Of a DNA stretch of 64,000 nucleotides, positions 1-64,000 are shown piece by piece. The translations under genes were made by a program, and so were the position numbers. The notes under the pieces are model-generated. The model saw only the letters and a list, made by a program, of their open reading frames with translations, made no database searches and had not been told where the DNA came from. The DNA is from an uncultured Pelagibacteraceae bacterium (GTDB taxonomy: Bacteria > Pseudomonadota > Alphaproteobacteria > Pelagibacterales > Pelagibacteraceae): positions 56,001-120,000 of the forward strand of contig CACLSR010000003.1 in the NCBI GenBank assembly GCA_902609685.1. The letters run 5' to 3'. The first letter of the stretch is position 1. Each line of letters starts with the position of its first letter.

Positions 1-1723
1 GCTACTTTACTCGCTCCTATATCTGACGGGTTATAAAAGTATTTCTTTGAGAGAAATTAAAAAATTTAGACAATTTAATTCTATATGTGCAGGTCACCCC
101 GAATATCATCCAAGCACTGGCATAGAAACTACAACAGGGCCTTTAGGACAGGGAATATCTAATGCAGTTGGTTTTGCAATCTCGGAAGAAATTTTAAAAA
201 AAAGATTGGGAAAAAAAATTATCAATCATAAAACTTACGTTTTAGCGGGTGATGGCTGCTTGATGGAGGGAATAAGCCATGAAGCTTTAAGTCTTGCTGG
301 ACACCTAAAACTTAAAAACCTGATATTACTTTTTGATAACAATTCAATTTCAATAGATGGTCCAACTAGCTTAGCAGTCTCTGATGATCATGAAAAAAGG
401 TTTAAAAGCTATGGGTGGAACTATTTAAAAATTAATGGACATAATTTTAAAGAAATAACAAAGGCTCTTGAAAAAGCACAAAAATCAAAAAAACCTATAG
501 CAATCTCTTGTAAAACTACGATTGGATACGGATCCCCAAATAAGGGTGGTAAAGCCTCATCTCATGGCAGTCCATTAGGTGAAGATGAAATAAGATTAGT
601 CAGAAAAAAATTGAACTGGCCACACAATTCTTTTGAAATTCCAAAAAACTTAATGGATCAATGGAGATCAATCGGTAAAAAAGCATCAATAAAAGCTAAT
701 AAGAATAAAAAAAATTTTTCACTAAAATTTAATAAAAATACTATCAATGCAGAAATAGAAAAAGCAAAATCAGACTACTTAAAAAAATTACAACCAATAG
801 CTACTAGAAAATGTTCAGAAAAATTTTTGGAAATTGCATCCAAACTTCCAAACTTAATTGGTGGATCAGCAGATTTAGCAGGATCCAATAATACCAAAAC
901 CAAAAATCATAAAATTATTCAATCAAATGATTTTTCTGGAAATTATATCCATTTTGGAGTTAGAGAACATGCGATGTGTGGTATTATGAATGGTATCTCG
1001 CTTCATAGTGAACTTGTTCCTTATGGTGGAACTTTTTTAATATTTAGCGACTACTGTAAACCATCAATAAGACTAGCTGCTATGATGAAACAAAAAGTTA
1101 TTTATGTTTTTACACATGATTCGATTGGTCTTGGAGAAGATGGACCAACCCATCAACCAATAGAACAATTGACAAGTTTACGATCAATACCAAATTTGAG
1201 TATTTTTAGACCCTCTGACTTAATAGAAACTTTTGAGTGTTGGCAATTGGCATTAAATAGCAAAAGTTCTCCAAGCGTAATAGCCCTAACAAGACAAAGC
1301 TTAAATCCAGTTCGTACAAAAAAATCATCAAAAAATTTATCTTTAGCTGGCGCTTATGAAGTTTTAAGAACAAGTAATAAAATAAGTGCAACTATTATAG
1401 CAACAGGATCTGAAACTAGTATTGCAATAGACGTTAGTCATAAATTAGCCACAGATGGCATTTACTCAAAAGTAATATCAATGCCTTGCCAGGAATTATT
1501 TGATCAACAAAGTGAAATCTACAAAAATAAAATTTTAAATGAAACTAAGCTTGTAGTTTCTATAGAGGCCTCTGAAACTGGTTATTGGAAAAAATATACT
1601 GGCAACAAAGGACTTAATTTTGGAATTGATGATTTTGGAAAAAGTGCGCCCTATAAAGATATATATAATCACTTTGGATTAAGCTCAGAGATAATAGTAA
1701 AAAAAATTAAGAAAAGATTATGA
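1..1723 (+). CDS. tkt: Transketolase, 5'-truncated by the window edge
   Basis: ORF track starts at TTG 47, but the frame stays open to the window start ([27 protein letters not shown]), so the gene begins outside. Motifs [36 protein letters not shown] and [13 protein letters not shown] are transketolase. Confidence 0.96.
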
Positions 1724-2721
1724 CAGTCAAAATTGGAATAAATGGAATGGGTAGAATTGGAAGAATGATTGTTCGATCAATTATCGAGAATAAAAATAAA
1801 AATATAGAAATTAAATACATCAATAATAGAACTAATTCTGAAACATGTTCATCTCTATTAAAATATGACTCTATTCATGGAAAATTTAATGCAGAAATAG
1901 ATTTTGATGAAAATCATATTATTATCAACAAAGATAAAATTTTATTTGGCCAAGAAACAAATTTAAATGATATTAATTGGAATAAATATGGAGTGGATTA
2001 TGTTTTAGAGTGTACAGGTAAATTTAACTCTAAAGAAAAATTACTAGCACATATTAATAATGGTGCGAAAAGAGTTATTGTCTCTGCTCCGTGTGAAGAT
2101 GCTGACAAAACTATTGTATATGGAGTAAATGAGACAGAATTGAAAAAAGAGGATAAGATTATATCTGCTGCTTCTTGCACAACAAATTGCCTTGCCCCTG
2201 TGGCCCATGTTTTAAACGAAAATTTCGAAATTGAAAAAGGGTTCATGACCACAATTCACTCCTTTACAAGTGACCAAAGAATATTAGATAATTCTCATAA
2301 AGACCCAAGAAGAGCTAGATCGGCAAGTCAGTCTATTGTGCCAACCTCAACAGGTGCATCAAAAGCAATTGGTGAGATTATACCTTCCCTTAAAGGTAAA
2401 TTAGAAGGTGTGGCTATGAGAGTCCCTACGCCTAATGTTTCATTGATTGAACTAGTCTTTTGCACAAAAAAAGACATTACAATTGATAAAATTAATTTAG
2501 CATTTCAAAATTTTAGCAAAAAAAATAAAATTCTTGAAACTACAAAAGAAAAACTTGTTTCAATCGACTTTAATCATAATCCTGCTTCTTCAATAATAGA
2601 CGAAAGCTTAACAAAAGTGGTGAGTAAAAATATGGGTAAAATTTCAGCCTGGTATGATAACGAATGGGGTTTCTCAAATAGAATGTGTGATATTGTAGAA
2701 TATCTTCATAAGAATTCTTAA
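1720..2721 (+). CDS. gap: Glyceraldehyde-3-phosphate dehydrogenase, type I
   Basis: [35 protein letters not shown]. Confidence 0.97.
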
Positions 2722-3899
2722 TGAACAATATTAAAGATTGTGAAAATCTTAGTAGTAAGAGAGTTTTATTAAGATTAGACCTAAACGTCCCTTTGAAAAA
2801 TGGTGACATTGTCGACGAAACCAGAATAATTAAAATTATACCTGTTATCGAATTTTTAATAAAAAGAAATGCAAAAATTTTAATAATTTCTCATGTCGGA
2901 CGCCCTAAAGGCAAATTTAATAAAGATCTCTCTCTTAAACCAATTTGTGATTACTTAGAAAAAAAGATACAAACTAAAGTCAACTTTATAAGTGAGGACA
3001 TTTTAAAAATCAAAAGAGATGATTTACTTAAAGAGCCTGAGGAGAAAGTTGTCTTTTTTGAAAACATAAGATTTTATGCGGCAGAAGAAAATAATGAGTC
3101 AAATTTTTCAAAACACCTAGCTAGTTTTGCAGATTTGTTCGTAAATGATGCCTTTTCTTGCTCACATAGAACACATGCCTCAGTATGCAAAATTACAGAA
3201 TTTCTGCCATCATTTGCTGGATTACAATTTGAGACTGAGGTAAATGCTTTAAAAAAAGTTACTATTGAAATAAAAAAACCAATTACTTGTATTATTGGCG
3301 GATCAAAAATTTCTACAAAAATAGACATAATCAAAAATTTAATACCTAAATTTAATAACATAATCTTTGTGGGAGGTATGGCTAACAATATTCTGAGCTT
3401 CAAAGGTAATAAAATTGGAAAATCAATTAGTGAGGAAAATTGTGAAAGTATAATACAAGAAATTTTTGAAATTTCAAAAAAGGCACTCTGTGAAGTTACT
3501 TATCCAGAAGATGTTTTAATAGGCAAAAGTGCAGATGACGATGCTCAGATAAAAGATCTTAAGGACATAACAGATGATGATTTAATCTTAGACGTGGGAC
3601 CTAAAACACTTAAAAGAATAAAAAATATAATTGAAAATAGCGAAACAGTTCTTTGGAATGGTCCTGCTGGTTATTTTGAAAACCCTAATTTTGCTAAAGG
3701 TAGCATTGAGATTGCAAAAACAATCATTAAAAAAAATAAAAATGATTCAATTTTTTCTGTAGTTGGCGGAGGAGACACTGTGGCGGTTGTTAATCAGCTA
3801 AATGCAATTAAAGATTTTAATTTTGTTTCAACTGCTGGTGGTGCTTTTTTAGAATATCTTGAAGGAAAAGAACTTCCTGGTATAAAAGCCCTAAAATAA
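2721..3899 (+). CDS. pgk: Phosphoglycerate kinase
   Basis: VLLRLDLNVPL, SHVGRPKG, VVGGGDTVAVV, STAGGAFLEYLEGKELPG. Confidence 0.97.
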   Translation: MNNIKDCENLSSKRVLLRLDLNVPLKNGDIVDETRIIKIIPVIEFLIKRNAKILIISHVGRPKGKFNKDLSLKPICDYLEKKIQTKVNFISEDILKIKRDDLLKEPEEKVVFFENIRFYAAEENNESNFSKHLASFADLFVNDAFSCSHRTHASVCKITEFLPSFAGLQFETEVNALKKVTIEIKKPITCIIGGSKISTKIDIIKNLIPKFNNIIFVGGMANNILSFKGNKIGKSISEENCESIIQEIFEISKKALCEVTYPEDVLIGKSADDDAQIKDLKDITDDDLILDVGPKTLKRIKNIIENSETVLWNGPAGYFENPNFAKGSIEIAKTIIKKNKNDSIFSVVGGGDTVAVVNQLNAIKDFNFVSTAGGAFLEYLEGKELPGIKALK

Positions 3900-3900
3900 A

Positions 3901-4908
3901 ATGTCAGAACTCAATAATACAGCATTAAAAATTTTAGGAAACGGTAAAGGAATTTTAGCTGCAGATGAAAGCACTGCAACAATGACTAAAAGATTAGATA
4001 GTGTAAATGTCCCCTCAACCCCAGAAAACAGATTGTTGTTTAGAGAAACACTTTTTAGCTCATCCTCAATGAAAGATTGTATTGGAGGTGTAATTCTTTA
4101 CGATGAAACAATTAAACAAACATCATCAAAAAAAAAAACAATTCCAGAATTAATCTCAGATACAGGCTCATTGCCAGGTATCAAAGTAGACACAGGAGCA
4201 AAAATTTTAGCTGGTTCTCCAGATGAAAAAATTACTGAGGGTCTTGATGGATTAAGGGAAAGATTAAAAGAATATTATAAATTAGGTGCAAAATTTACTA
4301 AATGGAGAGGTGTTTATAATATATCTAAAAGTTATCCAAGCAAACTCTCAATACACTCTAACGCACATGCATTAGCAAGATACTCTGCATTAGTTCAGGA
4401 ATACAATATGGTTCCAATAGTTGAGCCTGAGGTCTTAATGGATGGAGATCATTCCGCTAAAGAGTGTTTAGAAAAAACCTCTGTAGTTATAAAAAAATGC
4501 TTTGAAGAACTAATAATACATAAAGTAGATTTAAAAGGAATTATACTCAAACCTAATATGATTTTAGCAGGAAACAAATCCAAAGAAAAAATTACTAATG
4601 AAGAAGTGGCAAATTTAACTTTGGAATGTTTAAAATCCTCAGTACCCTCAGAAGTACCAGGTATAGCTTTCCTGTCTGGAGGTCAGTCCGAAATAGAGGC
4701 AACAGAAAATTTAAATTTAATTAATAAACACAATAATACGAAATTTATAATGAGCTATTCTTACGGGAGAGCTCTTCAACAAGGTGCCTTAAAGTATTGG
4801 TCAAAAGATATTAAGAATATTGAGGGCACTCAGCAGATTTTTAACCACCGAGCTAAAATGAATACATTGGCTGCTCAAGGAAAATGGTCAAAAGATCTTG
4901 AGATATAA
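3901..4908 (+). CDS. fba: Class I fructose-bisphosphate aldolase
   Basis: GKGILAADESTATMTKRL, FRETLFSS, IVEPEVLMDGDH, FLSGGQSE; class I (Schiff-base) type. Confidence 0.93.
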   Translation: MSELNNTALKILGNGKGILAADESTATMTKRLDSVNVPSTPENRLLFRETLFSSSSMKDCIGGVILYDETIKQTSSKKKTIPELISDTGSLPGIKVDTGAKILAGSPDEKITEGLDGLRERLKEYYKLGAKFTKWRGVYNISKSYPSKLSIHSNAHALARYSALVQEYNMVPIVEPEVLMDGDHSAKECLEKTSVVIKKCFEELIIHKVDLKGIILKPNMILAGNKSKEKITNEEVANLTLECLKSSVPSEVPGIAFLSGGQSEIEATENLNLINKHNNTKFIMSYSYGRALQQGALKYWSKDIKNIEGTQQIFNHRAKMNTLAAQGKWSKDLEI

Positions 4909-5512
4909 TAAAAAAAGATTTATTTACCTAATATCCCCACCCAAAATTGAAAGTAATTTTTTTAAAGATTTAAATGAAGTACTAAAACAAAAAAAAACAA
5001 GTTTTTTTCAACTACGACTTAAAAAAAATAGTTTCAAAAAAAAATTAATAATTGGACGTAAAATTCAAAAGATATGTAAAAAATTTAAGGTGAAATTTAT
5101 AATTAACGATGACGTGTACCTCGCAAAAAAATTAAATGCCGATGGATGTCATCTTGGTCAAAGTGATATGAAAATTAGAGAGGCAAGAAAATTAATTGGG
5201 AAAAAAATAATTGGAATTACATGTCATAACTCAATTAAACTTGCAAAAAATGCGATAAAAAATAAAGCTGACTATTTAGCTTTTGGAGCTTTTAATCCAT
5301 CTAAAACAAAAAAAGTTAAATATAAAGCATCCATGGGTTTACTTAAAAAAGCTCGAAAAATCACAAACATCCCAATTGTTGTAATCGGTGGTATTGACTT
5401 TAATAATTATAAAAATCTTTTGTTGAATAAGGCAAACTTTTTAGCTATTTCAGGCTACATTTGGAAAAATAAAAAACTTAAACCAAAGAACGCGATAAAA
5501 AAATTAATATGA
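4898..5512 (+). CDS. thiE: Thiamine-phosphate synthase family
   Basis: FQLRLKKNS, INDDVYLAKKLNADGCHLGQSDM, IGITCHNS, IPIVVIGGI. Confidence 0.83.
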   Translation: MRYNKKRFIYLISPPKIESNFFKDLNEVLKQKKTSFFQLRLKKNSFKKKLIIGRKIQKICKKFKVKFIINDDVYLAKKLNADGCHLGQSDMKIREARKLIGKKIIGITCHNSIKLAKNAIKNKADYLAFGAFNPSKTKKVKYKASMGLLKKARKITNIPIVVIGGIDFNNYKNLLLNKANFLAISGYIWKNKKLKPKNAIKKLI

Positions 5513-6069
5513 AAATTAATGCAGGTGAAATTAGAGTTGGCATGTTGTTAGAATATAAAAATGATTTATGGCAGGTGCTAAAAACACAGCATGTTAAACC
5601 TGGAAAAGGTGGAGCATTTGCACAAGTGGAGATGAAGAGTGTAAACAAAAATACCAAACTTAATGAAAGATTTAGATCCAGTGAAACAATTGAAAAGGCC
5701 TCATTAGAGGAAACTAATTTTACATTTTCTTATGAGGACCAAGAAAAGTACTTTTTTATGAATCCAAAAACTTTTGAACAAACAGAAATTCAAAAAAGTC
5801 TAATAGGTGAAAAAGGAAAGTTATTGACTGAAAATCTTGAAGTATCAATAAGTTTTTATAACGATAACCCAATTTCTGTAAATTTGCCAAACCAAGTAAC
5901 TTGTAAAATTGAAACTACAGACGCTGCATTAAAAGGCCAAACTGTTTCATCATCTTATAAACCTGCAGTTTTAGATAATGGATTAAGTATTCAGGTACCA
6001 CCATTTATTGAAGCAGGAGATAATGTTGTTATAGATACCAGAAATTTAGAATACATCAAAAAAATTTAA
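5509..6069 (+). CDS. efp: Translation elongation factor P
   Basis: EIRVGMLLEYKNDLWQVLKTQHVKPGKGGAFAQVEMKS; length 186 aa. Confidence 0.97.
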   Translation: MKINAGEIRVGMLLEYKNDLWQVLKTQHVKPGKGGAFAQVEMKSVNKNTKLNERFRSSETIEKASLEETNFTFSYEDQEKYFFMNPKTFEQTEIQKSLIGEKGKLLTENLEVSISFYNDNPISVNLPNQVTCKIETTDAALKGQTVSSSYKPAVLDNGLSIQVPPFIEAGDNVVIDTRNLEYIKKI

Positions 6070-6072
6070 TTT

Positions 6073-6810
6073 ATGAATTCAATATCTGCAAATCTCAATG
6101 TGATGGTAAAGGCATGTGAAAAAGCATCTAAAATTTTAATAAGAGATTTTGGCGAATTAGAGAAGTTGCAAGTATCCAAAAAAGGACCAAGGGATTTTGT
6201 AACTAATTCTGATGTTAAAGCAGAAAAAATAATTATAGAGGAGCTTAAAAAAGCAAGGCCAAACTATTCTATCATTAGTGAAGAGAATGGTGTTGAAAAG
6301 AATAAAGATACTTCTAATTCATGGATAATTGATCCTATTGATGGGACAGTTAATTTTTTACATGGAATACCACATTTTGCAATATCCATTGCTTTGAAAT
6401 CAGACGATGAAATTATATGTGGATTAATTTTTGATCCTATTAAAGATGAAATGTTTTATGCTGAAAAGAATAATGGAGCTTTTTTTAATAATCAGCGAAT
6501 AAGAGTTTCAAAAAAAAATAATTTGGATGAATGTCTATTTGCTGTTGGAAAATTAAAGAATGAACCAAGCTTTACTTATAGAAGATCTGGATGTGCAGCA
6601 CTTGATATTGCATACGTAGCATCTGGAAGACTAGATGGATACGCACAAAGTAACTTAAATTTATGGGACATAGCAGCAGGCATCGTTTTAATAAAAGAAG
6701 CTGGTGGAATGATTAATGATATTGATCTAAATAATATTAAAAATATAAAAGTTTTGGCTACATCAGCAGAAATAAACACTAAATTTAAAGAAAAACTTGG
6801 CAACTTTTAA
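6073..6810 (+). CDS. suhB: Inositol monophosphatase family (SuhB-like)
   Basis: [60 protein letters not shown]. Confidence 0.93.
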
Positions 6811-6842
6811 TTGTTTTAAAAATTTCTTTTGTTATAAGTCTC

Positions 6843-7076
6843 GTGATGAAAAAAAAAATACACCCTAATTATCATTCTATAAAAGTTGAAATGACAGATG
6901 GCTCGCAGTTTGAGACAAGATCTACTTGGGGCGCAGAGGGAGATGTTCTTAAATTAGAGATTGATCCAAAATCACATTCTGCGTGGACAGGTGGAAAACA
7001 AAAGTTATTAGATAAAGGTCGAATAAGTAAATTCAATAAAAAATTCCAAAATTTTAGATCAGAAAATAAAAGCTAA
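6843..7076 (+). CDS. rpmE: 50S ribosomal protein L31
   Basis: [52 protein letters not shown]. Confidence 0.93.
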
Positions 7077-7639
7077 TGACAAACGCTCCCTTAATGCCTA
7101 TGGCAACAGCTGTATGGCTAGTAGAAAATACAACACTCACTTTCAAACAGATAGCTGATTTTTGTAAATTACATGAAGTAGAGGTACAAGGGATAGCTGA
7201 TGGTGAGGTCGCAAAAGGAATTAAAGCATATAATCCAATAATCTCAGGACAACTTTCTAGGGAAGAAATTGAATTATCCTCAAAAGATCAATCTAGGCCT
7301 TTAGAAATAAAAAATACTGACATTGAGATATCAAATGCAGAAAAAAAAATTAAAAAATACGTTCCCTTATCAAAAAGGCAAGATAAGCCTGACTCAGCAT
7401 TGTGGCTGATTAAAAGTCATAACATTTTAAAAGACTCACAAATTGCAAAGCTGGTTGGTATAACTAAAAATTCTGTCACCTCAATAAGAAATAAAAGTTA
7501 TTGGAATTATAATAACTTGAGTCCAAAAGACCCTGTTGCTTTAAATTTATTTACACAAAAAGATTTAGTTCAAGCACTAGAAAAAGCTGAAAGACGAATT
7601 AAAAGAGAAAAAAAACAAAGAGAGAAACAAAACAACTAA
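7076..7639 (+). CDS. trcR: DUF1013 family protein (TrcR-type alphaproteobacterial regulator)
   Basis: PLMPMATAVWLVENTTLTFKQIADFC..HEVEVQGIADGEVAKGIKAYNP..SALWLIKSHNILKDSQIAKLVG. Confidence 0.82.
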   Translation: MTNAPLMPMATAVWLVENTTLTFKQIADFCKLHEVEVQGIADGEVAKGIKAYNPIISGQLSREEIELSSKDQSRPLEIKNTDIEISNAEKKIKKYVPLSKRQDKPDSALWLIKSHNILKDSQIAKLVGITKNSVTSIRNKSYWNYNNLSPKDPVALNLFTQKDLVQALEKAERRIKREKKQREKQNN

Positions 7640-7654
7640 ATATAATCCTTTATA

Positions 7655-7723
7655 ATGAATAAATTAGATAGACATCAAATTTTAAAAATGTTAACTACAC
7701 ATTTTTTTGGAGGTATTTATTAA
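7655..7723 (+). other. 22-codon upstream ORF (MNKLDRHQILKMLTTHFFGGIY) whose TAA overlaps the inferred rpsU start
   Basis: ATG 7655, TAA 7721-7723; the ORF spans the rpsU Shine-Dalgarno GGAGG at 7709-7713. Confidence 0.4.
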
Positions 7724-7913
7724 AATAGAAGTTAAAGATAACAATGTAGAACAAGCTCTAAGAGTTTTAAAAAGAAAACTTCAGAGAGACGGTTTTTTTA
7801 AAGTGATAAAATTAAAAAATACTTATGAAAAACCTTCTGAGAAAAAAAAAAGAATACTTCAAGAAAATATTAAGAGAGTAAAAAAACTTAATAAATTAAA
7901 AAATAGAATTTAA
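7719..7913 (+). CDS. rpsU: 30S ribosomal protein S21, probable ATT start
   Basis: (M)KIEVKDNNVEQALRVLKRKLQRDGFFK fits alphaproteobacterial S21. GGAGG (7709-7713) lies 5 nt before an in-frame ATT (7719). The ORF-track TTG at 7707 overlaps the SD and would add an atypical MEVF extension. Confidence 0.83.
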   Translation: MKIEVKDNNVEQALRVLKRKLQRDGFFKVIKLKNTYEKPSEKKKRILQENIKRVKKLNKLKNRI

Positions 7914-7919
7914 GCATAT

Positions 7920-7996
<77 letters not shown>

Positions 7997-8090
7997 ATTT
8001 TGAAGATAAAATTAGTTTACTTAGACTACTTAATCAAAAAATCTTAATTTAATACAATACCTAAAATAAAATATAATATACAATTAAATA

Positions 8091-8795
8091 GTGATTATCA
8101 AAAAACTTCAAATTTTACTTCCTGTATATAACGAGGGTTTAACAATTAAAAAAACTCTTTATGATATTTATGATGCTTTAAAAAATGATATTGATTTTGA
8201 ATTTATTATTTCTGAAGATGGTAGTACTGATAATACAAAAAAAATCCTTAAAGATCTTAAAAAAGAACTTCCTATGATTTTAGTTTCTGAAGACCAAAGA
8301 AAATATTATTCTTTAGCTGTCCTGGACGGTATCAAAAAGGCTTCCTCAGATTTTTTATTAATAATGGACTCAGATGGTCAATGTGATCCAAAAGATATAA
8401 TAAAATTTTGGGGTGCGAGGAATGCTTCTGATGTAATTTGTGGCTATAGATCACCTAGGCATGATTATGCCTACAGGAGATTTATCTCGAAGATTTTTTA
8501 TTTTATCTATAACATTCTGTTCAAAGTCCCATTAAGAGACCCTAGTTTTGCTTTTGTTTTTATGAATAAAAGAACTTATTCAAATTTAAATAATTTTGTT
8601 CCATATTTGCCTGATGGTTTTTTTTGGGAATTTAACGCTCGAGCAAAAAAATTAAACTTTTCATTCAATGAAATTAAAATCAATCACAGAAAAAGAAGTT
8701 CTGGAGATACAAAAATTTATACCTTAAGTAAATTACCAAAAATTGCCTATAATAACTTTATGGGTCTTTTGAAATTAAAAAAAGAAATTGGATAG
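8091..8795 (+). CDS. Family 2 glycosyltransferase
   Basis: ILLPVYNEGLTIKKTLYDIYDAL, EDGSTDNT, LIMDSDGQCDP; GTG start. Confidence 0.9.
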   Translation: MIIKKLQILLPVYNEGLTIKKTLYDIYDALKNDIDFEFIISEDGSTDNTKKILKDLKKELPMILVSEDQRKYYSLAVLDGIKKASSDFLLIMDSDGQCDPKDIIKFWGARNASDVICGYRSPRHDYAYRRFISKIFYFIYNILFKVPLRDPSFAFVFMNKRTYSNLNNFVPYLPDGFFWEFNARAKKLNFSFNEIKINHRKRSSGDTKIYTLSKLPKIAYNNFMGLLKLKKEIG

Positions 8796-9790
8796 TGATT
8801 TTAATTGTTGGAGCAAATGGTTTTTTTGGTAATCAACTACAAAAATTATTTTTAAAAAAAAAAATAGAATTTTTTGCTTCTGATATCTCTTTAAAAGAAA
8901 ATAATTTCTTAGATATTAGAAATAAAGATTCAATCAAAGATATAATTAAAAAAAACAATATTAAAATTATAATAAATTGTTCTTGTGAACCAGCCACTAG
9001 TAAGTCTAAAAAGAAATTGTGGAGTACAAACGTAGAGGGAAATAATAATTTAATAAAATGCTGTTTAGAATTTAACATTAAAAAATATATTTACATATCA
9101 ACTTCAGCAATATGGGTAAAAAATTATGAAAATCCTGTTGACGAAAGTGAAGAATATAACCCAGTAGAAAATTATGGAAAATCAAAAATACAGGCAGAAA
9201 AGGATATAATAAGTTCAAATTTGAATAATTGGACAATATTTAGAGTTCCAATGATAGTCTCTAAAGAGAGATTGGGAATCTTAAGCTTATTATTTGATTT
9301 AATTATTTCTAATAAGAAAATTCCTTTATTAGGAACGGGAGAAAATATTTTACAATTTATTCATGCTGATGATTTAAGTAATTACATTTATTTATCACTT
9401 AGTACAATTGAAAAAAATATATATAATGTTGGTAGTGAAGAAAATGTATCTTTAAAAAGTTTGATAGAGAAATTAATTCTTAAGTCAAATTCCAAATCAA
9501 AAATAGTCTTAGTTAAAGATCTTGGATTTTCATTTATTTTAAACTTTTTAAATAAATTAAATTTATCACCATTAAATATTTATCATTTGAACATGTTAAG
9601 ATATTCTTTAACTTTAAATTCTAACAAAATTTATAAAAATTACAAAATCAGACCTAAAATAAAAACTAGTGAAATGATATTAGAGGCTCTTAATAATTAT
9701 AGAGAAAACCTTGGTAAAAATACAATCAATACAGAGATTACAAATCCTATTAAACCTGGTGTATTTAAAATAATTAAATTTTTTCTTTAA
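8795..9790 (+). CDS. NAD-dependent epimerase/dehydratase
   Basis: ILIVGANGFFGNQL, YISTSAIW, ENYGKSKIQAEKD, YNVGSEENVSL. Confidence 0.87.
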   Translation: MILIVGANGFFGNQLQKLFLKKKIEFFASDISLKENNFLDIRNKDSIKDIIKKNNIKIIINCSCEPATSKSKKKLWSTNVEGNNNLIKCCLEFNIKKYIYISTSAIWVKNYENPVDESEEYNPVENYGKSKIQAEKDIISSNLNNWTIFRVPMIVSKERLGILSLLFDLIISNKKIPLLGTGENILQFIHADDLSNYIYLSLSTIEKNIYNVGSEENVSLKSLIEKLILKSNSKSKIVLVKDLGFSFILNFLNKLNLSPLNIYHLNMLRYSLTLNSNKIYKNYKIRPKIKTSEMILEALNNYRENLGKNTINTEITNPIKPGVFKIIKFFL

Positions 9791-11076
9791 AAAGTATAAA
9801 ATAAAGGCAATTTCTTTATTCCATGATAATAAACATAGGCAATAATTAAAATAACAAATTCCCAAATAAAAAGAAATGTGATTGTACTATTTTTATTTAA
9901 TCTCAAATTTACAATATGATCTTTTGAAAGAAAAATGTAGTACGTGAATAAATACAGAGGATCAAACCATTCTTGATACACAGAATTTACAAAACCGTAA
10001 TTTAAGTAAATCAATGGCAAAATCAAAAAATATTTATAATTGTTTGATTTTATAATTGAGATTATATAAGCAAAAAAAGCTGAGGAAATTAAAATTAGAA
10101 GTTTAGGATCATTATTCAAAAAAAAATAATTGAATTTGACAATATACCCTCCACTTTTAAAAGGATAATTAATATCATTAAATAACAGATATTTGACAAA
10201 AAGAACTATTATGAAAATTAATAAACATCTCTTTGAGAAGAAAATTTTTAAAAATCGGGAAAAATTTATTAATACTAAGGGTATAGAATAAAAAAAGAAT
10301 AAAGATGATATTTTTGTTATATTTAATAGTATATTCTCTAAACTTAAACCACTTGATGCACTGGTAACTTGAGATATATCCTTAAATACACCCCAAATAG
10401 ATAAAACATAAAATCCAGGTAATGATAAAAATGAATAGATAAGAATTGTAAAAATCAATTCTTTCTTATTATTGTTTAATAATAGAATTAAAATGTGAAA
10501 TACTGCTAAAAATAAAAATTGTTGTCTAGCGTATAAAGTTAAAGAAATTAAAACAGTTAATATCAAATTATTTCTAAAAGAGGTTTTTTTTTGAATTAAT
10601 AAATTTAAAAAATAAAGCGATGGTATTAAAAAGAAAAAAGATAAGTTTTCTGTCATTCCCCAATATGAAGAAGATCTAAACCATGGACTTAATAATATAA
10701 TAAAAGGTATTAGATTAACTAAGAAATTATTTTCAAAATCAATTCTTTTTAATTTTAAAAACTGATAAAAAATAAAAATTATTAACAAATTAAAGATTGT
10801 ATTATTTAAACAATAAAAAAGATTTTTTGTAGCAGGATTAAAAAATGATTGAAAACTATGAAAAAATGGAAATGTAGCCTCTCCATAGCTTTGATAATTT
10901 CTAATAGTCTCAAAATAATCTTGCTTTAGATCAATAACAATTAACCAAATAAAGTGTTCTAAATCTATATGACCAGCTCCATTTGTTATTTCTCTAAGAT
11001 AAAATCCTAAAAAATAACTTGATAATAATAAAAAAATTAGAAAAAGGCTGTATTTGTCTCTCTCAAATTTAATCAT
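9787..11076 (-). CDS. Multi-pass membrane protein, possible GT-C-type glycosyltransferase or polymerase
   Basis: 429 aa with many hydrophobic segments, next to GT2 and epimerase genes; converges on the preceding gene with overlapping stops. Confidence 0.6.
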   Translation of the reverse strand: MIKFERDKYSLFLIFLLLSSYFLGFYLREITNGAGHIDLEHFIWLIVIDLKQDYFETIRNYQSYGEATFPFFHSFQSFFNPATKNLFYCLNNTIFNLLIIFIFYQFLKLKRIDFENNFLVNLIPFIILLSPWFRSSSYWGMTENLSFFFLIPSLYFLNLLIQKKTSFRNNLILTVLISLTLYARQQFLFLAVFHILILLLNNNKKELIFTILIYSFLSLPGFYVLSIWGVFKDISQVTSASSGLSLENILLNITKISSLFFFYSIPLVLINFSRFLKIFFSKRCLLIFIIVLFVKYLLFNDINYPFKSGGYIVKFNYFFLNNDPKLLILISSAFFAYIISIIKSNNYKYFLILPLIYLNYGFVNSVYQEWFDPLYLFTYYIFLSKDHIVNLRLNKNSTITFLFIWEFVILIIAYVYYHGIKKLPLFYTF

Positions 11077-11146
11077 TTAAAATTACTTATCCTTCTTCCT
11101 CAAAAAAACACAAATCAAATTAATTATCTTTTTATGTAAAATCTAA

Positions 11147-11845
11147 TTAAATCTTAAAATTAGATTTCTTACTATCAATCAAAAAATTTTTTACTGTTTC
11201 TTGAGTAAGTTGACCAAAAGATTTTCCAAATTTTTGAATTTTTTCAATTATAGCAGGTGGTATTGTTATTATGTGACACCCAATTTGATTTGCTTGAGTA
11301 TAGTTATATGGCTCTCTTACACTTGCCCATAAAATTTCTACATTTTTAAATCTTTTTGCCATTTTGATACTTTTAACAAATTCAGGTACAGGATCTTTAC
11401 CAACGTCACCTGCTCTACCAGCAAAAATTGAAATTATAACTTTTGTTTTTTTATTAATGATTTTTAAAATTTTGGCTGTTTGATTTGCGGTATAAACTGC
11501 TGTTATATTCAATTTTATATTTTGATTATTTAAATAATTTATTACTTTTCCTGTAAATTGATTTTTTGAATTTACAATGGGCACCTTTACATAAATATTT
11601 TTACCCCATTCATTTATTTCTATTCCCTGCTTAATCATAGTTTTATGGTCATCAGCAAAGACCTCAAATGAAATAGGTTTATTTTTACAAACTCTAAGTA
11701 TTTGTTTCGAGTATAATTTATAGTTTTTTGCACCTGCTTTTCTCATCAGACTGGGATTTGTTGTAAAACCCTTCACTATTTTTTTATTATTAAACTTTTT
11801 AATGAGAGCTAGATCTGCAATATCACAAAAAATTTTTATACTCAT
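11147..11845 (-). CDS. Transaldolase family protein
   Basis: KIFCDIADLALIKKF, VKGFTTNPSLMRKAG, YVKVPIVN, NITAVYTANQ, SIFAGRAGDVGKDP. Confidence 0.88.
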   Translation of the reverse strand: MSIKIFCDIADLALIKKFNNKKIVKGFTTNPSLMRKAGAKNYKLYSKQILRVCKNKPISFEVFADDHKTMIKQGIEINEWGKNIYVKVPIVNSKNQFTGKVINYLNNQNIKLNITAVYTANQTAKILKIINKKTKVIISIFAGRAGDVGKDPVPEFVKSIKMAKRFKNVEILWASVREPYNYTQANQIGCHIITIPPAIIEKIQKFGKSFGQLTQETVKNFLIDSKKSNFKI

Positions 11846-11850
11846 TTAAT

Positions 11851-13248
11851 CTATAAATTTTTTGTTATATCTTCAGTCATTTTTTTTGCATCTGCAAACA
11901 ACATTAATGTATTTTCTTTATAAAAAAGATCATTATCAATTCCAGCATATCCTGGTGATAAACTTCTTTTGACAAACAATACTGATTTACATTTTTCGAC
12001 ATCTAAAACTGGCATTCCATAAATTGGACTTTTAGGATCGGTTTTTGCCACAGGATTTGTTACATCATTAGCTCCTATTACGAATGCTACATCTGCATTT
12101 GCAAAATCGTTATTTATCTCCTCCAATTCAAAAACTTCATCATAAGGTACATTAGCCTCTGCCAATAGTACATTCATGTGACCTGGCATTCTACCTGCTA
12201 CAGGGTGAATAGCATAAGATACTTTTATGTCATTTTTTTTTAAAGTATCCACCATTTCTCTTAAAGCATGTTGAGCTTGAGCGACTGCCATTCCATAACC
12301 AGGAACAATTATTACAGAGGAAGCATTCTTCATCAAAAAAGCAGCATCATCTGCATTACCACTTTTGACTGGTCTTTGTTCTTTTGAGATATTTTTAGAT
12401 GTTTCATCTGTTGCTCCCCATCCACCCAAGATAACATTGAAGAAAGATCGGTTCATGCCTTTACACATTATGTATGATAAAATTGCTCCAGATGATCCAA
12501 CAAGCGCTCCCGTTATTATTAAAGCTGTATTCTCTAAAGTGAATCCAATTCCTGCTGCGGCCCATCCTGAATATGAATTCAACATTGATATTACCACAGG
12601 CATATCAGCACCACCAATTGGAATAATTAGTAGAAAACCAATCAAAAATGAGACTGCTAACAATATCCAAAACAAATTTGATGACTGTGTTGAACATAAA
12701 AAATAGATTAAAAAAATAATTGAAATTAAGATTATAGCGTTTAATGGATGCTGACCTTTAAATGTGATAGGTGAGCCTGACATTATTCCTTGTAATTTAA
12801 GAAAAGCAATTACTGAGCCAGAGAATGTAATAGCTCCAACTGCGGCTCCAATTGACATTTCAATTAAACTACCAAGCTTTATGTTTCCTGGGTTTCCAAG
12901 ATTAAATGCTTCAGGATTTAAAAAAGCAGAAATTGCAACGAAAACTGCTGCTAATCCTACTAAACTATGAAAACCTGCAACTAATTCTGGCATCGCTGTC
13001 ATTGGTATTCTGTATGCAATAAAAGCTCCTATTGAACCTCCAATTAAAATAAATATGAGAACGTAAATAAATCCACTTGAAAAATTGCCAATAGATAAAA
13101 AAGTTACAACTACAGCAATAATCATTCCCACAATACCAAAGAAATTACCTTGTCTTGATGTTTCTGGAGATGATAAGCCTCTTAAAGCCAAAATAAATAG
13201 TACACCAGAAACTAAGTAAAAAATTGCTGAAAAATTTGCTGATATCAT
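11851..13248 (-). CDS. pntB: NAD(P) transhydrogenase subunit beta
   Basis: IPGYGMAVAQAQHALREM, HPVAGRMPGHMNVLLAEANVPYD, VIGANDVTNPVAK, VDVEKCKSV-like motifs. Confidence 0.97.
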   Translation of the reverse strand: MISANFSAIFYLVSGVLFILALRGLSSPETSRQGNFFGIVGMIIAVVVTFLSIGNFSSGFIYVLIFILIGGSIGAFIAYRIPMTAMPELVAGFHSLVGLAAVFVAISAFLNPEAFNLGNPGNIKLGSLIEMSIGAAVGAITFSGSVIAFLKLQGIMSGSPITFKGQHPLNAIILISIIFLIYFLCSTQSSNLFWILLAVSFLIGFLLIIPIGGADMPVVISMLNSYSGWAAAGIGFTLENTALIITGALVGSSGAILSYIMCKGMNRSFFNVILGGWGATDETSKNISKEQRPVKSGNADDAAFLMKNASSVIIVPGYGMAVAQAQHALREMVDTLKKNDIKVSYAIHPVAGRMPGHMNVLLAEANVPYDEVFELEEINNDFANADVAFVIGANDVTNPVAKTDPKSPIYGMPVLDVEKCKSVLFVKRSLSPGYAGIDNDLFYKENTLMLFADAKKMTEDITKNL

Positions 13249-13556
13249 TTTTTATTCTTTTTCTTTTTTTTATACATTGCAAGCATTCTTTGAGTTACCA
13301 GGAAACCACCAAAAATATTAATCGCTGCCAATGCAATAGCTAAAAAACCAAAAATGCTAGAAGTATTAAAAACATTATCTGAATTACCAGATAATCCTGC
13401 AATTATCGCCCCAACAATAATTACAGATGAAATTGCGTTGGTAACAGACATCAAAGGAGTGTGTAAAGATGGAGTAACACTCCAAACAACATAATACCCT
13501 ACAAATATTGAGAGAATGAATATACTTAATCTAAATATTAGAGGATCAATTTCCAT
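13245..13556 (-). CDS. pntA: NAD(P) transhydrogenase subunit alpha, part 2 (membrane domain)
   Basis: FVGYYVVWSVTPSLHTPLMSVTNAISSVIIVGA. Confidence 0.93.
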   Translation of the reverse strand: MEIDPLIFRLSIFILSIFVGYYVVWSVTPSLHTPLMSVTNAISSVIIVGAIIAGLSGNSDNVFNTSSIFGFLAIALAAINIFGGFLVTQRMLAMYKKKKKNKK

Positions 13557-13557
13557 T

Positions 13558-14646
13558 TTATTTAATTAGTGTTTTATCAATTATCTCGTCTTCTAAATTT
13601 ATATTTAAATTTTTATTTTCTTTGTCAAACAAATTTTCAACGAAATTAAACATATTTTTTGCATATAAGCTAGAAGCAGATACTGGCAGTCCATTGAGAA
13701 TATTACTTTCACCCATAATTTTAACTCCATTTTTTTCAGTAATTTCATCTGCTTTTGTAAATGCAGTGTTGCCACCCTGTATGGCAGCTAAATCATAAAT
13801 TACAGATCCAGCTTGCATATTATCAATCATTTCTTCCTTAATAATTACAGGTGCTTTTTTTCCAGGTATTAATGCTGTACATATAACAATATCAATTTTT
13901 TTTAAAGTTTCAGAAAGTAAATCCTCTTGTCTTTTCTTAAAGTCATCAGAAGCCTCTTTCGCATAACCATCTTCGGTTTCTAAATTTTCAGCACCTTCGA
14001 CTGTCAAAAATTTTCCACCTAAGCTCTCAACTTGTTCCTTTGATGCCATCCTTACATCCGTAGCAAAAACTATACCTCCCATTCTTTTTGCTGTTGCTAT
14101 TGCTTGAAGTCCAGCAACACCAGCACCTACAACCAATATCTTTGCAGCTGGAACTGTGCCAGCAGCTGTCATCATCATAGGTATAGCTTTTTCAAAATAA
14201 GCAAATGACTCAATTACTGCCTTATAACCAGCTAGGTTAGCTTGTGAAGACAAGATATCCATCGATTGAGCTCTGGTTATTCTTGGTAATAATTCTAGTG
14301 AAAAAAGTTTAATCTTTTTATTTTTTAGTATATTTAATTTTTCTTTGTTATCATAAGGATTTAAAACACCAATTAAAGTTTGATCTTCTTTTAATAATGC
14401 ACTTTTGTCATCAGACAATAACCCCAATTGAACAATAACATTTGAATGATTTATTATTTCTTTATCATCATTAGAAAAATTTACTCCGATTTTTTTATAT
14501 TCGTCGTCAGTGATTCCTAAGTGAATTCCATAGTCTTTTGATAATTGAACATCAAATCCCAATGAAATATATTTTTTTGCAATTTCAGGAGTAATTGCGA
14601 TTCTTTTTTCAATTTTTTGATTTTCTAAAATTGATCCAATTTTCAT
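13558..14646 (-). CDS. pntA: NAD(P) transhydrogenase subunit alpha, part 1
   Basis: EKRIAITPEIAKKYISLGFDV, LVVGAGVAGLQAIATAKRMGGIVFATDVR, ALIPGKKAPV. Confidence 0.96.
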   Translation of the reverse strand: MKIGSILENQKIEKRIAITPEIAKKYISLGFDVQLSKDYGIHLGITDDEYKKIGVNFSNDDKEIINHSNVIVQLGLLSDDKSALLKEDQTLIGVLNPYDNKEKLNILKNKKIKLFSLELLPRITRAQSMDILSSQANLAGYKAVIESFAYFEKAIPMMMTAAGTVPAAKILVVGAGVAGLQAIATAKRMGGIVFATDVRMASKEQVESLGGKFLTVEGAENLETEDGYAKEASDDFKKRQEDLLSETLKKIDIVICTALIPGKKAPVIIKEEMIDNMQAGSVIYDLAAIQGGNTAFTKADEITEKNGVKIMGESNILNGLPVSASSLYAKNMFNFVENLFDKENKNLNINLEDEIIDKTLIK

Positions 14647-14655
14647 TAAAAAATT

Positions 14656-14766
14656 CTATAATAAGAACAACGCCATTAATACTAATACTAGTATTACCGC
14701 GACAGTTCCCCACAAGACGAATTTTGTAAAATTATTCCAGGTTTTTTTATGGTTTTCATTATCCAT
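14656..14766 (-). CDS. Short aa3-type cytochrome c oxidase subunit IV-like protein
   Basis: Not in the ORF track. Translated by hand: MDNENHKKTWNNFTKFVLWGTVAVILVLVLMALFLL, one C-terminal TM helix, like the small alphaproteobacterial COX IV family. Confidence 0.65.
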   Translation of the reverse strand: MDNENHKKTWNNFTKFVLWGTVAVILVLVLMALFLL

Positions 14767-14771
14767 AAAAA

Positions 14772-14897
14772 TTATTTTTGTCTTGCTTTAAATTTAGGGT
14801 TTGATTTATTGATGATATAAACTCTTCCTCTACGTCTTACTAGTTTAGAATTCAAATCTCTTTTCTTAATTGATTTAAGTGAACTTTTTATTTTCAT
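14772..14897 (-). CDS. rpmJ: 50S ribosomal protein L36
   Basis: Not in the ORF track. Translated by hand: [41 protein letters not shown]. Confidence 0.9.
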
Positions 14898-14913
14898 AAC
14901 TTTTAAGAGTTTA

Positions 14914-15029
14914 GCCTGGCAAAGTCCTACTCTTCCATGTCTTAAGACAAAGTACCATCGGCGCTGAAAAGCTTGACTTCCGAGTTCGGAATGGGATCGG
15001 GTATTACCTCTTCGCTATAATCACCAGGC
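14914..15029 (-). rRNA. rrf: 5S ribosomal RNA
   Basis: Reverse complement GCCTGGTGATTATAGCGAAGAGGTAATACCCGATCCCATTCCGAACTCGGAAGTCAAGC..GGTACTTTG..GGAAGAGTAGGACTTTGCCAGGC has 5S signatures and paired ends. Confidence 0.96.
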
Positions 15030-15069
15030 GGACTTTTTATACATCCATTGCTTAAGTTTTCAAGCAATT

Positions 15070-15792
15070 TTATCTGTATTTAATAAGGGTTTTTAGTGCT
15101 TTTAATGCGTCAGTTGTCTTAATTTTTTTTCCTTCTTGGTAACTTCTTCCATTATAACTAATGGGTACTTCACAGATCTCAAAACCTAATTTAGAGATTT
15201 TAGAAGTTACCTCTGGACAGAAAGCAAAATCATTTTCCTCAAGTGTAATTAAATTGAATAAATCTTTATGAAAAACCTTATAACATGTGTGAGCATCTGT
15301 TAAGTTTTGTTTATTAAAAAAGTTGGAAATAATAGTTAATAAATGATTACCAAAAATTCTTACTTTTGACCTAAAACCTGGAGTCTTATACCTTTTTTGA
15401 TTTAAAACCCTTGATCCATAAACAACCTTAAAATTTCCATTCATTATAGGTTTTAATAATTTTTCATAATCATTGGGATCATACTCTAAATCTGCATCTT
15501 GTATGATAATAATATCACCAGAAAAAAAATTTTTGGCAGTTTTTATTGCTGCTCCTTTTCCTAAATTCTCCTCATGAAAAAAAGTTTTAAAATTATTTTT
15601 GGTTGAAAAATTTTCTTTTATCATTTCTGTTGTTCCATCTGTTGATCCATCGTCTACAATTATAATTTCATATGACTTAAAATTATGATTATTTAAGCTA
15701 AGAAGAATTTTACTGATAATCTTAATTAGTGTATTTTTTTCATTAAAACACGGAATAATAATTGATAGTTTTATAATATCTTTTTTACTCAT
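15070..15792 (-). CDS. Family 2 glycosyltransferase (dolichol-phosphate mannosyltransferase-like)
   Basis: LSIIIPCFNEKNTLIKIISKIL, IIIVDDGSTDGT, IIIQDADLEYDPNDYEKL. Confidence 0.92.
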   Translation of the reverse strand: MSKKDIIKLSIIIPCFNEKNTLIKIISKILLSLNNHNFKSYEIIIVDDGSTDGTTEMIKENFSTKNNFKTFFHEENLGKGAAIKTAKNFFSGDIIIIQDADLEYDPNDYEKLLKPIMNGNFKVVYGSRVLNQKRYKTPGFRSKVRIFGNHLLTIISNFFNKQNLTDAHTCYKVFHKDLFNLITLEENDFAFCPEVTSKISKLGFEICEVPISYNGRSYQEGKKIKTTDALKALKTLIKYR

Positions 15793-15800
15793 TATTTAAA

Positions 15801-17441
15801 TTATTTTATCAAGAATAAATAATTGTTTTTTCTATATATAATTAAATTTTGAGTTGAACAGATAAAAGGTATATTCCAACAAAGTCTACCTTGCCATCCA
15901 TTCTGAGAATTATTTTTAACATCTGGAATATAAATTTTTGCATATTTGTTGCTATAATCAAGATTTTTTAAGTATTTATTCTGTATCTTCTGAGTACCAA
16001 AAAAGATATTTTTTTCTTTATCAAGTCTTAAAATATTTTTTGAAAAATTAAACATAATAAATATTGAAAAAAAGATTATAAAAACTTTTTTTGAAAACTG
16101 TTTTTTATTAAATAAATTGAATAATAACATAAATATTAAAGTTAAAAATAAGTGAATTGCAAACCTATAAACAGGTGAAAAATAAAGCCAAAAAATTAAT
16201 CCAAAAAATAAAAACGTGTATATAAAAGCATTCTCTTTAAAGAAAAAAATATTCTCTTTTTTTTTTTTTAAAAAAAACAGGAATAGAATTGAAGGCAGGA
16301 TTATTGTCAAAAAATGTTCTGATATTTCAATAAAATTTCTTTCAAACCAAAAAAATACCCAATTAAAATTTTTGAGATATTCTTCTGCAGTAAAGATATC
16401 CATTGCTAAATTATAACTTTTATTAACCAACATAAGATTTTGTGATATTGTCAAATAATCTTTGTTAAACCATGAAACATTTAAACAAGTTAAATTAGAG
16501 GGAAATAAAAAACATCCTGTGTAAATGAATTGTTGAATGAAAAAAGTTGTTAATAAAGCATAAACTAAAAAATATCTTAAATTGAAAATAGAAAATTTTA
16601 GATCTCTAAAATACTTGATATATAGATATAATGACAATAAGATAATCGGAAGCGTACTTAATTTGATAAGAATAGAGAATATTGAAAAAATAATTATTAA
16701 AAAAAAATAATTTTTTCTCTCTTGAATAATCTCTGTTTCGGAAAATTTAAAGAAATAATAAATAGCTAATATTGAAAAAATAATTGCAGGTAGATCAACG
16801 CCAAATTCAGATATTCTGGTAAATTTAAGAAGAAAATAAAATAATGTGACTACTAAGTAGTAATCACTTAAAATAAAATTTTTTTTAGAAATGATTTGAT
16901 TTAATGAAAAAATTATAAAACCTACATATAAAATAAAGCTTGGTAATGTAAGAAAATCAAAATTTTTATCTTGAAGGAAAAATACTGAATATATATTTAA
17001 CCATAAAGAATTATAAACATAAGTTGGATTAATATTGGAAAATCCAAATATTATTTTTTCTTCAATTAAACCTATGGCATATGGAAGATGATAATATCCA
17101 AAATCTTCATGATATTTCTGAGATAAATAAATTGGAATAAATAACAAAATAATGATGAAATAGTAGATAAGTTTTTTATTTAAAAAGGAGTAAAAATTTA
17201 AATTTTTTTTTATCAAAAAAATTAAGATACCAGTTAAAAAAATTAAAAAACTTATAAGTAAATTTATTTTAAAAAAAAAATGAATAAAAGTTATGACAAA
17301 TGAAATTACTATAAAACCTAAAAATATATTTAATAAAAAATTTTTTTTAATACCTGTTTTTATAAGATTGCCATAACCAGATATTGAAATTGAAATTAAA
17401 ATAACACTTCCAAAAAATAAAAGTAATTTAGGAAAAAACAT
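15801..17441 (-). CDS. Large multi-pass membrane protein (resembles LIC_10190-type family)
   Basis: 546 aa, many TM segments, N-terminus FFPKLLLFFGSVILISISISGYGNL. Confidence 0.6.
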   Translation of the reverse strand: MFFPKLLLFFGSVILISISISGYGNLIKTGIKKNFLLNIFLGFIVISFVITFIHFFFKINLLISFLIFLTGILIFLIKKNLNFYSFLNKKLIYYFIIILLFIPIYLSQKYHEDFGYYHLPYAIGLIEEKIIFGFSNINPTYVYNSLWLNIYSVFFLQDKNFDFLTLPSFILYVGFIIFSLNQIISKKNFILSDYYLVVTLFYFLLKFTRISEFGVDLPAIIFSILAIYYFFKFSETEIIQERKNYFFLIIIFSIFSILIKLSTLPIILLSLYLYIKYFRDLKFSIFNLRYFLVYALLTTFFIQQFIYTGCFLFPSNLTCLNVSWFNKDYLTISQNLMLVNKSYNLAMDIFTAEEYLKNFNWVFFWFERNFIEISEHFLTIILPSILFLFFLKKKKENIFFFKENAFIYTFLFFGLIFWLYFSPVYRFAIHLFLTLIFMLLFNLFNKKQFSKKVFIIFFSIFIMFNFSKNILRLDKEKNIFFGTQKIQNKYLKNLDYSNKYAKIYIPDVKNNSQNGWQGRLCWNIPFICSTQNLIIYRKNNYLFLIK

Positions 17442-17447
17442 AATTGG

Positions 17448-18389
17448 TTATCTTTGAGAATTTTCAAATTCCTCAATTGTTTTATCTATTACATTTGAAA
17501 ATTTCATTTTTGTTTTCCATCCATGTTGACTTGCTAATGAAAGATTTAATTTTTTTCTCATAACACCGTCTAATTTTTTATCATTATTGAATTTAATCAA
17601 AACCTCAGGATCAATTTTTTTTTTAATTAAATCCGCATACTCTTTAATTGTCATTTCAGTAGTAGAGCCGATATTTATTAAAGTTTTATTAATTTTTTTT
17701 CTTAAAAAAAATTCACAGGCATCAGCGACTTCATCAACATGCAGCACTTCTCTTAAAGGTTTTCCAGTTCCCCATAATTTTACAATTTTGTTTTTTTTAT
17801 TTTTTTTACTAGCTAAAGATATTTTTTTAATTAGAGCTGGAAGGAAGTGTGAGTTTTCTAAATCATAGTTGTCATTTGGACCAAATAAATTACAAGGCAT
17901 AAGACAAATATAATTTCTCTTGTACTGCTTATTAAATGCTTCAATCATTTTAATCCCAGCAATTTTTGCAATAGCATAACTCTCATTAGTTTCCTCTAAA
18001 ACCCCAGTCATAATTTGACTCTCTTTAATTGGTTCATTTAAATTTTTTGGATAAATACAACTTGATCCAAATAAAATTAATTTTTTTACATTACAAGAAT
18101 GACTAGAAGAAATTAAATTTGTTTGAATTTGCAAGTTATCATTAATAAAATTTGCTGGATACATTATATTTGCTTTAATCCCACCAACTTTTGCAGCAGC
18201 AATTATTACAGCATCTGGTTTTTTTTTCTTAATAAATTTCTGAACTGAATTTTGATCTCTGAGATCAAGACTCTTTTTATTAGCAATTATGATGTTTTTA
18301 TAACCTTTATTTCTAAGCTTTCTTAAAATTGATGATCCAAGCATTCCGTTATGACCAGCAACGAATACTTTACTATTAATGTTGATCAT
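17448..18389 (-). CDS. fcl: GDP-L-fucose synthase
   Basis: KVFVAGHNGMLGSSILRKL, AAAKVGGIKANIMYPANFINDNL, GSSCIYPK, YAIAKIAGIKM, PCNLFGPNDNYD. Confidence 0.95.
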   Translation of the reverse strand: MININSKVFVAGHNGMLGSSILRKLRNKGYKNIIIANKKSLDLRDQNSVQKFIKKKKPDAVIIAAAKVGGIKANIMYPANFINDNLQIQTNLISSSHSCNVKKLILFGSSCIYPKNLNEPIKESQIMTGVLEETNESYAIAKIAGIKMIEAFNKQYKRNYICLMPCNLFGPNDNYDLENSHFLPALIKKISLASKKNKKNKIVKLWGTGKPLREVLHVDEVADACEFFLRKKINKTLINIGSTTEMTIKEYADLIKKKIDPEVLIKFNNDKKLDGVMRKKLNLSLASQHGWKTKMKFSNVIDKTIEEFENSQR

Positions 18390-19422
18390 TACTATTTTCT
18401 ATTTCATGCTCTATCATTTCATCTATTAGATTATCGATTAAAATTTTTGGAGCCCATTTTAAAATTTTCTTAGCTTTTGTGGCATTACCCTTTAAATAGT
18501 CAACTTCCAAAGGTCTAAAGTATCTCCTTCGACATTCAATAATAACTTTTTTATTTTTAATATTGACTGCTTTTTCTTTAATACCCTTTCCTATCCATTT
18601 AATATTTAGATTTAATTTTTTTGAAGCTTTATTAACAAATTCTTTAATGGTAAAAGTTTTTCCTGTTCCAATTACAAAATCGTCAGGTTTTTTTTGTTGT
18701 AACATTTTCCACATAGCTTCCACATAGTCTTTAGCATGCCCCCAGTCTCTCTTGGAATATAGATTACCTAAAAATAATTTTTTTTGTTTGCCTTGCTTAA
18801 TTCTTATAAGACCTTGTATAATTTTCTTAGTAACAAAAGTTTCACCTCTTATAGGGCTTTCATGATTAAATAAGATTCCGTTGCACGCAAACATTCCATA
18901 TGCATCCCTATAATTTTTAGTAATCCAATGTGCGAAACACTTTGAAACACCATAAGGACTAACAGGTTGAAAAGTTGTTTTCTCATTTTGAAATTTTTCT
19001 TTCGTACTTCCAAACATCTCAGAAGTTCCTGCTTGATAAAATTTTACTTTTTTTTCTAAATTTAAACTCCTAATGGCCTCTAAAATTCTTAAAGTTCCAA
19101 GACCGTTTACATCTGCAGAATATTCTGGGACTTCAAAAGAAACCTGTACATGCGATTGAGCGGCAAGGTTATATACTTCATTGGGATTTACTTTTTTTAT
19201 CAAATTCAATATTGATGAAGCATCCGTCAGATCACCATATAGTAATGTAAAATTTGACTTATAATTAATATCTTTATAAATATCGTCAATTCGTTTTGTA
19301 TTAATTATTGATGATCTCCTTTTAACGCCATAGACAACATATTTCTTTTTTAATAAAAACTTTGATAAATAAGCACCATCTTGTCCGGTAACACCAAATA
19401 TTAAGGCTCTTTTTTTTTTCAT
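18376..19422 (-). CDS. gmd: GDP-mannose 4,6-dehydratase
   Basis: ALIFGVTGQDGAYLSKFLLKK, YGVKRRSS, NLAAQSHVQVSFEVPEYSADVNGLGTLR, FNHESPIRGETFVTKKI. Confidence 0.97.
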   Translation of the reverse strand: MKKKRALIFGVTGQDGAYLSKFLLKKKYVVYGVKRRSSIINTKRIDDIYKDINYKSNFTLLYGDLTDASSILNLIKKVNPNEVYNLAAQSHVQVSFEVPEYSADVNGLGTLRILEAIRSLNLEKKVKFYQAGTSEMFGSTKEKFQNEKTTFQPVSPYGVSKCFAHWITKNYRDAYGMFACNGILFNHESPIRGETFVTKKIIQGLIRIKQGKQKKLFLGNLYSKRDWGHAKDYVEAMWKMLQQKKPDDFVIGTGKTFTIKEFVNKASKKLNLNIKWIGKGIKEKAVNIKNKKVIIECRRRYFRPLEVDYLKGNATKAKKILKWAPKILIDNLIDEMIEHEIENSNDQH

Positions 19423-19496
19423 AAAGATTAATAAATTATTTAATATGTATTAATTCTATTTATATAATACAAGCAGAACTTTAATTCTAGATCAAG

Positions 19497-20228
19497 TTAG
19501 CTAATAACTTTAATCTTACTAAAAATTACCATCGGGATTAATCTTAAACTATACATGTATCTTTTTGAAAAAATTAGAGGATTGAATATTAATCTCATCA
19601 ACCAGCCTAGGTATAGTTGATCAATGAGACTATTAATAGGTGCTTGATCTTTGGTAAAAAAAGAAATAGCAGCTCCAGTGCACAATATTGTTGTTTTTAT
19701 TTTGAGATTTTTTTTTAAATATAGTCCCAAAATTTCTTGTTTACCTCCACCGATGTTAGTCAACACAAAGTCTGGTTTTACTCTTTTTATTTTATATAAA
19801 AGTTTTTTATCTGACAAATTTTTTGACTGATAGTTTGGTGCTAAATAATTGTATATTTTTTTAATTCCTAAACTTTTTAGAAAATGTTTATTCGACTTAG
19901 CAAATTTTAAATTTGGATCAATACAAAAAATTGTTTTCTTTTTATTTTCTTTTAAATAATCAAAAAATAAATACAAAAATTTATACCCTGAAAATTTAGT
20001 TACATTAATATTCCTAATTAATTTCAGTAGTAAAACAAAAAAACCACTATCAAAAAAAACTAAATCAGCTTTTCTCAGCGACTCATGATACCTTTGTGAT
20101 TTATCTATTGAAGCTAGAGCAGGTCCAGCTGGAAAAACAAATAGTCCCTTTTTAATAATGTGCTTATTAAACTTTTCGTAACTAATATTATTAAATTTAA
20201 TTTTCCTAAAAATAATTTTATTAATCAT
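19497..20228 (-). CDS. WecG/TagA/CpsF-family glycosyltransferase
   Basis: DLVFFDSGFFVLL, RVKPDFVLTNIGGGKQEILGLYLKKNL, GAAISFFTKDQAPINSLIDQLYLGWLMRLIFNP. Confidence 0.87.
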   Translation of the reverse strand: MINKIIFRKIKFNNISYEKFNKHIIKKGLFVFPAGPALASIDKSQRYHESLRKADLVFFDSGFFVLLLKLIRNINVTKFSGYKFLYLFFDYLKENKKKTIFCIDPNLKFAKSNKHFLKSLGIKKIYNYLAPNYQSKNLSDKKLLYKIKRVKPDFVLTNIGGGKQEILGLYLKKNLKIKTTILCTGAAISFFTKDQAPINSLIDQLYLGWLMRLIFNPLIFSKRYMYSLRLIPMVIFSKIKVIS

Positions 20229-20251
20229 TAATCGATTTTTTTAAAAAATAT

Positions 20252-21262
20252 TTAAGATTTTGTAAACCTACTTATATTCGAACCATGTTTATTGATTTCG
20301 TTGTTCATCCAATCATATGTTTTTTTAAGACCCTCTTTTAATTTTATTTTGAAACTCCAATTTAAAATTTTTTTCACTAAATCGTTATTACTAGATCTTC
20401 CTCTGACACCTTTGGGTTTATCTAATTTATAATCTCGTTTTAATTTTTCGATATTAGAAATGTCCTCAATTATATCGATCATCTGATTTATTGAAACTTG
20501 TTCGTCACTTCCAATATTAACAGGATCAGAATAATCAGACTCAAACAGTCTTATAGTACCCTCTATACAATCATCAATATATAAAAAGCTTCTTGTCTGT
20601 TTGCCATCACCCCAAACATCAATCTTATCCTCATTATTTTTTTTGGCATTAATAATTTTTCTACACAAAGCTGCTGGAGCTTTTTCTCTTCCACCATCAT
20701 ATGTTCCATATGGACCATAAACGTTATGATATCTAGCTATTCTGACTTCAATTCCGTAATCCTCCATAAAATGTCTACACATTCGTTCACTAAATAATTT
20801 TTCCCAACCATAGCCGTCTTCTGGATCAGCAGGATAAGCATCAGTTTCTTTTAACCCTTCTATAAATATATCATTTTGTTTTGCTTGATTATATGCACAT
20901 GCACTAGAAGAAAAAAAATATCTCTTAATTCCATTATCCTTACAAGCAATTAACAAATTAGTATTGATTAGCACTGATTGCATACATTCAGCTTTGTTAT
21001 TCTCAATAAAACCCATGCCTCCCATATTGCATGCCATGTTAAAGACGTAATCAACACCCCTAGTTAAACTTCTACAATTATTTATTTCTTTCATGTCCAT
21101 AGAATAATGATTTTCAACTTCATCATAATCCTGGAACCAATATTCTTTAGGTTTGATATCAGATGCTACTAAAGAATTATTTCCATTCAATAATCTTTTT
21201 ACTAAGTGTCCACCTATAAATCCTCCAGCACCTACAACTAATATTTTTTTATTTTTTAACAT
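20252..21262 (-). CDS. NAD-dependent epimerase resembling GDP-mannose 3,5-epimerase
   Basis: ILVVGAGGFIGGHLVKRL, VDYVFNMACNMGGMGFIENN, FFSSSACAYNQAKQ, ARYHNVYGPYGTYDGGREKAPAALCRKI. Confidence 0.83.
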   Translation of the reverse strand: MLKNKKILVVGAGGFIGGHLVKRLLNGNNSLVASDIKPKEYWFQDYDEVENHYSMDMKEINNCRSLTRGVDYVFNMACNMGGMGFIENNKAECMQSVLINTNLLIACKDNGIKRYFFSSSACAYNQAKQNDIFIEGLKETDAYPADPEDGYGWEKLFSERMCRHFMEDYGIEVRIARYHNVYGPYGTYDGGREKAPAALCRKIINAKKNNEDKIDVWGDGKQTRSFLYIDDCIEGTIRLFESDYSDPVNIGSDEQVSINQMIDIIEDISNIEKLKRDYKLDKPKGVRGRSSNNDLVKKILNWSFKIKLKEGLKKTYDWMNNEINKHGSNISRFTKS

Positions 21263-21265
21263 AAT

Positions 21266-22294
21266 TTAACTTTTAATACCTGATTTTAAAAATTGAATTG
21301 AAAAAATATAAATTATTAAGAATGCAAAGAAAACTATAAAAAAATTTAAATTTAAGAAAGCAAATAAAAATAAAGGTAAAATAGACATAAGAAGAAGAAG
21401 AATATTTGAAAATAATAATGAAAATTTATTGATAAAAAGATGGTGAATGTGTTGTCTATCACCCAAAAGAGGATTCTTTTTATTTAAAGATCTGCTTATT
21501 GTTAATCTCAAAAGATCTAAACCGGGCAATAAAAGTAAGAAAAAAATTTCATCTGCAAAGACTATACTTTTGTGAATATTATGTTCATAAATTAAAGAAA
21601 TCGATAAAATGATACTCATTAAATAAACACCGCTATCGCCTAAAAAAAGCATATTTTTAAGATTCTGCAACATAACTATTAAAAGCAAAAAAATGCAAGT
21701 TAAATAGAAAAGATTGAAGTCGCTCATTAATAATAAATATGTAAAAAAATAAATAAAAATAAAACAAGATTGCCCATTTATTCCATCATAAAAATTTAGA
21801 GAGTTTGTCAAAATTAGAATACAGAAAATTGTAAACACTATTGATAAATCACCTAAAAAAATTTTGCGCTCATAAAAAGATAAACTTAAATTTGTTATTA
21901 GTAAGTTTTCATTCAAAAAAATTGCAAATAATATAATTAAAATTGAAAGAATTAATCGCTTTAACGGATTCAATTTATATTTATCATCATATAAACCCAA
22001 AAAAAAGTAAGCAAATATCAATATTAAAAGTGAAAATAATTCTAAGTTATGAAAAATTTTAATATCAAGGGATAAAAAATTTTTTAAGAAGAAAATTTGA
22101 TAAGAAAATATTATAAAAAAATTTAAAGCAAAAATAAATCCACCAACAATAGGTGTTTTAACTTTATGAAGTTTGAGTTTTCTGTCTGGTTTATCAAAAA
22201 TATTAACAAAATTTGCAAGTTTTTTTATATTAATCAACAGCAAAAAATTAAAAATTATCAACCCAAAATATAAGTTTATCATTTTATAATGCAA
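21266..22294 (-). CDS. WecA-like undecaprenyl-phosphate glycosyl-1-phosphate transferase
   Basis: TPIVGGFIFAL, FLGLYDDKY, NFYDGINGQ, LFLGDSGVYL, LGDRQHIHHLF. Confidence 0.9.
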   Translation of the reverse strand: MHYKMINLYFGLIIFNFLLLINIKKLANFVNIFDKPDRKLKLHKVKTPIVGGFIFALNFFIIFSYQIFFLKNFLSLDIKIFHNLELFSLLILIFAYFFLGLYDDKYKLNPLKRLILSILIILFAIFLNENLLITNLSLSFYERKIFLGDLSIVFTIFCILILTNSLNFYDGINGQSCFIFIYFFTYLLLMSDFNLFYLTCIFLLLIVMLQNLKNMLFLGDSGVYLMSIILSISLIYEHNIHKSIVFADEIFFLLLLPGLDLLRLTISRSLNKKNPLLGDRQHIHHLFINKFSLLFSNILLLLMSILPLFLFAFLNLNFFIVFFAFLIIYIFSIQFLKSGIKS

Positions 22295-23547
22295 TTCTTA
22301 TATGAATATAAATAAAGACCCACATTATAATAAAGAATTATTGAAATCCAATTGTTGAAAAAATTTCCCCCAGGTATTAAAGGGAAAAGATTAATAATTA
22401 GACCCAGTGTTATTGCGTAAAATGATAAATAATCCTCATTTAATTTACGTTTAAAAAATGATTTAAAAAAATTAAATAAAACAAATACTACTGCGATAAT
22501 ATAAAAAATTAAACCAATTAGTCCAAGCTCTAAAATTATTTGAATTAATATATTATGTGGATGTGTAGAGCAAATCCCTACCTCGGGAGAATGATTTACT
22601 TTCCTACAATATTCTTTAAAACCTTGAGGACCAATTCCGAAAATTTCATTTTCATGAAATAATTTTAATGCTAGTAAAATATGACCTTCGTGTTGAGTGG
22701 AATAAAAATTAAACTTTTTTTCTCCATTATTTTCACTAATCTTCATTTTTTTTTTGTTTATTTCAATTGTTGTTATTTGATTATAAGTTTTTACAAAAAG
22801 TCTATTAAAAGTATTCGCTTTGCCTAATTTAAAATAAGATGTTATAGAGATAAAAAATACTAAAATTATTATCGAATATAATAAAATTTTTCTTAAATCT
22901 TTAATTATTATCAATAATCCTAGAACAGTTATAATCCATAAAAAAAAGGATGTTCTACCACCTGATAAATATATTGTAATAAAATACAAAGAAAAAAAAA
23001 TTACAAATAAAAATATATTTTTTTTCAAATTAATTCTAAAAAAAAACATAAACCACAAAATTATAGGCATTATCCTCACTAGATAACTACCTAAAATTAG
23101 TTCATCATTAAAAAAACTTGAGACCCTACTACTAATAATTTCGAAACCAAGAATATTAAAACCTAAAAAAAATTGAAAAATAGAGTCTACCAAGAGTAAT
23201 AGTAAACTAAATATTAACAAAAGAAAATATCTTTTATTTTTATAGTTATAAAGTAATTCGCATAAAAAAAAAATGGCGAGAGAAAATAGTACATATCTGA
23301 AATAAAAAATGGACCCTAGTTTTAAATCATCAGAATTTCTAAAATATGTATTGGCAAATATGAAAGCCGAAAACAGAAATAAGAAGATTACTTTTTGGTT
23401 TATAAATAAAAACTTATCTTTATTGAAAATTAAGAAAAAAATTGTACAAAAAAAAACAAAAAATTCAGTTACAGCAATTCCAGCAATAAAGGATAAAGGT
23501 ATAATAAAAAGCAGTATAGTTAGACTTTGAATATTTAAATATTTCAT
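22279..23547 (-). CDS. O-antigen ligase/polymerase-like membrane protein
   Basis: Multi-TM; YLSGGRTSFFLWIITVLGLL, LFHENEIFGIGPQGFKEYC..STHPHNILIQIILELGLIG (Wzy_C/WaaL-type). Confidence 0.87.
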   Translation of the reverse strand: MKYLNIQSLTILLFIIPLSFIAGIAVTEFFVFFCTIFFLIFNKDKFLFINQKVIFLFLFSAFIFANTYFRNSDDLKLGSIFYFRYVLFSLAIFFLCELLYNYKNKRYFLLLIFSLLLLLVDSIFQFFLGFNILGFEIISSRVSSFFNDELILGSYLVRIMPIILWFMFFFRINLKKNIFLFVIFFSLYFITIYLSGGRTSFFLWIITVLGLLIIIKDLRKILLYSIIILVFFISITSYFKLGKANTFNRLFVKTYNQITTIEINKKKMKISENNGEKKFNFYSTQHEGHILLALKLFHENEIFGIGPQGFKEYCRKVNHSPEVGICSTHPHNILIQIILELGLIGLIFYIIAVVFVLFNFFKSFFKRKLNEDYLSFYAITLGLIINLFPLIPGGNFFNNWISIILYYNVGLYLYSYKNCIIK

Positions 23548-23602
23548 TGAACAATTATTTCAAGATTTTTGAACTTGATAATGAATATATCATTAATACT
23601 CT

Positions 23603-23840
23603 TACTTTTTACCCTTTTTTTTAAAATAATTGATTGTTTTTTTTAGTCCTGAAATAATTCCGATTTTTGGAGTCCAATTAAGAACTTTTTATGCTTTAAC
23701 AATACTAGGATAAAGGTTTTTAATTTCATCTTTTCTCATTTTAATTTTTCCGTATATTGGTTTGTCGCAACCTACTTTTTAATTGATCATATTTAATAAA
23801 ATTTTAGTTTAATCTTTTCATTATCTCTTAAATATTCTCA
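23603..23840 (-). pseudogene. Decayed C-terminal fragment of a nucleotide-sugar epimerase, paralog of 27438..28334
   Basis: Reverse strand gives ..EKIKLKF(frameshift)LLNMIN*KVGCDKPIYGKIKMRKDEIKNLYPSIVKA*KVLNWTPKIGIISGLKKTINYFKKKGKK*, aligning to KIKVKFLIDMINRLIGSGKPIYGKIKMRKDEMKNNFPNIKRVKNDYSWEPKCDLRAGLKKTISFYRNN; 29-nt exact identity 23723-23751 = 27550-27578. Confidence 0.9.
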
Positions 23841-23920
23841 AAAATTTTAAATATCGATTAAAATCATGTTTAAATAGATCTTATTATAAAGCTTTTAAAT
23901 TTTAAGCTTTAAGACTATTA

Positions 23921-23937
23921 TGTTCAAATATTGAACA
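23921..23937. promoter_or_regulatory. Palindromic operator candidate TGTTCAAATATTGAACA
   Basis: Perfect half-sites; 27 nt upstream of ATG 23965 (+). Confidence 0.8.
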
Positions 23938-23964
23938 AAATCACAATCAATTTATTTATCGACC

Positions 23965-24993
23965 ATGGATTCAAATTTAATATTTAAAGAAATCGAAAAA
24001 CTAGTTGAAATAAATAAATTCGACATTTCTTTCAGATGTAGCAATGTCGGTTTGTGGGAAAAAGTATACAACGAATTAAGTTTCAAAAGTGTTATATTTT
24101 CTGAAAACTTTTTAGATTATCAAAAAATATATAATGATTATTTTGATGATCTAGTCGTCGATATTTCTTTTATTATTTACAATAATAAAGAGCCTGTGGC
24201 ATTGCTACCAGCATTTTATTTTAAAAAAAATAACATAGTAAGTTATTTTGATAGAAATTTGTTTTTACCAATTTTTAAAGATAAGGTAGATCAAATTTCA
24301 CAAAAAAATATTATAAAAAATGTTATTAATTTTTTTATTAAAATTAAAAAGCATTTTAAAATAAATGAAATTAATTTATCAAATCATGGTCCAGAAATAA
24401 AAAAAATTAATTTGAATTTTGATAATTTAAATAAATTTAACACTTTCAATAATCATCACCTATATTTGAACTTGCAAAATACCTCAACTGAAATAAGAAA
24501 AAACTTTAGAAAATCATATTTAAATATTTTAAATAAGAAGATCGTGCATAAAATTCTTGTATTTGACAATAGAATACATGGTAAGAAAATTTGGATTAAT
24601 TTTAAAAAATTACATCATACGGAAGCAAAAAAAAAAACTAGAAGTGATAAAAGTTGGGATAAACAATTTGAAAACTTATGTAATAATAAAGCGATATTTT
24701 TATTTTATCTTCATAATGATAATATGATAGCCGGTTCTTTATTTGACATTAGTCCAGATGAAGCATTTTATTCAGTTGGAGTTTATAATGATTTAGCAAA
24801 ACAAAAGTTTGTAAGTCACTATATTCAAGAAGTAGCAATCAATGAATTTAAAGCAAGAAAAATTAAATGGTATTTTTTAGGAAAATATTTTGAAGATAAT
24901 TCAAAAAATTTAACTAAAAAAGAATATAATATTTCTTTTTTTAAAAAAGGATTTAGTTCAAATATAATTAATAATCAAATAATACAAATTTAA
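23965..24993 (+). CDS. FemAB/GNAT-like acyltransferase family protein
   Basis: LHHTEAKKKTRSDKSWDKQFENL..FLFYLHNDNMIAGSLFDISPDEAFYSVGVYNDLAKQKFVSHYIQEVAINEF. Confidence 0.6.
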   Translation: MDSNLIFKEIEKLVEINKFDISFRCSNVGLWEKVYNELSFKSVIFSENFLDYQKIYNDYFDDLVVDISFIIYNNKEPVALLPAFYFKKNNIVSYFDRNLFLPIFKDKVDQISQKNIIKNVINFFIKIKKHFKINEINLSNHGPEIKKINLNFDNLNKFNTFNNHHLYLNLQNTSTEIRKNFRKSYLNILNKKIVHKILVFDNRIHGKKIWINFKKLHHTEAKKKTRSDKSWDKQFENLCNNKAIFLFYLHNDNMIAGSLFDISPDEAFYSVGVYNDLAKQKFVSHYIQEVAINEFKARKIKWYFLGKYFEDNSKNLTKKEYNISFFKKGFSSNIINNQIIQI

Positions 24994-24997
24994 AGTT

Positions 24998-25678
24998 ATG
25001 AAAAATAAAAATTTCTGGGAAAAAACATTTAGGAAAAATTTGATTAGCCAAAGAAATTTTCCTAACGAGGAACTTTGTAGATTTTTAGGTAGAAACTATA
25101 AGAGTAAAAAGAAAATAAAAGTTTTAGAATTAGGTTGTGGTACAGGTGCAAATGTTTCTGCAATATTACATTATAATATGAGCTTGACAGCTATTGATTT
25201 TAGTAAATCAGCCATTGAGTTATGTAAAAAAAAATACCCTTTTAAAAAAAAAGAAATAAAATTTTTACAATTAGATATGTTGAATCTTGATAAGCTTGAG
25301 GATGATTACGACTTAATAATAGATGTATTTAGTTCCTATAATTTAAACTATGAGCAAAATAAAATATTAATTGATAAGATACATAAAAAATTAAAAAAAA
25401 ATGGTATTTATTTTTCTTACACCCCGAGTAAAAAATCGACTTCTTGGGTAAAAGAAAAAGATAAGTTTGATGGTAGCACATTAAATTCTTTTAAAAGAAA
25501 AAAATCACCTTATTTCGGTAATAAAGGTTTTTTTAGATTTGTTTCTGAAAATGAACTAAAAAAAAATTTTTCAAAAAAAAAATTTAAGATTAAATATTGC
25601 GAAAAAATTTCTAAAACTTATAACAACACTAAAGAATACTTTGAATTTTTTACAATTGAAGTTAAAAAAATTAAATAA
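24998..25678 (+). CDS. Class I SAM-dependent methyltransferase
   Basis: IKVLELGCGTGANVSAILHY, LTAIDFSKSAIELCKKKY. Confidence 0.9.
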   Translation: MKNKNFWEKTFRKNLISQRNFPNEELCRFLGRNYKSKKKIKVLELGCGTGANVSAILHYNMSLTAIDFSKSAIELCKKKYPFKKKEIKFLQLDMLNLDKLEDDYDLIIDVFSSYNLNYEQNKILIDKIHKKLKKNGIYFSYTPSKKSTSWVKEKDKFDGSTLNSFKRKKSPYFGNKGFFRFVSENELKKNFSKKKFKIKYCEKISKTYNNTKEYFEFFTIEVKKIK

Positions 25679-25690
25679 AAAGGAAATATT

Positions 25691-26590
25691 TTGAGAAAAA
25701 AAAAAATAGCTTTAATTGGTTCTTCCCCAATAATTCTTATAATAGCAAATCATTTAAAAAATGCTGGTCATAAGATAACAATTTTCGACAAAAATAAAAA
25801 AATTGGTGGAGCCTGGGCATATTATAAATTTAGAAATCATTATATAAGCACACAAACTAATGTTATTGTTCCTGATACGAAATTTGAAGAAAAAAATATT
25901 CCTTTAATAAATGAATTTCTAAAAAAAAATTTTCAAACTAAGATAACAAGAAATTTTAATCGTTTTAAACCATTGGGATATTTGGCCAAAAAAAACTATA
26001 ATTATAATCTTAATTCTTTATATGAGAAAGTTTCACAAGACAAAAATATTTTTTTTAAAAAAAGATTTATAAAAAAAATAGTAGTAAAAAGAAAAAAAGT
26101 TATTATTGATAATTTAAAGTACGATGAAATTTATATTACTACTTATTGTGGGGTAGAGAATCTTGTTATTGATAATTTTAAAATAGATATAAAGCCTAGA
26201 CCAATAGTTAGTGAACATGCAATGGTTATAACTAAAAAAATTAGTAAAAAGCATTTAGCATATTCTGAAAACTTTGATAAAAATTTTGATAGAGCGCAAA
26301 TAAGACAAATTAATAATTACACAGTATTTACAGCTAGGGTAAGAAAAGAAAAAAAAGGCAAAAATTTATTGAATCTAATCATGAATTCAAAAATTGTAAA
26401 AAAAAAATCAGACATAATTAAAATTATTAAAACAAAATACAAAAATTATTATAGGAATTTTGAACAAAGAGATTTTTTGTCAAGAAATACATATAATACA
26501 CCAATTAATTATGTTAACTCAGCTCTTTTTGTAGAGTCTTTTTTTAGTATGAATGATAAACTAAAATTGATAAAGAGGAATTATCTATAG
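25691..26590 (+). CDS. FAD/NAD(P)-binding protein, UDP-galactopyranose-mutase/amine-oxidase-like fold
   Basis: IALIGSSPIILIIANHLKNAGHKITIFDKNKKIGGAWAYYKF; TTG start. Confidence 0.62.
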   Translation: MRKKKIALIGSSPIILIIANHLKNAGHKITIFDKNKKIGGAWAYYKFRNHYISTQTNVIVPDTKFEEKNIPLINEFLKKNFQTKITRNFNRFKPLGYLAKKNYNYNLNSLYEKVSQDKNIFFKKRFIKKIVVKRKKVIIDNLKYDEIYITTYCGVENLVIDNFKIDIKPRPIVSEHAMVITKKISKKHLAYSENFDKNFDRAQIRQINNYTVFTARVRKEKKGKNLLNLIMNSKIVKKKSDIIKIIKTKYKNYYRNFEQRDFLSRNTYNTPINYVNSALFVESFFSMNDKLKLIKRNYL

Positions 26591-27393
26591 TGTTTTCAAA
26601 TTCAAGCCAAAAATACTTTTCATTACTCAACAGGTTAAAGTATTCACTATATAAATTTAATATAAGTGAAAGAAATTTTTTTAAATTGATACTTAATGGG
26701 TCTTTACCTAGACCACACTATGCCTTAGGTTTATTTCTTTCAGCAAGTCTTGCTTCACAACTTAATTATAAAAAAATATCTATAATAGAATTTGGTTGCT
26801 GGGAATGTGAAGGTCTGATGGATCTAGAACATTATACAAATGATATTGAAAAAATTTTTGACATTAAAATTGAAATTTATGGCTTTGAAGGTGGTGAAGG
26901 CTTACCAGCTCCTAAGGACTATAAAGATAGAGTTTACCAATTTACTGAAGGAGAAATGAAAATTTCAAATAGAAGTTTTGTAAAAAATTTAAAAAGAAGT
27001 CAAGTTATCTATGGAGATTTTAAAAAGACAGTTCCTGAATTTTTAAAAAGAAAAGATTTTGCACCGATCGCAGCTTTATTTAATGACGCTGACTATTTTT
27101 TTTCAACTCAGGATTCTCTAAAAATTTTAAATCATAAAAATAAACTACCCAAAGTTTTTTTATATTTTGATGACTTAAATTTTTCATCAAGTCAAACCGG
27201 TGAATTGGGGGCAATAAATGATTTTAATATTAAAAATAAATCAAAAATTGAAAAGATTCCAGAATTTGCAGAAACAATGTCATTATTTTGGAAAAAATGG
27301 ATTTTCCTTGGAAAAAGATTTTTTATTCATCATGATTTTCATCATGACTTATACAATACTAGATATCATAATCCTTTCTATAAAAATTTGTAA
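26590..27393 (+). CDS. Divergent TylF-like SAM methyltransferase-fold protein
   Basis: ISIIEFGCWECEGL, IEIYGFEGGEGLP, YGDFKKTVPEFL, DADYFFSTQDSLKIL occur in the same order as TylF motifs. Confidence 0.5.
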   Translation: MFSNSSQKYFSLLNRLKYSLYKFNISERNFFKLILNGSLPRPHYALGLFLSASLASQLNYKKISIIEFGCWECEGLMDLEHYTNDIEKIFDIKIEIYGFEGGEGLPAPKDYKDRVYQFTEGEMKISNRSFVKNLKRSQVIYGDFKKTVPEFLKRKDFAPIAALFNDADYFFSTQDSLKILNHKNKLPKVFLYFDDLNFSSSQTGELGAINDFNIKNKSKIEKIPEFAETMSLFWKKWIFLGKRFFIHHDFHHDLYNTRYHNPFYKNL

Positions 27394-27437
27394 AAAATTT
27401 CGAATTTAAATTGTACGTAAATAATTTAATTAATTAT

Positions 27438-28334
27438 TTAATTGTTCCTATAGAATGAAATTGTTTTTTTTAAACCAGCTCTTAAATCACACTTAGGTTC
27501 CCAAGAATAATCATTCTTTACTCTCTTTATGTTTGGAAAATTATTTTTCATTTCATCTTTTCTCATTTTAATTTTTCCATAAATTGGTTTACCAGAACCT
27601 ATTAATCTATTAATCATATCTATTAAAAATTTTACTTTAATCTTATTGCCTGCACCCACATTATAAATTTTATTCATTGGCTTTTTTTTTATGGATTTAA
27701 TAATAAGTTTAATTAAATCGTCTATATAAAGAAAATCCCTAATTTGACCTCCAGATGTACAACCAAAATTTTTATTTTTTAAACAAGAGTCAATAACTAC
27801 TGGAATTAATCTATTTTTTGACTGATTTGGTCCATATACTTGGTATAATCTAAAGATTGTATAAGGGAATGACTTAATTCTATCAATTTTCTCTAAATAT
27901 TTTGTAGCTTTATATTTAGCTATACCATAATTTCCTTTGGGTTTGCAGATAGACTTTTCCGAGTGTGGTGAAAAAGAGTTACCATACTCCATACTGCTTC
28001 CAATCTGAATAAAATTATCAATTTTTTTATTTCTAAAAAGATTAATTAAGTTTTTGCATCCATAATAATGACTCTGAATTGTCTTAGACTTATTAGTATG
28101 ATCTACATATCCACTAAAATTTACTATGTAATTATACTTATCTTTTAATTTTCTTTTTAAAACATTCTTATTGCAAATATCACAAGTAATATATTTAACT
28201 TTCTTAATTTTTCTTTGCTTGGTGGGTTTTTTTGTTGACAAAGAATAGAGAGAATAATGTTGTTTGCTTAATTTTTTAAGAAGATGATAGCCTAAAAAAC
28301 CTGTCCCTCCAGTTACTAAAATTTTCTTTTTCAA
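27438..28334 (-). CDS. NAD-dependent epimerase/dehydratase (nucleotide-sugar)
   Basis: ILVTGGTGFLGYHLLKKL, IGSSMEYGNS, YGIAKYKATKYLE, RDFLYIDDLI, YNVGAGN. Confidence 0.9.
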   Translation of the reverse strand: MKKKILVTGGTGFLGYHLLKKLSKQHYSLYSLSTKKPTKQRKIKKVKYITCDICNKNVLKRKLKDKYNYIVNFSGYVDHTNKSKTIQSHYYGCKNLINLFRNKKIDNFIQIGSSMEYGNSFSPHSEKSICKPKGNYGIAKYKATKYLEKIDRIKSFPYTIFRLYQVYGPNQSKNRLIPVVIDSCLKNKNFGCTSGGQIRDFLYIDDLIKLIIKSIKKKPMNKIYNVGAGNKIKVKFLIDMINRLIGSGKPIYGKIKMRKDEMKNNFPNIKRVKNDYSWEPKCDLRAGLKKTISFYRNN

Positions 28335-29047
28335 TGATAATTCAATTTATGTATATTTTTCTCTAAAAGTTTTTTATCTCTTAATGTATCCATACACTGC
28401 CAAAAACCATGATGTTTAAAAGCACCAAGCTTTTTAAGCTTGCAGATTTTTTCTAAAGGGTGTCTTTCAAGAATAGTTTTATCGTTTTTAATATATCTAA
28501 AGATTTCTGGTTCCACTACAAAAAAACCACCATTAATCCAACCTTCATCTAATTTTGATTTTTCTTTAAAATATTTTACTTTTTGACCATTTATTTTAAT
28601 TCCTCCAAATCTTGCTGGAGGTCTTACTGCAGTTAATGTTACATAATTATCATTTTTTTTATGAAAAGAAATCAATCTTTTCAAATTTATGTTTGCAACT
28701 CCATCACCATACGTTAATAAAAAAGTTTCAGAACCAATATATTGTTTTAATCTTTTTAATCTTCCACCTGTCATAGTAGTTGCACCTGTATCAACTAATT
28801 GAACATTAATATTTAGTTTATTTTTTTTGAAAAAGTTTTTAATGACATGTCCTTTATAACCCAAAGCAATAATAAAATCCTTAAAACCAAATTTTAAATA
28901 ACATTTTATTATATGTGATATTATAGGTTTGTTATTTATCTTGACCATAGGTTTAGGAATAGTCCTAGTGTGTTCTGATAATCTGGTGCCTAAGCCTCCT
29001 GCCAAAATTACAACCTTTAGATTATTTTTCTTTAATTTTTTTTTCAT
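28331..29047 (-). CDS. rfbF: Glucose-1-phosphate cytidylyltransferase
   Basis: VVILAGGLGTRLSEHTRTIPKPMVKINNKPIISHIIKCY, TGATTMTGGRLKRLKQYI, GFWQCMDTLRDKKLLE. Confidence 0.95.
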   Translation of the reverse strand: MKKKLKKNNLKVVILAGGLGTRLSEHTRTIPKPMVKINNKPIISHIIKCYLKFGFKDFIIALGYKGHVIKNFFKKNKLNINVQLVDTGATTMTGGRLKRLKQYIGSETFLLTYGDGVANINLKRLISFHKKNDNYVTLTAVRPPARFGGIKINGQKVKYFKEKSKLDEGWINGGFFVVEPEIFRYIKNDKTILERHPLEKICKLKKLGAFKHHGFWQCMDTLRDKKLLEKNIHKLNYH

Positions 29048-30089
29048 AGATTTTTAATTGTTTTAAAGTAATGATTTCTTTATTAGTATAAAACTCTTTG
29101 TACCAATCGGTTACTAGATGAATAGTTTCGTTAAAAGACAATTTACACTCCCAATTTAATAATTTTTTGGCTTTTATTGAATTCAATTTTAGTAATTTTG
29201 ACTCTTTTTGATTTTTATTATTAATTTTTGATATTATCCATTTTATATCACTCCATGATCTTTTCATTGTCTTAATTATAGTGATTACATCAAAGTCATT
29301 TTTTTTTTTTGGTCCAAAATTAAAAGCTTCACCATGAAGTCTTTCATTTAAAAAAATTCTTTCAGCTAAAGTTAAATAACCATTAATTGCCTCGAGCACA
29401 TGTTGCCAAGGTCTTGTAGAATATGGACTTCTGATGGTAACTATTTTTTTTTTTGACCAAGATTTTACACAATCTGGAATTAGTCTATCTTGAGACCAAT
29501 CACCACCACCTATAACATTACCAGCCCTAGCTGTTGCTATGAAAATATTATTATTTTTTTTTAAAAAAAAAGATTTTACATAAGATTGAATTACTAACTC
29601 TGCCGCTGCTTTTGATGCGCTATAGGGATCAGTTCCTCCTAATAAATCATTTTCTCGATAACCCTTTTTTATCTCTAAATTTTTATAAACTTTGTCACTA
29701 GTGATAATAATTACTACACACTTTTTTTTTAATCCCCTCAGACTCTCCAGTATATTAAGGGTTCCAATTGTGTTCGTATCAAAAGTGAATTTAGGCATAA
29801 TAAAAGATTTCTTTACTAATGATTGTCCAGCTAAATGAAAAATGAAATCAGGTTTTTCTTTGTTGATGATTTTCTTAAGATTATCAAAATTTATCAAGTC
29901 AAGTTTGTAATTTTTAATTTTTTTATTTAAACCTAAAAGCTTATAATGTGATGGTTCGCTAATAATTCCATTAGATATACCTACAACTTTTGATTTTAAT
30001 TTAATTAACCACAAAGTTAACCATGAGCCTTTAAAACCAGTATGACCAGTTACAATCACTTTTTTATTTTTAAAAATATTCTTAAACAT
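29022..30089 (-). CDS. rfbG: CDP-glucose 4,6-dehydratase
   Basis: VIVTGHTGFKGSWLTLWLIKL, HLAGQSLVKKSF, TSDKVYKN, DPYSASKAAAEL, RAGNVIGGGDWSQDRLIPD. Confidence 0.96.
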   Translation of the reverse strand: MFKNIFKNKKVIVTGHTGFKGSWLTLWLIKLKSKVVGISNGIISEPSHYKLLGLNKKIKNYKLDLINFDNLKKIINKEKPDFIFHLAGQSLVKKSFIMPKFTFDTNTIGTLNILESLRGLKKKCVVIIITSDKVYKNLEIKKGYRENDLLGGTDPYSASKAAAELVIQSYVKSFFLKKNNNIFIATARAGNVIGGGDWSQDRLIPDCVKSWSKKKIVTIRSPYSTRPWQHVLEAINGYLTLAERIFLNERLHGEAFNFGPKKKNDFDVITIIKTMKRSWSDIKWIISKINNKNQKESKLLKLNSIKAKKLLNWECKLSFNETIHLVTDWYKEFYTNKEIITLKQLKIYEKKIKEK

Positions 30090-30145
30090 TTTATTTTTCC
30101 TCAGAAAAAGTTATGACTATTCTCACTTTCAATATTAATAAGTTC

Positions 30146-31252
30146 CTAAAAAATCACGTTATTAATTGTTTCTTTAATTTTGGTGTTATTTTTCATTTCC
30201 GCAATTTTAGATTTACCAATATTTACAAGCTTTATAATTCTCGGATTTTTTCCAATTCTTTTTTTATCTAAAAAAATATTCTTAAAAATATCTCTTTTTA
30301 AATTTTCTTTTTTGTTAATGATTTTTAAATGAGAGAGATTTGATGGTAATTTATAATAATCAAGTAAATTTTTAAGCATTAGAAATTTTTTACTTTTACC
30401 CTCAAAGTAATATATTTCACATAACATTCCAATTCCAACAGCCTCTCCGTGTCTCAAAATATCTATATTTTTTCCTTTAAAAGACATCTCAATGGCATGA
30501 GCAAAGGTATGTCCAAAATTAAGGTTAAGTCTTTTTAATTGCTCAAATACATCTTCTTTGAAAAAATTTATTTTTGATAGAAGAGATAACTTAATTAATT
30601 TTGATAAAAAAGTGTAATCTCTATTTAAACACTTCTCTTTATCTGATTTTAACATTTGTAAAATTTTATGATTGTGAATTAATCCACATTTAATTACTTC
30701 AGGAATGCCAGATAAAAATTCTCTATTTGGAATCAATTCAATAACATTTTTTGAAATAAATACATTCTGAGAATGATAATAATTTCCAATAGAATTTATA
30801 ATATTTTTATAATTTATACCTGTTTTGCCTCCCAAACAACTATCAACAATAGCAGTCATAGTTGTAGGTATATGGTAGTATATCATGCCTCTTAAATACA
30901 AAGAACTTGCAAGAGCTGATACATCACCTACTACACCACCTCCGCAAGACAACAATACTGATTTTTTCGTAAATTTTTTTTCAATTAATTTATCAATAAT
31001 TTTAAAAAGAAATTTTTTATTCTTGTTTATTTTTGATCCACTTACTCTTAACAAAGTTACTTTTAATCCACATTTTTTCAAATCTTTAAACAAAAATTTT
31101 GTGAATCTTTTATTTAATCTATTATCTATTATTAGGAGAAGCTTTTTATCACAATAAAGTTTTGATAAAGCTTTATAAATATCTGGGCTTTCTTTATTAT
31201 TACAAAATGTAATTTTATAATTCTGCTTATTTATTTTATAATTTATAATCAT
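30146..31252 (-). CDS. 3-dehydroquinate synthase-like sugar-phosphate cyclase
   Basis: LLSCGGGVVGDVSALASSLYLRGMIYYHIPTTMTAIVDSCLGGKTGINYKN, NFGHTFAHAIE, RHGEAVGIGM. Confidence 0.88.
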   Translation of the reverse strand: MIINYKINKQNYKITFCNNKESPDIYKALSKLYCDKKLLLIIDNRLNKRFTKFLFKDLKKCGLKVTLLRVSGSKINKNKKFLFKIIDKLIEKKFTKKSVLLSCGGGVVGDVSALASSLYLRGMIYYHIPTTMTAIVDSCLGGKTGINYKNIINSIGNYYHSQNVFISKNVIELIPNREFLSGIPEVIKCGLIHNHKILQMLKSDKEKCLNRDYTFLSKLIKLSLLSKINFFKEDVFEQLKRLNLNFGHTFAHAIEMSFKGKNIDILRHGEAVGIGMLCEIYYFEGKSKKFLMLKNLLDYYKLPSNLSHLKIINKKENLKRDIFKNIFLDKKRIGKNPRIIKLVNIGKSKIAEMKNNTKIKETINNVIF

Positions 31253-32022
31253 CTAGTATTATACATTGAATAGTACTTATCTTTTTTCATTTTTTTTCTG
31301 GCATCTATCAAATTTTTTAAAACATCAATTGAAAAACTATCTCCTTTTAAAGAGAAGGTTTTTATTCTCAATCCTAGATCGATCGCTCTTAATAACTCGA
31401 TGTCTTCTAAATTTTCGAGTTTACTTTTTTGAGTAAAATTTGCAAAATCTCTTAGAGCTGAAGGTTTAAATGAAATTACAGATAAATGTTTATAAATCTT
31501 ATCTGTTTTTCCAACAAAGTGATGTGGAGATGCAGATCTTGTGAGATATATAACCTCTTTATTTTTATTAAATATGACTCTTACAATATGTGGGTCTTTG
31601 GTAAATTTTGTGGGTAAGTTGGGTAATATGATATCGTAATTTTTGTTTTTTCGATGAAATTTTACAACTAGATCAATATTTATGGGATCAATTAAGGGTT
31701 CATCACCTTGAATATCAATAATTTGATCATACTTCATCTTCAACTTTTTGTAAGCTTCAAAAATTCTATCACCACCTTGTTTATGATTTTTTTTTGTTAA
31801 TATAGCTTTAGCATTATATCTCTTCGCAATTTGAAATACTTCTTTTGTATCACAGCATATAAAGACTTCCGAAAGGCTCTTTGCTATTTTTGACCTTCGA
31901 TATGTGTGAATTATCATTGGCAAATTACCAATCATTTTTAGAGATTTTCCTGGTAACCTTCTAGAATTAAATCTTGTGGGTATTAAACCTACCGCTTTAT
32001 GCATTAGTCCAACCTCCATCAA
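31249..32022 (-). CDS. KdsB-like cytidylyltransferase; real start probably MHKAVGLIPTR
   Basis: AVGLIPTRFNSRRLPGKSLKMIGNLPMIIHTYRRS, CDTKEV, IDIQGDEPLIDP. Confidence 0.9.
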   Translation of the reverse strand: MMEVGLMHKAVGLIPTRFNSRRLPGKSLKMIGNLPMIIHTYRRSKIAKSLSEVFICCDTKEVFQIAKRYNAKAILTKKNHKQGGDRIFEAYKKLKMKYDQIIDIQGDEPLIDPINIDLVVKFHRKNKNYDIILPNLPTKFTKDPHIVRVIFNKNKEVIYLTRSASPHHFVGKTDKIYKHLSVISFKPSALRDFANFTQKSKLENLEDIELLRAIDLGLRIKTFSLKGDSFSIDVLKNLIDARKKMKKDKYYSMYNTR

Positions 32023-32737
32023 TAGTTATATTTTCACCATTAAGATAACTACTTTTATCAGATAATATAAAACTAATTAATTCAGCAACTTCTCTTGGAT
32101 CAGCCCATCTTTTTTGAGGAATTCGAGATAAGGTCCACTTATAAAGTTTTTTTCTTTTCTCTTTAAAGGTATTAAAGTATGAAGTTTTAATAAAACCTGG
32201 ACTAACAATATTTGCCCTTATACCTTTGTTGCTCATCTCTACTGCAAATGATTTTGTGAGTGCTGTAAGTGCACTTTTACTTGAAGCATAACCAGATAAA
32301 TCTTTAAAACCCAATTGACCAACGATTGAACTAATATTAACTATTGATGCCTTCATCTTATTTTTAATTATAAATTTTGTAAAAATTTGCATAATATTTA
32401 AAATACTAAAAAAATTAACATCGAACACATTTGATAGATCATCTTTTTTGATATTTAAAAAACTCTTTCTAAACCTCACGCCTGCATTGTTTACTACACA
32501 ATTGATGGGTTTATTAACTTTTTTGGATGTCTTCAAAATTTTTTCTATTAATTTTTTATTATTTACATTTCCATTAAAAATAAAAATATTTCTTAAATCT
32601 TTGAATTTTTTATTGTCTCTCTTATCTTTTATCAAAGCAAACACAAAGCCACCATTTGAGATTATACTATAGACGCAACTTTCACCAATTCCTTTACCGG
32701 CACCTGTAACTAAAATATTTTTATTCCTTAGGATCAT
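31997..32737 (-). CDS. Short-chain dehydrogenase/reductase
   Basis: NILVTGAGKGIGESCVYSI, NNAGVRFR, GYASSKSALTALTKSFAVEM, NGENITIDGGWTNA. Confidence 0.93.
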   Translation of the reverse strand: MILRNKNILVTGAGKGIGESCVYSIISNGGFVFALIKDKRDNKKFKDLRNIFIFNGNVNNKKLIEKILKTSKKVNKPINCVVNNAGVRFRKSFLNIKKDDLSNVFDVNFFSILNIMQIFTKFIIKNKMKASIVNISSIVGQLGFKDLSGYASSKSALTALTKSFAVEMSNKGIRANIVSPGFIKTSYFNTFKEKRKKLYKWTLSRIPQKRWADPREVAELISFILSDKSSYLNGENITIDGGWTNA

Positions 32738-34086
32738 GATTTTAAGAACGGTTCAAAATATTTTTGAAATTTGTTTTTTTCATGATTTACTAAAAATGTA
32801 TAATTTTTTTTTTTTAAATTGTATATATATGTTTTTTCTCCAATTTTTTGAGTATCAATAGTTGTCCAAATTTTAGGTGAAAATACATCAAGATTTTCTT
32901 CTTGTGGAAAATGTATAATTGAAGTCCCCTCTTCGAGCGCTTGAACACAAACACCAGTAGCAGATCCAAAAAATAAGGAGTTATTGGGTATTTTTTGATT
33001 TTTGTTTTTAGAAAATTTTCTCAATAAAGCCTCACATTCAATTTTAAAATTCAAATGATCTTTACTCTTCATATTTAATGGGTGAATCCTTACTTTATAT
33101 TTGTAAAAATTTTTTAATTTTGTTTTTAAAAGATATTTTTCTAATCTTTCTAAATAATCATTTTTTTCTTTTAAATTATATGGTGCAAATATGTAGCCTC
33201 TAAACTCTTTTTTTCTTTTTTTTCTAAATCTTAATGAAGGGATAACTTCAATTTTTTTTCTTGACCAGCCAAGATGTTTTTTTAAGACAATTTTTTGTTG
33301 TTGACCTGAAACAATTAATTTATCTAAAGATTGTTTTTTATAAATTAAATCAAGTTGAATTGGCCAGGGAGCACAATGCAAATAACCATAAGTATTAATA
33401 TTAGAATTTAATTTTTTAAGACTATTAATTAGATAATTTTGAAAAGGAATACCTTCATAATTAATAATTAAATTTTTAATATTCATACCCTTCATTAAAT
33501 TTTGAGCTTGCTTCAAGACTATTTTAGAAAAATCAAATTCTTTCCAACAAATATGTCTCAATAAATTAAAGTTTGCAGGAGTTAATAATTGAAATAAATG
33601 TTTTAATAAATAAGTTAAACTATAGCTGTTATTATTTTTTTTAGCAATAATAGCAACATTAGATCTTATTTTTTTTGGTATATAGTTATCTAACGAAATT
33701 AAAAACCAAAAATATTTTGGATTTTTCGAGTCTAGATTAAAATACTGATCAAAAAAATTACCTTTATTATCGAAATCTTCTTTCTTGGAGTATGAAAGTA
33801 TAAAATTTACAGGCTTTGTATTTATATCTTTTTTATTTAAAAATAATTTTAAATCAAAATTTCTTGATAAAGACATTAAGTTTTTAAAAAAAAAAAATAT
33901 TTTTGAATTATCTTTTAATCCATATAAATCTAAAGTTTTATAATACCCTGGTGTATCGGCCCAGATAGTGTAAAAACATAATGGGCTTGCACTTATATCT
34001 AAATTTTTTCTTTTTTCTCTAATTAAAAATTTTTTACAATTATTTAATAAATTTTTTTGTTTTTTTTTAATATTTTTTAGAGACAT
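32734..34086 (-). CDS. Uncharacterised surface-polysaccharide locus protein, possible GT-B-like transferase
   Basis: 450 aa; IVSGQQQKIVLKKHLGW, YKVRIHPLN, FFGSATGVCVQALEEGTSIIHFPQEENLDVFSP. Confidence 0.5.
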   Translation of the reverse strand: MSLKNIKKKQKNLLNNCKKFLIREKRKNLDISASPLCFYTIWADTPGYYKTLDLYGLKDNSKIFFFFKNLMSLSRNFDLKLFLNKKDINTKPVNFILSYSKKEDFDNKGNFFDQYFNLDSKNPKYFWFLISLDNYIPKKIRSNVAIIAKKNNNSYSLTYLLKHLFQLLTPANFNLLRHICWKEFDFSKIVLKQAQNLMKGMNIKNLIINYEGIPFQNYLINSLKKLNSNINTYGYLHCAPWPIQLDLIYKKQSLDKLIVSGQQQKIVLKKHLGWSRKKIEVIPSLRFRKKRKKEFRGYIFAPYNLKEKNDYLERLEKYLLKTKLKNFYKYKVRIHPLNMKSKDHLNFKIECEALLRKFSKNKNQKIPNNSLFFGSATGVCVQALEEGTSIIHFPQEENLDVFSPKIWTTIDTQKIGEKTYIYNLKKKNYTFLVNHEKNKFQKYFEPFLKS

Positions 34087-35158
34087 CTTTCACTAAGCTC
34101 AAAACTTTCTTCATTTGTTTTACTGATCCCAAACTAAACCTACAATAGTCCTCAAATCCTTTTACACCTGGTCCTTTACGAAATAGAATTCTCTTAGATT
34201 TAAATTTTTTTTCTAAAGCTATGTTGTTTTTTCCAAGTTTTATATGAAAAAAGTTTGCATATGTATCTATAAAATCAATGTTCAATTTTTTAAGTTCTTT
34301 CGCTAGATAATTCTTTGAATGCTTAACTTCTTTAATGTGTCTTTTTACTAACGAGTAATTTTTTAAACAATATTCTATTACCAAACATGATATTGAATTT
34401 ATTTCATACATAGGCCGAAATTTGTTCATCAAATTTGCATAATTTGAGTTTGTTACAGCATATCCCGCTCTCAGACCTGCTAAACCAAATGATTTAGAGA
34501 AAGTTCTTGTAATTATTAAGTTTTTATATTTTTTAACAAATTCGACATAATTTTTTTCATAAAAACCTTCATAAGCCTCATCAATTACAAGAGGTATATT
34601 AAGTTTCTTTGTTTTCATAAAAATTTTAATCATAGTTTTTTTTGGAATAATAGTCCCAGTTGGACTATTTGGATTAGCTAAAATAATGAGGGAAATTTTT
34701 TTTGTTAAGCTTTTAAATAATCTTTTATAATCGAGTTCAAGTTTTTTGTTGTAACCAATCTTAATAGTTTTCAAGCCATAAATATTAGAATATACATTTA
34801 CCATTCCAAAAGTAGGGTTAATAACTATTATAGTATCATTTTTTTTTGTAAAAAGTTCAAAGCACGTTTTCAGTGAAATATCAGAACCTGCAGATAAATA
34901 AATCATTTGTTCTTTTACTTTAATCTGTTTAGCGATAAGTTTTTTTATTTTTAAAGTATTTGGATATGCAGATAAGTAAAATGAGTTGAGTTTTTTTTTT
35001 AAGAACCTAATAAGTTCTTTATCAAAAGGTATTACTCTTTCGTTCTTGTCTAATCTTAAATATTTTGACCTATCAATAATATCTGGACTTAGTCTATGAA
35101 TTTTTTGTAACCAATTTTTCATTAATTTTGTTCCATTCATTTGCGTGTTTTTTGCCAA
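34067..35158 (-). CDS. HisC-like aminotransferase class I/II; internal Met start plausible
   Basis: YLRLDKNERVIPFD, LSAGSDISLKTCFELF, LANPNSPTGTIIPK, VIDEAYEGF, TRTFSKSFGLAGLRAGYAV. Confidence 0.9.
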   Translation of the reverse strand: MAKNTQMNGTKLMKNWLQKIHRLSPDIIDRSKYLRLDKNERVIPFDKELIRFLKKKLNSFYLSAYPNTLKIKKLIAKQIKVKEQMIYLSAGSDISLKTCFELFTKKNDTIIVINPTFGMVNVYSNIYGLKTIKIGYNKKLELDYKRLFKSLTKKISLIILANPNSPTGTIIPKKTMIKIFMKTKKLNIPLVIDEAYEGFYEKNYVEFVKKYKNLIITRTFSKSFGLAGLRAGYAVTNSNYANLMNKFRPMYEINSISCLVIEYCLKNYSLVKRHIKEVKHSKNYLAKELKKLNIDFIDTYANFFHIKLGKNNIALEKKFKSKRILFRKGPGVKGFEDYCRFSLGSVKQMKKVLSLVKDVSKKY

Positions 35159-35996
35159 TTAGTTCACCTGATACATCACATTTATTACATGGTGAAAAAT
35201 TTCTATCTGCAGATAAAAGTTTTTTTCTTGCAAATTGGAACTTTTGATTCAACCAGATATCTATTATTTTTTGTTTTTTTACATTACCTGCAATAAATTT
35301 CTTCGCCCAATCGTGTGAACACATTTGAACATCACCATTATAATCAATAAAAAAATTATAGGCTGGATAATTACATTTAGTTTTTAAGGATTTTTTCAAT
35401 GCTGGAATGCTATACTCAGCATTTGTAAGAGTTCCACTTCTGTTACTTATATTTAATCCAAAATCTAATTCTTCTGGCATGTATCTATTTCGAATTACAT
35501 ATTGATCTTTGCGTAAACCAGCATCTTGACAAAGATTGTAAAATTGTTTTTCCTCCTTTGGTCCATCGTAAACACTAATTAGTAAAGTAGACAGCCCCGC
35601 ATTAAACAATTTAATTAATCTATCTTTATTCAAAACGTCACCATTGGTTATCAGCTCAATTTGAGCATTGGGTAAAAAATTTCTTGCCTCAATAATATTT
35701 TCGTAAATTTTTTTATGTAATAGAGGTTCGACATAACCAGAATAAATTACCATTCCTTTATATTTTAGATTTGACAATTCAGAAAAAATTTTGTGATGCA
35801 GCTCGTCAGATATAAATTCATTTACATCTTGATAATTAGGATCACTTCTTGGACAAAATGAGCATTTTCTATTACACATACCGGAATTACTTATTTCAAT
35901 GACTGACATTAAAGGAACTTTTTTCTGACTATAAAAATCTAATCTATCTTCAGTAACTTTATTTTTTCTTGGTATATTTTTGTCTTTTATAATCAT
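35094..35996 (-). CDS. Radical SAM/SPASM domain protein
   Basis: IEISNSGMCNRKCSFCPRSDPNYQ, C-terminal MCSHDWAKKFIAGNVKKQKIIDIW..CNKCDVSGE. Confidence 0.9.
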   Translation of the reverse strand: MIIKDKNIPRKNKVTEDRLDFYSQKKVPLMSVIEISNSGMCNRKCSFCPRSDPNYQDVNEFISDELHHKIFSELSNLKYKGMVIYSGYVEPLLHKKIYENIIEARNFLPNAQIELITNGDVLNKDRLIKLFNAGLSTLLISVYDGPKEEKQFYNLCQDAGLRKDQYVIRNRYMPEELDFGLNISNRSGTLTNAEYSIPALKKSLKTKCNYPAYNFFIDYNGDVQMCSHDWAKKFIAGNVKKQKIIDIWLNQKFQFARKKLLSADRNFSPCNKCDVSGELIGKKHANEWNKINEKLVTKNS

Positions 35997-36030
35997 GAAT
36001 TAAAGATTAATTAAAAGTTATGATCATGGT

Positions 36031-36047
36031 TGTTCAATTTTTGAACA
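36031..36047. promoter_or_regulatory. Palindromic operator candidate TGTTCAATTTTTGAACA
   Basis: Same motif as the other sites; 34 nt upstream of the minus-strand gene start at 35996. Confidence 0.8.
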
Positions 36048-36073
36048 TAACACATAAATTTCAGCTGTCAAAT

Positions 36074-37795
36074 TTATTTAATTTTTAACAATTTATTGTT
36101 CTCTATTTTGAAAATGTGATCAGCGTTTTTTAAATTTTCCATTTTATGTGTAATTAAAAATATTGTTTTATCATTTTTAAATGATTCAATTTCATTAATT
36201 ATTTTTTTTTCAGTATCTCCATCCAAAGCGCTGGTTGGCTCATCTAAAACTAATAATTTAGGGTTTCTGTATAAAGCTCTAGCAATACCAATTCTTTGTT
36301 TTTCACCTCCTGAAATTTTAACACCCCTCTCGCCAACTATTTGATTTATCTTATTTGGTAACTTGCTAACAAAATTTTCTAGAGAAGAGTATTTTATTGT
36401 TTCAATAATATTTTTTTCTGAAATATCTTTTTCATCAATCCCAAATGCAATATTATTTTTTATTGTATCATCTAAGAGGAATATGTTTTGAGGAACATAA
36501 CCAATTAAATTTTGATATGACCTGGGGTTTTTAAAAATATTTTCATCGTCTGAAAGTATTTGACCGGAAATTGGTTTATATAAACCTAATAATAGATTAC
36601 ATAATGTACTTTTTCCACTTCCTGTCTCACCTATTAATCCTATAAAGCTATTTTTCTTTATTTCAAAATTTACATTCCGCAAAATATTTTTTTTTGAATA
36701 ATTAAAACTCACATTGACAAAATTTATCTTTTTATCAAAGTCAATTATCAAATTATTAGAGGAAGTTTGTTCAATCATATTCTCCCGATCCTCAAAATAC
36801 ATTTCTTGATTTAGTGTTTGAACAGATTTGGACGCATATTGTAAGTAATTAATTGCGGTAACAGTCTTATTTATTGATGGAATAATCTTTATTATCGCTA
36901 ACAAATATACTCCAATTAAAGCAGTTATTTTTGAATAATCAAATCCTTGAAAAACTAATAAAATTATAAAAAAAATTATTGAAATTATCACAAACATTTC
37001 AACTAAAATTTTTTGAAGTTTATTAATAAATGTAAATTTAATAATAAAACTTTTTATATTTTCTATGAGTTTATGAAAATTTTTTACGAAATATTCTCTA
37101 TTGTTAAAAACAATTATTTCTTTAATTCCATTAAAAGATTGTTGTAGAGTTTTTTGTCTAACTGCATCTATCTCAACCCTGTCACCACCAAGTTTTTTTG
37201 TTCTTTTTTTTAAAATTGTATATGTCGAATATAAGAAAAAAAAAGAGAATGAAAATAATACAGCTGAAATAACAGGATTTAAAAAAAATATAAATCCAAA
37301 TAAAATTATTAATAAAATACTTTCAACTATAATTGTAATTAAAGAACTTAAGCTATTTTCAAAAATATCAGTTTCTACAGTTAAATTTGATACTAATTTT
37401 GACGAATTTTTATTTACATGAAAATTATAGTTTTTAAAAATATAGTTTTTAAATAAATTATTAATTACATTCGCTTTTGCTTGAAAAACAAACTTACTTT
37501 CATACCAGTAAAAAAATACAAGATAAAAGTTTTTAATTAAAAAAATAAAAAATAACATGCTTACAAATAAAAATATTGGATTTATTTTTGTTAAGCTTGT
37601 GATTTTTAAATTTTCAAAATATTGGCTCATCCCTATTACTTTCTCTCCAGAAACAAATTCAATTATTGGGATAAAAGCTGCTAAACCAATACTTTCTAAT
37701 ATTGCTGCTATAAAAGTAAGTAAAACCAATATTTTTACTTTTTTTCTATCTTTTTTATCTAAAAGAAAAATTATGTTTTTAAGAATTTTTGACAT
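36074..37795 (-). CDS. ABC transporter, fused permease/ATPase (MsbA-like)
   Basis: Walker A GETGSGKSTLCNLLLGL, signature ISGGEKQRIGIARAL, Walker B LLVLDEPTSALD, N-terminal TM domain. Confidence 0.96.
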   Translation of the reverse strand: MSKILKNIIFLLDKKDRKKVKILVLLTFIAAILESIGLAAFIPIIEFVSGEKVIGMSQYFENLKITSLTKINPIFLFVSMLFFIFLIKNFYLVFFYWYESKFVFQAKANVINNLFKNYIFKNYNFHVNKNSSKLVSNLTVETDIFENSLSSLITIIVESILLIILFGFIFFLNPVISAVLFSFSFFFLYSTYTILKKRTKKLGGDRVEIDAVRQKTLQQSFNGIKEIIVFNNREYFVKNFHKLIENIKSFIIKFTFINKLQKILVEMFVIISIIFFIILLVFQGFDYSKITALIGVYLLAIIKIIPSINKTVTAINYLQYASKSVQTLNQEMYFEDRENMIEQTSSNNLIIDFDKKINFVNVSFNYSKKNILRNVNFEIKKNSFIGLIGETGSGKSTLCNLLLGLYKPISGQILSDDENIFKNPRSYQNLIGYVPQNIFLLDDTIKNNIAFGIDEKDISEKNIIETIKYSSLENFVSKLPNKINQIVGERGVKISGGEKQRIGIARALYRNPKLLVLDEPTSALDGDTEKKIINEIESFKNDKTIFLITHKMENLKNADHIFKIENNKLLKIK

Positions 37796-39255
37796 TATTT
37801 TATTTTTTTATAATAATTAAAAACTCGACTACTCACTTTATCACTTTTTAAACAGTATTTATCCTTATTAAATTTTTTTTTAGTTTTATAAAATAAACTT
37901 TTTTCAATTAAATTTTTAAAATCAGCAAAAGACTTAATCCTAATATTTTTCAAATTGTTTAATTTATAGAAAAAGTTTTTTGAACCATTTCCAGGATCAA
38001 TAAAAAAACCTTGTTTACCCATGCTAATAGCTTCAAGAATTGTTGTAGAAGCAAAAGAGAAAATTATTTCACTTTTGAAAATATATCCATAACTATAATT
38101 ATTAGAATTAGGCTTGATTTTTGTAATAATATTGGAACCATTAAAAAACTTTTTTTCATATTCATTTTGTTTTAAATTTGCATGGTGTTTCACCATTACT
38201 TTTAGTTTTGGGTAAAGTTTTGATATGTCTTTTATCCATTTTCTAGATATTAATTCATGATTTTCAAAATTTAGATTGTTGAGATATAACCAAGTATTTG
38301 GATTTAAGCCCATGATTAGGATATCATTTTTACGGACTTTTTTAAGGTCTTTCTTTTTTCGGTACCAGTCATGTTCTAAAAAAAAGGAACCTATAGGATA
38401 ACTTCTGTCTACCCTGCCACCAAATTCTCTTAATCTTTTGATTGAAAATTTTTCATCAGCTAATGAAAAAAAAGTATCAATATCTACAAAAAAGCTTATA
38501 CAAGTTTCTACTATATTTTTTTGTGGGGTTGTTGTTACTTTGCCTCCAAATTTTTTAAAGTAATAATTTCTAATACTACACGTATTATAAAATCTATCCT
38601 CCATAAAATATTTTGCCCTATTATTATAAAAAATAGAAAAATTTTTTATTATTGAGTAAAACAATATATTGTAGAAATAAATGTAATTAAAATTTTTACA
38701 AAGAGATTTTATATAAATTGCTATAAAAAGAAAAAATAAAGTCATTTTTTTTCCTTTTATTGCCTTTTCATTTATGCGTTGATATTTTCTTAGTTTTAAA
38801 AAATTTACCTCGTTACTTTTTTTATTAAGATCTATATTTGAAATTACCAATGATGAAGAAAATTTTTCAATTAGTTTTTCATATCTTTCGTAGGATCTCT
38901 TATCTCCTATACCATTAATTATAAAATCATATTTTTTTTTAACATCATTTTTTTTTGAAAAAAATAAAATGAGAAATAATACTAAGCTTTTTACAGTCTC
39001 AAGAAGAATATAAAAAATAAATATCTTATTACTAAACTTTGAAGTATTATAATCAAATGAATCATGAATCAGTTTTCTATATTTTGTTTTTAAAACATTA
39101 TTTGGTATGCCAAAAATTTTCGAAAATCCATTTATCATTTGTTTAGAGGTATCAGTATTTGATAATAAGATGGTTTTTTTATAAATTTTTCTAGAAACTA
39201 AATATGAATTATTATTTTTTTTATCGCTTTTAAATTTCTTAATTATATCTTCCAT
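37795..39255 (-). CDS. Uncharacterised polysaccharide-locus protein, possible GT-B/capsule transferase
   Basis: 486 aa; YPKLKVMVKHHANLKQNEYEKKF..IIFSFASTTILEAISMGKQGFFIDPGNGS. Confidence 0.5.
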   Translation of the reverse strand: MEDIIKKFKSDKKNNNSYLVSRKIYKKTILLSNTDTSKQMINGFSKIFGIPNNVLKTKYRKLIHDSFDYNTSKFSNKIFIFYILLETVKSLVLFLILFFSKKNDVKKKYDFIINGIGDKRSYERYEKLIEKFSSSLVISNIDLNKKSNEVNFLKLRKYQRINEKAIKGKKMTLFFLFIAIYIKSLCKNFNYIYFYNILFYSIIKNFSIFYNNRAKYFMEDRFYNTCSIRNYYFKKFGGKVTTTPQKNIVETCISFFVDIDTFFSLADEKFSIKRLREFGGRVDRSYPIGSFFLEHDWYRKKKDLKKVRKNDILIMGLNPNTWLYLNNLNFENHELISRKWIKDISKLYPKLKVMVKHHANLKQNEYEKKFFNGSNIITKIKPNSNNYSYGYIFKSEIIFSFASTTILEAISMGKQGFFIDPGNGSKNFFYKLNNLKNIRIKSFADFKNLIEKSLFYKTKKKFNKDKYCLKSDKVSSRVFNYYKKIK

Positions 39256-41008
39256 TTATAATTTCTTCCATTAATTTAGAAATTTCATTTATTCCTTTTT
39301 GTGGCGCTGTTTTTGAATATTTTTCACAAAATTTATTTCTTGCCATTTCAACATTTTTATCATGCCACCATTTTTCAATGTTGGAATAAACCTTATTTAT
39401 ATGATTTGATAGTTCCACATCTTTGGTAAAAATAATTTTTGCTTCTATCAATTCCTCATAATCTTTTCTCACCTCATCTCTTATCCAATTGAGATTTTCC
39501 AGGAAACAAACAGTAGGTTTTTTAATTGCCAGACTTTCTAGAAAAGCTGTTCCATCGCCAATGTGAATTAGGATTCTAGAGTCATCAATTAGCTCTTGAT
39601 TAATCCTAGATCTTTTAATATCAAATTTATTATTCTTAAATATTATTTCTTTTAATATTTTTTCCTCAAGATATCTTGATTGCTCACCTAGATTATATAA
39701 TTTTAAAACTGACTTTTTTTTTAAATTATCGTTTACACTATTCATAATTTTTTCTAAAAAAATACTATCTCTTATTATTTTACCATACTCATCAAAAGGT
39801 CTTTTTCTATTCGGTGACATTTTTGGTCCAAAAAATAAAATTTTCTCTCCTATTTTATTATCAATATCAATATCGAGATTTTTTGTATTAAAAAACGATA
39901 TACACTTTTTATTTTTTGGATTGCCCCAAGAAATAAATCTGTCACAATTATAAAATCCACTATCGACTATAGTATTTTTTCCTGTGAAATAATTTGAGCC
40001 ATGTTGATGTAAAATATATTTTGCTTTTTTTTCAGTTTTAGTAGCTAAATAAATTTGGAAAATTTCATTACCATGATACCCAAATGAAGTAAAAATATAT
40101 TTTGGATTTTTTGGCCAGTTTTTTTTTTCCATTTCTGAGATTAAGTAATCAAAATTTTCAATAATATCGGTAGGTAAAAAATATTTTAAATTTTCTCTTA
40201 CAAAACTTTCGTATTCAGAGATATTTTCTTTTTCAAAATTTAATTTTTCTCTTAATTTGATATTGATTTCTTTTTTAATACAATAGTTTTCTGACAAAAT
40301 TGTAGGAAATTGTTTTAAAGAAAAAAAAAGGTATAAAAGATCCTTTAATCTTAAATCAAATTGATAAATGAAAAAATCCCTTTTTACTAAATTAAAGTTA
40401 TTTAATTTATTTAAAAAAGAAATAACGAAATATTTTAAGTTTTTTTTATTTTTTTTTTGTATATTTTTTTTTTTTATAATTTTTAATTTTTCAATTTTGT
40501 GTGGATTACTATCATTTAAGAATTCATATAGAATAGTGTATAAGACTGTATTCCATTGATTTATGTCATTTGAGGCTTTATCCGTTAAGTCATTAACATT
40601 GTTACTTGCTAAATCTGATTTTGTATAATCAACCAAAATAATTTTTTCGATTTCTTTAACAGTCAAAACCTTTTTAATACTAATATATCTTTCATGAACT
40701 ATACCTAAAAAAAGTTTTGTCCATGGCCCTATCAATATTTCCCAAAATTTTTTTGAAAAATTTTTTTTATGTAATTTATTTAAAAGAATTGTAAAATCAT
40801 CAATCAGGGCAAAGTATAAATTATTTATTTCACTTAAATCCTCCTTTATTTCTTTATCATTTCTTTCCTTACAGTTAATTATCTTAAAGTCATCTAAGTT
40901 TTGAAAAGACTGGTTTTTTTTTTCAAGGCACCAATAACCCATATAATATAAATTTTCATTTTTTGGCCAATTAATCTCTTCAGAATCGCAGACTAATGTA
41001 TATTTCAT
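39239..41008 (-). CDS. LIC12162-type transferase family protein
   Basis: 589 aa; ILIGPWTKLFLGIVHERYISIKKVL, YILHQHGSNY, ILIHIGDGTAFLESLAIKKPTVCFL. Confidence 0.72.
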   Translation of the reverse strand: MKYTLVCDSEEINWPKNENLYYMGYWCLEKKNQSFQNLDDFKIINCKERNDKEIKEDLSEINNLYFALIDDFTILLNKLHKKNFSKKFWEILIGPWTKLFLGIVHERYISIKKVLTVKEIEKIILVDYTKSDLASNNVNDLTDKASNDINQWNTVLYTILYEFLNDSNPHKIEKLKIIKKKNIQKKNKKNLKYFVISFLNKLNNFNLVKRDFFIYQFDLRLKDLLYLFFSLKQFPTILSENYCIKKEINIKLREKLNFEKENISEYESFVRENLKYFLPTDIIENFDYLISEMEKKNWPKNPKYIFTSFGYHGNEIFQIYLATKTEKKAKYILHQHGSNYFTGKNTIVDSGFYNCDRFISWGNPKNKKCISFFNTKNLDIDIDNKIGEKILFFGPKMSPNRKRPFDEYGKIIRDSIFLEKIMNSVNDNLKKKSVLKLYNLGEQSRYLEEKILKEIIFKNNKFDIKRSRINQELIDDSRILIHIGDGTAFLESLAIKKPTVCFLENLNWIRDEVRKDYEELIEAKIIFTKDVELSNHINKVYSNIEKWWHDKNVEMARNKFCEKYSKTAPQKGINEISKLMEEIINGRYN

Positions 41009-41020
41009 TTTATTTATAAA

Positions 41021-42061
41021 TTAAAAAAATTTAATTTTTACCTTTTTAAAAATTTTTCTAGTCAAGGGAATTCCCTCATTTATATTTTGTGGAGATCTTT
41101 TTTTTAAAATTTTGTCAAAATTAATTGGTGATAAACCATATCCGGGTCTAATACTCTTGATGTTATTTGTAGTGAACTGCTCACCTTTTTTAATATTCTT
41201 AATAACAAATATAGATCTTCTAAATTTTTTACTTCTATTCTCACTTTTTGATCTACTGAAATAATCCTTTCCAATAAGGTTTTTCGCTAAATTAATCTTT
41301 GTTGAAAATTTCTTTATTTCTCTCCCCTTTAATGAAAATTTTATATCTAAGCCTTTTTTTTGTCCACCAAGTGCAATGTGCTTTTCTACAATTTGGGCTC
41401 CAGCTGAAACTGCTGAAAAAGCAACTAAATCATTTTGACTATGATCAGAAAAACCAATAGTGCAATTGAATTTTTTTTTCAAAATTTTAATATTATTTAA
41501 GTTAAAATCAGAATTTTTTGATGGATAATTGCTAACACAATATAAAAGAGCAATATTTCTTGCTCCATTTTTTTTTGCAAAATTGTAAGCTATTTCAATT
41601 TCTTTAAGGTTTGCCATACCCGTTGATATAATTATTGGTTTTTTTGTCATCGCAACTTTTTTTATCAATGGAAGATCCTGCATTTCAAAAGATGCAATTT
41701 TATAAATTGGACATTCTAATGACTCTAAAAAATCTACCGCTGTCTCATCGAAAGGTGTGCTAAAACATTTGATCCCAATTGTTTTTGCATAATTAAAAAG
41801 ATCTTTATGCCATTCATAAGGTGTCTGGGCTTTTTTATAGAGATCCCATAAATTATTTCCTTTCCATAATCCTTCCTTGATTTTAAAATACTTATTGTCA
41901 CTATTGATTGTCATTGTTTCAGGTTTAAACGTTTGAAGTTTTACTGCATCAGCTCCTGAATCTTTTGCAAGTTTAATTAATTTTTTTGCTCTAAGATAAC
42001 TCCCATTATGATTTGCCGAGATTTCTGCTACAAAAAATGGGAATTTAAATACCTTAGCCAT
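41021..42061 (-). CDS. NeuB/PseI-family sialic/pseudaminic acid synthase with C-terminal SAF domain
   Basis: FVAEISANHNGSYLRAKKLIKLAKDSGADAVKLQTFKPETMT, IISTGMANL, IGFSDHS, SIRPGYGLSP. Confidence 0.95.
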   Translation of the reverse strand: MAKVFKFPFFVAEISANHNGSYLRAKKLIKLAKDSGADAVKLQTFKPETMTINSDNKYFKIKEGLWKGNNLWDLYKKAQTPYEWHKDLFNYAKTIGIKCFSTPFDETAVDFLESLECPIYKIASFEMQDLPLIKKVAMTKKPIIISTGMANLKEIEIAYNFAKKNGARNIALLYCVSNYPSKNSDFNLNNIKILKKKFNCTIGFSDHSQNDLVAFSAVSAGAQIVEKHIALGGQKKGLDIKFSLKGREIKKFSTKINLAKNLIGKDYFSRSKSENRSKKFRRSIFVIKNIKKGEQFTTNNIKSIRPGYGLSPINFDKILKKRSPQNINEGIPLTRKIFKKVKIKFF

Positions 42062-43213
42062 TTATTTAATTATCTTTTTTATATGATGCACAATGTGTTC
42101 CTGTTCTTTATCCTTTAAATCATAAAAAATTGGAATAGATAAAGCTTTGTTATAAAAATTTTCAGTATTATTTAATTTATTATTCAATTTTTTTTTTTTA
42201 TAAAATGGATGTTGTGTAATAGGAATATAGTGGACTTGAGTATTTATACCTGCCTTTCGCAATTTTTTCATTACATCAGACCTAGAAATATTTATTTTTT
42301 TAAAATCAATGAGCAAAATATATAAATGATTGCTACTATTTTCCCTTTTATTTATTTGTAGCGGAGTTGCATTTGTTAAATCTGAAAATTTATTATCGTA
42401 AAATTTAGCAATTTTTTTTCTTTTAACTAAAAATTTATTAATTTTTTTTAATTGAGAAATCCCAAGGGCACACTGAATATCAGTTGACCTGTAATGATAT
42501 CCAAGCTCTTGCATCTCATAGTACCAAGGCTGATTTTTTTGGCTTTTTATAAAAAAATTTTTTTCAATTTTTTCTATTCCATGGCTTCTCAATTTAATCA
42601 ACCTATCATAAATTTTTTTATTATTTGTTGTTATGCAACCTCCCTCACCTGTCGCTATAGATTTGACAGGGTGGAAAGAAAAAACCGTCATATCTGAATA
42701 TTTACATGATCCTACTCTATTTTTTTTGTCGTACTTTGCACCAAAAGAGTGAGCCGCATCTTCATAAATAGTAATATTTTTTTTCTTTGCTAACCTACGT
42801 ATTGAGATCATATCACAAGGAAGACCTCCAAAATGAACAGGTGAAATAGAATTAATTTTAAACTTATTTAAAATCGTTCTTACGCTTTCAATTGAAATAT
42901 TTCCAGTCTCTTCTTCAATATCAGCAAAAGCTACATCCCCTCCAGTGAACAATGAAGAGTTTGCGGTAGAAACAAAAGAAATTGGTGAAGTAAGTAATTT
43001 TTTTCCTTTTGTATTTTCAGAAATAATTGAGGCTAAATGCAGACCTGCCGTACAACTTGACACTACAACTGCATATTTGGAACCAACAAACTTTGATATT
43101 AAACCTTCAAATTTTTTAATTAATGGGCCTTGAGTAAGAAAATTACTTTTTAAAACTTTATTGACTGCTAAAAGATCATCTTTATCAATATGATGTCTTC
43201 CGTAAGGTATCAT
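42062..43213 (-). CDS. pseC: PseC-like UDP-4-amino-sugar aminotransferase (DegT/DnrJ/EryC1)
   Basis: IPYGRHHIDKDDLLAVNKVLKSNFLTQGPLIKKFE, YEDAAHSFGAKY, TVFSFHPVKSIATGEGGCITTN. Confidence 0.92.
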   Translation of the reverse strand: MIPYGRHHIDKDDLLAVNKVLKSNFLTQGPLIKKFEGLISKFVGSKYAVVVSSCTAGLHLASIISENTKGKKLLTSPISFVSTANSSLFTGGDVAFADIEEETGNISIESVRTILNKFKINSISPVHFGGLPCDMISIRRLAKKKNITIYEDAAHSFGAKYDKKNRVGSCKYSDMTVFSFHPVKSIATGEGGCITTNNKKIYDRLIKLRSHGIEKIEKNFFIKSQKNQPWYYEMQELGYHYRSTDIQCALGISQLKKINKFLVKRKKIAKFYDNKFSDLTNATPLQINKRENSSNHLYILLIDFKKINISRSDVMKKLRKAGINTQVHYIPITQHPFYKKKKLNNKLNNTENFYNKALSIPIFYDLKDKEQEHIVHHIKKIIK

Positions 43214-43219
43214 ATAAAT

Positions 43220-44218
43220 TTAAAAACCCTCTTTTTTGTTAATTTTTTTTATTTTGTCTATGTTTAAGAAAGATGGATTTTTATCCGATGTATATTCAAA
43301 ATTTTCTTTAACTTTTTTACCCTTTTCGCCAAGATTGTTTTTTGAATAATTAACTTTCTTTTCAAACTTAATACTTGGAGATATTATATAATAATTTTTA
43401 TAATCGAGCGTTAAATGTGACTCGTTAGCTGATATCATTTTTTCATGTAGTTTTTCACCTGATCTAATTCCAACTATTTTGTTAATTTTTTTTTTATCCA
43501 TAGCTTTTGCTAGATCAACTATCTTAATAGATGGAATTTTTGGAATAAAAATTTCGCCTCCAACCATTCTTGGAAAACAAGAGAATACAAAATTTACCGC
43601 TTCATCAAGCGTAATCCAGAATCTCGTCATTCTATTATCAGTAATTGGAAAATATTTTGAGCCACTTTTTTTTAATTGATCAAATATTTGAACAACTGAC
43701 CCTCTTGATCCCACAACGTTTCCATATCTAACAATTGAGAATCTTATTTTCTTTTTTCCAACAATATTATTTGCAGAGCTAAAAATTTTATCCGAGGTTA
43801 GTTTGGTTGCTCCATAAAGATTAACCGGATCAGATGCTTTATCAGTTGATAGTGCTATAGTTTTTTTAACGTTATTTCTTAACGCAGCTTTGACTACGTT
43901 TTCTGCCCCATTGACATTAGTTTTAATACACTCCATTGGATTATATTCTGCTGCATCTACTTGTTTTAAAGCAGCTGCATGCACAACATAATCCACTCCT
44001 TCCATTGCTAATTCGAGCCTGTTACAATCTCTCACATCGCCAATGAAAAATCTAATACTTGGATGACGTATTTTTTTTGCCATTAGGGATTGTTTTAGTT
44101 CATCCCTTGAATATATGATTAATCTTTTTGGATTGTACTTCTTTAATATTTTTTCAACAAATAGCGAACCGAATGATCCTGTGCCACCTGTTATTAAAAT
44201 ATTTTTATTATTAAACAT
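43220..44218 (-). CDS. pseB: UDP-GlcNAc 4,6-dehydratase (inverting), PseB
   Basis: ILITGGTGSFGSLFVEKIL, IYSRDELKQSLMAKK, FFIGDVRDCNRLELAMEGVDYVVHAAALKQVDAAEYNPMECIKTNVNGAENV. Confidence 0.96.
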   Translation of the reverse strand: MFNNKNILITGGTGSFGSLFVEKILKKYNPKRLIIYSRDELKQSLMAKKIRHPSIRFFIGDVRDCNRLELAMEGVDYVVHAAALKQVDAAEYNPMECIKTNVNGAENVVKAALRNNVKKTIALSTDKASDPVNLYGATKLTSDKIFSSANNIVGKKKIRFSIVRYGNVVGSRGSVVQIFDQLKKSGSKYFPITDNRMTRFWITLDEAVNFVFSCFPRMVGGEIFIPKIPSIKIVDLAKAMDKKKINKIVGIRSGEKLHEKMISANESHLTLDYKNYYIISPSIKFEKKVNYSKNNLGEKGKKVKENFEYTSDKNPSFLNIDKIKKINKKEGF

Positions 44219-44223
44219 TAATT

Positions 44224-44523
44224 TTATTTTATGTTTCTTTTTAATTCCTCATATTCTTTCATTTTTCTTTTCATAAAATTTAATGTAAGTTTAGTTTTCT
44301 CTTTAATTCCTGATGGGGTGAGAATATAGAAATAATTAGATTTATTCGGGTTTTTTTGGAAATTATTAATCTTCACCAAACCTTTATCTTTTAATGCTTT
44401 TAAACAGTAGTTTAGTTTACCTAAGCTAAAACCTAATTCACCTGCAAGTTTTCTCTGGGAATATTTAGGATTTTTATCAATCTTAATGAGTAAATCTAAA
44501 AAATCTTGGTCATCTTTTTTCAT
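44224..44523 (-). CDS. MarR-family EPS-associated transcriptional regulator (winged HTH)
   Basis: 99 aa; NPKYSQRKLAGELGFSLGKLNYCLKALKDKGLVKINNF..YFYILTPSGIKEKTKLTLNFMKRKMKEYEELKRNI. Confidence 0.92.
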   Translation of the reverse strand: MKKDDQDFLDLLIKIDKNPKYSQRKLAGELGFSLGKLNYCLKALKDKGLVKINNFQKNPNKSNYFYILTPSGIKEKTKLTLNFMKRKMKEYEELKRNIK

Positions 44524-44536
44524 AATTAAATTTATC

Positions 44537-44551
44537 GTTCAAAATTTGAAC
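44537..44551. promoter_or_regulatory. Palindromic operator candidate GTTCAAAATTTGAAC inside the regulator's own promoter
   Basis: On the minus strand: TTGACT(-35)-GTTCAAATTTTGAACGA(17)-TAAATT(-10)-TAATT-ATG. Confidence 0.85.
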
Positions 44552-44581
44552 AGTCAAGTATTATTGCTTTTTTTTGAAAAT

Positions 44582-44818
44582 TTAAAAATCTACTTTATAT
44601 TTCTTTAATATATCCATTCCTTTTTTGAAGGAACTAAAATCAATAATATCGTCTGTCTCTAAGGTAATTTTAAAACTTTCCTCTAATCCAGACATCAATG
44701 TCATATGTCCAATCGAATCCCACTCTGGTATATCATTATATTTTAATTCTTCACTAAAATCATCTTTGAGAGCAAGGGAATTTACAAATACTTCTTTATA
44801 TCTTTCTTTGTTATTCAT
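44582..44818 (-). CDS. Acyl carrier protein
   Basis: DDFSEELKYNDIPEWDSIGHMTLMSGLEESFKITLETDDIIDFSSF; phosphopantetheine-site DSIGH. Confidence 0.9.
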   Translation of the reverse strand: MNNKERYKEVFVNSLALKDDFSEELKYNDIPEWDSIGHMTLMSGLEESFKITLETDDIIDFSSFKKGMDILKKYKVDF

Positions 44819-44830
44819 ATTGATAAAAAA

Positions 44831-45616
44831 TTAATCTGTAATTTTATTATAATCGATACCAGTAAAAGGAATTTTCAAAGGAGCCTTGGGATCTCTAAGA
44901 AATGGTATCTTTTGAAGTGGATTAAATCTTTCACAAACAGTAATTCTTACTGAATCTTTAGTCTTATTAGGATAACCACAATGTAAACATGATGAGATCA
45001 TTAAAACTGCTGAGCCAGCATTGACTTCGAGTTCTTTACGTTTAAACTTCGATGATATTTCTTTACTTACATGCGTATATTGTTTTGTCCATCCTTTGTT
45101 GCCATCAGGATGATCAAGAGTATGATCAAAATATCCATGCTTATGCGAATTTTCATAAACAGCTAAACCACCATTATTTTTATTTGTGTCATATAAAGGA
45201 GCCCAAAATAGCAAGCTATCAACAGATAATTGAGATGTTTCTTGATGAGGTTCAAGTAAGTGAATGTTCTCGTCATCGTATACACCAATACATGGTCTAC
45301 CCGAATATATTACTTTTGAGTTAAAATATTGTTTTACAATACTCACTAGAGAGGGTGAATGTAATTTTTGCAATAAATTTATATCTCTACCAGCAATATC
45401 ATACCAATTTCCTTTTAACTTTCGATCGAAGTTTCTAACTTGATAATATTTTTTTTGTAAGTCAGTTTCGCCATTAGGTTGGATATAGTTAAGTGCATCT
45501 AGTAGAGAGTCTCTCATTTTTTTTAGATCATCTTGGTTAAAACAATTTTCCAAGATACAAAAACCCTTCTCTTTTATTTCATTAATAATTTCAGTGTTTG
45601 TTTTTTTTAATTTCAT
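44831..45616 (-). CDS. Phytanoyl-CoA dioxygenase (PhyH)-family Fe/2OG oxygenase
   Basis: GFCILENCFNQDDLKKMRDSL, LLEPHQETSQLSVDSLLFWAPL, VNAGSAVLMISSCLHCG. The ORF-track start (TTG 45655) overlaps the palindrome; ATG 45616 preferred. Confidence 0.88.
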   Translation of the reverse strand: MKLKKTNTEIINEIKEKGFCILENCFNQDDLKKMRDSLLDALNYIQPNGETDLQKKYYQVRNFDRKLKGNWYDIAGRDINLLQKLHSPSLVSIVKQYFNSKVIYSGRPCIGVYDDENIHLLEPHQETSQLSVDSLLFWAPLYDTNKNNGGLAVYENSHKHGYFDHTLDHPDGNKGWTKQYTHVSKEISSKFKRKELEVNAGSAVLMISSCLHCGYPNKTKDSVRITVCERFNPLQKIPFLRDPKAPLKIPFTGIDYNKITD

Positions 45617-45648
45617 AAACTTAAGAACTATAATATATTTTTCAAAAA

Positions 45649-45665
45649 TGTTCAATAGTTGAACA
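45649..45665. promoter_or_regulatory. Palindromic operator candidate TGTTCAATAGTTGAACA
   Basis: On the minus strand TTGAAC-17 nt-TATAGT, upstream of ATG 45616. Confidence 0.83.
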
Positions 45666-45674
45666 CATTAAATC

Positions 45675-46637
45675 TTATTGCATTTCTAACATGACTTTTT
45701 TTGCTATTGATTCACCAGTTAGATCATGTTTATTAAGTAAATACTCATATTCTCCCCCTTTATCATAAATATCTTTAACACCAATAAAAATTTGTTTTGG
45801 TTTTTTTTGTTTTGTAGTTAAAAATTCTGAAACTGCACTGCCTAAACCACCCATTACATTATGTTCCTCAACAGTTGCTAATAACTCACTCTCTAAAGAG
45901 TTTTCTATTATTTCTTTATCCAGAGGCTTTATTGTATGCATATTTACAACTTTAGTTGAAATCTTATTTTGTTCTAATATTAAAGCTGCCTGTAATGATT
46001 GGAAAACCATAGATCCAGAGGCAAACAAGGTAACATCTTTTCCATTTTTAATTGTTATAGATTTCCCAATTTCAAAATTATAATCAGTTTTATTTACTAT
46101 AGGATTGTTGGATTTTCCAGTTAATCGAATATATGTTGGTCCCGGATGCTTTAATGCTTTTTCAAGAGACTTATATGTTTCTAAAGAATCAGATGGAGAA
46201 ATAATCGTTATTCCTGGAATAGACCTGAGGATCCCAACATCCTCTATACAGCAATGAGTATATCCTAATGTACCTAATACTAATCCGCTTGCTATTCCAA
46301 CCATGCAAATTTTTTGTTTCATATAGCCTAAATTAACTTTTATTTGTTCACAACATCTCATGGTCTGGAATGGTGCAAATGTTGTAGTCAAAACTTTATA
46401 ATTCTCACTTGCAAGGCCAGTGGCGACACCAATCATATTTTGTTCAGCAATACCAAGATCAAAATACTTATCTGGAAAAGTTTTTCTAAACCTATCTAAA
46501 CCAGCTGATGTTGAAACATCACAAGTTAAAACAACCAGATCTTTGTCATTTTTTGCTATTTCAAGCGCAGAAAGACCTAATGTAGCCCTAGGTCCAATGG
46601 TAGAGAACATCTTTATGCTTTTATCGTTAATATCCAT
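45675..46637 (-). CDS. Split transketolase, C-terminal (pyrimidine-binding) subunit
   Basis: DVSTSAGLDRFRKTFPDKYFDLGIAEQNMIGVATGLA, YTHCCIEDVGILRSIPGITIISPSD. Confidence 0.93.
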   Translation of the reverse strand: MDINDKSIKMFSTIGPRATLGLSALEIAKNDKDLVVLTCDVSTSAGLDRFRKTFPDKYFDLGIAEQNMIGVATGLASENYKVLTTTFAPFQTMRCCEQIKVNLGYMKQKICMVGIASGLVLGTLGYTHCCIEDVGILRSIPGITIISPSDSLETYKSLEKALKHPGPTYIRLTGKSNNPIVNKTDYNFEIGKSITIKNGKDVTLFASGSMVFQSLQAALILEQNKISTKVVNMHTIKPLDKEIIENSLESELLATVEEHNVMGGLGSAVSEFLTTKQKKPKQIFIGVKDIYDKGGEYEYLLNKHDLTGESIAKKVMLEMQ

Positions 46638-46641
46638 TATT

Positions 46642-47484
46642 TTAAAGTTTAAAATTTTTCTCTAATTCCTCTTTAGCCTGATCATAAAATTTTTTAGTCA
46701 TAACAGCATGGTGCCATGAATTATTATTCTCTGAAAACGAAAATCCTTTGCCCTTAATTGTATTTGCAATAATTGCCCTAGGTTTTTTCTCCTTATCTTT
46801 TGCTAGAAAGTATTTTAACTTCTCAATATCATGACCATCAATCTCAATTGTCTCCCAACCAAAGCTGATCCATTTTTCTCTTAAATTATCAAGTTTCATA
46901 ATTTCATCATTAGATCCTGTTTGCTGAAATTTATTATGGTCAACTAACACAGTTAAATTTTCTAAATTAAAGTTAGATGCCGACATAGCTCCCTCCCATA
47001 TTGAACCTTCGTTACATTCTCCATCACCTAAAACAACATAAACTTGATTTTTCATATTTTTTTTTTTTAATCCTAAACAAACGCCAATACCAAGTGAAAG
47101 ACCCATGCCCAAAGATCCATTAGAAAATTCAATACCTAAATTTCTATTAATTACAGGATGACCAAGTAAATTTGACTCATTTTTTTCAAAAGTTTTTAAT
47201 TCATCATTAGAAATATATCCAATTTCACTCAATGCAGCATAATATGCTAAACAAGCATGACCTTTGCTTAAAATAAATCTATCTCTATCCTCCCACAAAG
47301 GATTTTCTTTATTAATTCTCATTATATCAGAAAATAAAACTGAAACAATTTCTACAATTGATAAAGCTCCGCCAAAATGTGAGCTATCAGCTCCAGCAAT
47401 CAAAGACATATCTAAAATTTTTTTTCTGATATTTAAAGCAAAAATTTTTATTTTATTTATTGATTCCTGTGAAGAACTCTTCAT
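46642..47484 (-). CDS. Split transketolase, N-terminal (ThDP-binding) subunit
   Basis: SHFGGALSIVEIVSVLF, RFILSKGHACLAYYAALSEIG, VVLGDGECNEGSIWEGAMSASNFNLENLTVLVDHN. Confidence 0.93.
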   Translation of the reverse strand: MKSSSQESINKIKIFALNIRKKILDMSLIAGADSSHFGGALSIVEIVSVLFSDIMRINKENPLWEDRDRFILSKGHACLAYYAALSEIGYISNDELKTFEKNESNLLGHPVINRNLGIEFSNGSLGMGLSLGIGVCLGLKKKNMKNQVYVVLGDGECNEGSIWEGAMSASNFNLENLTVLVDHNKFQQTGSNDEIMKLDNLREKWISFGWETIEIDGHDIEKLKYFLAKDKEKKPRAIIANTIKGKGFSFSENNNSWHHAVMTKKFYDQAKEELEKNFKL

Positions 47485-48224
47485 TGCATTCCACCATCTA
47501 CTCTGATTGTTTGTCCTGTTATAAAGGAGGATAAATCAGATGATAAAAATAAAACAGAGTTAGCTATATCTTTTGGTTTGCCTATTCTTTTAAGTGAAGA
47601 TCTCTCGATAATCTCGTTCATAAGTTCTTTTTTAGTATTTTGTATTGCCATATCTGTCTCAGTTAAACCTGGGGCTATGCTATTAACTCTAATATTATGT
47701 CTCCCAAGCTCAGAAGATAAAGATTTAGTTAATGATACCAAAGATAGTTTTGATGCTGAATAAGCACTTCTTCCAACATTACTATCAAATGCTGAGGTAG
47801 ACGAAATATTAATTATACTTCCATTTTTATGAGGTAGCATTGATTTTAAAATAATTTGAGTTAATTGGACTACGGAAAAAAAGTTTGTTTCATATATCTC
47901 TTTAAAATTTTTTAAAGTTGTCATTTGAAATAACGCAGTATGAATAGTACCTGCATTATTAATCAAAACATCTATCTTATTGTATTTTTTTACAATCCCT
48001 AGTGCTTTTTCTTTTACTTGATCTAAATTTGCCAAATCAAAGAAAATTGGTTCAATATTAACATTATTTTTTTTTTTAAGTTCCTCAATAAAAGTTATGT
48101 GTTTTTCATCTTCATTTCTTGAACAAGCAATTATATCAGCATTATTTTCAGCAAGTAATTTTAAAATTTCTTTTCCAATACCCCTGCTAGAACCTGTAAG
48201 AACAGCTATTTTCTTTTTTAACAT
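47481..48224 (-). CDS. Short-chain dehydrogenase/reductase (FabG-like)
   Basis: AVLTGSSRGIGKEILKLLAE, INNAGTIH, YSASKLSLVSLTKSLSSEL, ITGQTIRVDGGMQ. Confidence 0.94.
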   Translation of the reverse strand: MLKKKIAVLTGSSRGIGKEILKLLAENNADIIACSRNEDEKHITFIEELKKKNNVNIEPIFFDLANLDQVKEKALGIVKKYNKIDVLINNAGTIHTALFQMTTLKNFKEIYETNFFSVVQLTQIILKSMLPHKNGSIINISSTSAFDSNVGRSAYSASKLSLVSLTKSLSSELGRHNIRVNSIAPGLTETDMAIQNTKKELMNEIIERSSLKRIGKPKDIANSVLFLSSDLSSFITGQTIRVDGGMQ

Positions 48225-48225
48225 T

Positions 48226-49287
48226 TTACTCTATGTAATCTTCTTTACTAAAAATATCCTCGGCAAGAGCAGGTTTAAATATTGTTTGTCCACTTTTAGT
48301 CATAAACTTTCTAATGAACTCTTTATCTTCTCCAGCTAAACATAAATCGCTGTGGTTTCTGAAATATTTAATTCTAAACCCGTGTTCAATAATTTCTTTT
48401 AACGATTTTTCAAAAATATTACCAATTTTGATATGTACATATGGGCAAACCAAAACATCTCCAATTGGTGTTACGTAAACTCTATTAACTGTGGTACAGC
48501 CAAGAATTTTTTCGTGATTCTTATCAAAAGGATTCCAAACATTTCTAACTAAATTTTTATATTCTTTTCTAATTTTCCTTAAATATTCTCTATCCTTATC
48601 ATCACAAATAATGCCTTCAGCGTTTTGCCACATACCAGAAGGCACAGCTACATTAAGAAGTGTCTTGTACCTTTTTTGTTTTGAGTAATCTAGTAGCTGC
48701 TTAAAATGCTCAGTGTTGGCGTTATAGTGTCCCACTGTAATATTTAAGTAAGGATCCATTCCCGCATTTTTAACATGCTCTAAAGCTGCTATTGCTCTTT
48801 TCCAAGATTCTTTTCTTCCTCTAATTTCATCATGAATTTTTTCATCCATACTATCTATACTGACTGATACTCTGCTCACTTTGTATTCAGCTAATCGTTT
48901 TGCCATTGACTCATCTAAATAGAAACCATTGGTGGTTAAGTACATATAAAATCTCTCAGGTTTAATTGCTTCTAAAACTTGAAATAATTTTTTTGGTTGA
49001 AGTAAAAGCTCTCCACCCTGAAGATCAAACTCAAAATATCCTAACTCATCAGCCTCATCAGCTAATTTTTTTATTGCGCCTATATCAAGATATTCTTTAA
49101 CGTGATCTCCTTTTGGAGAATTTGTAAAACAATATTTACATCTTAAATTGCAAGCATTATTGAAATTTAAATCTATACCTCTAGTTTTTGTACCAACCTT
49201 ACCGTCATTTTTATTAACATAATCATAAAAATCTTTCAATTTTTTAACTAATCTAGGCTTATTTAAAAGTGATGAAGCTATAGGCAT
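48226..49287 (-). CDS. Radical SAM/SPASM protein
   Basis: GIDLNFNNACNLRCKYCFTNSPKGDH, LQGGELLLQP, VSVSIDSMDEKIHDEIRG, PIGDVLVCPYVHIKIGNIFEKSL. Confidence 0.93.
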   Translation of the reverse strand: MPIASSLLNKPRLVKKLKDFYDYVNKNDGKVGTKTRGIDLNFNNACNLRCKYCFTNSPKGDHVKEYLDIGAIKKLADEADELGYFEFDLQGGELLLQPKKLFQVLEAIKPERFYMYLTTNGFYLDESMAKRLAEYKVSRVSVSIDSMDEKIHDEIRGRKESWKRAIAALEHVKNAGMDPYLNITVGHYNANTEHFKQLLDYSKQKRYKTLLNVAVPSGMWQNAEGIICDDKDREYLRKIRKEYKNLVRNVWNPFDKNHEKILGCTTVNRVYVTPIGDVLVCPYVHIKIGNIFEKSLKEIIEHGFRIKYFRNHSDLCLAGEDKEFIRKFMTKSGQTIFKPALAEDIFSKEDYIE

Positions 49288-49296
49288 AAAAATAAA

Positions 49297-49755
49297 TTAC
49301 TTTAAACTATACTTTCTTATTTCACCTGGCAATACTAAATTAAATTCAGCTTTGCAAACCAATTCATTTTTTACAAACCCTTCTCCTTGACAAATAGCTA
49401 AACCTCTTTTAAATGATTTTATTTCTGTAACCATTTCAAGTTTAGTGTCCGGTAAAATTTTTTTTAAAAACTTTAAATTATTAGCTGAGGTCAAATAAAC
49501 AATTTTTCCCTTATTATCTGGTAATGTTAAAATTGCAAGAGCACACATTTGAACTAAAGATTCTATCTGAAGCATACCTGGCATGTTCGGGTCATCAGGC
49601 CAATGAACTTTAAAAAACCACTCATCTTTTTTTAAAATTTTAAAACCTTTGGCACTTTTTCCTGGAATAACCTCGGAAGCCTCATCAATGAGTAAATATG
49701 GTTCTCTATTTTGCTGATATTCATATATCAATTTTTTGTTCAACTTCAACTTCAT
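49297..49755 (-). CDS. FabZ/FabA-like hotdog-fold 3-hydroxyacyl-ACP dehydratase
   Basis: PYLLIDEASEVIPGKSAKGFKILKKDEWFFKVHWPDDPNMPGMLQIESLVQMCALAIL. Confidence 0.82.
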   Translation of the reverse strand: MKLKLNKKLIYEYQQNREPYLLIDEASEVIPGKSAKGFKILKKDEWFFKVHWPDDPNMPGMLQIESLVQMCALAILTLPDNKGKIVYLTSANNLKFLKKILPDTKLEMVTEIKSFKRGLAICQGEGFVKNELVCKAEFNLVLPGEIRKYSLK

Positions 49756-50933
49756 CGTATATCGATTATTCGAGTTAATGTTTTATTTAGGTCATACCCA
49801 TCCCAAACTAAATCAAGATTTAATGCTTGACCTATTGGAACGACCCTATCTATTCCTTCTAATAAGTTGTTATTAAAAAATTTTTGAAAAAATTTTTTTT
49901 GAAAACCATAATATGTTAGAGTTTGAACTTTCTTATTTATAACTTTGTTTAAAAACTTAAGATTTTTTGAGTTTATCTGATAAAAAAAACCATAATTCCC
50001 TCTTAAAAGATCTATGTCTTTTTTTATATCTCTAAGATTTAATGTATAAACATTATTTTTGTATTTTTTAAAAGATCCTAACTTATTTGAAAAAGCCTCT
50101 TTGCAAAATTTTGTATATTTATCCATACTCATATCATCTGTTAGATCATATTTTTTGTCGACAACATTGCTTAAATTTAACCAAAATTTATCTTTAACTA
50201 TTTGATTGTTCTCACCAAACCAAATAATTAGATGTGGCGATGAGCAAGCATTTTGGTCTACTAAATAGGTATCATTATAAAATTTTTCTGCGAGTCGTCT
50301 TGCTTCAAAGGATTTTAAAGAAATTAGTTTTTGTGTATTAATAATACTAAGAGAGTATCTATCAGCAAATGATAAATCAAAAGCTCTAGGATTAATTTCA
50401 AAACTTCGAATTTTTTTTATTGTATTATCTCCACCCCATATAATTCGTACGTCACAATTTAGAGATGCAATTTTCGTAAATTCATCGTTATCTTGATATC
50501 TAACTATTTGAATCATTTTTTTAATATTGTTAAATCCTTTTTTTAAAACTTTATTTATAGCATCACAAATAATCTTTATTTGTACGAAGTTTTGAGATGG
50601 AACTTTGATGATATTAGAGTTACCTGTAAGAAGACCAAATATTAGAGAATATGCAAAATTTATTGGAACATTAGAGGGTGTGATATGAAAGACCAAACCT
50701 AAACCTGATCTCAAATCAATATTATTTTTAAAGAAATTTTTTTTAAATTTTTCTATATTTTTTGCTCTGCAAAAAAAGGACAGAGTTTTTATATCTGGAT
50801 ATAAATTTAAATTTTTTACTTTATTAAGCTCACTTGAAAACGTTTCTAGAAAACTACATATTTCTTTATCATAAGGTTTCAAAAGTTTTTTTTTGAAAGT
50901 TTTTTTACCTACTAAAAAATTAATATTATTCAT
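49752..50933 (-). CDS. LuxC-like acyl-CoA/acyl-protein reductase
   Basis: RSGLGLVFHITPSNVPINFAYSLIFGLLTGNSNIIKVPSQNF, RIIWGGDNTIKKIRSFEINPRAFDLSFADRYS, VDQNACSSPHLIIW. Confidence 0.88.
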   Translation of the reverse strand: MNNINFLVGKKTFKKKLLKPYDKEICSFLETFSSELNKVKNLNLYPDIKTLSFFCRAKNIEKFKKNFFKNNIDLRSGLGLVFHITPSNVPINFAYSLIFGLLTGNSNIIKVPSQNFVQIKIICDAINKVLKKGFNNIKKMIQIVRYQDNDEFTKIASLNCDVRIIWGGDNTIKKIRSFEINPRAFDLSFADRYSLSIINTQKLISLKSFEARRLAEKFYNDTYLVDQNACSSPHLIIWFGENNQIVKDKFWLNLSNVVDKKYDLTDDMSMDKYTKFCKEAFSNKLGSFKKYKNNVYTLNLRDIKKDIDLLRGNYGFFYQINSKNLKFLNKVINKKVQTLTYYGFQKKFFQKFFNNNLLEGIDRVVPIGQALNLDLVWDGYDLNKTLTRIIDIR

Positions 50934-51985
50934 ATAGTATCACTACAACCCCTAAGTTCAGATTTAAGAACTCTTCCATGTATTATAAATTGAGTGCCTT
51001 TAAAAAAACATTCACACTCTTTATTAATTTTAATTTCACCTATGTCATCAGTAAGTATCGAATGACCTGGGTAGCTTGAAGGTAATAAGGATAATAATTG
51101 AACAAATCCTTTTTTATTTTTACCAAGAATTTTAAAATGTCTATCTCTTATTAAAATTTCAGAATATTTAGTTGTTACAAAATTTGAACATTTTTCACAT
51201 TCAAAAAAAATTGAACCAGTTTGCTCAACTAAACCATAATAATTGTAAATTTTTTTTAAACCATAATTTTTTTTTAAAGTCTCTTTTAATTTATAATTAC
51301 TTATTTTTAAATTTTCCATTTTCTTCCAACCACCACCATGTATCAGAATTCCTTTTGAAAATTCTTTATTCATGTTCTTAATAATCTCTTTTTGAATGAG
51401 GTGCTCATAAACAATACTAGTAAAACCAAACATTAAAAAATCTTTTGATTTATTTTTCAGTAAAAATTTATCAAGTTCATGAACTTTAATGTTATTCTTT
51501 TCATCAATTAAAAAAAGAGGATCTTTACCAAATAAAGAAAATCCATGTATTGCAGCTAATCGTGCATTAAAATTACTATCATTTCGATTGGGTTTTTTAT
51601 CAAAAATTAACATTGGTAATCTTTTTTTACTTTTAAATATTTGTTTAAAAATTTCATTAAGCGCAATTATTTGATTCCTTGAATTTTCCTCATCTAGAAA
51701 AATTTTGGATGGCTTTGATCCAGTAGTCCCTGATGATTGTAAGACTCTTACAATTTTATTATTATCAACACTCATCAGTTCTTTTTCCTTAAAAATTCTT
51801 ACAGGTAAAAAAGGGAATAGTTCAAGTTTCTTATTTTTAAGATCATAATTAGTTTTTTTTATAAAATTTCCATAGTCAATTGAATTTTTTGAGTGATACT
51901 TAATAAGTGAATACATTTTATTTTGGAAAATATATTTCTTTTTTAATAAGTCAGGAGATTGATTATGATTTTTAAATTTACTCAT
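50930..51985 (-). CDS. LuxE-like acyl-protein synthetase
   Basis: FLPVRIFKEKELMS, VLQSSGTTGSKPSKIFLDEENSRNQ, ILIHGGGWKKME, YNYYGLVEQTGSIFFEC. Confidence 0.88.
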   Translation of the reverse strand: MSKFKNHNQSPDLLKKKYIFQNKMYSLIKYHSKNSIDYGNFIKKTNYDLKNKKLELFPFLPVRIFKEKELMSVDNNKIVRVLQSSGTTGSKPSKIFLDEENSRNQIIALNEIFKQIFKSKKRLPMLIFDKKPNRNDSNFNARLAAIHGFSLFGKDPLFLIDEKNNIKVHELDKFLLKNKSKDFLMFGFTSIVYEHLIQKEIIKNMNKEFSKGILIHGGGWKKMENLKISNYKLKETLKKNYGLKKIYNYYGLVEQTGSIFFECEKCSNFVTTKYSEILIRDRHFKILGKNKKGFVQLLSLLPSSYPGHSILTDDIGEIKINKECECFFKGTQFIIHGRVLKSELRGCSDTI

Positions 51986-52751
51986 CTATTTTTACTGAAA
52001 AAATAAAGTCCCCATTATTTGCAAGATCTTTTTTTAAAAGATCATAAGCAACTTTAATATTTATGATTTGTACTTCCGAGGAATTATTTAGAATTTTCAA
52101 TTTTTGAAATGCATTATTATTTAACAAAATTTTATCAAACTTTTCGCTAATAAGAGTTGCTCCAATATTTTTTTTTAGATCCCTTACATACATTGAATAA
52201 GTTTTTTTTGTTTTTTTTTTATCTTTATCAGTACAAAAACCTGTAAAGTTTTTCATATATCTATAGCTTACCCCAACTTCTTGTTCTACCACATGTACAA
52301 AAGGGAAACCTCTAGATCTATAATGTAAATCTATAAACAAATTTTTTGCCTTTTTACTTATTAAATAACCAAAAGGTGAATTTAGGCTAAAACAATCTTT
52401 ATGTTCTAATTCGGATATAAATTGCATATCTTTGCCTGTAACTACAAATGAATAAATCGGATTTTTTGTCCTCAGAAAATCATTCCTTTTTAAAGCAATG
52501 TTTGAAAGGGTACCACAAAATGATTCTGTCGTTTTGTAATGATAATCGTTTCCCTTACAAAAGTCCCAATTAAAAGTTGGAAATAATAAATTTCCATTTT
52601 TTCCAATTTTATCTTTAAGCATGTCTATTATTTTGTCTGGTGATATTACATTTTTGAAATTTCTATTATTTATTAATATTCTTAGGATATCTGATGATAC
52701 AAGAACTGTATCTCCATCATTAATATCAATTTTAGAAAATATATTATCCAT
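51978..52751 (-). CDS. AAC(3)-family N-acetyltransferase, probable sugar acetyltransferase
   Basis: INDGDTVLVSSDILRIL, GNLLFPTFNWDFC, FCGTLSNIALKR, NPIYSFVVTGKD, NSPFGYLISKKAKNLFID. Confidence 0.82.
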   Translation of the reverse strand: MDNIFSKIDINDGDTVLVSSDILRILINNRNFKNVISPDKIIDMLKDKIGKNGNLLFPTFNWDFCKGNDYHYKTTESFCGTLSNIALKRNDFLRTKNPIYSFVVTGKDMQFISELEHKDCFSLNSPFGYLISKKAKNLFIDLHYRSRGFPFVHVVEQEVGVSYRYMKNFTGFCTDKDKKKTKKTYSMYVRDLKKNIGATLISEKFDKILLNNNAFQKLKILNNSSEVQIINIKVAYDLLKKDLANNGDFIFSVKIDE

Positions 52752-54016
52752 TAATTAATTACACCAGACTTTTTTAATATTAAATATTGCTCTAAAAGAT
52801 TATTAAGAGATACATTGAGAATATTTGAAATTTCAAAGATGCTTCTTTTGCCATTTGAATAGGCAAGAAGATTTTTTCTAATGTACAATTCTTTTTTATA
52901 AGTATTTTTCTTAGAAAATTTTACAGTATAAAGATTTCTTCGACCTAATTGTGGCTCACATAGATATTTAAACTTAGGGTATAAACCGATTTCAAAGGCA
53001 TCTATAATACTTTTCATTATTTTAAATGATTGAGCTAAACCTTTCTCCGTAACTAAATTAAAATCATCCTTACTGGTGTGGTATTCTGGGTAAGTTTTAG
53101 ATTTAGAAAAGGAACAAACTGGTAAATCTACTCCTGGAGAACAATATTGTCTCTCATCACTTCCTCTATCGAGAAAAGTATACTTATGTACATTTTTAAA
53201 ACCATTAAGTGCTGCGTTTAAAGAAAAATCTGCGATAGTATTCTCATCGGGAGTGTGAACTATGCTATATGACCTTTCATCTCCAACACAAGTTAATACA
53301 TACCCGCTTATGACTCTTTTTTTTAGTAATTTTATTTTTTTAGAAATATAAGCAATAGATCCAATTGTTTCTGGAAGTAAAACAAATCTATAAGTATAAT
53401 TACTTCTTTTATAATTCTTTTTTATATATAAAAGTAATGCATTTAATAATACAGGTCCAGATAACTCATTATTTGCCATTGAAGGATGGCAGATATAGCT
53501 ACTAAAAAAAATTTCTTTTTTTGATTTTCCCGGTAAAACTGCTTCGGCTACCTCTAAATGACCCTTTTTAAATTTCGAGTCTATGAAAGCACGATATTTT
53601 CCATCTGGAAGATCTTCTTTTTCTTTTTCAGATAAACAAAATCCCCAATCTTTATTATAATATGATGTTACGTAAGGAATTGCGTCAGGCATAGATTTTT
53701 CAGTAAAAATTTTTTTTAGAATATCTTTTTTATTGAAAAATTTGTCAATTGGTTGAGAGTAGCTAACAATATGTAGGTTAGATTTTTTAAACTCAGCAAA
53801 TTTTTTACCATTCTCATGTTGTAAATACGCCTCATTAATTATCCACTCATCAGGGATTATCCAGTCCAAAACTTTTGTTCTAGATTTAAACTTAATAATT
53901 TTAAATTCAGGATTTATTTTTTTAAAATATTTTATTGTTTCTCTATTTCCCTTTCCAATTAATGATCTACACAAAGGATATAAATCTTTAGCCCATTTAA
54001 TCATATTATTTTTCAT
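52751..54016 (-). CDS. DUF4910/aminopeptidase-like family protein
   Basis: WAKDLYPLCRSLIGKGNRETIKYFKKI, DWIIPDEWIINEAYL, SSYICHPSMANNELSGPVLLNALL, LDRGSDERQYCSPGVDLPVCSFSKSKTYPEYHTSKDD. Confidence 0.85.
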   Translation of the reverse strand: MKNNMIKWAKDLYPLCRSLIGKGNRETIKYFKKINPEFKIIKFKSRTKVLDWIIPDEWIINEAYLQHENGKKFAEFKKSNLHIVSYSQPIDKFFNKKDILKKIFTEKSMPDAIPYVTSYYNKDWGFCLSEKEKEDLPDGKYRAFIDSKFKKGHLEVAEAVLPGKSKKEIFFSSYICHPSMANNELSGPVLLNALLLYIKKNYKRSNYTYRFVLLPETIGSIAYISKKIKLLKKRVISGYVLTCVGDERSYSIVHTPDENTIADFSLNAALNGFKNVHKYTFLDRGSDERQYCSPGVDLPVCSFSKSKTYPEYHTSKDDFNLVTEKGLAQSFKIMKSIIDAFEIGLYPKFKYLCEPQLGRRNLYTVKFSKKNTYKKELYIRKNLLAYSNGKRSIFEISNILNVSLNNLLEQYLILKKSGVIN

Positions 54017-54697
54017 TTATTTGATTTTTTCTAAATAAACATCTGGTTGATAGTTTTTTTTTAAATATTTTTTTTTAAAATTTTTTCTATTGTCGATTAA
54101 AAACTCCTTTAATGCTCTGGATTCTCCAGATTTTTTAAGATCTAAATTTCCCTCATCAAAAACTATTAATCCACCTTTAGACATTCTTGTGCTTAATAAT
54201 TTTAAAATTTTTTCAGTAGTAGAGTACAAATCACAATCGATATAAATAAAACTTAATTTTTTAAATTTTTTAAGATGAATATCTAGATTCAAAATGTCAT
54301 CATTTATTAATTTAATATTTTTGAAATTATAAAACTTAATAATTTTTTTTAAAAAATTCAAATCACCCGTAAATGAATTTCTTTTAAAATCTCTTGAATT
54401 TATTGGCATTCCTTTAAAATGATCATATCCTATGATCTTTTTATTTAATTTTAAATAATCGTGAATTTTTTTTATACCTAAAAGATTATTTCCATTCCAA
54501 ACTCCGAATTCAATTATGTCACCTTTTACATCCTTAACTTTTTTTAATAACTCATAACAAGTTAAAAATTTAAATAGAGATTTGTCTCCAACAAAAGATC
54601 CAAAATTTTTAAGTATAAACTCATTTTTTAAATTTTTTTTTAAATTTATAACATTAAGATATTTTCCTGAAGATAGTTTATTACTATAGAAGTTCAT
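54017..54697 (-). CDS. TylF/macrocin-O-methyltransferase-like
   Basis: GDIIEFGVWNGNNLLGI, GYDHFKGMP, FIYIDCDLYSTTEKIL, GGLIVFDEG. Confidence 0.87.
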   Translation of the reverse strand: MNFYSNKLSSGKYLNVINLKKNLKNEFILKNFGSFVGDKSLFKFLTCYELLKKVKDVKGDIIEFGVWNGNNLLGIKKIHDYLKLNKKIIGYDHFKGMPINSRDFKRNSFTGDLNFLKKIIKFYNFKNIKLINDDILNLDIHLKKFKKLSFIYIDCDLYSTTEKILKLLSTRMSKGGLIVFDEGNLDLKKSGESRALKEFLIDNRKNFKKKYLKKNYQPDVYLEKIK

Positions 54698-54702
54698 TTG
54701 GA

Positions 54703-55605
54703 CTATTTGATAGCACCTCTATCTTTGCCAAATTGGTCTCTGTATATTTGACCAACACTAACACTGTCTTCTTGTTGAGTTGGATCAATATCTCTTATTG
54801 CGAGTAAATATTTTTGAGCATCATTTAGTCTATTTTTAGTTGGAATACTTAAAAATTTTTTGTAATTTAAAAGTTGACCTTCATCTCTATTTTTAATTTG
54901 AATAAAAATAGTCTTTCTTGGTTTTCCATTTTCATTTTTTGCTCCAGCGTGCCAAGTGTTTAAATTTAAAATCACAATACTTCCTGCCTCTGTTTCAGCC
55001 CTTATCTCATTTTTTTGTTGCTCATTGGTGTTAATATAATTATCAGGCCATCCAATTTTTTTATGAGACCCGGGAATAATTCTGGTAGCACCATTTTCTT
55101 TTCTAGACTCGTCTAAATAAATATAACAAACAACACCGTGAAATTTTTCTTTTTCGTATTGCCTCGGTATACAATCAATATGAATTGCTTGTTCACCGTA
55201 GCCTTTATGTGGATTTCTAAAATTTAAACCTCCAACTTTAATATCGTCTTGAATAACCTCATGTGCAGCACTCAAAATTTCGGGTATTAATATAAGCTCA
55301 CCAAAAAGAGGATCTTTGTCTATTAAGTTGCCAAGTCTATCACAATTATTTTCAAATAATTTTCCTTTTTTATAATTTTTTTCTTTTCCTTCCCATCCTC
55401 CTTTTTCTCCTTCGGATTTAATTAAATCACTTGTAATTTTATTCAACTGTTTTAAATTTTCACGAATAAATTTGGTTGGTGGTAAAATTAAATAACCTTT
55501 TTCGTTTAGAAATAGTTTTTGAGTACTAGTTAAAGTAGTGTTATTAATTCCTAACTTTTTAAAAACATCTTTTGTATCTGTTATTTGATGAGTAAAATTG
55601 ACCAT
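54703..55605 (-). CDS. Phytanoyl-CoA dioxygenase (PhyH)-family Fe/2OG oxygenase
   Basis: FLNEKGYLILPPTKFI, YGEQAIHIDCIPRQ, ENGATRIIPGSHKKIGWPD, TEAGSIVILNLNTWHAGAKNENGKPRKTIFIQ. Confidence 0.9.
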   Translation of the reverse strand: MVNFTHQITDTKDVFKKLGINNTTLTSTQKLFLNEKGYLILPPTKFIRENLKQLNKITSDLIKSEGEKGGWEGKEKNYKKGKLFENNCDRLGNLIDKDPLFGELILIPEILSAAHEVIQDDIKVGGLNFRNPHKGYGEQAIHIDCIPRQYEKEKFHGVVCYIYLDESRKENGATRIIPGSHKKIGWPDNYINTNEQQKNEIRAETEAGSIVILNLNTWHAGAKNENGKPRKTIFIQIKNRDEGQLLNYKKFLSIPTKNRLNDAQKYLLAIRDIDPTQQEDSVSVGQIYRDQFGKDRGAIK

Positions 55606-55623
55606 AATCTAAGAATTTATATC

Positions 55624-55638
55624 GTTCATTTATTGAAC
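55624..55638. promoter_or_regulatory. Palindromic operator candidate GTTCATTTATTGAAC in a divergent promoter
   Basis: Plus strand TTGAAC-17-TATAAT; minus strand TTTACT-17(containing operator)-TATAAA. Confidence 0.83.
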
Positions 55639-55672
55639 AGTAAAGTTAAAAAAACTATAATATTACTTATAG

Positions 55673-57085
55673 ATGAATTTTTGTGAATATCTTTTAAAAG
55701 ATAAAAAAGGATTAAAAAAAAGAATTTTTGTTAATAAAGATTACACTTATTTGCAACTTTTGAAGGATGTAAATTTAATTTCAAAAAGCCTTAAGAAATT
55801 TAAAAGACAATTGATAAGTATAAGTTTTGATAATTCTTACGAGTTCATTATTTATTATCTCGCAATTATTAAAAGTAATAATATAGCTTTAATTTTAGAA
55901 AAAGGTTTACCACTTAATAGACATTTAGAGATAATTGAAAAGTACAAAATAAATATCTTTTTTACAGACTTTTTTATCGATAAAGACAATTTCAATAAAA
56001 ATTATGAAATTGTCCCAGAAATAATTAATTTGGGTGGAAAAAAACTTTATAAAATTTCAAGAAGAAATAAATTTAAAAAAAAAATAAATAAGAAATATTT
56101 TTATGATGTTTGTTTAATCTTATTTACCTCAGGATCATCGGGTAAAAAAAAAGGTGTGATGTTAACAAATAAAAATTTGATATCTAACACCAACTCAATT
56201 ATCGATAGTTTACCAATTAAAAAGAAAGATGTGGTAAATTTAGTTTTGCCATTAAGTTACTCTTTTGGTTTATCTGTTTTGAATTCTCATTTAAAAATTG
56301 GTTCAAGCTTTTTTTTTCACAGTTCACCTTTTATTGGTTCTATAATTAATGAGATTAAAGAAAATAATTGTACATGTTTTTACGGTGTACCATCTACTTT
56401 TGAAATACTAGTAGATAAAACAAATTTTATTAAAGAAAATTTCAAAAAGATAAATTTTTTAGCTCAAGCTGGTGGAAATTTGAATATCTTTTACAAAAAA
56501 CAGCTTGAGAAAAAGTTTAAAAACAAATTTTTTGTAATGTATGGTGCTACAGAAGCTTCACCAAGATTATCATGTTTGAGACCAAAATTCCTTTCTAAAA
56601 AAATCGAAAGTATTGGAAAACCAATAAAGGGTGTAAAATTTAAACTATTTAAAAATACAACAGATAATTTTAGCGAATTAGGTGTAAGTGGAAAAAATAT
56701 AATGAAGGGATATTTATTTGATAAAAAACTTACAATTAGATCATTCAAAAAAGATTTTTACCTAACGGGAGATTTGGCCTACGTAGATAAAGATGGATTC
56801 TATTATATTATCAAAAGGAAAGATAAAATTATAAAGAGATTTGGCTTTAAAATTCAACCCTCAACAATTGAAAATAAAATCAATACTTTAAATTATGTTA
56901 GAAAAAGTAAGATTCAATTTTTTGAAAAAAATAAAATGATTTTAAAAGTATTTGTTAATAAAAAAGATAAAAAGACTCAAATCCGAATAAAGACAGTTTT
57001 AAGAGAAAATTTTGCTAATTATGAATTACCAGATGAAATTATTATTATTGAACCAAAAGACCAAAAATATAATATAAAAGATTAA
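55673..57085 (+). CDS. AMP-dependent synthetase/acyl-CoA or acyl-ACP ligase
   Basis: LILFTSGSSGKKKGVMLTNKNLISN, VMYGATEASPRLS, YLTGDLAYVDKDGFYYIIKRKDKIIKRFGFKIQPSTIE. Confidence 0.93.
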   Translation: MNFCEYLLKDKKGLKKRIFVNKDYTYLQLLKDVNLISKSLKKFKRQLISISFDNSYEFIIYYLAIIKSNNIALILEKGLPLNRHLEIIEKYKINIFFTDFFIDKDNFNKNYEIVPEIINLGGKKLYKISRRNKFKKKINKKYFYDVCLILFTSGSSGKKKGVMLTNKNLISNTNSIIDSLPIKKKDVVNLVLPLSYSFGLSVLNSHLKIGSSFFFHSSPFIGSIINEIKENNCTCFYGVPSTFEILVDKTNFIKENFKKINFLAQAGGNLNIFYKKQLEKKFKNKFFVMYGATEASPRLSCLRPKFLSKKIESIGKPIKGVKFKLFKNTTDNFSELGVSGKNIMKGYLFDKKLTIRSFKKDFYLTGDLAYVDKDGFYYIIKRKDKIIKRFGFKIQPSTIENKINTLNYVRKSKIQFFEKNKMILKVFVNKKDKKTQIRIKTVLRENFANYELPDEIIIIEPKDQKYNIKD

Positions 57086-57090
57086 TCTGT

Positions 57091-57306
57091 TCAGATATTT
57101 ATAAAAAAAAAATTTTTTTTATTCATTGCAAATTTATTGTTATAAGACATAAAAACCTTTTTTTTTTTGTTATTATTTATGATTTTATAATTTTGTGATT
57201 GCTCACTTTTCCATTTAAATAATTGAAAAAATTTTTCATTTTTATGATTACAAAATAAAAATGATGGTAACTTTTGTTTTTTTATTAATTTGTTGTTAAA
57301 CTTCAT
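57091..57306 (-). CDS. C-terminal part of a frameshift-split GNAT-like acetyltransferase
   Basis: Continues the GNAT motif FKKKYGRELMKFNNKLIKKQKLPSFLFCNHKNEKFFQLF if the A10 tract at the junction is re-framed. Confidence 0.55.
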   Translation of the reverse strand: MKFNNKLIKKQKLPSFLFCNHKNEKFFQLFKWKSEQSQNYKIINNNKKKKVFMSYNNKFAMNKKNFFFINI

Positions 57307-57608
57307 TAATTCTCTTCCATACTTTTTTTTTTAAATTTTTTTTTAATTATTATTGCATCAAGCAACATATAATTAATTTTCTTTTTTAAGAGGAAAAATT
57401 CTCTCAATCTAAAGCAAGTATATCCAACTAATTCTTTTTTTTGAGGGGATTTATATAATAAAATATGAATATCGGTCTTTTTAATGTTCTTTTTAAAAAA
57501 TTTTTTTTGAGAAAAAATTCCAAATTTCCACTCTTCATCTTTTATTTTTAGGATACTTAAAAGATCTTTTTGATTAAGATGTTTAGTTTGCTTTAAATCA
57601 AAAATCAC
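57306..57608 (-). CDS. N-terminal part of a frameshift-split GNAT-like acetyltransferase
   Basis: IHILLYKSPQKKELVGYTCFRLREFFLLKKKINYMLLDAIIIKKKFKKK, then leaves frame at the A10 tract. Confidence 0.55.
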   Translation of the reverse strand: MIFDLKQTKHLNQKDLLSILKIKDEEWKFGIFSQKKFFKKNIKKTDIHILLYKSPQKKELVGYTCFRLREFFLLKKKINYMLLDAIIIKKKFKKKSMEEN

Positions 57609-57805
57609 TTATTTATTTTTAAAATTTTTTTTGCAATATTTGATATTTTTTTATCATCTTTATAGATTTTTGAGAGAATTTTTGAAGTATTCTTAGGATC
57701 TTTTTTTAATGCTAATTTTAAGATTGCCATCCAACTTTCATTATTATTTGATCTGATTTTTTGTATTTGATCTACTAATTTTAATGTTTTTTTATAATTA
57801 ACCAT
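57605..57805 (-). CDS. Small conserved-looking hypothetical protein (MVNYKKTLKLVDQIQKIRSNNNESWMAILKLALKKDPK..)
   Basis: Start moved from 57847 to ATG 57805 because the upstream extension runs through the palindrome. Confidence 0.6.
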   Translation of the reverse strand: MVNYKKTLKLVDQIQKIRSNNNESWMAILKLALKKDPKNTSKILSKIYKDDKKISNIAKKILKINK

Positions 57806-57816
57806 AATAAGTTTTT

Positions 57817-57831
57817 GTTCAAATATTGAAC
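57817..57831. promoter_or_regulatory. Palindromic operator candidate GTTCAAATATTGAAC between divergent genes
   Basis: Plus strand TTGAAC-17-TATATT, upstream of ATG 57866. Confidence 0.83.
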
Positions 57832-57865
57832 ATAAAATAAATTTCAAATATATTTATTTTATATA

Positions 57866-58759
57866 ATGGTTCGTAACAAAATAGTAAAAAAATTTATATT
57901 AGGTTCAGCTCAATTTGGCAACAAATATGGCATTGATAATCCTAACGCCTCTAAATCAAAAAAAAAATCTCTGAATATCATTAAGCACGCAAAGTTTTCT
58001 GGAATAAATACAATTGATTTAGGGGACAAATATAAAAGTTATAAAAATATCTTTACTAATTTTAAGTTACAAGATTGGAAAATTTCAATGAAGATATCTA
58101 GCAACGTAATAAAAAAATATTCTTCTAAAAATAAATTTCAAGAATTTTTTTTTAATATGTTAAATCATTTAAATAAAAATAAAATAGAATATTTTTTATT
58201 TCATAATTCAAGCGATTTACAAAAAAAAAATGGGAAAAAAATATTTAATCATCTTTTAATTCTTAAAAGAAAAGGTTTGATTAAAAAAATAGGTGTTTCA
58301 GTTTATTCACCTAAGGAACTTAATAATATCTTAAAAAGTTTTGAAATTGATGTGGTTCAATTGCCACTTAATGTTTTCGATCAAAGATTCAATCAAGCTA
58401 AAATTGTAAAAAAATTAAAAAAAAGAAAAATTGAGGTACATGCTAGATCAGTTTTTTTGCAGGGATTACTATTATCAAATAAAAAAAGATTAAAAAAAAA
58501 ATATTTTAAAGATAATAAATTACTAAATAGTTGGTTTGACTATGTAAAAATAAATAATATCAATGCTGTCAATGAATGTTTAAATTTTGTTTTAAAAAAA
58601 AAATTTGTGAGCAAAATAGTAATTGGCATAAATAAATTAGAACAAATAAAATTGATTCTAAAAAAAAATAAGTCAAAATTGAATTCAGAAGATCTTGATA
58701 TGTTTCATAACCATGATATTAAATTGATCGATCCAAGAAAATGGAAAAAAATAAAGTAA
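57866..58759 (+). CDS. Aldo/keto reductase family protein
   Basis: FILGSAQFGNKYGIDNPN, IDLGDKYKSYKNIF, IEYFLFHNSSDL, KIGVSVYSPKEL, IDVVQLPLNVFDQRF. Confidence 0.88.
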   Translation: MVRNKIVKKFILGSAQFGNKYGIDNPNASKSKKKSLNIIKHAKFSGINTIDLGDKYKSYKNIFTNFKLQDWKISMKISSNVIKKYSSKNKFQEFFFNMLNHLNKNKIEYFLFHNSSDLQKKNGKKIFNHLLILKRKGLIKKIGVSVYSPKELNNILKSFEIDVVQLPLNVFDQRFNQAKIVKKLKKRKIEVHARSVFLQGLLLSNKKRLKKKYFKDNKLLNSWFDYVKINNINAVNECLNFVLKKKFVSKIVIGINKLEQIKLILKKNKSKLNSEDLDMFHNHDIKLIDPRKWKKIK

Positions 58760-60777
58760 TTTGTATTGTACAAGCCAGATATTCTTCCACAAGATTTCCT
58801 GGAAAAATTTTAAAAAAAATAAATAGCAAACTTACTGTTTTGGAATTTTTAATTGAAAGATTAAAGAAAAGTGAATTAATATCAAAAATAGTAGTTGCGT
58901 GCTCAGAAAATAAAAAAGATCAAAAAATAATTAAATTATGTCAAAAAAAAAAGATTTCTTATTTTATTGGATCAGAAACAAACGTACTAGATAGATATTA
59001 TAAAGCTAATCAATATTTTAATGGTGACATCATTATTAGAATTACGTCTGATTGCCCATTAATGGATCCAAAGCTAATTGATAAATTCATTAATCTTTTC
59101 TTTAAGAAAAAAGTTGATTATTTGACTAATATTATTTCAAGAACTTATCCAGATGGTTTAGATGTGGAAGTTTTCAATAAAAATGCACTACATATTGCAT
59201 GGAAAAATTCTAAACATGCTTACGATATAGAACATGTTACACCTTATTTAATAAGAAGTAAAAAAATTAAAAAGTTTAATGTTTCTTTAGACAAAGATTT
59301 TTCAGATAATATATGGACATTGGATTTTAAAAAAGATTTATTACTAATTAAAAAAATTATAAAATACTTTCATCCTCGCATTAATTTTACATGGGAAGAA
59401 GTTATCTTTTTGATGGAAAAGAGGCCCAAATTATTTAAAGCAAACAATGATTTTAAAAGAAGTATAAATATTTACAATAATCCAGGCCAAATACTTTGGC
59501 ATGAGGCTAAAAATTTTATTCCGGGTGGAAATAATTTTTTATCTAAAAGACCTGAAATGTTTCTACCTTCAAAATGGCCTACATATTTTAAAAATTCTAA
59601 AGGTTGTACTGTAACTGATCTACAAAATAAAAAATATTTTGATTTTAATATGGGAGTGGGCACAAACTTTTTAGGGTACTCAAATAAAAAAGTTGACCTG
59701 GCAGTTAAGAAAGCCATTGATTCGGGGAATATGACCTCTCTAAATTGCACGGAGGAAGTAACTTTAGCAAAAAAGCTTGTTGAATTACATAAATGGTCAG
59801 GAGGCGTAAAGTTTGCGAAAACTGGTGCAGAGGCAAATGCAATCGCGCTTAGAATAGCAAGATGTTATAATAAAAAATTTAAGATTGCATTTTGTGGCTA
59901 TCATGGATGGCAGGATTGGTATTTATCATCAAACTTAAACAATAGAAACAATTTGGATGAACATTTACTTAAAGACTTAAAAACTAATGGTGTGCCTGAA
60001 AATTTGAAAAATACAGTTTTTCCATTTAAATATAAAAATTTTGATGCATTAAAAAAAATTGTAAAAAACCATAAAATTGGGGTAATAGTTATGGAATTTT
60101 CAAGAAATCAAAAACCAGATTTAATTTTTCTAAAAAAAATAAGAAAATTAGCTACTGAAAAAAAAATTGTATTAATATTTGATGAATGTACCTCTGGATT
60201 TAGGCATTGTTTGGGAGGATTTCATAAAATTTTTAATATAAATCCAGACATCGCTACATTTGGAAAATGTTTAGGGAATGGTTATTCAATCACAGCTATT
60301 TTAGGTAGAAAAACAATAATGAATTCTGCTCAAGATAGTTTCATTAGTAGCACCTTTTTTAGTGAACGAATAGGTTTTGTAGCTGCACTTAAGACAATAA
60401 GTATTCTGGAGAAAGACAAACCATGGACCAAAATTAATTTAATTGCCAAATATTACAAAAAAAAATTAATCAAAATTGCAAAAAAACAAAAAATAAAAAT
60501 TAAAATTTCTGGTTTACCTGCAATCATAAATTTTTCCGTGGAGAATGACACAGATAACGTTATTAAAACCTACATCACCCAAGAAATGCTTAAAAAAGGC
60601 TTTATTTTTAACGGCGCAATATATTTGTGCATAGATCATAACAAAAAAATATTGAACAAATTTTTTTATCATTTAAATACCATTTTTCACTCAATAAATA
60701 TCAATAAAAATACCAACAATTTAAAAAAATTATTAGATGGGCCGGTTAGCCACAATACATTTAAAAGATTAAATTAA
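58741..60777 (+). CDS. Fusion: N-terminal SpsF-like cytidylyltransferase + C-terminal class III (GSA-aminomutase-like) aminotransferase
   Basis: N-term ICIVQARYSSTRFPGKILKKINSKLTVLEFLIERL, RITSDCPLMDPKLID; C-term FIPGGNNFLSKRPEMF, FAKTGAEANAIALRIARC, LIFDECTSGFRHCLGGF, FGKCLGNGYSITAILG. Confidence 0.92.
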   Translation: MEKNKVICIVQARYSSTRFPGKILKKINSKLTVLEFLIERLKKSELISKIVVACSENKKDQKIIKLCQKKKISYFIGSETNVLDRYYKANQYFNGDIIIRITSDCPLMDPKLIDKFINLFFKKKVDYLTNIISRTYPDGLDVEVFNKNALHIAWKNSKHAYDIEHVTPYLIRSKKIKKFNVSLDKDFSDNIWTLDFKKDLLLIKKIIKYFHPRINFTWEEVIFLMEKRPKLFKANNDFKRSINIYNNPGQILWHEAKNFIPGGNNFLSKRPEMFLPSKWPTYFKNSKGCTVTDLQNKKYFDFNMGVGTNFLGYSNKKVDLAVKKAIDSGNMTSLNCTEEVTLAKKLVELHKWSGGVKFAKTGAEANAIALRIARCYNKKFKIAFCGYHGWQDWYLSSNLNNRNNLDEHLLKDLKTNGVPENLKNTVFPFKYKNFDALKKIVKNHKIGVIVMEFSRNQKPDLIFLKKIRKLATEKKIVLIFDECTSGFRHCLGGFHKIFNINPDIATFGKCLGNGYSITAILGRKTIMNSAQDSFISSTFFSERIGFVAALKTISILEKDKPWTKINLIAKYYKKKLIKIAKKQKIKIKISGLPAIINFSVENDTDNVIKTYITQEMLKKGFIFNGAIYLCIDHNKKILNKFFYHLNTIFHSININKNTNNLKKLLDGPVSHNTFKRLN

Positions 60778-60818
60778 TTTTTTAAAAATCTCTTTACAGT
60801 CGCTGGATTTATTTATAA

Positions 60819-60835
60819 TGTTCAAAAGTTGAACA
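60819..60835. promoter_or_regulatory. Palindromic operator candidate TGTTCAAAAGTTGAACA
   Basis: Directly follows a TATAAT-like box (60814-60819) and lies 10 nt before ATG 60846. Confidence 0.8.
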
Positions 60836-60845
60836 ATACGCAATA

Positions 60846-62378
60846 ATGAAAATTTTAGACTGCACACTTAGAGATGGCGGATATTACACTGGTTGGAATT
60901 TTTCAAAAAATCTTTTTGAAAATTATCTTAAAACAGTATCAAAACTAAATATATCAATTATTGAGCTAGGATATTTATCAGATGTAAAAGATGAAAATGG
61001 TCTTTTCTATCATCTAAATAAAGAAATCTTAAAAAAAGCAAAATCAATAATTCGTAAAGATCAAAAAGTTTTTGCTATGGTTAATTTTAAAGAGATAAAA
61101 AGTTTTCAACAACTTGACAAGCTTCTTTTTGATAAAAATAAAGTTTTGGATGGAATTAGATTTGCTGTTCCACCATCAAAAATAAAAGATTTAAATAAAA
61201 TGATCAATAAAATTTCAAATAAATATAAAGACCTGAGTATAAACGTTAACTTAATGTATCTAAGTAAGTGGATTCATAATGAAAAAATGATTGTAAAATT
61301 ATTTAAAAATATTTCAAAAAATATTGATATCTTATCTTTTGTTGATAGTTATGGTGCTCTTACTCCTGCACAGATTGAAAAATTTTTACACCAAGTTCAA
61401 GATAAGAATTTATATAAAATTAAAATTGGAACTCATTTCCATAATAATTGTGGTTTAGCTTTAGCAAATTCTTTAGCAGCATATGAAGCTGGAAGCGATG
61501 TAACCGATACTACATTCACTGGTATGGGGAGGGGTGCTGGAAATGCTGAAACAGAATTACTTTTGGCAAATTTCTCGGATAAAAATAATAAAATCTCTGG
61601 TTTTGAATTAAGTAATTTATTGGAAATTTTTTATGAAATGAAAAAAAAAATGAATTGGGGGAGTTCTTTTGCATATGCTTTCGCTGCAATGAATGGTTTT
61701 TCACAAAGTCAAATGATGGAGCTTATACAAAATAGGAGATTGGACCCCGGAACAGCTGTAAAGGCTATATCAAATCAAACAAAAAAGAGGGATCAAATCA
61801 AATTAAGAAATATTAAAAACTTAGTCAAACTAAAAAATTCTAAGAAAAATTCTCCTATATTAATTGGAGGGGCACCAAGTCTTTTAGATTATGGCGATTA
61901 TTTTTTTGATAAAGTAGATAATTTGAGGCCAGTTATTTTAAGTGGGAGCAATGCTCTTTTTAATTTTATAAAATTAAACAAAAAAATTAAGAATCCATTA
62001 ATTTTAATTCTAAGTGGAAATGAAGTAAAAAAAATGAGTGTCTTCAAAATTAAAAATATATTAAACAAAATAAAACTTTATGGAATTATCGCTGAAAAAG
62101 AATTTCTTCCTAAAAATTTCAAGTTTTACAACAAAAAAAACCTGGTGACTTCGAGTAGTATTGCATTAAATCCTTTGCACTTAACTGGATTGGTTCTGGA
62201 AAGTTTAAAAATAAAAAAACTTTCTCTTGCATTTTTTGATGGAAATCCTGAAAGTGAAAAAGGTAGAATAGTAATGCAGGACACTCAAGACAGCGTAGAA
62301 AAAATTAATCAAATAGGTGTTAAGGTTCATACCCTTACTAAAAGTTATCTAAAAGTAAAACAAGAAAATTTTTGGTGA
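60846..62378 (+). CDS. HMGL-like (DRE-TIM) aldolase with an extra C-terminal domain
   Basis: MKILDCTLRDGGYYTGWNFSK, LSFVDSYGALTPAQIEKFL, IGTHFHNNCGLALANSLAAYEAGSDVTDTTFTGMGRGAGNAETELLL. Confidence 0.9.
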   Translation: MKILDCTLRDGGYYTGWNFSKNLFENYLKTVSKLNISIIELGYLSDVKDENGLFYHLNKEILKKAKSIIRKDQKVFAMVNFKEIKSFQQLDKLLFDKNKVLDGIRFAVPPSKIKDLNKMINKISNKYKDLSINVNLMYLSKWIHNEKMIVKLFKNISKNIDILSFVDSYGALTPAQIEKFLHQVQDKNLYKIKIGTHFHNNCGLALANSLAAYEAGSDVTDTTFTGMGRGAGNAETELLLANFSDKNNKISGFELSNLLEIFYEMKKKMNWGSSFAYAFAAMNGFSQSQMMELIQNRRLDPGTAVKAISNQTKKRDQIKLRNIKNLVKLKNSKKNSPILIGGAPSLLDYGDYFFDKVDNLRPVILSGSNALFNFIKLNKKIKNPLILILSGNEVKKMSVFKIKNILNKIKLYGIIAEKEFLPKNFKFYNKKNLVTSSSIALNPLHLTGLVLESLKIKKLSLAFFDGNPESEKGRIVMQDTQDSVEKINQIGVKVHTLTKSYLKVKQENFW

Positions 62379-62379
62379 T

Positions 62380-63096
62380 ATGATTAGTATATTTTTACCA
62401 ATCAGAAAAGGAAGTAGGAGAATCATCAATAAAAATTTGAAAAAATTGCCCTACTTTAAAAATGGTCTTACTGAATTAAAAATCAAACAATTAGAAAAGT
62501 TTAAAAATGTGTCATTTAAATTAAATCATAAATTTGAGTATATAGTGTCTACTGATAACGATAAAATAATAAAAATACTAAAAAAATATTCTTGGATAAA
62601 ATTGCATAAAAGACAAAAAAAATTATCAACTGATGACTCACTTGATAAACTTATCAAACATGTACCTAAAATATGTAAAGGAGATTTTATATTATGGACT
62701 CATGTCACTAGTCCATTCTTTAATCATATTGATTATTTTAATTTTGTGAAAAAATTTTTAATTGAAGCTAAAAAAAAAAATTTTAAAAGCGCTTTCTCAG
62801 CAGATAAAATTCAAAAATTTATATATCGGGAGGATAAAAAATGGATCTCTCACAACTATAATAAAAAAAAATGGCCCAGGACTCAAGATTTATTAAATTC
62901 ATTCGTTTTAAATAGTGCTGCTATTATAGCTAGAAGATCAATTTACATTAACCATAATGATAGGCTTTGTAGAGATCCATTACCAATTGTTAGTAGATCT
63001 AATTCAGGTTTTGATGTAGATGATTTGGAAGATTTCAATTATGTAAAAAAAAATCTAAAATCATATGGAACTAAATTTACAAAATTCAGAATTTAA
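62380..63096 (+). CDS. NeuA-like acylneuraminate cytidylyltransferase
   Basis: ISIFLPIRKGSRRIINKNLKKLPYFKNGLTELKIKQLEK, YIVSTDNDKII, FILWTHVTSPFFN, FDVDDLEDF. Confidence 0.87.
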   Translation: MISIFLPIRKGSRRIINKNLKKLPYFKNGLTELKIKQLEKFKNVSFKLNHKFEYIVSTDNDKIIKILKKYSWIKLHKRQKKLSTDDSLDKLIKHVPKICKGDFILWTHVTSPFFNHIDYFNFVKKFLIEAKKKNFKSAFSADKIQKFIYREDKKWISHNYNKKKWPRTQDLLNSFVLNSAAIIARRSIYINHNDRLCRDPLPIVSRSNSGFDVDDLEDFNYVKKNLKSYGTKFTKFRI

Positions 63097-63862
63097 ATTA
63101 ATTGATGCACCTTACCCAATAGGTTTCATAGATAAATTTATAAATGAAGAAAATTGCGAGAAGCTTTATCAGGAGATTTTGAGTATTTCTAATTTTGATG
63201 ACATAGTTATGGACGGCCGTCAAAGAGTAAATAAAGGTTCAAAAAATTTTAATGAGTATCTTAAAAAATCACCTTATCTTTTATCACTTTATGGAAAAAT
63301 GAATAATGAAAATTTTTATTTAAGTATGAAGAATATTTTGGATAAACTACCAAGTGCTAATAAATGGATGGCACAGATTAATAATTTCTATTATTCAAAA
63401 GAAAATTTTAGCGAACAAAGTTTTAATCTAATCAAATATTTAAGGAAAACAGAAATTATTTCAAGTTTTTTTAAAAAAATTGTCAATCTGGATATGGACT
63501 TCTCCAAGTCTAAAAATGGATATTTTAGAGATGCACACAGAGATAGGGATACAAGGATAATTTCTTTTTTACTTTATTTAAATTCCATTGATGAAAAAGA
63601 TGGAGGTCAATTCGAAGTCTATAAATTAAAAAAAGAGGAAAATGATATTAAAAAATTAAAGAGATTTCCAGAATTGGAAAAAACAAAAAAGATTTTTAAT
63701 TTTCCACCAAAAGCTGGTCAATTGTTTTTTTTCATGTCTACACCAAATTCTTATCACGGGGTATCGAAATTTTTATCTAAAGAAAAAATGAGAGTTTTTA
63801 TTTATGGAAGTTATTGCTTAGATAGAAATGTGAAATGGAAAAATTTCAGTGCGAATAATTAA
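63065..63862 (+). CDS. 2OG-Fe(II) oxygenase family protein
   Basis: FRDAHRDRDTRIISFLLYLNSIDEKDGGQFEVY, PKAGQLFFFMSTPNSYHGVSKF. Confidence 0.83.
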   Translation: MELNLQNSEFKLIDAPYPIGFIDKFINEENCEKLYQEILSISNFDDIVMDGRQRVNKGSKNFNEYLKKSPYLLSLYGKMNNENFYLSMKNILDKLPSANKWMAQINNFYYSKENFSEQSFNLIKYLRKTEIISSFFKKIVNLDMDFSKSKNGYFRDAHRDRDTRIISFLLYLNSIDEKDGGQFEVYKLKKEENDIKKLKRFPELEKTKKIFNFPPKAGQLFFFMSTPNSYHGVSKFLSKEKMRVFIYGSYCLDRNVKWKNFSANN

Positions 63863-64000
63863 AAATTACTTTCAACAAATTTTAAGAAAACTTGGTTACG
63901 AAATTATAGGTAGAAAAAAAATTGTAAAACATAACTCTTTTGATGCTATTCATATTTTTTTAATTAAGAACTTACTCAAATTAGAAAAGGAAATTACAAT
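63849..64000 (+). CDS. N-terminus of a possible FkbM-type methyltransferase, truncated by the window end
   Basis: GTG frame open to the end: VRIIKNYFQQILRKLGYEIIGRKKIVKHNSFDAIHIFLIKNLLKLEKEIT. Confidence 0.5.
   Translation, partial: MRIIKNYFQQILRKLGYEIIGRKKIVKHNSFDAIHIFLIKNLLKLEKEIT

Follow-up and report, generated by a model that had tools for sequence, protein, structure and literature searches.

A putative MarR_EPS operator in the promoter of its own gene and in a surface-polysaccharide island of a Pelagibacteraceae genome

In the window, the whole stretch of 64,000 nucleotides analyzed here from an uncultured Pelagibacteraceae bacterium, a 15-bp palindrome is very probably the operator for MarR_EPS (TIGR04176), the regulator encoded behind it, and occlusion at such sites would repress the regulator gene itself, the adjoining pse genes through read-through, and a local surface-polysaccharide regulon. 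A regulator dimer on the operator in the promoter spacer, between the -35 and -10 hexamers, would block RNA polymerase, and pseB-pseC-pseI would be silenced along with the regulator gene; six other sites in the window would be bound as well, and release of the regulator from DNA would bring the whole island on together. In most relatives, a second dimer, lying over the -10, the start site, and the start codon, would also exclude RNA polymerase. The sequences themselves show the palindrome, its geometry, and its conservation and co-occurrence with the regulator; binding, dimerization, repression rather than activation, co-transcription, and a signal are all elements that we infer.

Table 1. Regulator locus and putative operators in the window.
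Feature	Position	Strand	Remarks
Putative operator GTTCAAATATTGAAC	23922..23936	+	28 bp before ORF 23965-24993
Putative operator GTTCAAAAATTGAAC	36032..36046	-	35 bp before ORF 35094-35996
pseB-pseC-pseI	41021..44218	-	behind regulator gene, gaps 5, 6, 0 nt
MarR_EPS regulator gene (TIGR04176), 99 aa	44224..44523	-	NCBIfam, predicted structure
-10 hexamer TAAATT	44529..44534	-	17-bp spacer, GA between operator and -10
Putative operator GTTCAAATTTTGAAC in -35/-10 spacer	44537..44551	-	sequence, genome count, relatives
-35 hexamer TTGACT	44552..44557	-	directly abuts operator
Putative operator GTTCAACTATTGAAC	45650..45664	-	33 bp before ATG (45616), PhyH-family ORF 44831-45616
Promoter with near-exact putative operator	55606..55644	-	before PhyH-family gene 54703-55605
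Putative operator GTTCAAATATTGAAC	57817..57831	+	34 bp before aldo/keto reductase ORF 57866-58759
Putative operator GTTCAAAAGTTGAAC	60820..60834	+	just after TATAAT, 11 bp before HMGL-like ORF 60846-62378

The 99-aa protein scored 129.5 bits against TIGR04176, for which the family cut-off is 88. Pfam returned HTH_24 only; although no MarR model was matched there, the MarR-type identity proposed in the first-pass annotation is supported by the NCBIfam assignment and by the AlphaFold model (pLDDT 84), for which the top PDB matches were MarR proteins (E about 2e-4), with MepR, CouR, and SlyA bound to DNA among the structure matches. The gene sits in an exopolysaccharide-type cluster, with pseB, pseC, and pseI adjoining and more sugar genes elsewhere in the window, and pseB-pseC-pseI are probably co-transcribed with it. 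A 78-aa ORF at 44582-44818 (minus strand) contains the sequence WDSIGH, a motif characteristic of acyl carrier proteins, and had no NCBIfam or Pfam match at the thresholds used.

Read along the minus strand, the promoter region follows the order TTGACT, palindrome, TAAATT, TAATT, ATG, base for base and coordinate for coordinate as first annotated; the palindrome has perfect 7-bp arms (GTTCAAA and TTTGAAC around a central T), and the 17-bp spacer of palindrome plus 2 nt (GA) and the 5 nt (TAATT) from the -10 end to the ATG are likewise exact. The ATG at 44523-44521 is the sole possible ATG, GTG, or TTG start, because the operator contains an in-frame stop, TGA (44541-44539), and no start codon occurs between the two. 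Taken by itself, the 9/12 sigma-70 match is at chance level (16 in 3 kb, as against 18.0 ± 4.1 in shuffles), and promoter scanning was therefore rejected as sole evidence; it is comparison with relatives that makes the promoter assignment convincing.

TIGR04176 proteins above the cut-off were found in 96 of 196 Pelagibacteraceae genomes. A GTTCA-N5-TGAAC site occurred within 75 nt upstream of the regulator in 102 of 112 locus records, which include some genes fetched twice; after removal of duplicates, 87 distinct SAR11 upstream regions were left, and the palindrome lay in a promoter, the regulator's own core promoter, in 80 of these. In 53 of the 80, a spacer operator was accompanied by a second one located at or beyond the -10, whereas 15 had the downstream operator only and 12, the window gene among them, had the spacer operator only. 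Thus, most SAR11 relatives keep a second operator between the -10 and the ATG, sometimes over the start codon, which it spans exactly in nine (GTTCANNNNATGAAC); judging from these relatives, the window gene has lost it. When 54 tandem cases were aligned on the upstream operator, blind to any promoter, TTKAC started at -6 in 49 (every other offset was seen at most 4 times) and a -10-like hexamer started at +17 in 42. The spacer is 17 bp in the window gene and most relatives, and the starts of the tandem operators are mostly 23-24 bp apart, slightly more than two turns of the helix, a distance at which two dimers might touch. Several relatives without a spacer operator (L053, L063, L104) keep CTTTAC and, at a spacing of 16-17 bp, a -10, which argues that the promoter exists independently of the operator. 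By this comparison, the -35/operator/-10 arrangement is fixed across relatives.

The same palindrome accompanies the family beyond SAR11. Among 28 non-SAR11 relatives (37-57% identity to the 99-aa protein, two of them just under the family cut-off), 25 had GTTCA-N4/5-TGAAC within 150 nt upstream, where shuffles gave an expectation of 0.025, and three lacked the site. On named plasmids, the site was present upstream of six of the seven genes: those of Loktanella, Pacificitalea, Sulfitobacter, Limimaricola, and Roseivivax have N4 sites and that of Chelatococcus has two N5 sites, whereas the Aliarcobacter plasmid gene has a near match only. The site also spans the start codon in some non-SAR11 relatives (L121, L122, L124). 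Since the palindrome precedes family genes beyond SAR11, it belongs to the regulator family, and this is the main evidence for autoregulation. The spacer operator and autoregulation claimed in the first-pass annotation are therefore strongly supported by comparison, namely by the 80 of 87 SAR11 regions, the fixed -35 and -10 offsets, and the 25 of 28 genes outside SAR11. Compared with the N5 site present elsewhere, the N4 site has one base fewer, a possible co-change of protein and DNA.

Several side observations concern these distant members. In one alphaproteobacterial family (f13; L137-L145, e.g., L137:1-1785, minus strand), the MarR_EPS domain forms the N-terminus of a long protein, and in L137, the one f13 protein scanned, the remainder is a bifunctional sulfate adenylyltransferase/APS kinase (PRK05537), a regulator-enzyme fusion; GTTCA-N4-TGAAC was present in all nine f13 fusions and in all five stand-alone Rhodobacterales genes (L171-L173, L175, L176). 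Longer relatives of 213 aa (L166 and L168, both below the family cut-off) and 235 aa (L177) were also found; in L166-L168 and L177, GTTCA-N5-TGAAC occurs in tandem at a distance of 27-28 bp, and in L166-L168 an RfaH-like protein is encoded behind the longer relative. L171-L173, L175, L176, and L130 have a GTGCGG(T/C)AGCC-like motif, which we take to resemble the E. coli ops element, either between the operator and the gene or close to where the gene begins. In L171, MarR_EPS and a NusG-family gene are oriented divergently. On the Aliarcobacter butzleri plasmid (L174), the MarR_EPS gene adjoins tet(H), and the annotation of the stretch shown includes no polysaccharide gene.

Within the 1.19-Mb genome of the window, the exact pattern GTTCAANNNTTGAAC occurs six times; all six copies are inside the window (spanning 23922 to 60834), noncoding, 11-35 bp upstream of a start codon, and in the surface-polysaccharide island. 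Since the background, estimated from 28 reversed-pattern matches in 196 genomes, is about 0.14 per genome, the Poisson probability of six sites is about 1e-8; true matches in the 97 genomes without the regulator numbered 12. Searching the window with up to three mismatches gave 17 matches against 17.6 expected, and since such loose matching is at chance level, only exact or near-exact sites are informative. A seventh window site, one mismatch from GTTCAANNNTTGAAC, is at 55624, where the PhyH-family gene starting at 55605 shares the -35/operator/-10 build of the regulator gene: TTTACT (55644-55639), GTTCAATAAATGAAC (55638-55624), GA, TATAAA (55621-55616), 10 nt, and ATG. The operator at 36032 overlaps a -10, TATGTT, with TTGACA 16 bp upstream of that -10. 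The spacer operator was already proposed in the first-pass annotation, whereas the second operator of the relatives, the window's six further sites, and the occurrence of the site throughout the family are additions made here.

Across genomes, exact sites were found in 82 of 99 with the regulator (17 carry the regulator and no exact site) and in 10 of 97 without it, several of the latter 10 being incomplete genomes (Fisher p 2e-26, a statistic that ignores kinship). In the 80 loci, 105 of 110 exact sites were noncoding; each of the 23 found at a distance from the regulator lay within 200 bp upstream of a start. Among the products of the genes behind these sites are NDP-sugar epimerases and dehydratases, cytidylyltransferases, UDP-GlcNAc 2-epimerase, APS kinase, a sulfotransferase, methyltransferases, ABC exporters, and PEP mutase; the putative targets are mainly surface-polysaccharide enzymes.

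Repression by occlusion, suggested by the position of the operator over the core promoter, is the best-supported mechanism, and activation may occur at some promoters. That the regulator instead activates, or acts in both directions, at these sites is improbable, though it has a precedent in the MarR-like WggR of Sinorhizobium meliloti, which binds short palindromes in several exopolysaccharide promoters and either activates with PhoB or represses (PMC10458429, PMC1403797). An activator is disfavored by operator position: the operators are located within the spacer or across the -10, the start site, and the start codon, and a dimer at such positions would be expected to exclude polymerase. Moreover, a 17-bp spacer is already optimal, unlike those of MerR-type activated promoters, and MerR-type activation by DNA distortion was rejected since the spacer, here and in most relatives, is not the overlong 19-20 bp. 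The palindrome might also be read as an RNA hairpin, a terminator, or a scattered repeat rather than a protein-binding site, and it is indeed a perfect inverted repeat with several copies in one region; however, the arms are A+T-rich around a center of 1-3 nt, and the spacer operator, being upstream of the start site, is not transcribed from its own promoter, so a hairpin was rejected on position. In addition, the promoter offsets of the copies are fixed, and their occurrence tracks one regulator family across genomes; we regard this whole group of explanations as extremely improbable.

With 5 nt from the -10 to the ATG, the expected transcription start of the window gene is the A of the ATG, and the true one is probably there or no more than a few bases away. 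The leaderless mRNA claimed in the first-pass annotation is thus plausible for the window gene but is no family trait, and for MarR_EPS genes in general a very short leader seems the fair description: of 12 relatives without the downstream operator, 8 have 5-10 nt between -10 and ATG, and relatives with this operator, which fills the gap, mostly have 16-19 nt. No Shine-Dalgarno-like stretch was seen in any of 112 regulator genes, which suggests that leader length follows the operator and not a ribosome site. Alternatively, and with a probability that is appreciable if well below even, the short distance from -10 to ATG gives a false impression, and the mRNA has a short leader or arises by read-through from an upstream promoter rather than being leaderless. 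The 16-19 nt of most relatives would correspond to leaders of roughly 9-12 nt, and read-through is possible because the upstream gene, on the same strand and 58 bp away, has no terminator that we could find. A leader is opposed by the conserved -10 position, which leaves just 5 nt in the window gene, and would not be needed, since SAR11 genes hardly use Shine-Dalgarno sites (16 of 282 genes, vs. 8 of 282 in a control stretch). General SAR11 leader length estimated from TATAAT positions was flat, without signal, and a literature search found no transcription start-site data for SAR11.

Directly behind the regulator, 48 of 80 SAR11 loci (within L036-L113, e.g., L041:10293-10787, plus strand) encode a protein of ~165 aa, which was found in 59 of 196 genomes, nearly always adjoining the regulator, and is absent from the genome of the window. 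Pfam gave no match for the eight scanned; RfaH and NusG were the top matches of its predicted fold (pLDDT 76, C-terminal part poor), and its profile aligned weakly with the RfaH-like proteins behind distant family members (E 0.001, probability 21%). An E. coli ops-like element (GCGGTAGC) near the SAR11 regulators was considered and set aside, the leaders being too short to hold it. Tentatively, with the chances a little short of even, we propose an old two-gene cassette for variable surface-polysaccharide islands, in which MarR_EPS would repress via GTTCA-N4/5-TGAAC over the core promoter or start codon and a diverged RfaH/NusG-like antiterminator would let polymerase finish long operons; the window would have kept the regulator and regulon and lost the antiterminator and second operator.

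A literature search found no operator, two-operator build, or regulon described for TIGR04176, to which a candidate operator and regulon are assigned here. With a putative DNA-binding site assigned, the regulon of a widespread regulator family would become predictable, and SAR11 bacteria gain a candidate regulon, under a transcription factor, for their surface sugars. Because such sugars commonly serve phages as receptors, a local switch for a sugar island would bear on phage-host biology. The operator is short and specific, which makes in vitro study feasible without growing SAR11.

The window gene is like TIGR04176 MarR_EPS in passing the family cut-off and in its polysaccharide-cluster location. 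The layout of promoter and operator is the classic one, and the regulator resembles autoregulated MarR-family repressors of the MarR, MepR, and SlyA type in its winged-helix fold, the palindrome in its own promoter, and its short protein; however, it differs in having only 99 aa, in the two operators of most MarR_EPS relatives, in an operator that can contain the start codon, and in a putative regulon that, in the genome of the window, does not extend beyond one polysaccharide island. WggR (ExpG) of Sinorhizobium meliloti is similar in being MarR-type, in its exopolysaccharide cluster, and in its short palindromic sites in several cluster promoters (PMC1403797). Membership of WggR in MarR_EPS gained no support from searches of a plasmid collection, which may or may not include pSymB; two family members used as queries retrieved no Sinorhizobium record among the matches. 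Unlike the repression proposed for MarR_EPS, WggR activates galactoglucan genes together with PhoB, although it can also act as a repressor and is thus dual in action (PMC10458429).
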